A DNA stretch of 20,460 bases. It comes from a virus. Of the stretch, positions 1 through 20,460 are shown in pieces. The stretch covers positions 1 to 20,460 of the IMG/VR virus record IMGVR_UViG_3300032242_000790. One strand, given 5' to 3'. Each line of letters begins with the position of its first letter. Positions within the stretch are counted from its first letter, which is position 1. The notes under the pieces are model-generated. The model worked only from the letters and a program-made list of their open reading frames with translations. It ran no database searches and was not told the DNA's origin. Both the position numbers and the translations under genes were made by a program.

Positions 1-2
1 GT

Positions 3-2213
3 TACTTCCGTTACCAGTCAGGCAAGGGCATCCAGATGTCCTCAGGAACTATCCTTAAGCCTAACTTCCAAGTAGATAAACTGTCATACACGGCTGCAGG
101 AACCCTTATTACAGTTACTCTAAAAGATGTCCACAACCTACAAACAGTTCCGCCAGATGCTCAGGTAACTATTTCTGGCGCTAACGAAGCAGGATTTAAC
201 GGGACTTACTACATCAGCAATGTTCTTAATTACAACACGTTTACTGTTGTTGCTCCTAACACTGGGCTTACAGATGGTCAGATAGCCTCAGGAAATTACT
301 ATGTTTCAACATCTTCTTGGTTTGGTGCCGTTAACCGACTTGGTATCTTTGACCAGCAGAACGGCTTGTTTTTTGAGTTTGACGGCCAAACCCTTTACGC
401 AGTTCGTCGTAACTCTACATACCAGTTAGCTGGTCGTGGAAAAGTTACCAACGGTTCTACCGCTGTTACTAATAGCACAATCTTTACATCTACAGCATTT
501 ACTAAGCAACTTACTGGTGGCGATTTTATTGTTATTAAGGGTCAGTCTTACCGTGTAGAAAGCGTTCAGGACGATAGCAACTTTACTATTTCTCCTGCTT
601 ACCGTGGAGCCACTGCTGACAACGTAACAATTTCTAAGACAATTGACACTAGAACTCCTCAATCACAATGGAACCTTGATGCTTGTGATGGAACTGGTCC
701 TTCGGGGTACAAGCTAGACCTCAGCAAAATGCAAATGTTCTACATTGATTTTTCTTGGTACGGTGCTGGCTTTGTTCGTTGGGGTCTTCGTGCTGGTGGG
801 GGTAACGTAACTTATGTCCACAAGATGCAGAATAATAACGTTAACCAAGAAGCATACTTGCGTTCAGGTAACCTTCCAGGTCGTTATGAATCAGGAACTA
901 TTCCTCCTGTAACTAAAGTCACGGCTGCTATTGGCGCTACGGACACTACAATCGCAGTAGCAGACACCTCAGCATTCCCTAATACAGGAACTTTATACGT
1001 CAAAAATTACAGTACCGTTGAACATGTTTACTACTCAGGAAAAACGGCAACGTCATTCATCAACGTAGTTCGTGCTCAAGCAGGTGCTACAGGTGTTTCT
1101 TCAACCCTAGCGGCTGGCTCAAACATCGCTACTGTGGCAACTACAGGTGTCCAAATTGGTCAGCGTGTAATCTCTACTACCGCTAATGCTTTGTCAGACG
1201 CAACATTTGTTACCGCAATCGGTTCAAATTCCGTTACGCTTAGCCAAGCAGCATACTCAGCCAATCCTCCATTGACGTTTATTCCTATGAGCGCCAGCAC
1301 AGGTCAAGCTTTCCCTCTTTCTAGCCCAACAACTGTAGAACTTGGATACCCAACACTGGCTCCAACTATCTCTCACTGGGGTACATCGGTTATAATGGAT
1401 GGTCGCTACGATGACGATAAGTCACTCCTGTTTACCTACGGTCAAAAGAATGTTACGGGCTTGACCCCTCTTGGTACTCTTACTCCTACTGGCATAACTA
1501 TTAGCACCACGCAAAATAGTTCTACTGCTACACTTTCGGCTACAACAGGCGTAACTGTGGGTATGGGAATTACTTCAACAAATGTTCCTGCTAATACGGT
1601 TATCACTAACATTAGCGGAAGCACGATTACGTTGAGTAATCCAGCCACAGGAACTGCGTCTGGAACAACAATCACAACATGGACACTTGCAAATAGCGCT
1701 GCTCTTATGGCTATTCGTGTAGCCCCTTCTGTTGATAATGGTAAAGCAGCATACTTTGGTGCTCGTGAATTAATTAATCGTATGCAGTTGGTACTTCGTT
1801 CCCTTGACGTTTCGCTCATTGGTGCAGGTAACATCCTTGTACAACTTATTTTGAACAATGGTGTTGGACAGCAAGTTGCTTGGACAAACGTCGTAAGTAA
1901 CTCTACAACGTTGCCTACATCTAGCCTTGCTCAAATTGCAGATTACGCTGGACAGAACATTACGCTTTCTGGCACAGTGCCAGGTGAAGTCACAGGTGGT
2001 TTCTTCGTTAGTAGCACGGGAGCCATTGACTTGGCGCTAGTCCGTGACCTTGGTAATTCAATTCTTGGTGGCGGCAATACTTCAGCCAACGATTACTCGA
2101 ATGTCAACATTTACCCTAACGGCCCTGACGTAGCGACTGTTCTTGTAACCAATGTAGGAAATACTGGCGTGGCATTGTCTAGCCGTCTTTCTTGGACTGA
2201 GGCTCAGGCGTAA
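3..2213 (+). CDS. Large virion structural protein, 5'-truncated by window edge
   Basis: The reading frame is open from the first full codon (position 3) to TAA at 2211-2213, giving 736 visible residues. The first ATG (36) is internal: the codons before it read YFRYQSGKGIQ, which from memory of T4-like aquatic phages is part of a conserved structural-protein segment, so the true start lies upstream. The core around nt 720-900 (YIDFSWYGAGFVRWGLRAGG, then HKMQNNNVNQEAYLRSG and LPGRYE) also resembles a family of unnamed cyanophage/uncultured marine phage virion proteins. The rest is Thr/Ser/Gly/Asn-rich beta-type sequence, including a module with GFNGTYYISNV (about nt 84-290) and one with VGMGITSTNVPANTVITNIS (about nt 1545-1675), both related to modules in the sheath gene. 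There are no membrane segments. A capsid-side decoration or neck-associated role is inferred from position only. Confidence 0.8.
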   Translation, partial: YFRYQSGKGIQMSSGTILKPNFQVDKLSYTAAGTLITVTLKDVHNLQTVPPDAQVTISGANEAGFNGTYYISNVLNYNTFTVVAPNTGLTDGQIASGNYYVSTSSWFGAVNRLGIFDQQNGLFFEFDGQTLYAVRRNSTYQLAGRGKVTNGSTAVTNSTIFTSTAFTKQLTGGDFIVIKGQSYRVESVQDDSNFTISPAYRGATADNVTISKTIDTRTPQSQWNLDACDGTGPSGYKLDLSKMQMFYIDFSWYGAGFVRWGLRAGGGNVTYVHKMQNNNVNQEAYLRSGNLPGRYESGTIPPVTKVTAAIGATDTTIAVADTSAFPNTGTLYVKNYSTVEHVYYSGKTATSFINVVRAQAGATGVSSTLAAGSNIATVATTGVQIGQRVISTTANALSDATFVTAIGSNSVTLSQAAYSANPPLTFIPMSASTGQAFPLSSPTTVELGYPTLAPTISHWGTSVIMDGRYDDDKSLLFTYGQKNVTGLTPLGTLTPTGITISTTQNSSTATLSATTGVTVGMGITSTNVPANTVITNISGSTITLSNPATGTASGTTITTWTLANSAALMAIRVAPSVDNGKAAYFGARELINRMQLVLRSLDVSLIGAGNILVQLILNNGVGQQVAWTNVVSNSTTLPTSSLAQIADYAGQNITLSGTVPGEVTGGFFVSSTGAIDLALVRDLGNSILGGGNTSANDYSNVNIYPNGPDVATVLVTNVGNTGVALSSRLSWTEAQA

Positions 2214-2214
2214 C

Positions 2215-2313
2215 ATGGCTTGTCGTTCAGGTTGCCCGACACAGGACTGCGAAGATTACGCAGCCTGTTGTCGTAGCATCAACATTGATAAAACTAGCCT
2301 TCAGGTTCGCTAA
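2215..2313 (+). CDS. 32-residue Cys-rich small protein (CRSGCPTQ type)
   Basis: ATG at 2215 follows the preceding stop by one base, and the TAA (2311-2313) shares its last A with the next ATG (TAATG), so the ORF exactly fills the gap between two structural genes. The product begins MACRSGCPTQDCEDY and has five cysteines (residues 3, 7, 12, 18, 19) in 32 residues. Short phage proteins with the CRSGCPTQ signature are, from memory, common near structural genes of actinobacteriophages. No function is known to me. The cysteine spacing could bind a metal, but this is not demonstrated. A weak purine-rich stretch (TGAGG, about 13 bases upstream) is the only ribosome-binding candidate, so coupling to the upstream gene is likely. 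Confidence 0.75.
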   Translation: MACRSGCPTQDCEDYAACCRSINIDKTSLQVR

Positions 2314-2852
2314 TGTCTAGACCGTATACCCCAGGCGGGAGATTTGATACGGACTTTGAGACAGGCGAAATCCATGATGCTATTACTAAAGACCTAGTAA
2401 ACCCTGTAGGTTCTAGCGTTTTTTGGTATGTCTGGAATCCTACGGCTACTCACGTTGACCCTATCTATGATGTAGGTGCTAACGACGGCGTAGGTCGTCA
2501 ATGGCATGACCCCATCAAAGTCCCTGTTATCAGAGCTGTGCTACAGCAAGGCGCTACTAACCTTGTACAGCAAGGTTTCTACAATGCTGACCGCATCCAC
2601 TTCACCATTGACTACAACACCTTGACGGCTTTAGTTCCTATGATGGTAGACAAACTTAATCCGTTGAATAAACAAAACCCAGACCCACTTAACCGTGATA
2701 GAATTGTATGGAAAAACGAAGTCTACCGACCTCTTCAAAGCAATTTAAATGGCATTATCTCTGAAAACTTTACGTTGCTCACGTTTGAATGCCAGCAAAT
2801 TATGGCTGAAGAAATGGTCAATGACCCACAGTTCCAGTTGTATGCTGATTAA
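2313..2852 (+). CDS. Hypothetical virion protein, 179 aa (head/neck region)
   Basis: The start ATG overlaps the preceding TAA by one base, and the stop is followed by an AGGAG motif for the next gene. The product (MSRPYTPGGRFD...) is acidic-neutral, has no membrane segment or signal peptide, and contains the segments SSVFWYVWNPTATHVDPIYD (residues 34-53) and PLNRDRIVWKNEVYRP (124-139). I do not recognise the family. The position between a large structural protein and the tail module suggests a head-completion, neck or connector role. That is inference from gene order alone. Confidence 0.7.
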   Translation: MSRPYTPGGRFDTDFETGEIHDAITKDLVNPVGSSVFWYVWNPTATHVDPIYDVGANDGVGRQWHDPIKVPVIRAVLQQGATNLVQQGFYNADRIHFTIDYNTLTALVPMMVDKLNPLNKQNPDPLNRDRIVWKNEVYRPLQSNLNGIISENFTLLTFECQQIMAEEMVNDPQFQLYAD

Positions 2853-2864
2853 TAGGAGTGCTAC

Positions 2865-3176
2865 ATGACTGAAAAATGGCAGAAAAAAGAAGGTCAGAAT
2901 AAAAAAGGTGGCCTTAATGAAAAGGGTCGTAAGTCTTACGAGTCTTCCCATCCTGGCTCTGACCTAAAGGCTCCAGTTAAGTCTGGGGATAACCCTCGCC
3001 GAGCGTCCTTCCTTGCCCGTATGGGTAATGCTTCTGGACCTGAGCATAAGCCAAATGGCGAACCTACACGCTTGTTGCTTTCACTACAGGCATGGGGCGC
3101 ATCATCTAAAGCGGATGCTAAAAAGAAAGCCGCCGCTATCTCTAAGCGCAATGACGCAAAGAAAAAGAAAAAGTAA
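2865..3176 (+). CDS. Small basic protein, DUF6321-like, 103 aa
   Basis: The start has a good Shine-Dalgarno (AGGAG, 2854-2858, six bases before ATG). Residues 4-60 (WQKKEGQNKKGG, LNEKGRKSYESSHPGSDLKA, then RRASFLARMG) match my memory of DUF6321-type proteins in aquatic phages, where KGGLNEKGRKSYE, HPGSDLKAPV and RRASFCARM are the recurring elements. Unlike the classic form, the cysteine in RASFCARM is leucine here. The C-terminal 25 residues are almost all Lys and Ala, ending in five lysines. The role is unknown. The high positive charge suggests nucleic-acid or polyanion binding, an inference from composition. It heads a run of five small Lys-rich proteins. Confidence 0.8.
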   Translation: MTEKWQKKEGQNKKGGLNEKGRKSYESSHPGSDLKAPVKSGDNPRRASFLARMGNASGPEHKPNGEPTRLLLSLQAWGASSKADAKKKAAAISKRNDAKKKKK

Positions 3177-3337
3177 TGGCTACTAAAAAAGTATGGGATA
3201 CCCCAGACCCAAGTAAAAAAGATAAGAAGCTTTCCCCTAAGAAAAAAGCTTCTGCCAAAGCTGCTGCTAAAGCCGCTGGTCGTCCTTACCCTAATCTTGT
3301 GGATAACATGAACGCCGCTAAAAAGAAGAAAAAGTAA
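3176..3337 (+). CDS. Very small Lys-rich protein, 53 aa
   Basis: ATG at 3176 overlaps the preceding TAA by one base, and its own TAA (3335-3337) overlaps the next ATG the same way. The product starts MATKKVWDTPDPSKKDKK and ends NMNAAKKKKK; about a third of its residues are lysine and many of the rest are alanine. A short non-basic patch (GRPYPNLVDNMN, residues 35-46) is the only part with distinctive sequence. I do not recognise a family. It lacks a separate Shine-Dalgarno; the purine-rich Lys codons of the upstream gene lie immediately before the start. The exact chaining of stops and starts on both sides supports its reality. Confidence 0.65.
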   Translation: MATKKVWDTPDPSKKDKKLSPKKKASAKAAAKAAGRPYPNLVDNMNAAKKKKK

Positions 3338-3570
3338 TGGCGGCTAAAAAGAAAGAAAACCCTGCTACCCTTAAAGTATCTGGCAAAGTTCACCGTGTCT
3401 ATAAAGACAAAAAAGGTGATGTTGTAGTTGACCATGCTGGTTCTAAAAAGGAAAACGGCAAGTACGATAAAATAGATTTGACCAAAAAGGCTGGTGCCAA
3501 GACGGTTAAAGAAGGTGTCAAAGCCACAAAAGCTTGGCATAAAAACAACCCTCACAAGAAAGGTAAGTAA
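3337..3570 (+). CDS. Small Lys-rich protein, 77 aa
   Basis: The start is fused to the preceding stop (TAATG). Residues 1-55 include a plausible folded beta segment: TLKVSGKVHRVYKDKKGDVV, then VDHAGSKKENGKYDKIDL. It is followed by a Lys-rich tail ending NNPHKKGK. The VHRVYKDKKGDVVV pattern looks like a short beta hairpin. No catalytic motif is visible and I do not recognise the family. Like its neighbours it is strongly basic, has no membrane segment and is translated from a near-continuous chain of tiny ORFs. Confidence 0.7.
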   Translation: MAAKKKENPATLKVSGKVHRVYKDKKGDVVVDHAGSKKENGKYDKIDLTKKAGAKTVKEGVKATKAWHKNNPHKKGK

Positions 3571-3571
3571 C

Positions 3572-3694
3572 ATGTGCAAAGGATGCGGATGTAACTGCGA
3601 TAAGCCAAACTGCAAAGGCAAGTGTGGCACTGGTAAATTTGCTAAGGCTAAGGCTGCGGTAAAGAAAGCTGTCTCTAAGAAGGGTAAGAAGTAA
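3572..3694 (+). CDS. 40-residue Cys-rich/Lys-rich protein (MCKGCGC type)
   Basis: The N-terminus MCKGCGCNCDKPNCKGKCG holds six cysteines at residues 2, 5, 7, 9, 14 and 18, and the C-terminal half is Lys/Ala-rich (ending SKKGKK). I chose ATG 3572, one base after the preceding stop, over an in-frame start at 3494 because the extra 26 residues would lie wholly inside the previous gene in another frame. The dense CxxC/CxC spacing resembles metal-binding or metallothionein-like peptides, but no family can be assigned by eye. The TAA at 3692-3694 overlaps the next ATG by one base. Confidence 0.7.
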   Translation: MCKGCGCNCDKPNCKGKCGTGKFAKAKAAVKKAVSKKGKK

Positions 3695-3867
3695 TGGCTG
3701 CCAAGAAAGATGACAAGAAGCAAGACGCTAAAGCAATGAAGGGCATGTCCCCTGCACAGAAGGCTAAGTTCCAGAAGGAAGACAAGAAGATGGACAAGAA
3801 GCCTATGTCTCGCAAGGAAGACGCCAAGAAAGATGCTGCTCTAGCCAAGAAGATTAAAAAGAAGTAA
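3694..3867 (+). CDS. Very small Lys/Asp/Met-rich protein, 57 aa
   Basis: ATG at 3694 overlaps the preceding TAA. The product (MAAKKDDKKQDAKAMKGMSP through ALAKKIKKK) is almost entirely charged, with alternating Lys and Asp/Glu and five methionines, and should be helical or disordered. No known domain is visible. It is the last of the small basic chain. Fourteen bases after its stop the 13-bp dyad at 3881-3910 begins, which may end the transcript or mark the next control region. Confidence 0.65.
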   Translation: MAAKKDDKKQDAKAMKGMSPAQKAKFQKEDKKMDKKPMSRKEDAKKDAALAKKIKKK

Positions 3868-3880
3868 CTACTTCCAAATG

Positions 3881-3910
3881 ACAGGGATTTGCATTATTGC
3901 AAGTCCCTGT
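3881..3910 (+). promoter_or_regulatory. 13-bp inverted repeat upstream of the methyltransferase
   Basis: The left arm ACAGGGATTTGCA (3881-3893) and right arm TGCAAGTCCCTGT (3898-3910) pair over 13 positions with one G-U wobble and a TTAT loop. As RNA this is a stable hairpin followed by a T-rich stretch (TATTATTT), so it could be an intrinsic terminator for the small-protein chain. As DNA it is a dyad covering the -35 and spacer of the promoter-like sequence at 3888-3916, so it could also be an operator. The sequence does not decide between the two. Confidence 0.7.
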
Positions 3911-3916
3911 TATTAT
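3888..3916 (+). promoter_or_regulatory. Candidate sigma70-like promoter for a leaderless methyltransferase transcript
   Basis: TTTGCA (3888-3893; four of six matches to TTGACA) is followed by a 17-base spacer and TATTAT (3911-3916; five of six matches to TATAAT). Transcription would be expected to begin around 3922-3924, which coincides with the ATG at 3924. No Shine-Dalgarno is present before that ATG, which fits a leaderless mRNA. Leaderless transcripts are well established in actinobacteria. The assignment is an inference from two short motifs and their spacing. Confidence 0.4.
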
Positions 3917-3923
3917 TTGTGGC

Positions 3924-4655
3924 ATGAGATTCGTATCCTTATTTGCAGGCGTTGGCGGATTTGATTTAGGGCTTGAGCAAGCAGGTCACACCTGTGTAGG
4001 TCAGGTCGAAATCGACAAGAACGCTCAGAAAGTATTAAAGAAGCATTGGCCGAATGTGCCATTGCATGACGATGTTACTACGGCTATAGATTGGGCTGAT
4101 GAAATTGGACTCACAGGAAATGTTGACCTTGTTTGCGGAGGATTCCCATGTCAAGATGTCTCAGTTGCAGGACGCAGGGCTGGGTTGGCTGGCGAACGTT
4201 CTGGACTTTTCTTTGACGCACTCGCTTTTGCGACGCACGTCAAAGCCAAAAGAATTATCTTGGAGAATGTGCCAGGACTTCTATCAAGCAACCAAGGACG
4301 GGATTTCGGAGTCGTCCTCACTAATCTGGCCGACGCAGGGTATAGCAACATCGAATGGCGTGTTCTTGATTCGCAATTCTTCGGAGTCCCCCAACGACGC
4401 AGAAGAGTCTTCATTGTTGCAAGTCTTGGAACAGAACCCTTCAAGCAAATACTCTCTGAGCGAGAAAGCAGCACAGGGGATTATTCGCAGGGCAAATCGT
4501 CGGGGCAAGACTCTGCCGACTCAACTTCAGGAAGCGCTGGAGAGCATAGCGAACCAGTAGCAAGGATGCTGGGCTTTGGTCACTATGCCATGGATGACAA
4601 GGCTTCAGCGCTTAAAGCTCGTGACTACAAGGACGCTACGGACTTAGTGCTGTGA
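3924..4655 (+). CDS. C5 cytosine DNA methyltransferase, N-terminal catalytic part (split gene, motifs I-VIII)
   Basis: The product transfers a methyl group from S-adenosylmethionine to cytosine C5 in DNA. Visible motifs: SAM-binding motif I FVSLFAGVGGFDLG (residues 3-16), catalytic motif IV GGFPCQDVS with Cys76, motif VI ENV (114-116) and motif VIII QRRRRVFIV (157-165). After residue 165 the sequence becomes a Ser/Gly/Asp-rich linker and then GFGHYAMDDKASALKARDYK, the usual entry to the target-recognition region of phage enzymes. Translation stops at TGA 4653-4655 before motifs IX and X, which are in the next ORF. I chose ATG 3924 because C5 enzymes normally start a few residues before FxxLFAGxGG; a TTG at 3897 lies in the loop of the inverted repeat. 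No restriction endonuclease is adjacent, so it is probably an orphan enzyme protecting phage DNA. Confidence 0.9.
   Translation: MRFVSLFAGVGGFDLGLEQAGHTCVGQVEIDKNAQKVLKKHWPNVPLHDDVTTAIDWADEIGLTGNVDLVCGGFPCQDVSVAGRRAGLAGERSGLFFDALAFATHVKAKRIILENVPGLLSSNQGRDFGVVLTNLADAGYSNIEWRVLDSQFFGVPQRRRRVFIVASLGTEPFKQILSERESSTGDYSQGKSSGQDSADSTSGSAGEHSEPVARMLGFGHYAMDDKASALKARDYKDATDLVL
4099..4560 (+). other. Overlapping +1-frame ORF inside the methyltransferase, 153 codons
   Basis: This frame is open from ATG 4099 to TAG 4558-4560, entirely within the methyltransferase first half. Its C-terminal half reads DGISESSS, then SSESPNDAEESSLLQVLEQN, then KYSLSEKAAQGIIRRANRRG and KTLP. I recall closely similar strings (KYYLSPKAxxGILRRAxKRGKxLP preceded by LNTSExPxDA) in annotated phage proteins often found beside C5 methyltransferases. 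The strings correspond to the +1 translation of the motif VIII region (LDSQFFGVPQRRRRVFIV) and the following linker. It may be an overprinted real protein, or an apparent family created because the methyltransferase frame is conserved. No strong ribosome-binding site precedes ATG 4099. Confidence 0.35.
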
Positions 4656-5314
4656 TTGTCTTTACTAAGGCTCGTCGGGCACAGAGCGATACTGATTATG
4701 AAACTTGGATTGCTGGAGAGGTAACCCCTACATTGAACGTATTTGATAACGGCACTGAGACACGGGCTACCGTGCTCATTATTGATGGAACCCGAGTGGG
4801 AGATGTGAGAGTCTATGCTGATGACCTTATGCAAACGGTTATTCAAAGGTGGGGAACAGGAGGAGGAAACGTGCCATACGTATTCCCAATACACGATACG
4901 GCAACCCGCTCTGTGGGTAAGCGGAAGCACTCAGATGGTACCTATTCCCTTGACGGCAAAGGTAATGGGCTTGGAGTCGGAGAGGATGGAGACCCGATGA
5001 ATACTCTAACTAGTGGTGACCGCCATGCGGTTGCCTACAGCATTCGTGAGGATGCCAAGGCTAACAACTTCTCGGCTACCGAGATTAACACAGCAAGGGC
5101 GCTACAAGCCCTTCAGCCGTCCGTACAGAGCCATCACGCTCAGACCTTTATCGCAGAACCAGCCGTGGTTCGTCGCCTCACTCCGTTGGAGTGTGAGCGT
5201 CTACAGGGCTTTCCTGACGGTTGGACTGAAGACCAAGCAGATACCAATCGATACAAGCAGATGGGTAACGCTGTTACCGTCAATGTAATTAATTGGATTG
5301 GTAATCGACTATAA
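4652..5314 (+). CDS. C5 cytosine DNA methyltransferase, C-terminal part (target recognition, motifs IX-X)
   Basis: GTG 4652 overlaps the TGA of the catalytic half (GTGA), in the -1 frame relative to it. The 220-residue product starts MIVFTKARRAQSDTDYETW, carries phage-type target-recognition sequence (TLNVFDNGTETRATVLIIDG; GTRVGDVRVY; GTGGGNVPYV; SIREDAKANNFSATE), and ends with motif IX RRLTPLECERLQGFPDGW (174-191) and motif X YKQMGNAVTV (201-210). Both halves are intact up to the junction and together contain every motif of a single-chain enzyme. It could be a true second subunit, as in split enzymes such as M.AquI, a product of -1 frameshifting, a recent one-base deletion or a sequencing error. 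The frame is open from 4625, so the two frames overlap by about 30 bases. No classical X XXY YYZ slippery heptamer is evident in that overlap. Confidence 0.88.
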   Translation: MIVFTKARRAQSDTDYETWIAGEVTPTLNVFDNGTETRATVLIIDGTRVGDVRVYADDLMQTVIQRWGTGGGNVPYVFPIHDTATRSVGKRKHSDGTYSLDGKGNGLGVGEDGDPMNTLTSGDRHAVAYSIREDAKANNFSATEINTARALQALQPSVQSHHAQTFIAEPAVVRRLTPLECERLQGFPDGWTEDQADTNRYKQMGNAVTVNVINWIGNRL

Positions 5315-5329
5315 AAGTTAATTTGATTT

Positions 5330-5351
5330 AGCCCCCGAAAGGGGGCTTTTT
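5330..5351 (+). terminator. Strong intrinsic terminator after the methyltransferase
   Basis: AGCCCCC (5330-5336) and GGGGGCT (5341-5347) form a perfect 7-bp G+C stem with a GAAA tetraloop, followed by a T run (5347-5351) and more T-rich sequence. This is a textbook Rho-independent terminator placed 15 bases after the methyltransferase stop. It separates the methyltransferase from the downstream tail genes, which then need their own promoter or read-through. Confidence 0.92.
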
Positions 5352-5367
5352 CATTTACCATTGAAAT

Positions 5368-5385
5368 AGTTCCACTGCAGGAACT
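5368..5385 (+). promoter_or_regulatory. Short hairpin in the 5352-5434 gap
   Basis: AGTTCC (5368-5373) and GGAACT (5380-5385) form a perfect 6-bp inverted repeat around ACTGCA, 17 bases after the terminator T run. It could be an operator or RNA hairpin in the leader of the tail operon. TTGAAA at 5361 resembles a -35 box, but I see no matching -10 at the right distance, so no promoter is called. Confidence 0.3.
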
Positions 5386-5434
5386 GACTCAAGACCCATG
5401 CGAATTACCTATGCAACTCCGCCAAAGGAGAACG

Positions 5435-5563
5435 ATGATGAATAACCAAGAGACTTCAGAGGCTTCCCGCCCTGACTTTTTTCATGGCGCCACATTTGGA
5501 ATCGGTTCGTATGGAACTTTGGTGTTTAGTTTGCTAGGTCGTTTCATGGGTGGTCGCAGGTGA
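5435..5563 (+). CDS. Small protein with hydrophobic C-terminal segment, 42 aa
   Basis: A clear Shine-Dalgarno (AAAGGAG, 5424-5430) precedes two adjacent ATG codons (5435 and 5438); the second gives slightly better spacing. The product begins MMNNQETSEASRPDFFHG and ends in a Gly-rich hydrophobic stretch (FGIGSYGTLVFSLLGRFMGG, residues 21-40) before two arginines, which could be a single membrane segment. The TGA overlaps the GTG of the next gene (GTGA), giving translational coupling. I do not recognise a family. It is the first gene after the methyltransferase terminator and may mainly deliver ribosomes to the next gene. Confidence 0.6.
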   Translation: MMNNQETSEASRPDFFHGATFGIGSYGTLVFSLLGRFMGGRR

Positions 5564-5886
5564 AAACAGATTACTTCAGCGACGTCTTTCAGCAGATAAC
5601 CCCCACGTTAAAGTCAATGTGGCAAGCCAGTGCCAGTAAGCACGGATGGTCTAAAGAAGCCACAGACGCAGTAGACATGGCTGTAAACCATGAAGGCTTG
5701 TTTGCTTCCTATGCCCCTCACATGCAGCACAAGGTAGAAAACCACGAGTTTGGTCACCTAGAGTCTCGCAAAGCCCCTGCTCCCGCTATGCGTGAGTATG
5801 CTCAGGACGCTGAGGGAGAAATCTCTAGCGCATTTGGTGAGCGCCTTGTGGCTGTTCTTTCAGCAAAAATAATGAGCAAACTATGA
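5560..5886 (+). CDS. Probable neck/tail-completion protein, 108 aa
   Basis: GTG 5560 overlaps the upstream TGA, and the stop (5884-5886) overlaps the next ATG (ATGA), so the gene is coupled on both sides. The sequence is mostly helical with a His-rich middle (HMQHKVENHEFGHLESR, residues 54-70) and then KAPAPAMREYAQDAEGEISS. The pattern of a short EYG/EFG-like element, a Pro-rich segment and a C-terminal helix loosely recalls HK97 gp10-type tail-completion proteins. That similarity is weak and made by eye. Position just before a probable tail terminator and the sheath supports a role at the head-tail junction. Confidence 0.65.
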   Translation: MKTDYFSDVFQQITPTLKSMWQASASKHGWSKEATDAVDMAVNHEGLFASYAPHMQHKVENHEFGHLESRKAPAPAMREYAQDAEGEISSAFGERLVAVLSAKIMSKL

Positions 5887-6530
5887 CATTTGTACTTGCA
5901 GAAGATGCTGCCCTAAAGAGTGCCCTAGCAGGGATGACAGTTACAGACGAAAAAACTGCCAGCCGTTCTGTTGCTGTGTGGTTTGGTTATCCTGACGTAG
6001 AAATCCGTGACCAGCTGTTTCCTTTTGTTACTATTGATTTGCTCAGTATTTCACAAGCCGCAGACCGTCAACACTCTGGTTGGATTTATGATTCCGACAA
6101 TCATGGGACGGTAGCCTCACCTACAGACGGAACTTTCTACACTTACGAGATGCCAATTGCCTACGATTTGGTGTATCAAATAACGTCTTACTCCAGACAC
6201 CCACGCCATGATAGGGCTATAATTTTACAGTTAAATCAAAAGTTTCCAGGGATGCGTGGACGGTTAGCCGTTCCTAACGATGCGGGTACAGAGGTCTCCC
6301 ATCGCCACATGTTCTTGGATAGTTTCTACAAAAGCGACCGTGCTGAAGGTGAGCATGGAAACAAGCGTCTTTTGCGAAACATCTACACAGTTCGAGTAGT
6401 AAGCGAAATGGTTCCTTCGCTAGCAGTAAACGCTATCCCAGGCGTCACTGCTGTTGCGGTGAATAAGAACGCAAGCGGTTCATGGACTGAAACCAATGTA
6501 CCAGTAGACAAGATTACGGTAACCAACTAA
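5883..6530 (+). CDS. Probable tail terminator / tail completion protein, 215 aa
   Basis: The gene starts in an ATGA overlap and ends 21 bases before the sheath gene, whose ribosome-binding site fills the gap. The protein has an alpha/beta profile with FGYPDVEIRDQLFPFVTIDL (residues 34-53), a central YEMPIAYDLVYQITSYSRH (89-107), and HRHMFLDSF with RNIYTVRVVSEMVP toward the end. The order of a vector of short values, a query of local coordinates and an aromatic-rich domain is typical of tail terminator proteins (gpU/gp15 type). In contractile phages this gene commonly sits directly before the sheath. Assignment rests on synteny and overall look, not on a signature motif. The C-terminal 30 residues (AVNAIPGVTAVAVNKNASGS...) look like a small added beta element. 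Confidence 0.55.
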   Translation: MTFVLAEDAALKSALAGMTVTDEKTASRSVAVWFGYPDVEIRDQLFPFVTIDLLSISQAADRQHSGWIYDSDNHGTVASPTDGTFYTYEMPIAYDLVYQITSYSRHPRHDRAIILQLNQKFPGMRGRLAVPNDAGTEVSHRHMFLDSFYKSDRAEGEHGNKRLLRNIYTVRVVSEMVPSLAVNAIPGVTAVAVNKNASGSWTETNVPVDKITVTN

Positions 6531-6551
6531 TAACTCTTCTAAGGAGAAGCA

Positions 6552-9548
6552 GTGGCTAATTACACAAAGCCAGGTGTGTACGTTCAGGAAACGTTGACGC
6601 CTAATGTACCCATCACTAATGTTAATGCAACCACAGTTGCTACTTTCATTGGTTCTGCAGACCGAGGCCCGACAACCAGCGTCACTTACAGTGGTTCAGC
6701 AAACGTTGTAGGAACAGCCACCACTATTACTAGTTGGTCGCAGTTTAATAATTTATTCGAGTTTGGTAATGCTGTTACAGCATTTGATTCAACTATTAAT
6801 ACAACTGTTGGTTCAACTAACGCTGGAGTTTCTCCAGGAAAAGACTTGAAGTACGCAGTCAAATCTTTCTTTGACAACGGTGGCTCGCAAGCTGTAATTC
6901 TTCGTGACATTAACTCAAACGCTACCGCAACAACCCTTGACTTGCGTGACGGTAACTCAATCACTTCTCAAAACAGTGTATGGACATTTGACGGCTCTAC
7001 TGCGGGTAGCATTACAATTGCCGCTACTTCAGGAACCCCATTCTCAGGATTTGAGGCTGGTCGTGTAATTGCCCTTACAGGTATTTCAAATTCCAGCTTT
7101 ACCGTGCTTAACGGAAAGAACTGGGTTGTATCTTCCGTAGACGCTGGCGGAACTTACATCAAGATTCCTTACAACGGAACTATTGCAGCGCCTACAGCAC
7201 TATCTATTAGCGCAATTTCCGCTGGTACAGTAACCACAGGCATCATTGGAACTGGCGCCGCTAATACAATCAACGTAGGCTCTTCATCAAGTGTTGCAGT
7301 TAACCAAGCTGTTACGGGTACAGGTATTGGTACGGGTGCCACAGTTCAGACAATCACAGCCACAACAATTACAACAACAGGTACTGGCTCTGCTGGCCAA
7401 GCAATTATTACTGTTACAAGCACCGCTGGTGTTGCTGTTGGTATGACTATCACTGGCACAAATGTTGGAACTAACTCAGTAGTTTCTTCTATTGGCTCAG
7501 GTACCGTAACAGCTTCGGTAAACATCCAGACGGGTGGGCTTTCTGGCTCAAACAACATTACTTTTGGTGGCGCAACGCTACAGTTGTCAGTAGTTAATAC
7601 AGGTTCTGGCGCTGCTGCTGTAAATGGTAATGGTACTTTCTACACAGGTGTTGTTACCTACACGGCTGCCCCTGGAAGCCTTACAGTTGGACAGCCAGTA
7701 ACTATTTCTAGTGCCTCGACATCAGGATACAACGGTACGTTTACTGTAGCCACGGTAGGCGGAAGTAACTTTACTGTAAACGGAAATTACACCACAGGCG
7801 GTTCTACATCAACTGCTTCTGGTGCTTACACACAAGCTCAGGCTTATACCGCTACCTCCCCTATTGTTATTCAGGGTGGTGCACAAAGCCCTAACCGCAC
7901 ACTAAGTATTTCTGCTAATAGCGAGGGCACATGGGGCAACTACCTATGGACAGCGATAACTCCAAGTATTCAAACTGGAGCGTTTGACCTTACGGTGTTC
8001 TACTCGTTAACTGCTACTACCTCAGCAGACTTGACTAACGCCAACGTTGTAGAGTCATTCCAGAACCTTACAACAGACTCTTCAAAATCTAACTATGTCG
8101 CCAAAATTATTACAGCGTCCACATCTAGTTGGGTTTCTGTAACCGACGTCGGCGCTACTGCAACTACTTTGTCTAGTGTAACAGGCTCAATTAATACCAA
8201 CACACTATCGGTTGCTTCAGGCGTAGCATCACTTGTAGTTGGCATGTCTGTTTCTGGTTACTCTGCCGTTCCAGCAGGAACATTGATTACCAACATTTCA
8301 GGTACGACAGTTACTTTGTCTTATCCATTGACAGGTAACATTACAACCTCTAACCCAATTACGTTCTCTCCTCCTTCAAATGTTTTTGACCATCCAAAGT
8401 TTACTTCTTACTGGTCAACTACTCCGTCTTCAGTTAACTTTAGCCAAACGGATTACCAGTTTGCATGGAATGTATCTAAGGTAACTACAGGAATTCCTTT
8501 GGGAAGTTCTACTCCAATTACATACAATGCCGTAAAGCTTGGAGTTACTTCATCAGATACTGCAACCTACCCTGCTGTGACTTCTTACGCCAATAGCAAC
8601 GTAGTAACAGCAGGAAAAGTTGTGTACGCAGCCAGTGCAGGCTCACTTGGCGGGACAAGCTCTGACCTTACTAACGTGGTTCTTCCTCGTCTGGATAGCA
8701 TTAATAGCCCTCTAGTTATTAACTACCCTAAGAAGACAGACGCTAGTTCAGTAAACGCTTTGCTAACTTATGCCTGCAACCGTGGAGATTCATTTGTTAT
8801 TATCGATGGCGGTGGCTCTTTAAGCAATAGCGCTTGGTCTGCAACTAACTCTGTTACTGACGTAATCAATAATGGTAAGTCGTACACCCAGCACTTAAAC
8901 TTTGGTGCAATTTACTACCCTAACCTCAGCGTTTACGACCCTGCAAAGAACAACAACGACACAATAACAATCCCGCCTGGCGGAGCAGTTGCTGCTGTTT
9001 ACGTAAACACCGACTCTTCACGTGGAGTTTACAAAGCACCTGCAGGCGTTTCAGCAGCGCTTTCTAACGTAGTTCAAGTACCTGTATTAACTAATGACGA
9101 CTTCAGTACGGTCGCTAACTCTAACCCGTATGTCAACATTATTCGCTTAGTATCTGGCGCTTACTGTGTCATGGGCGCTCGTACTATCTACAGCATCACG
9201 TCAGACAAGTATGTTCCTATTCGTCGCTCAATCAATTACTTAAGTTCTGCACTTAAGGAAGTAACAGCGTTTGCTGTGTTTGAGCCTAACGATGCAGTCC
9301 TGTGGAGCAAAGTAACTTCAGTAGTTAATAGCTTCTTGTACGATTACTGGCGTTCAGGTGGCTTGGCTGGAGCAACTGCTCCCGCTGCGTTCTACGTTAA
9401 GTGTGATGCAGACAACAACACAGGAACATCTGTCAGCAACGGTGAACTACGCATTGAAATTGGCGTAGCTCTTGAGCAACCTGCTGAATTTGTAATTATT
9501 CGTATTGGTCAAATCAACGGCGGTTCCACCGTCACAGCCTCAGTCTAA
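6552..9548 (+). CDS. Contractile tail sheath protein, 998 aa, with large inserted beta modules
   Basis: The subunit forms the contractile outer tube around the tail tube. GTG 6552 has a good Shine-Dalgarno (AAGGAG, 6541-6546). The N-terminus MANYTKPGVYVQETLTPN is the classic sheath opening. Core elements follow: SANSEGTWGNYLW (about 454-466), IYYPNLSVYDPA, TIPPGGAVAAVYVNTD and SRGVYKAPAGV (about 787-836), and the C-terminal domain KYVPIRRSINYLSSAL, FAVFEPNDAVLWSKV, FLYDYWRSGGLAGATAPAAF, ending in PAEFVIIRIGQI. The protein is much longer than typical sheaths of 400-700 residues. The excess lies at about residues 130-445 and 540-610, in Thr/Ser/Gly-rich modules such as VGMTITGTNVGTNSVVSSI and VGMSVSGYSAVPAGTLITNI. 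These probably project from the tail surface. The next gene, the tube, follows after 11 bases. Confidence 0.95.
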   Translation: MANYTKPGVYVQETLTPNVPITNVNATTVATFIGSADRGPTTSVTYSGSANVVGTATTITSWSQFNNLFEFGNAVTAFDSTINTTVGSTNAGVSPGKDLKYAVKSFFDNGGSQAVILRDINSNATATTLDLRDGNSITSQNSVWTFDGSTAGSITIAATSGTPFSGFEAGRVIALTGISNSSFTVLNGKNWVVSSVDAGGTYIKIPYNGTIAAPTALSISAISAGTVTTGIIGTGAANTINVGSSSSVAVNQAVTGTGIGTGATVQTITATTITTTGTGSAGQAIITVTSTAGVAVGMTITGTNVGTNSVVSSIGSGTVTASVNIQTGGLSGSNNITFGGATLQLSVVNTGSGAAAVNGNGTFYTGVVTYTAAPGSLTVGQPVTISSASTSGYNGTFTVATVGGSNFTVNGNYTTGGSTSTASGAYTQAQAYTATSPIVIQGGAQSPNRTLSISANSEGTWGNYLWTAITPSIQTGAFDLTVFYSLTATTSADLTNANVVESFQNLTTDSSKSNYVAKIITASTSSWVSVTDVGATATTLSSVTGSINTNTLSVASGVASLVVGMSVSGYSAVPAGTLITNISGTTVTLSYPLTGNITTSNPITFSPPSNVFDHPKFTSYWSTTPSSVNFSQTDYQFAWNVSKVTTGIPLGSSTPITYNAVKLGVTSSDTATYPAVTSYANSNVVTAGKVVYAASAGSLGGTSSDLTNVVLPRLDSINSPLVINYPKKTDASSVNALLTYACNRGDSFVIIDGGGSLSNSAWSATNSVTDVINNGKSYTQHLNFGAIYYPNLSVYDPAKNNNDTITIPPGGAVAAVYVNTDSSRGVYKAPAGVSAALSNVVQVPVLTNDDFSTVANSNPYVNIIRLVSGAYCVMGARTIYSITSDKYVPIRRSINYLSSALKEVTAFAVFEPNDAVLWSKVTSVVNSFLYDYWRSGGLAGATAPAAFYVKCDADNNTGTSVSNGELRIEIGVALEQPAEFVIIRIGQINGGSTVTASV

Positions 9549-9559
9549 GGAGATAATCG

Positions 9560-10189
9560 ATGGCTACAACAACCGAATCGCAAACTGGAATTACTTCCAT
9601 AGATAGTCGTTCCACAATTGCCACAGACCCGTTACGTGTATTTAGGTTTAAGGCTACCTTTACTCCTGTTGGCGGTGCTACAGGCTCATTGTCAGCGCAT
9701 ACATTTGCAAAATTTACAGGTGGGTTTAACGGCATTCAGGGTCTCCGTACATCAATTGATGCTATTGATTACCGTGAAGGTGGATACAACACCACGATGC
9801 ACAAGGTACCAGGCATGGCAACTTTTATGCCTATCGTGTTTAGTCGTGGTGCTATCTGGGGCAACGACGTAGCCATTAACTGGATGCGTACATTGTTTGC
9901 AGTTTCTTCAGGTGAAGGTATTGTTGGAAGCCAGAATAGTGGATTCCGATGCAACATCAAGATTGAAGTTATGGACCACCCTAATACCACTAGCAGCACC
10001 AACATTCCAAAGATGGCATTCTATGTACAAAATGCGTGGATTAGCAGCCTATCTTACTCAGACTTAAATGCTGGAGCCAGCGAAATTATGTTTGAAAGCA
10101 TTACCGTTCAGCACGAAGGTTTGTCTATTCTTCAAATTGATGAAAAGGGTAATGGAATAGGCGTTGCCACAGCCCCGACTTGGATTTAA
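9560..10189 (+). CDS. Tail tube protein (T4 gp19 family), 209 aa
   Basis: This protein polymerises into the inner tube through which DNA passes. AAGGAG (9547-9552) precedes ATG 9560. The gp19 hallmarks are visible: DPLRVFRFKATF (residues 23-34), a GGFNGIQGLRTSIDAIDYRE stretch (54-73) followed by GGYNTTMHKVPG, then ITL-like FMPIVFSRGAIWGN and W108. The C-terminus carries WISSLSYSDLNAGASEIMFE, the usual beta segment before the final ITVQHEGL strand. Length fits the family, with a modest C-terminal extension. Order sheath then tube is standard for contractile tails. Confidence 0.93.
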   Translation: MATTTESQTGITSIDSRSTIATDPLRVFRFKATFTPVGGATGSLSAHTFAKFTGGFNGIQGLRTSIDAIDYREGGYNTTMHKVPGMATFMPIVFSRGAIWGNDVAINWMRTLFAVSSGEGIVGSQNSGFRCNIKIEVMDHPNTTSSTNIPKMAFYVQNAWISSLSYSDLNAGASEIMFESITVQHEGLSILQIDEKGNGIGVATAPTWI

Positions 10190-10190
10190 T

Positions 10191-10211
10191 AATCTATAAT
10201 ACTAATAGATT
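10191..10211 (+). promoter_or_regulatory. AT-rich intergenic dyad with TATAAT after the tube gene
   Basis: AATCTAT (10191-10197) and ATAGATT (10205-10211) form a 7-bp inverted repeat with a 7-base loop containing most of a TATAAT hexamer (10195-10200). The 47-base gap here is one of the longer ones in the tail operon. It could hold a -10 element or a weak hairpin. No -35 box lies at the right distance, and the stem is A+T-rich without a following T run, so neither a promoter nor a terminator is firmly supported. Confidence 0.3.
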
Positions 10212-10236
10212 GCCGTTCTTTTAATTAGGAGTACCT

Positions 10237-11034
10237 GTGACACAACCCATTACCGACCCAGTAAAAATTGCTGAACTTGCTGCACAATTCGAAGCATCAG
10301 AAGTACAAGTCCAGGTTAACACCAAACCTCCGTTATCTAACGAAGTAAAACTACCTGGTGGTTTTATTGATACTAATGGGTTCTTAATTAAAACTGCTCA
10401 AGTTCGTGAACTTACGGGAGCCGATGAAGAAGTGCTAGCCGCTTTGCAATCTACGACTCGTGCGTTGAATACTATTCTTCAGCGTGGGCTAGTTCGTTTA
10501 GGTGATGCCGCTCCTACCGCACAGGACTTAGATAATCTTTTGGCGGGTGACCGAGACGCAATTCTTCTTGGTATTCGTCGAGTTACGTTTGGGGAAACTG
10601 TAACGTTTAACGCTGTGTGTTCCTCGTGTGCTACTCCGCAAGAACCAGAAATTCATCTACTTACAGATGTTCCCGTAAAAGAATTAGACGACCCTAAGTC
10701 TGAGAGCACTTTTGCAGTAAACATAAAAGGTAAAGAATTTATACTGGCTTTGCCAAATGGTGTGACAAATAAACGCCTTATGGAACTAGAGAACGCTTCT
10801 ATGGCTGAACTTGTTACGGCTATTCTTGCGGGTTGCATTATGGCTATTGATGATGAGCCAAGCATGGGAGTAATAACTGCTCGTAGCCTTGGTATTGCTG
10901 ACCGTGAAAAACTGGTAGCGGAAATTTATGACCGTGCTCCAGGTCCCCGCCTCGGGGAGGTGTCTAAGGCTTGCGAGGCATGTGGCACAGAAATTTTGCT
11001 GCCACTAAGTCTGGCTGACTTATTTCGCCTATAG
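10237..11034 (+). CDS. T4-type baseplate/hub assembly protein (PF12322-like), 265 aa, with two CxxC pairs
   Basis: GTG 10237 follows TTAGGAG at five bases. Residues 36-110 show the family pattern: VKLPGGFIDTNG, VRELTGADEEVL, ALNTILQRGLVRLG, LLAGDRDAILLGIRRVTFGE. Next come CSSC (residues 127-130) and, near the end, CEACG (about 246-250); together these four cysteines probably bind zinc. Proteins of this kind, annotated as T4 baseplate protein or gp26/gp51-type hub assembly factors, lie before the tape measure and are thought to act as assembly chaperones. The frame ends at TAG 11032-11034, but an open +1 frame continues to the tape-measure gene, suggesting a longer frameshifted product. Confidence 0.8.
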   Translation: MTQPITDPVKIAELAAQFEASEVQVQVNTKPPLSNEVKLPGGFIDTNGFLIKTAQVRELTGADEEVLAALQSTTRALNTILQRGLVRLGDAAPTAQDLDNLLAGDRDAILLGIRRVTFGETVTFNAVCSSCATPQEPEIHLLTDVPVKELDDPKSESTFAVNIKGKEFILALPNGVTNKRLMELENASMAELVTAILAGCIMAIDDEPSMGVITARSLGIADREKLVAEIYDRAPGPRLGEVSKACEACGTEILLPLSLADLFRL

Positions 11035-11185
11035 CGAGGAAAACTACGAAAACTTATTGGACTGTTACGAGGTAATTGTTCGTGAGTTCACTGGATGGGG
11101 TATTCAAGATGTTCGTTCTCTTTCCTACAGGGAAAGGCAAAACTGGCTTGCAAGAGCCTTAAGATTCAGGAGTAGCGATGGCTGA
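11009..11185 (+). CDS. Start-less frame extending the assembly protein, probable frameshift product
   Basis: A frame +1 to the upstream gene is open from 11009 to TGA 11183-11185 and contains no ATG or GTG. From 11021 it reads YFAYSEENYENLLDCYEVIV, REFTGWGIQDVRSLSYRERQ, NWLARALRFRSSDG (54 residues), a protein-like sequence with an ER..WL element. A shift at UUU C (11023-11026), just before the TAG, would join it as SLADLF-AYSEENYEN. The upstream-frame product is a likely assembly chaperone and the next gene is the probable tape measure, exactly where many tailed phages use frameshifting. The end overlaps the next start by eight bases. The mechanism (+1 versus -2) is not decided by sequence alone. 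A TTG at 11057 is a poor alternative start. Confidence 0.55.
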   Translation, partial: VWLTYFAYSEENYENLLDCYEVIVREFTGWGIQDVRSLSYRERQNWLARALRFRSSDG

Positions 11186-12737
11186 CGATGGCGGTAAAGT
11201 CCTTAGTTATTTGCGCTCTCTTCTAGGGACTACTAAAGAATTTAATACCGAGCTTGAAAAAACCGATTCCCTTATGGATAAGGTGTCTTCAAAAACTGGT
11301 GGCGGAACTAGTTCTCCTGGTGGAGCAATTAAGTCTTCCAGCACTACTCCTCCTTACCCTGGTCACGGTGGCGCCCCTGTAGCAGGTCATGGTGGCGCAC
11401 CCACGGCAGGCGGTAGTTATACAAACACTGCTACTGGAACTGGCGCTCCTACAGCAGGCGGTGCAGCAGGAACCGCAAAGTTTTCTTACGGTTGGGGAAG
11501 CGCTTTAGCAAGTCTTGCGGGAAAGACTATCAAGGGCGGGGTAATGGCTATGACAGCCTTGCCCACAAGCCAAGAGGCTATTGCTTACGACACTCTGACT
11601 AATCGTCTTAAGTTTTATTCGCAAAACGGTATGAAGGATTATGGGAATCCTTCTATGTACGCCTCTAAGATTGGTACACCTACTGAACCGCTAGACGCTT
11701 TGATGGCGTCTAATGTTGGAATTGAAGCGGGTCTTCTTCCTGGTTTGAGTAATTACCAAGCTGGAGTTAAAGGCAAAAATTCTTTTGGTGGCGTTTACGG
11801 AAGCGCTGCACTTGCTTCTAACCTTGTTCCTGGTTTGGGTATTCAAGGTGGTATGTCTGTTGTTGGTGGAATTAACCAAGCGCACAACGTCAACATGCTT
11901 CGTATGTTTGGTATTGACATCCGTGGCGGTGATGGAACTAAACCTGCAGACCTTGCTAGTATCATTGACCAGTTTTACAACATTTTATCTAAGAGCGGGA
12001 CGGTAAGTCCTTACACTATTGCGGTATCAGCCATGTCTGGAAACGCTTTAGATAGCATGCTTACTCAATACTTTGGTGAAGATGTAAACACCAGAAACGT
12101 AGTTATTGCAGGTTTGATTCAACGTTCTCGTAAAGGTTCTTTGTATAAGTCAGGAACTAAAGCGTCCCTTCATTCAACTGGTGGTATGGGAACTGCTGCT
12201 GAGTCCTTGGGCAATCGTACAACTTCTGAATTTGGAATGATTAAAGGATTAAGCACTGGCGCCGTTCAAGGTGAAGTTGGTGCCAACAATGCCCTTCAAG
12301 GAATTTACGACTATTTAGGTAAACAAACAGGTTCTGGCATTAAAAATGCTCAGTACGGCGTAGGCATGATGGAAGGTATCTTAGGTGCCCGTGGTGGCGC
12401 AGGCGCTGCTGTGTTTAATCAAATTATTGCGGGCGATAAAAACCCAGCTACAGTTGCTGGACTTGTAGGTCCGCTTTTACTAGCAGCGGGAGCGGCTACA
12501 GGAAAAACTTTTGCAGACGCAGACCTTTTTGGGCTTCAAAATAATGCGTTGTTTAACGGTAAACCTCGTGTCATTGCTGGTCCTGCTTACTCTGGAGGTA
12601 ACACTCTTACCCCTGCTACAGGACCTTCATTCTCAGGCGGGCTAACAATTAACCTGCAACTTCCTCCTGGTACAGATGACCCAATGTTATTCGGCAAGGC
12701 TGTATCTCAAGCAATGCAAGGGATGTATTACCAATGA
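11178..12737 (+). CDS. Probable tape measure protein, 519 aa
   Basis: AGGAG (11168-11172) lies five bases before ATG 11178. The N-terminus MADDGGKVLSYLRSLLGTTK is helical. Residues 40-100 are a Gly/Pro/Ser/Thr linker with near-repeats of GHGGAP and GAPTAGG. The remainder is Ala/Gly-rich with several hydrophobic helices (for example VAGLVGPLLLAAGAATG), and the C-terminus GLTINLQLPPGTDDPMLFGK recalls the small beta-helix unit that closes many tape measures. Position after the assembly chaperone and before the baseplate genes fits a tape measure. It is short for that role (T4 gp29 is somewhat longer) and predicted coiled coil is scarce, so another internal tail protein cannot be excluded. Confidence 0.6.
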   Translation: MADDGGKVLSYLRSLLGTTKEFNTELEKTDSLMDKVSSKTGGGTSSPGGAIKSSSTTPPYPGHGGAPVAGHGGAPTAGGSYTNTATGTGAPTAGGAAGTAKFSYGWGSALASLAGKTIKGGVMAMTALPTSQEAIAYDTLTNRLKFYSQNGMKDYGNPSMYASKIGTPTEPLDALMASNVGIEAGLLPGLSNYQAGVKGKNSFGGVYGSAALASNLVPGLGIQGGMSVVGGINQAHNVNMLRMFGIDIRGGDGTKPADLASIIDQFYNILSKSGTVSPYTIAVSAMSGNALDSMLTQYFGEDVNTRNVVIAGLIQRSRKGSLYKSGTKASLHSTGGMGTAAESLGNRTTSEFGMIKGLSTGAVQGEVGANNALQGIYDYLGKQTGSGIKNAQYGVGMMEGILGARGGAGAAVFNQIIAGDKNPATVAGLVGPLLLAAGAATGKTFADADLFGLQNNALFNGKPRVIAGPAYSGGNTLTPATGPSFSGGLTINLQLPPGTDDPMLFGKAVSQAMQGMYYQ

Positions 12738-13723
12738 GTGCTTCATCTAGAGAAAGCGCTGCTAACTCCAACGCTAAGAAAAAGAAACTTCAGACAACAA
12801 TTACTGCTGAGAAAAAACAAATTGCTAGGCTTGAGGCGCAGCTTAAGAAAAATCAAAAAGCACTTAATGCTCTTAAGACTCCTCCCCCAGCGGGCGGTGG
12901 ACCCAAAGCCGCTACAGCACTTGGTCTTTACGGCTACCGTTGGAACCTTCCGCCACATGCTTGGAGTGTTCCCGTAGAAGCGCAGGAACTTGCTGGTGGC
13001 TTTATTGCCGACAAAGAAAAAGCAATCCCTGCTACTCGAGGCTACACCCAACGTTATCGCCGTGGGCGCATCTACTGGTATGCCCGTGTTGAGAATGAAT
13101 ACTTAGGTAGTACCAAAAGAAACTCTGGGGATGACCCACGATACGGTTTCCAATTTATGTGGAACCCACAGTCAGTTCAAACCTCAGTTGCTATTAACAT
13201 GGACATCACCCCAACATTTGCTGACAAGTTCGTAGACGTTGTAGGCGCTTTTCCTAGTGGAGAAATGCTTGCTATAGAACTTAGGCTTGACCGAACCAAT
13301 GATTTTGCTTCTTTTAAAGACCTTGACAGCACTGCTAACTCGCTATCTTACCTTGCAAATAGTTCTGCTATTCAAGGTTACTACAACCCAGCGTGGAGTT
13401 TTGACCAGCAATTTTCGGCCACTCTTCAAAGTAAACTGGTAGACCTTATGGAGTTAGGCACTATTGCTGACCTTGAGTACCTCTACAAAGCGATTAATGG
13501 TCCAGGCTGGACAAACGTAGCCACTGGGCGTAAGTCCTCTGAGATTGGCTTCCTACGCCCTGCGTTGCTACGTATTGACTTAGGTCCCTCAAGTTACCTT
13601 GGCTACATCACCAACTTGGTAGTAAACCATGTTGCATTTAATAAAGCGATGATTCCCATCCGAACTGATGTTGCAATTCAGTTTAACCTAATGGCTACTG
13701 CAGGATTGTCGAGTAAAAAATAA
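12734..13723 (+). CDS. CIS tube-like baseplate/tail-end protein, 329 aa
   Basis: ATG 12734 overlaps the previous TGA (ATGA). Residues 14-50 form a Lys-rich coiled coil (KKKKLQTTITAEKKQIARLE, AQLKKNQKALNALK), then a Pro/Gly hinge. The folded part has FQFMWNPQSVQTSVAINM (about 137-154), an FxFNPxxxxxS type element, and near the C-terminus LLRIDLGPSSYLGYITNLVV, NHVAFNKAMIPIRTDVAIQF. This is the look of the contractile-injection-system tube family (Afp7/gp54-like) that sits between tube and hub. The next gene is LysM/gp53-like, the expected neighbour. The stop overlaps the next ATG by one base. Confidence 0.7.
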   Translation: MSASSRESAANSNAKKKKLQTTITAEKKQIARLEAQLKKNQKALNALKTPPPAGGGPKAATALGLYGYRWNLPPHAWSVPVEAQELAGGFIADKEKAIPATRGYTQRYRRGRIYWYARVENEYLGSTKRNSGDDPRYGFQFMWNPQSVQTSVAINMDITPTFADKFVDVVGAFPSGEMLAIELRLDRTNDFASFKDLDSTANSLSYLANSSAIQGYYNPAWSFDQQFSATLQSKLVDLMELGTIADLEYLYKAINGPGWTNVATGRKSSEIGFLRPALLRIDLGPSSYLGYITNLVVNHVAFNKAMIPIRTDVAIQFNLMATAGLSSKK

Positions 13724-14004
13724 TGGCTATTAATAACGGCTCTCGCTATCAAGATTCTATTGTTGATTATTTTCGAAAAGAAGAATACGGCACCACATAC
13801 CCTGTTGTATTTTACCAATTTGATACGTTGAATAACATTAATTACTTTATCCATAATTACATTCAAGGTGAAACCCTTCATGGATTAGCGCAAAAATACT
13901 TTGGTCGCCCTGACGTGTGGTGGATTATTGCTGAGTACAACCCAGAAGTAACTGACTTTTTAAACATTTCTCCAGGAGCTCTGTTAAGAATACCTAATGT
14001 TTAA
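13723..14004 (+). CDS. LysM/gp53-like baseplate protein, 93 aa
   Basis: The start is in a TAATG junction. The C-terminal half carries a LysM-like fold signature: IQGETLHGLAQKYFGRPDVW, then WIIAEYNPEVTDFLNISPGA and LLRIPNV. In contractile phages and related injection systems a small LysM protein (T4 gp53 domain, P2 gpX, Afp-type) joins the hub to the wedge through the tube-proximal protein. The N-terminal 45 residues (SRYQDSIVDYFRKEEYGTTY) are family-specific. The stop overlaps the start of the hub gene by eight bases. Confidence 0.8.
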   Translation: MAINNGSRYQDSIVDYFRKEEYGTTYPVVFYQFDTLNNINYFIHNYIQGETLHGLAQKYFGRPDVWWIIAEYNPEVTDFLNISPGALLRIPNV

Positions 14005-15328
14005 TTATGTCTCCGTCTCGTTTCCTTTGGCACAGAACGCCCCAACTCGTGTGTCATCGTTTCAGCTTGTGCAAAATCGTTACGCACATGAAATTGCTGT
14101 GGTCAGATTTAAAGACTGGAACGTACAGTACAACGAGATTAGACCTACCTCACCAGTGCAGTGCACTATTAGAGGTAAGGATTTTTCCCGTGAATTTGTA
14201 GGGTACATTCATGACATAAAGCCAAGCATGAGTCCAGGCACTAAGACTATTGCAATAACTCTTATTGGGGCTTCGTACTCATTAAAGCAAGCAAAGCAAC
14301 GGGTATTTGAAAACATGACGGCCGATAAGATTGTTTCTCAAATTGCTGCTGAGCATGGGTTTGCGGTGTTTGCAGAACCTCATCCTCGTGTTTACGAGCA
14401 GGTAGCCCAGACTGGGCAAACCGATTTGCAATTAATGAGTCGCCTTGCCCGTCAATGTGGGTACTCTCTTCGCCTAGAAAATACTACTATTTATTTCCAA
14501 AGCCTTACTACAGACTATGTAAAGAACCGTCAAAGCGCTCCAGTATTTGAAATGCGTGACGCTAACGACCCAGAAGGTTCAACGCTGTACTCGTTTAACT
14601 TAACAGTAGGGGAAAGCGTTAACTATGTAGACGCTTACAAATCAGCCTCTCAAGTTGGTGGCGTTGACCCTGTAACTATTTCTCCTGTTATTACAACTAA
14701 CCAAATTCGCCCTGACACTATGCGAGATAAATCTCAACCTGAAATTTTTGATAATTATGCTACTGAAATTGTTGCGCCAAGTTATGAGGCCGCTTACTAC
14801 GAAGCGTATGCGCTTGACCAAAAGAATAAATTTCCTTACCGTGCAACGGCTAAAGTCATAGGTAACCCTAACGTTAGACCAGACCAGCCAGTGTATTTAT
14901 CAGGAATTGGTGCTGACTACACAGGTTACTGGATTGTCCTATCTTCTCGCCATGACATTGTAGAAACTCAACCAAACGTATTTACTTATACTACGGTGCT
15001 AGAAGTAGGTGCAGACTCTTTGGGTCAAGCTTCTGTAATGGAATCCCTACTTGTCACCGCTCCATCTGCTACCACTACTCGCAGTTTAACCGCTGGGGTA
15101 CGAGACGTTCCGCTATCAGGCTCTGCTATTATTAATACTTCGGGAACAGTTTCTCCTACAAATAATGGATTTGCTCCAGCCACGCTTCGACCACAACCTA
15201 CAACAAACGCCCCTATAACTAAGCATAAATGGGTAGCCAAAAATGCGTCAGCAATGAACTCTAAAACTGACGTTAAAAACCGAAGCGCTGCGGTGATACA
15301 AAAATTGGAGGCTAAAGGTGTTCTCTAA
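13997..15328 (+). CDS. Baseplate hub protein (T4 gp27 / gpD-like), 443 aa
   Basis: ATG 13997 lies inside the end of the LysM gene. Hub features are visible: an N-terminal beta domain ([20 protein letters not shown]), the helical Ser/Lys segment [20 protein letters not shown] with [13 protein letters not shown], then [20 protein letters not shown] followed by NTTIYFQ. The last is the classic gpD/VgrG element (TD..FL..LA...G). Later beta strands ([39 protein letters not shown]) complete the second barrel. Residues 350-443 are a Ser/Thr/Pro-rich and then Lys-rich tail without obvious fold. The protein should form the trimeric adaptor between tube and spike. The spike gene follows with an 11-base overlap. 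Confidence 0.88.
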
Positions 15329-16034
15329 CTCTCCTGCTGACCATGCTCACGAACGCTACTACGGCATCTATCGTGGCATTGTTACTAACACTACTGACCC
15401 TTATCACTTAGGTAGAATTAAGTTACAAGTACCTCAAATCTTAGGCGTAGCCGAAACTGGTTGGGCAAGAAGCATTATTGGCGTTCCTGAGAACCGCAAA
15501 GTTCCTTACGGTTCTTTTTATGACACAACTACTCAAACTTTAACAGCAGCCAATACCCCTAAAGTTATTACATTAAACACGACTGCGGAAAATAATGGAA
15601 TTACGATAGATTCCACATACAAGTCAAGAATTAAGTTTACTTACGCAGGAAAATACAACATCCAGTTTTCTGCACAGGTTTCTAACAATGGAACTTCTAC
15701 AGCAAACTTTTGGTTGCGTAAAAATGGCACGAATGTTGATTGGTCAAATGGTGAAGTAACTACTTCCAATCAAAATCATCACGTTCTTCCTGCCTGGAAT
15801 TATGTGCTGACTTTGGCTGCAAATGATTACCTTGAATTTGTTTGGATGAGCAATGATGCGGCCAATACTTTAGAAGCACAAACAGCAACTACTTCACCTG
15901 CATCTCCAGCAGTTGCTTCGATGATTGTTACCGCCACTCTTGCTGGTGGCTATACCCCGCAACCTGGAGATGGTTGCTGGGTAATGTTTGAAGGCGGAGA
16001 CCCCAATTTCCCACTATGGCTAGGAGCGTTCTAA
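15318..16034 (+). CDS. gp5-type spike OB-fold protein with inserted beta (jelly-roll-like) domain, 238 aa
   Basis: GTG 15318 follows GGAG (15307-15310) by seven bases. The N-terminal part ([20 protein letters not shown], then [10 protein letters not shown]; residues 14-43) and the last 27 residues ([27 protein letters not shown]) are the two parts of the gp5/VgrG OB-fold. Between them residues about 63-208 form a separate beta-rich domain: [66 protein letters not shown]. That segment resembles TNF/C1q-like jelly-roll domains of phage structural proteins. There is no lysozyme domain and no beta-helix needle. The chain stops right after the OB-fold. The stop overlaps the gp25-like start. Confidence 0.82.
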
Positions 16035-16468
16035 TGGCAGTCACAGACAATTTCAGTAATGCGGGGTACAGCATTGACCTACCGTTCTCATTTTCAAACC
16101 GAGGGGCTATCATCTCGGTACCTAGTAATGGCTCTGCTGCATGGCGAAATAAGGTATTAACCCTATTATCCACAGGAATAGATGAGCGCATTTGGTATCA
16201 TAATTATGGTGCTGGTCTTAACCAACTGCTTTTTGAATCGCCCAGCGTGGTATCGGAAGAGGCTAAGCTCGCAATCGAACAGATGTTTGCTGCATGGTTA
16301 CCAGAACTTAAATTTATGGAATGCTTTGCAACTTACGATAGCCCTAGTTCTAGCGTGTCGTTTAGCGTCATTTACCAGATACCGTCGGGTGAGACAGATT
16401 CTGTTAAAATTAATACAGCATCACTAACTGCTGCTGGAGAAATAAAGGAGACATACTATGGCGGATAA
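16034..16468 (+). CDS. Baseplate wedge protein (T4 gp25 / GPW_gp25 family), 144 aa
   Basis: I chose ATG 16034 (AGGAG at 16022-16026, seven-base spacing; TAATG junction) over ATG 16016, which would begin inside the spike gene with no ribosome-binding site. The family pattern is clear: YSIDLPFSFSNRGAIISVPS, WRNKVLTLLSTGIDERIWYH, NYGAGLNQLLFES, then SEEAKLAIEQMFAAWLPELK and a C-terminal beta sheet. gp25 proteins nucleate sheath assembly and form part of the inner wedge ring. The stop lies 11 bases inside the next gene, which has its own AAAGGAG. Confidence 0.92.
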   Translation: MAVTDNFSNAGYSIDLPFSFSNRGAIISVPSNGSAAWRNKVLTLLSTGIDERIWYHNYGAGLNQLLFESPSVVSEEAKLAIEQMFAAWLPELKFMECFATYDSPSSSVSFSVIYQIPSGETDSVKINTASLTAAGEIKETYYGG

Positions 16469-18173
16469 TTTGTACCTGCCTCAGGTAGACTACACCTCCA
16501 AGGATTACTCCTCAATCCGTGATGATTTAATTGCGCTCATTCCTAACTTTGCGCCACAATGGACGTCCCGTGACCCTAGCGATTTTGGCATTGTCCTAGT
16601 AGAATTGTTCTCTTACCTTGGGGATTTGCTCAACTACAACATTGACCGTGCTGCTAATGAAGCATTTATTACTACGGCTACCCAGCGAGATACAGTTCTT
16701 AATCTGGCTAATTTATTAAATTACACCCCTAACGCTAGTGCTCCAGCCGTTGGGCAAGTTACTCTAACTAACAGCGGAACTACCGCAGCAAGTTACCGAG
16801 GAGTTTCTTCCGCTACTGTAGCGTCTTCTGCAACCACTTTAACCACAACGTCAGATGGTGTGACGCCAGCCATTACGTTTACTATTGACTCGGATGTCAC
16901 AGTCCAGCCTAGTAGTTCCGCCACAGTTAATGTGACGCAGGGAAATTATGTAGTGCAAGAACAAGTTGGAACTTCAGATGGAACCGCTAATCAGTCTTAC
17001 GCCTTGGCTAACACGGGCGTTATGCCTACATCTAGTTTTGTTGTTTACGTAAATAATTTGGCGTGGACTAAAGTTAATTACACCCTTGACTACGACTCAA
17101 CAGACAATGTGTATTCGGTTTACACCGATGGAACTGGTACAACGTATGTTAAGTTTGGCGACAATGTCTCTGGGCGCATACCACCTAATGGCGGAACAAT
17201 TACTGTAAGTTACAGGTACTCCAACACTCTTGGAAGCCTTGGTAACATTGGCGCTGGAACTTTAACTAACATCTCTTTGGCTGTTCCTCTAACCGCAGGC
17301 ACTACCGCACCTACAGGTCTTAACGTAGCCGTTACTAACGCTTCGGCATTTAGCGGTGGCGCTGACCCAGAAACTACAGACTCAATTCGTGTTAACGCCC
17401 CGTTAACTTTACGTGCTGCTAATCGCCCCGTGTCTCTCGGTGACTACGCAAACCTAGCGGTTCAAGTTTCAGGAGTTGCTAAAGCAAATGCAATTGCCAA
17501 CACCTACTCTTCTGTAGCGTTGTACATTGCCGCTAATGGTGGCAATACTTCTACCTCAGCGTTTAAGCAAACTATTAGCGATTTCTTTGCTCCTAAGATT
17601 CCACCAGGCACTACGTTGTCAGTTAATGATTTCACGCCAGGTTACCCCTACATCAAAGTAAATGTTACGGTTAGCCCTAACTACAACGCATCTGTTGTAG
17701 GTGCTGCGGTGGCTAATGCGCTGTACACTTTACTAGCTTTTGATAATGTTTCATTTAACGAACTCGTTGCCCAAGGTGATGTGTACTCGGCTGTTCGTGC
17801 AGTTGATGGAGTTATCTACGCACAAATCGTAGACATGGAAAAATTTACAGCCGTGTACTCTGGGACAGCGACCATCAGTAACACCAATACATCAAGTTCA
17901 ATTACCGTGTTCAACAACACTGGTCTTTGGGTAGGCGCCAAAATTTATTCAGTTAACGGTAGCACCACGGATAGCCGAGTCGGGCTTACTATTTCAACGC
18001 TCACAAATACCGACACTGCGTTATTAAGTTCTTCTGCTACTTGGACTTACGGCGATGTCATTGTTGTAGAAAGCGCTGGAACTACTGTGGCCGACTTGGC
18101 GTTTAACATTAACGAAGTTCCTATTCTTGTACCAAACTACATTCGAGTAACAACTACGGGCGGTACATCATAA
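16458..18173 (+). CDS. Baseplate wedge protein (T4 gp6 / Baseplate_J family), 571 aa
   Basis: AAAGGAG (16445-16451) precedes ATG 16458. Residues 26-75 show RDPSDFGIVLVELFSYLGDL, LNYNIDRAANEAFITTATQR, the N-terminal helical domain of gp6/gpJ. Later elements are VKFGDNVSGRIPPNGGTITV (about 231-250), GGADPETTDSIRVNAPLTLR with AANRPVSLGDYANLAVQVSG (about 302-341), and IKVNVTVSPNYN. This protein dimerises to form the wedge ring that triggers sheath contraction. A Thr/Ser-rich segment near the C-terminus (about 470-540: GLWVGAKIYSVNGSTTDSRV ... TYGDVIVVES) looks like one of the beta modules also seen in the sheath and the first gene. Confidence 0.92.
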   Translation: MADNLYLPQVDYTSKDYSSIRDDLIALIPNFAPQWTSRDPSDFGIVLVELFSYLGDLLNYNIDRAANEAFITTATQRDTVLNLANLLNYTPNASAPAVGQVTLTNSGTTAASYRGVSSATVASSATTLTTTSDGVTPAITFTIDSDVTVQPSSSATVNVTQGNYVVQEQVGTSDGTANQSYALANTGVMPTSSFVVYVNNLAWTKVNYTLDYDSTDNVYSVYTDGTGTTYVKFGDNVSGRIPPNGGTITVSYRYSNTLGSLGNIGAGTLTNISLAVPLTAGTTAPTGLNVAVTNASAFSGGADPETTDSIRVNAPLTLRAANRPVSLGDYANLAVQVSGVAKANAIANTYSSVALYIAANGGNTSTSAFKQTISDFFAPKIPPGTTLSVNDFTPGYPYIKVNVTVSPNYNASVVGAAVANALYTLLAFDNVSFNELVAQGDVYSAVRAVDGVIYAQIVDMEKFTAVYSGTATISNTNTSSSITVFNNTGLWVGAKIYSVNGSTTDSRVGLTISTLTNTDTALLSSSATWTYGDVIVVESAGTTVADLAFNINEVPILVPNYIRVTTTGGTS

Positions 18174-20460
18174 ATGGTGGCAATAAATCTGCTTGAGCCT
18201 TACTTCAATGTAAGTATTGATGCTAGACCATCTAACTACCTCATCAACCATGTTAGTTTTCCTGCTGTAAATGAAATTGTTAACTGGTCTGAACTTAGAG
18301 TTATTCGGAATACCTCAGGGTTTCCACAAAACATTAATGACGGCGTTCAAATTTTTTCAGAATTGTCTGATTCTATTGTTATTACTGTGGGTGCTACAGC
18401 AAGTACAGCCCTATACCTAGCCAACCCTGTGGCTACTTTTACGTACTCTGGTGGTGGTGTGCAGTCTTGGCCGAGCACTGCAGGTGACTACCTTTATTAC
18501 AATGTGGTAGCACAAAGCGCTACATCTGGTTCAGGAACTGGTGCACGTTTTGACATTGTTCGGTCAAAGGTTGATGGAAGTGTTAAGAGCGTTACCTTAA
18601 ACTCTGGCGGAGAAGGCTACGCAGTAGGAAACACAATTACTATTCCTAAAGCTAGCATCGGGTATGATGCTACTGTTGCACCATTAGTGACAGACATTAT
18701 TGTTACAGTGTCTACTTTAGGTAACCCTAGCGGTGGTTTAAAGCCTACACTAAACACTTCATGGTCTTTTGCTGCTCCTGGAAAAACATACGCAGCGGCA
18801 AACACTTACGGTGATACGGCTACAACGGCATCGTATGTTTCTGGGGTAGCAGCAGTTACTACGGGTAACGCTACTGGTACTGGGGCTACGTTTAAAATTG
18901 TCAGAAGCTCTTCAGGAGTTTACACGCTAACTTTGATTTCTTCTGGTACTGGATACAAAACAGGTGACATACTTCGTATACCTGGTAGTTCTATTGGCGG
19001 TAGGACAAGCACAACTGCCCTAGGTCAAACGCAATCATGGCACGTATTTGATAACGGCACAGCAACAGGGCTTACTTCTAACCCTGGTTATGGCGTGGCA
19101 GGCTCTAACATTTACAAGCCTTATAACTCGACCACAACAGTTCCTACTCAATACCCAAAGTATTACTACGGTGTTTTTGTTAAGTACACAATTGACACCA
19201 AAACTAATGGTCAAGTTGATACTGTTCCTAAATGGCGCAAAATTGGAGAAGCCTCTAGCGTTGTTGTAACAGACGGTTCGGCTAAAGATACATCAGGAAA
19301 TTTAGTTAAGCCAAGTACCTTAACTACTGTCTTAAAGCATCTTCCTCAATTCTATGTCACTAATGGCGTAACAGATAACAAAGACCTACAAGCATTCTTG
19401 TCGTTGTTTGTATTTCATGTAGACACCTATCTAGCAAACATTCGTGGCGTGTTTAACATGACTAACACAGACTTAATTGACGAAAAATTAATTAAATTAT
19501 GGTTAAAGCAATTTGGTGTTAACTACGCAGACGTTAATAGTTTAAGCAATGCTCGCAAACTTTTAAACACGGCTGTACGAAATTACAAATACTCTGGTAC
19601 GGCAACCACTATTGCTGATACGGCTGAAGGGTACAGCGGTTACGGAACTAAAGTTACATCAGGGATTAACATACTACCTGATTACAATACTTCGTCTTTC
19701 TTAGAAACCACAGGCTCTTGGTATTCTGACCCAACAAATGCTACAACGTTAGCGTGGGACTACCCAATTAGTGGAACGATTGCTTCTTACGCAACTCTTA
19801 ATGGACCTTTACTAACTGGAGTTAGTTCTTCGGGAAATGTATTTACTTGCGACTCGACCGCAGGACTTCTTTCTGGTGACGCACTTACTATTGGCGCTGG
19901 TAGTGGAGCATTTGCTACCCCCGCAACTGGCGGAACCGTAATCACTACAATTGTAGATGACACACACTTTAAAGTTAATCAAACTCCAGCCACTGCATTT
20001 TCTGGCGCAACACTTTACGTTTCTACTAATCTTGTTGGAGGAATGCTTAAAGTAACAGGTACAGGAACATCTAATGTGACTGTGGGTCTTGGACTTAAAC
20101 GAGTAAAACTTGCTGCTAATACGGCTACATCGACAAACACTGTGACTGTAAGCACTACTCCTGCTCCAGCAATTAATGTGGGCGACTACATTATTAACCC
20201 ATTGATTAACAATACTTCCCCTAACCCAACTACAGGGTTTGCGTATGAAACTTCGGTCACAGCGTTTAATGCAGGAACTGGCGTAGTAACTTTGTCTACC
20301 GCTCCAATTGCCGTGGTTACTTCAGGCACTGAGTTGTGGTTTGCTCCCGCACCAATAGCAGATAAAGCGGGAGCCGTATCTGCCCTTGTTGCAGTGCAAC
20401 AAAGCCAACCGTACTCATTTTCAGTACGTACTAATGCTGGCGCAAATACTGTTAAAACAA
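18174..20460 (+). CDS. Large baseplate wedge/tail protein (gpI-like domain with beta modules), 3' end beyond window
   Basis: ATG 18174 follows the gp6-like stop directly, and the frame stays open to the window end (762 codons), so the C-terminus is missing. N-terminal residues 1-110 form a beta domain (MVAINLLEPYFNVSIDARPS...). Two similar GTGA.F.IVRS ... GY..G..I.IP modules lie at residues 118-163 and 231-276. Residues about 384-493 match the P2 gpI-type wedge pattern: LPQFYV, LQAFLSLFVFHVDTYLANI, DEKLIKLWLKQFGV, ARKLLNTAVRNYKYSGTA. The rest is Thr/Ser-rich beta sequence. gpI/gp7-type proteins link the wedge to tail fibres, which fits its place after gp6. No adequate ribosome-binding site is visible; coupling to the previous gene is likely. 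Confidence 0.75.
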   Translation, partial: MVAINLLEPYFNVSIDARPSNYLINHVSFPAVNEIVNWSELRVIRNTSGFPQNINDGVQIFSELSDSIVITVGATASTALYLANPVATFTYSGGGVQSWPSTAGDYLYYNVVAQSATSGSGTGARFDIVRSKVDGSVKSVTLNSGGEGYAVGNTITIPKASIGYDATVAPLVTDIIVTVSTLGNPSGGLKPTLNTSWSFAAPGKTYAAANTYGDTATTASYVSGVAAVTTGNATGTGATFKIVRSSSGVYTLTLISSGTGYKTGDILRIPGSSIGGRTSTTALGQTQSWHVFDNGTATGLTSNPGYGVAGSNIYKPYNSTTTVPTQYPKYYYGVFVKYTIDTKTNGQVDTVPKWRKIGEASSVVVTDGSAKDTSGNLVKPSTLTTVLKHLPQFYVTNGVTDNKDLQAFLSLFVFHVDTYLANIRGVFNMTNTDLIDEKLIKLWLKQFGVNYADVNSLSNARKLLNTAVRNYKYSGTATTIADTAEGYSGYGTKVTSGINILPDYNTSSFLETTGSWYSDPTNATTLAWDYPISGTIASYATLNGPLLTGVSSSGNVFTCDSTAGLLSGDALTIGAGSGAFATPATGGTVITTIVDDTHFKVNQTPATAFSGATLYVSTNLVGGMLKVTGTGTSNVTVGLGLKRVKLAANTATSTNTVTVSTTPAPAINVGDYIINPLINNTSPNPTTGFAYETSVTAFNAGTGVVTLSTAPIAVVTSGTELWFAPAPIADKAGAVSALVAVQQSQPYSFSVRTNAGANTVKT
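18525..18662 (+). repeat. Copy 1 of a GTGA-GY-IP beta module in the gpI-like protein
   Basis: Residues 118-163 of the gpI-like protein read SGSGTGARFDIVRSKVDG, then SVKSVTLNSGGEGYAVGN and TITIPKASIG. They match residues 231-276 in layout: GTGA, F.IVRS, a turn, a TL strand, GG.GY, G, I.IP, SIG. This is a duplicated protein domain of a type common in T4-like baseplate and fibre proteins, not a nucleotide-perfect repeat. Confidence 0.75.
18864..19001 (+). repeat. Copy 2 of the GTGA-GY-IP beta module
   Basis: Residues 231-276 (GNATGTGATFKIVRSSSG, VYTLTLISSGTGYKTGDI, LRIPGSSIGG) align with copy 1, 113 residues earlier, with two residues fewer after IVRS. Such modules usually bind neighbouring subunits or carbohydrate in distal tail proteins; no specific role can be read here. 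Confidence 0.75.

Follow-up and report, generated by a model that had tools for sequence, protein, structure and literature searches.

A phage C5 DNA methyltransferase probably made as two separately initiated polypeptides

The window, the whole stretch of DNA analysed here, is a single metagenome contig and comprises a viral record of 20,460 bases. Because the record encodes tail sheath, tail tube and baseplate proteins, its source is, by gene content, a contractile-tailed phage. The tail sheath gene (6552–9548) codes for 998 amino acids, roughly double the PHROG 23 sheath profile (length 496); the match to this profile is spread over the ends of the protein, while the long middle part is rich in Gly, Ser and Thr. 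A methyltransferase locus is flanked by the virion structural region on one side and by tail genes on the other. It contains the following features.

3924–4655, plus strand: subunit A, C5 methyltransferase, 243 amino acids, ATG 3924 to TGA 4653–4655; its motif I reads FAGVGG
4099–4560, plus strand: ORF C, 153 amino acids, nested in A in the +1 frame, with alternative in-frame starts at 4120 and 4123
4146–4157, plus strand: motif IV of A (PCQD)
4263–4277, plus strand: motif VI of A (ENVPG)
4384–4545, plus strand: conserved C-terminal domain of ORF C (LSxVLE..KYSLSxKAAQGIxRRANRRGKTLPxxLQxAL)
4392–4406, plus strand: motif VIII of A (QRRRR)
4652–4655, plus strand: four-base stop/start overlap GTGA, holding the TGA stop of A and the GTG start of B
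4652–5314, plus strand: subunit B, 220 amino acids, GTG 4652 to TAA 5312–5314
5168–5311, plus strand: motif IX (VRRLTPLECERLQGFP) and motif X (RYKQMGNAVTVNV) of B

Subunit A matched positions 1–168 of PF00145 (E = 2e-52) and subunit B positions 220–321 (E = 6e-16), both above the curated cut-off. Motifs I, IV (PCQ), VI (ENV), VIII, IX and X were all present and in order, and RRLTPLECERLQGFP and GNAV were found alongside PCQD, ENVPG and QRRRR. By motif content, A and B together are a C5 cytosine DNA methyltransferase, for which methyl transfer is predicted. In an alignment with M.HhaI, residues 13–174 matched A, and the catalytic and IX–X parts fitted the two ends of that enzyme. Relative to A, B is read in the -1 (+2) frame. 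A first-pass annotation of the sequence had assigned motifs I, IV, VI and VIII to one frame and motifs IX and X to the -1 frame, in agreement with our coordinates, motifs and frame. The second GTGA pair that it had reported at 5560–5563 was also found: a frame opening at 5327 ends with TGA 5561–5563, and the next ORF begins with GTG 5560. The domain matches and the recurrence in relatives described below exclude chance and confirm, by sequence comparison, that the A/B break is real.

Downstream of motif VIII, A continues with a linker and ends with one recognition-type cassette at its C-terminus (ASALKARDYKDATDLV). B starts with a cassette of the form MIVFTKARRAQ..ETW..PTLNVFDNG, and further cassettes come after it. 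In relatives, the region between motifs VIII and IX is occupied by a changing series of cassettes of about 30–45 residues, most of them with TL or TV, which are exchanged between homologues. The TL dipeptide is comparable to the TL at positions 250–251 of M.HhaI. These elements are probably several target-recognition cassettes, each of which would recognise a target. A model of the joined chains of one relative (L028, TAG read as Q) was confident only in the catalytic and IX–X ends, not in the cassettes. The exact division between catalytic and target-recognition parts proposed in the first-pass annotation has to be corrected. Since the tail of A already holds one recognition-type cassette, the break in the window separates two cassettes of the variable region.

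About 270 loci were collected by searching with the two halves and with alignments, and were scored with two profiles, one for the catalytic part and one for motifs IX–X. Both profiles were present in 191 distinct loci, 113 of which did not have them in one frame. Loci in which ORF C is fused to B were set apart from the split class. The close group, defined by a catalytic domain scoring at least 270 bits, comprised 79 distinct IMG/VR loci; 74 of them were split at the same place and five were single-chain. The break whose recurrence in related phages had been left for checking is thus the rule among close relatives, which would all have had to be single-chain to speak against a natural split. 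In a tree of 132 catalytic domains, split sequences fell mainly into two strongly supported clades, where they make up 28 of 30 members (the clade holding the window) and 47 of 51. Single-chain genes nested within those clades (L021, L116, L143, L156 and L163) look like refusions, which is the best reading of their position in the tree. None of the isolated phages proved to be closely related to the window, identity for A staying below 60% throughout. Omegavirus isolates, which are M. smegmatis phages, carry the same A/B pair, annotated as two methyltransferase genes (gp107 and gp108 in Dove).

As a whole, the locus is best explained by a C5 DNA methyltransferase whose two polypeptides are initiated separately, and we hold this explanation with high confidence. 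A would supply the AdoMet-binding and catalytic motifs I–VIII, and B most of the recognition cassettes together with motifs IX–X.

The alternative that survives best is a contingency locus, in which poly-G slippage alters the tail of A, the frame of B or the fusion of A to B and thereby leads to variable methylation. It draws on the relatives, whose 74 B regions contain 46 tracts of at least seven guanines. Synonymous codon choice would account for 2.8 such tracts, and the maximum in 300 simulations was 8. Moreover, six Omegavirus loci (L271, L279, L280, L281, L282 and L283) differ over about 1,140 nt only in the length of one poly-G tract, which alters the tail of the catalytic chain; G8, G9 and G10 result in A proteins of 248, 280 and 232 amino acids, respectively, with B unchanged. 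In several relatives B is broken at the tract. Such variation is suggestive of slipped-strand changes in phage methylation, although homopolymer length is error-prone in sequencing and such errors are a possible source. The methyltransferase region of the window contains no G7+ tract, as judged by reading the sequence and from the tract list, which has none for this locus (L001). The length-varying tract that marks a phase-variable methyltransferase is therefore a feature of relatives, and slippage leaves the break in the window itself unexplained. We consider switching an improbable account of this locus. Examples of tracts in the recognition region are found at L012:3692 and 3863 and at L077:3052 and 3143. 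L018, L067, L071, L094, L102, L127, L138 and L142 show an extra frame break in B, in the ETW..GGV part, at poly-G; these extra breaks are either switched-off variants or homopolymer errors.

The two-chain explanation also has to be weighed against the possibility, left open by the first-pass annotation, that a single-chain gene was broken, either artificially through faulty sequencing or assembly or genuinely through a recent frameshift leading to decay. Judged from this contig by itself, a single base would be enough to bring A and B into one frame. An exact search of IMG/VR for the A/B junction of the window returned no match and no near-identical record. Single-chain homologues exist, some 80% identical in the catalytic part (L021), and the A:B frame differs between the window and its nearest relative, L032. 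However, the recurrence of the break refutes error or decay as a general account; the split is stable across two deep clades and present in complete isolate genomes, the start of B is conserved, and decay would not leave both frames open. In addition, both halves are selected. Change at codon positions 1, 2 and 3 of B amounted to 0.124, 0.080 and 0.352 in the first cassette and to 0.106, 0.061 and 0.396 in motifs IX–X. Because third positions of its frame change fastest in cassette and IX–X alike, B is a protein under selection, and codon comparison shows purifying selection on both chains. An interrupted single-chain gene is therefore very unlikely.

Equally unlikely is the production of one protein by programmed ribosomal frameshifting or stop-codon readthrough, an idea that gains some appeal from the overlap of A and B in many loci, with B often in the +1 frame. 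As the first-pass annotation had stated, no slippery heptamer was found; the pattern X XXY YYZ is absent at 4400–4655. Furthermore, B retains a start codon of its own beside its first cassette, which in relatives has the conserved form M-W-F-[VTI]-K-[SA]-[RK]-R-A-Q...ETW..GGV.PTLNAFDNG. A start codon lies within six codons of this cassette in 62 of the 74 split loci, compared with about 31% expected by chance, and directly before it in 46; 12 of the 74 are without the exact cassette-plus-start pattern. With respect to the stop of A, the start of B lies anywhere between 44 nt upstream and 84 nt downstream, and the A:B frame relation takes all three values (44/11/7). Even close pairs differ in frame. 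L032, the B chain of which is 75% identical to that of the window, uses another A:B frame with both chains intact, and between L027 and L028, whose catalytic parts are 98.5% identical, a difference of one A in the spacer shifts the frame and leaves the halves intact. Since the A:B frame switches with both chains intact, programmed frameshifting is excluded as the common mechanism. Starts beside the cassette, the use of all three frames and the variable start distance indicate, on comparative grounds, that B is initiated separately.

In the window, separate initiation of B likely takes the form of re-initiation at the GTGA overlap. Ribosomes finishing A at 4655 would re-initiate at the overlapping GTG 4652, which is preceded by only a weak GGA, and translate B. 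This coupling is particular to the phage studied here, the relatives having overlaps of up to 44 nt or gaps of up to 84 nt instead. A and B would then assemble into one active enzyme, whose specificity would be set by the cassettes and which would mark the phage DNA, most likely against host restriction. No restriction enzyme was seen in the window.

Besides the GTGA coupling particular to this phage and the cassette on A, a third gene nested in A goes beyond the first-pass annotation. All 79 close relatives keep the frame of ORF C open, with strong conservation of its C-terminal part. The main evidence for coding comes from the codon-position test. In 95 pairs, A-frame differences at positions 1/2/3 amounted to 665/382/2202 upstream of motif IV. 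After motif VIII, in the region of the C domain, the order was reversed (1349/715/532), and past the stop of ORF C the frame of A leads again (388/346/661). The third-position rate of A falls from the bin 60 nt before motif IV onwards, where the candidate starts of ORF C are located. Because the codon-position order reverses after motif VIII over its domain, the comparison shows ORF C to be coding and selected in its own frame.

The N-terminal half of ORF C overlaps conserved methyltransferase motifs, and the C profile was accordingly restricted to the 57-residue domain after motif VIII. It matched 190 of 191 related methyltransferase loci, in 160 of them in a +1 ORF of its own and in 30 fused to B. 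The fusions occur mostly in Bacillota genomes. In some Bacillota loci (L197, L204, L206–L208, L212 and similar ones), the catalytic chain terminates shortly downstream of motif VIII; C, the cassettes and motifs IX and X are then encoded by a second gene, which uses another frame and overlaps the first over as much as about 500 nt. Readthrough from C into B was considered and rejected; where C and B share a frame, they are mostly separated by several stops. In all seven isolate or reference phage records checked, C lies in the +1 frame beneath an annotated gene and is itself unannotated. ORF C matched PHROG 16143, which contains C-type proteins, and none of 14 control genomes matched. The family is thus known to PHROG, but not as a nested gene. 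An AlphaFold model of C showed a confident two-helix end, the rest being of low confidence; a Foldseek search with this model gave no significant match, and comparison of the C sequence with solved structures gave none. The location of C and mainly its fusion to B elsewhere suggest that it serves the methyltransferase as an accessory component.

More broadly, many phage C5 methyltransferases may comprise three parts that work together, namely the catalytic subunit, the recognition subunit and a conserved C protein encoded within the catalytic gene in its +1 frame, while the split between cassettes and, in many lineages, poly-G slippage would allow specificity to be reshuffled or switched. We put this forward tentatively, as rather less probable than its negation. 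As two large phage clades consist almost entirely of split forms, they offer many natural pairs for assembly studies and split-enzyme engineering, and further pairs come from cultured M. smegmatis phages. With C unannotated beneath the methyltransferase region, annotation may have missed a component of a widespread phage gene. If the poly-G tracts in relatives are real switches, they would provide switchable phage methylation as a counter-move to host restriction.

Only M.AquI and M.EcoHK31I are named as naturally two-chain C5 methyltransferases in PMC3404938. The division of M.AquI, a two-subunit enzyme from a cyanobacterium recognising CYCGRG, lies between motifs VIII and IX, within the variable region (PMC3404938), and the first-pass annotation had correctly pointed to this place. 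The window enzyme is anatomically M.AquI-like, as its two ORFs meet between motifs VIII and IX, in the variable region. The naturally split enzyme of this type that had been favoured from the outset is supported by the comparative evidence from starts, frames, selection and the tree, which identifies the second part as an independently translated conserved subunit. In contrast to M.AquI, the enzyme described here belongs to phages, carries several cassettes on B, contains a nested third gene and has undergone repeated A:B frame changes in its relatives.

M.EcoHK31I (YGGCCR) is also a C5 methyltransferase requiring two polypeptides, and the coding region of its small subunit lies within that of the large one, in another reading frame. 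ORF C resembles this subunit in its nested alternative-frame position. The small subunit of M.EcoHK31I carries motif IX only (PMC3404938), whereas in the window motifs IX and X are both on B and ORF C, nested and selected as it is, has neither. Cassette exchange recalls the tandem target-recognition domains in the variable region of the multispecific Bacillus phage methyltransferases SPR, phi3T, rho11s and H2 and of M.phiBssHII (PMC12707154, PMC8936443). Those enzymes are single chains, whereas here the array spans two chains and may confer multispecificity. The Omegavirus pairs such as Dove gp107/gp108 resemble the window in having a catalytic chain with nested C and a separate IX–X chain, but differ in their recognition cassettes, a shorter B of 116 amino acids, a 21 nt gap (in Dove) and a variable poly-G tract. 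In phasevarions, homopolymer slippage shifts the frame of a methyltransferase, and the relatives of the window seem to behave similarly. The known examples found come from bacteria, and the window itself is without a tract. A search of an incomplete open literature collection returned no description of a common or mobile phage split, a two-chain cassette array or the nested gene. New are the frequency and mobility of the split in phages, the cassette array shared between two chains and the gene nested in the catalytic subunit.

Follow-up and report, generated by a model that had tools for sequence, protein, structure and literature searches.

A conserved +1-frame gene nested in phage C5-cytosine methyltransferases combines an overprinted arm with a displaced piece of the enzyme

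Introduction

For M.EcoHK31I, a C5-cytosine methyltransferase (MTase), the coding sequence of the smaller polypeptide lies within that of the larger one, in a different frame. M.EcoHK31I is described as a two-polypeptide enzyme whose smaller chain carries motif IX only (PMC3404938), and in M.AquI, as described in the same source, motifs I-VIII and motifs IX-X are on separate polypeptides, with IX-X on the smaller (PMC3404938). Split fragments of monomeric MTases are also reported to reassemble in E. coli (PMC3404938; PMC3439449). A different arrangement is given for ShiLan, in which a phage DNA methylase contains an out-of-frame HNH insertion, a homing element of patchy distribution (PMC11855218).

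Here we analyzed a 20,460-base phage record (the window; all positions are those of the whole stretch) in which an open reading frame (ORF) lies in the +1 frame of a C5-cytosine MTase. The original prediction, made from the window's letters, had singled out this ORF and had weighed genuine overprinting against a shadow frame or a frameshifted remnant of the MTase.

Results

The MTase of the window is encoded by two ORFs and sits among structural genes. The N-terminal part, which we call frame 0, runs from ATG 3924 to a stop at 4653-4655 and contains motifs I to VIII. Motifs IX and X are found in a second ORF, whose GTG start overlaps the stop of the first; the account in the original prediction did not include this split. 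The 153-codon +1 ORF that it described is present and nested within frame 0, and the strings that it quoted are there too, read from motif VIII (QFFGVPQRRRRVFIV) and from the linker 3' of motif VIII. The features are as follows.

3924..4655, + strand, stop included: C5-cytosine MTase N-terminal part, motifs I to VIII, frame 0 (PF00145 1-168, E 2.3e-52; alignment)
4099..4560, + strand, stop included: overlapping +1 ORF, 153 codons, ATG, start codon uncertain (PHROG_16143, E 7.3e-5; alignment)
4099..4404, + strand: overprinted N-terminal arm of the +1 product, covering MTase motif IV to VIII (predicted to be disordered; its profile matches a second clade's +1 frame over 95 columns)
4115..4125, + strand: candidate start signal AGGA (4115-4118), 4 nt 5' of TTG 4123 and 10 nt 5' of TTG 4129
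4383..4415, + strand: MTase motif VIII, frame 0 (GVPQRRRRVFI), overlapping the beginning of the +1 C-terminal module (sequence, alignment, offsets in 304/307 relatives)
4405..4557, + strand: +1 C-terminal module (ESSLLQVLEQ...KYSLSEKAAQGIIRRANRRGKTLP...), a relative of an in-frame post-motif-VIII segment of some ordinary C5 MTases (pLDDT, hhalign)
4652..5314, + strand: separate ORF in frame +2 relative to frame 0, carrying the C-terminal MTase motifs IX and X (PF00145 220-321, E 6.3e-16)

Elsewhere in the window, a series of short lysine-rich ORFs, several with terminal lysine runs, lies directly 5' of the MTase (2865-3868) and possibly encodes small basic DNA- or virion-associated proteins. 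A 998-residue tail-sheath protein (6552-9548) has a C-terminal 245 residues that match PHROG_17610 (E 1.3e-38) and a long middle part that looks repetitive.

We compared the +1 frame with synonymous shuffles. For the window, the MTase protein and its own codon counts were kept through 20,000 shuffles, and 4099-4557 was stop-free in the +1 frame in 0.045% of them (5.2 stops expected). For its relatives, we fetched 80 viral MTases by frame-0 patterns alone. A first pass located 72, and from motif IV to motif VIII+46 the +1 frame was open in 62 of these (0.68 expected), with 11 stops in total against 350.6 expected; the +2 frame of the same MTases held 402 stops against 502 expected. With a better locator all 80 were found (78 distinct), and the +1 frame was open in 67 of the 78 (0.91 expected).

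The positional profile of this stop-free zone was sharp-edged. No +1 stop was found from motif IV+15 to motif VIII+49, where most 10-codon bins had an expectation of 10 to 45; just beyond the edges, +1 stops were at or above expectation, and the +2 frame had no such zone. The few core +1 stops clustered near motif IV, before or near the presumed start. Homologous MTases with +1 stops and nothing else changed, which the original prediction had named as evidence against itself, did not appear in that form: core stops occurred in 10 of 72 (11 in total), all of them between about motif IV-5 and motif IV+14.

A Firmicute set, fetched by frame 0 with the MTase of Streptococcus phage MM1 (79 loci, 67 distinct and located), had 67 +1 stops against 409.9 expected. 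Only 18 of the 67 stayed open throughout the counted stretch, as the +1 ORF ends earlier in this set, 30 to 49 codons past motif VIII in 51 of them. The relatives are not independent, since both frame-0 sets together (145 distinct sequences) comprise 15 clusters with identity below 60%, and none of the three shuffle tests takes phylogeny into account; among the 15 cluster representatives, there were 4 +1 stops against 63 from motif IV+5 to VIII+25, and 12 were open (0.66 expected).

As controls, we took PF00145 loci from 60 genomes of one phylum (29 chromosomal loci, 21 located and distinct). These 21 ordinary chromosomal MTases do carry +1 stops, but without the +1 family altogether: 135 stops were counted against 135.1 expected, and none was open. 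Thus, the null model is well behaved, and the property belongs to the clade and not to C5 MTases at large. A selected +1 gene almost certainly exists, and the observation behind the original prediction is confirmed as real and beyond chance.

The peptide in this frame is also conserved. Scored with an HMM of the +1 product, the real peptide of phage-type loci exceeded all 20 of its own synonymous shuffles in 78/78, 74/74, 75/75, and 67/67 loci (294/294), although in two of these four sets positivity is by construction because they were fetched by the +1 motif; this was so for 1 of the 21 ordinary MTases. With rows containing stops in either frame dropped and the linker alignments guided by the +1 frame, mean identity in the linker 3' of motif VIII was 0.654 in the +1 frame versus 0.466 in frame 0 (+1 better in 95.2% of 7,140 pairs, 229 loci). 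For the catalytic part 5' of motif VIII, the corresponding values were 0.319 and 0.584 (204 loci).

These results bear on a further reading of the +1 ORF, in which it is no more than a constrained MTase's shadow or a remnant that is degenerating. The two frames do share letters, and the C-terminal module is a former MTase segment (see below), as such a reading would have it. However, a null that keeps the protein and its codon counts predicts many stops, ordinary MTases fit this null, and the linker is better conserved in the +1 frame than in frame 0. These data already contradict the shadow or remnant explanation, which would require some constraint at the nucleotide level able to imitate a start site, a stop-free zone, and peptide conservation together; we regard this explanation as extremely improbable.

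Start signals were frequent among the relatives. A Shine-Dalgarno sequence of 5 nt or longer preceded an in-frame start codon close to motif IV in 41/77, 52/74, 37/74, and 58/67 loci of the four sets, where synonymous shuffles gave expectations of 7.2, 8.5, 7.3, and 8.5, respectively. Cluster representatives had such a sequence in 8 of 15 cases (1.5 expected) and ordinary MTases in 0 of 21 (0.5 expected). In MM1, AAAGGAG lies 12 nt 5' of the annotated ATG of the +1 ORF, a spacing longer than usual, and phage P1 has only GGAG, 7 nt 5' of one ATG. The window has no Shine-Dalgarno sequence of at least 5 nt: AGGA alone is found near TTG 4123 and TTG 4129, and by the criterion used there is none at ATG 4099, at ATG 4120, or at the MTase's ATG 3924. 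Independent initiation is thus well supported for the family and weakly for the window.

The original prediction had likened the +1 ORF to a recurring phage protein family, and the search results agree. A tblastn search with the +1 product gave 205 matching phage records (E<=0.01), of which 14 covered at least 80% of the query, and 13 of 15 +1 products matched PHROG_16143. The window's own match to this family is weak (E 7.3e-5) but places it among the members. In MM1, the +1 ORF is annotated as ORF14, which fits PHROG_16143 over 1-139 of 139 (E 5.3e-82), and both it and the window's ORF are nested in the +1 frame of a C5 MTase. The further claim that near-identical strings had been annotated independently holds for MM1 ORF14 and for nothing else among the 120 matches listed; in four opened records labeled "hypothetical protein," the label belonged to the MTase-frame gene and not to the +1 ORF. 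The dmt gene of P1 has a 163-codon +1 ORF of which only the C-terminal part was matched, and its product gave no match to PHROG_16143 at E 0.001.

To describe the setting of the family, we scanned for loci by the +1 motif. Among viral sequences, at least 595 of at least 600 matched stretches encoded a relative, and in the best 80, which were kept, MTase motif VIII lay in the -1 frame in 80/80. In bacterial genomes, 194 of 237 matched stretches encoded a relative; of the best 80, which span Pseudomonadota, Acidobacteriota, Bacteroidota, and Bacillota by record title, 61 were nested by pattern and the other 19 by reading the translation. No free-standing member was therefore present among the best 80 viral and best 80 bacterial-genome loci (160/160 nested). 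A profile search of 150 genomes likewise yielded none, the 5 places found in 3 genomes all being +1 to a PF00145 place by arithmetic. Computation directly shows that the +1 frame is under selection, that many relatives have start signals, and that nesting is obligate in the loci seen.

Domain libraries added little. The +1 product had nothing in Pfam at the cut-off, and 14 C-terminal members had only a FitA-like RHH (0.046) and an SH2 (0.14) match, in one member each; an NCBIfam search gave nothing convincing, and PADLOC defence families gave no match beyond Type II MTase models (E 0.001 and 0.042). No description of this +1 overlap was found in literature titles and abstracts, which covered few subscription papers.

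We modeled the +1 product with AlphaFold2 using the window's sequence and 69 relatives. Residues 111-153 were predicted with a pLDDT of 89-96, and residues 1-75 had a pLDDT below 50 and no confident fold. A second family member, modeled alike, gave 88-96 for residues 111-140 and 84 for residues 141-150. A PDB fold search gave no match at E<=0.001 (best 2.2), and PDB sequence searches gave none with alignment A5 (E<=1) or alignment A10 (E<=10). At E<=0.001, a fold search of BFVD had two matches, a phage cytosine MTase and an 81-residue mycobacteriophage protein.

The C-terminal module has a counterpart in ordinary MTases. Eleven of them, picked by eye out of the 21, carry the segment LGxILExxVDEKYxLSxK..G..RR in frame 0, 28-40 residues past the Q of motif VIII; because most of the other 10 lack it, the segment is not universal in C5 MTases. 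By hhalign, the +1 alignment matched ordinary MTases with P values of 9.1e-5 to 3.8e-4, and the +1 C-terminal alignment did so with P values of 2.5e-5 against all 21 controls and 9e-6 against the 11-MTase subset. We then built a segment HMM from the 11 ordinary MTases alone, with no phage sequence. It scored best in the +1 frame in all 307 located phage-type loci (319 fetched); at E<1, it matched the +1 frame in 268/307 and frame 0 and +2 in none. The window alone gave 4.9 bits (E 1.4), with +1 the best of three frames. These matches show that the C-terminal module is related to the ordinary MTase segment and indicate that the +1 frame now holds the beginning of the MTase small domain, displaced from frame 0.

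This relationship argues against a product with a job of its own, such as regulation through DNA binding or anti-restriction, that leaves the MTase uncompleted. Such a protein would leave the same evidence of a translated gene (stops, HMM scores, and start signals), the C-terminal module is basic (pI 9.5), and MTases such as P1 dmt have motifs IX-X in one frame-0 chain and might act alone. Nevertheless, the MTase segment that the conserved module matches occupies the corresponding position in the enzyme, nesting was complete in the best viral and bacterial-genome loci, and PADLOC and Pfam gave no family beyond the MTase models. We therefore consider an independent role unlikely.

The position of the module also constrains how it could be joined to the MTase. 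In 304/307 loci, the start of the +1 LxxVLE shares its letters with the frame-0 strand RVFIVG, 7 to 12 codons past the Q of motif VIII, so that no single simple +1 shift yields one chain with both. Programmed +1 frameshifting at motif VIII, which would fuse motifs I-VIII to the displaced segment without a separate +1 protein, has in its favor that the +1 frame contains the segment immediately downstream and that the arginine codons of motif VIII could be a slip site. Yet the +1 frame is open from motif IV on, far upstream of such a site, and has start signals there, and a fusion would lose the strand after QRRRR. The shared letters and the open upstream arm favor two polypeptides, and frameshifting appears quite improbable.

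The C-terminal half of the MTase is less fixed in position. In 86 loci including the window, motif IX was in frame 0 relative to the N-terminal half in 21, in +1 in 37, and in +2 in 9, and it was not found in 19. This half is a separate ORF in many relatives (L007-L096), as in the window. When motif IX was in frame 0, it shared an uninterrupted ORF with motif VIII in 11 of 21 loci; when in +1, it shared the ORF of the +1 product in 3 of 37 (L046, L058, and L089). Thus, the C-terminal half changes frame freely and the +1 ORF stays. The window-type +1 product itself had no motif IX by hhalign of its alignment against that of C-terminal halves (A4 against A9, E 0.69).

In two of these loci (L046, 2625-3569; L058, 2661-3575), the +1 ORF continues stop-free through motif IX (RRLTPxECxRLQ), with arm, module, and C-terminal motif in one chain.

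Two of the 15 +1 products matched PHROG_1008, the family of a second MTase clade, with GAPH in motif VIII. In 100 genomes, PHROG_1008 had 15 places in 8, and the 9 loci that were read all had an MTase-like frame at -1. We fetched 80 viral MTases of this clade by frame 0 and located 69, of which 66 were distinct (L414-L493; also L399-L409). Their +1 frame held 9 stops against 204.7 expected and was open in 62 of 66 (3.9 expected), and 21 of 66 had a Shine-Dalgarno sequence of at least 5 nt (4.0 expected). The +1 ORF is longer in this clade and ends in a motif-IX-like LNPxWxExLMGFP in 45/69, with WPTP-like stretches between; hhalign places this stretch on C5 motif IX (E 2.3e-5, prob 76). A canonical motif IX was found in the frame-0 ORFs of 0/69. 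The post-VIII segment HMM matched 0/69 in any frame. PDB sequences matched by this clade were two DNA MTase chains at the motif-IX place, neither significant (E 1.5 and 1.6). The arms of the two clades align over 95 columns (prob 98.7, E 2.2e-16), a score to which common frame-0 ancestry contributes.

Discussion

The original prediction's interpretation is partly supported. Of the alternatives that it separated, a selected, translated second frame is supported by the sharp-edged stop depletion, by starts and ribosome-binding sites in many relatives, by the HMM scores, and by absence of the pattern in 21 ordinary MTases; a mere shadow is not supported. Part of the remnant alternative was also right, in that the conserved C-terminal module is a displaced MTase piece, yet frame 0 is also open. 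The +1 product is thus neither a mere shadow nor wholly new but an overprinted arm joined to a frame-displaced piece of the enzyme.

Probably, the +1 ORF is a real overlapping gene whose product joins the MTase and supplies the displaced segment in trans. A ribosome on the MTase message would initiate internally, close to motif IV and in the +1 frame, and translation would yield a protein of ~150 residues, with the overprinted N-terminal arm followed by a basic helical module. This module would be the small domain's beginning, displaced from the MTase frame, which lacks that segment; the +1 protein would join the MTase polypeptide and provide the segment in trans. The enzyme would then be assembled from overlapping genes, with three pieces in the version found in the window (3924-4655, 4099-4560, and 4652-5314). 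On balance, we favor a trans-acting piece of the MTase as the identity of the +1 product; in this phage, such a protein would be made, would bind the MTase, and would be needed for activity.

More tentatively, many phage and prophage C5 MTases, P1 dmt included, may be obligate multi-polypeptide enzymes whose small domain begins on a +1-frame protein with its own start. This broader proposal, which we hold as possible but a little short of probable, would make the overlap older than the split of the two clades, with motif IX on the second protein of one of them; the arm would have been born by overprinting on motifs IV-VIII, and the window would represent a three-piece version.

If this is correct, a familiar phage enzyme is being annotated minus one piece: the MTase frame has an out-of-frame stretch where the small domain should begin, and the missing segment sits on a hidden gene. 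Where phage MTases are cloned and expressed from the frame-0 ORF without the internal start, the enzyme might be inactive or altered, and specificity assignments could be affected. The locus would also be an ancient, widespread, and clearly selected same-strand overlap on a well-understood catalytic fold, and it would bear on the origin of overlapping genes, being part displaced domain and part new protein.

Among described cases, ShiLan resembles the window in that a phage DNA methylase gene harbors a second frame (PMC11855218). As described there, however, that frame is an inserted HNH nuclease element, whereas the window-type ORF overprints the catalytic core itself; Pfam placed no HNH family in the window's +1 product or in the 14 C-terminal members. 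PHROG_16143 includes the MM1 ORF14 sequence and is the same family as the window's +1 product, but the library names it DNA methyltransferase, with the overlap unmentioned. In the PHROG_1008 clade, the +1 overlap covers the same region of the C5 MTase, and there is a stop-free zone and a related N-terminal arm; the clade differs in its longer product, in the motif-IX-like end, and in lacking the post-VIII module.

M.AquI has the same I-VIII/IX-X split as 3924-4655 and 4652-5314 in the window, where assembly of the enzyme is predicted. It is set apart by its description and not by its sequence, since as described (PMC3404938) it is without a third, overlapping +1 gene. M.EcoHK31I was likewise likened to the window by description and not by its sequence; a plasmid search with a second-clade product returned 7 records, none from E. 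coli, and thus did not yield an EcoHK31I sequence. In M.EcoHK31I, as in the window, the smaller product is read in a frame that overlaps the larger one. For an enzyme of this type, both polypeptides would be needed for methylation, as is predicted for the window. Two-polypeptide C5 MTases are known (PMC3404938), and we thus think of the +1 product as a small subunit supplying the displaced segment. M.EcoHK31I, as described, is a C5 MTase with a small chain supplying a small-domain element (PMC3404938), but that chain carries motif IX, whereas the window's +1 product carries the post-VIII segment and its motif IX lies in the ORF at 4652-5314.
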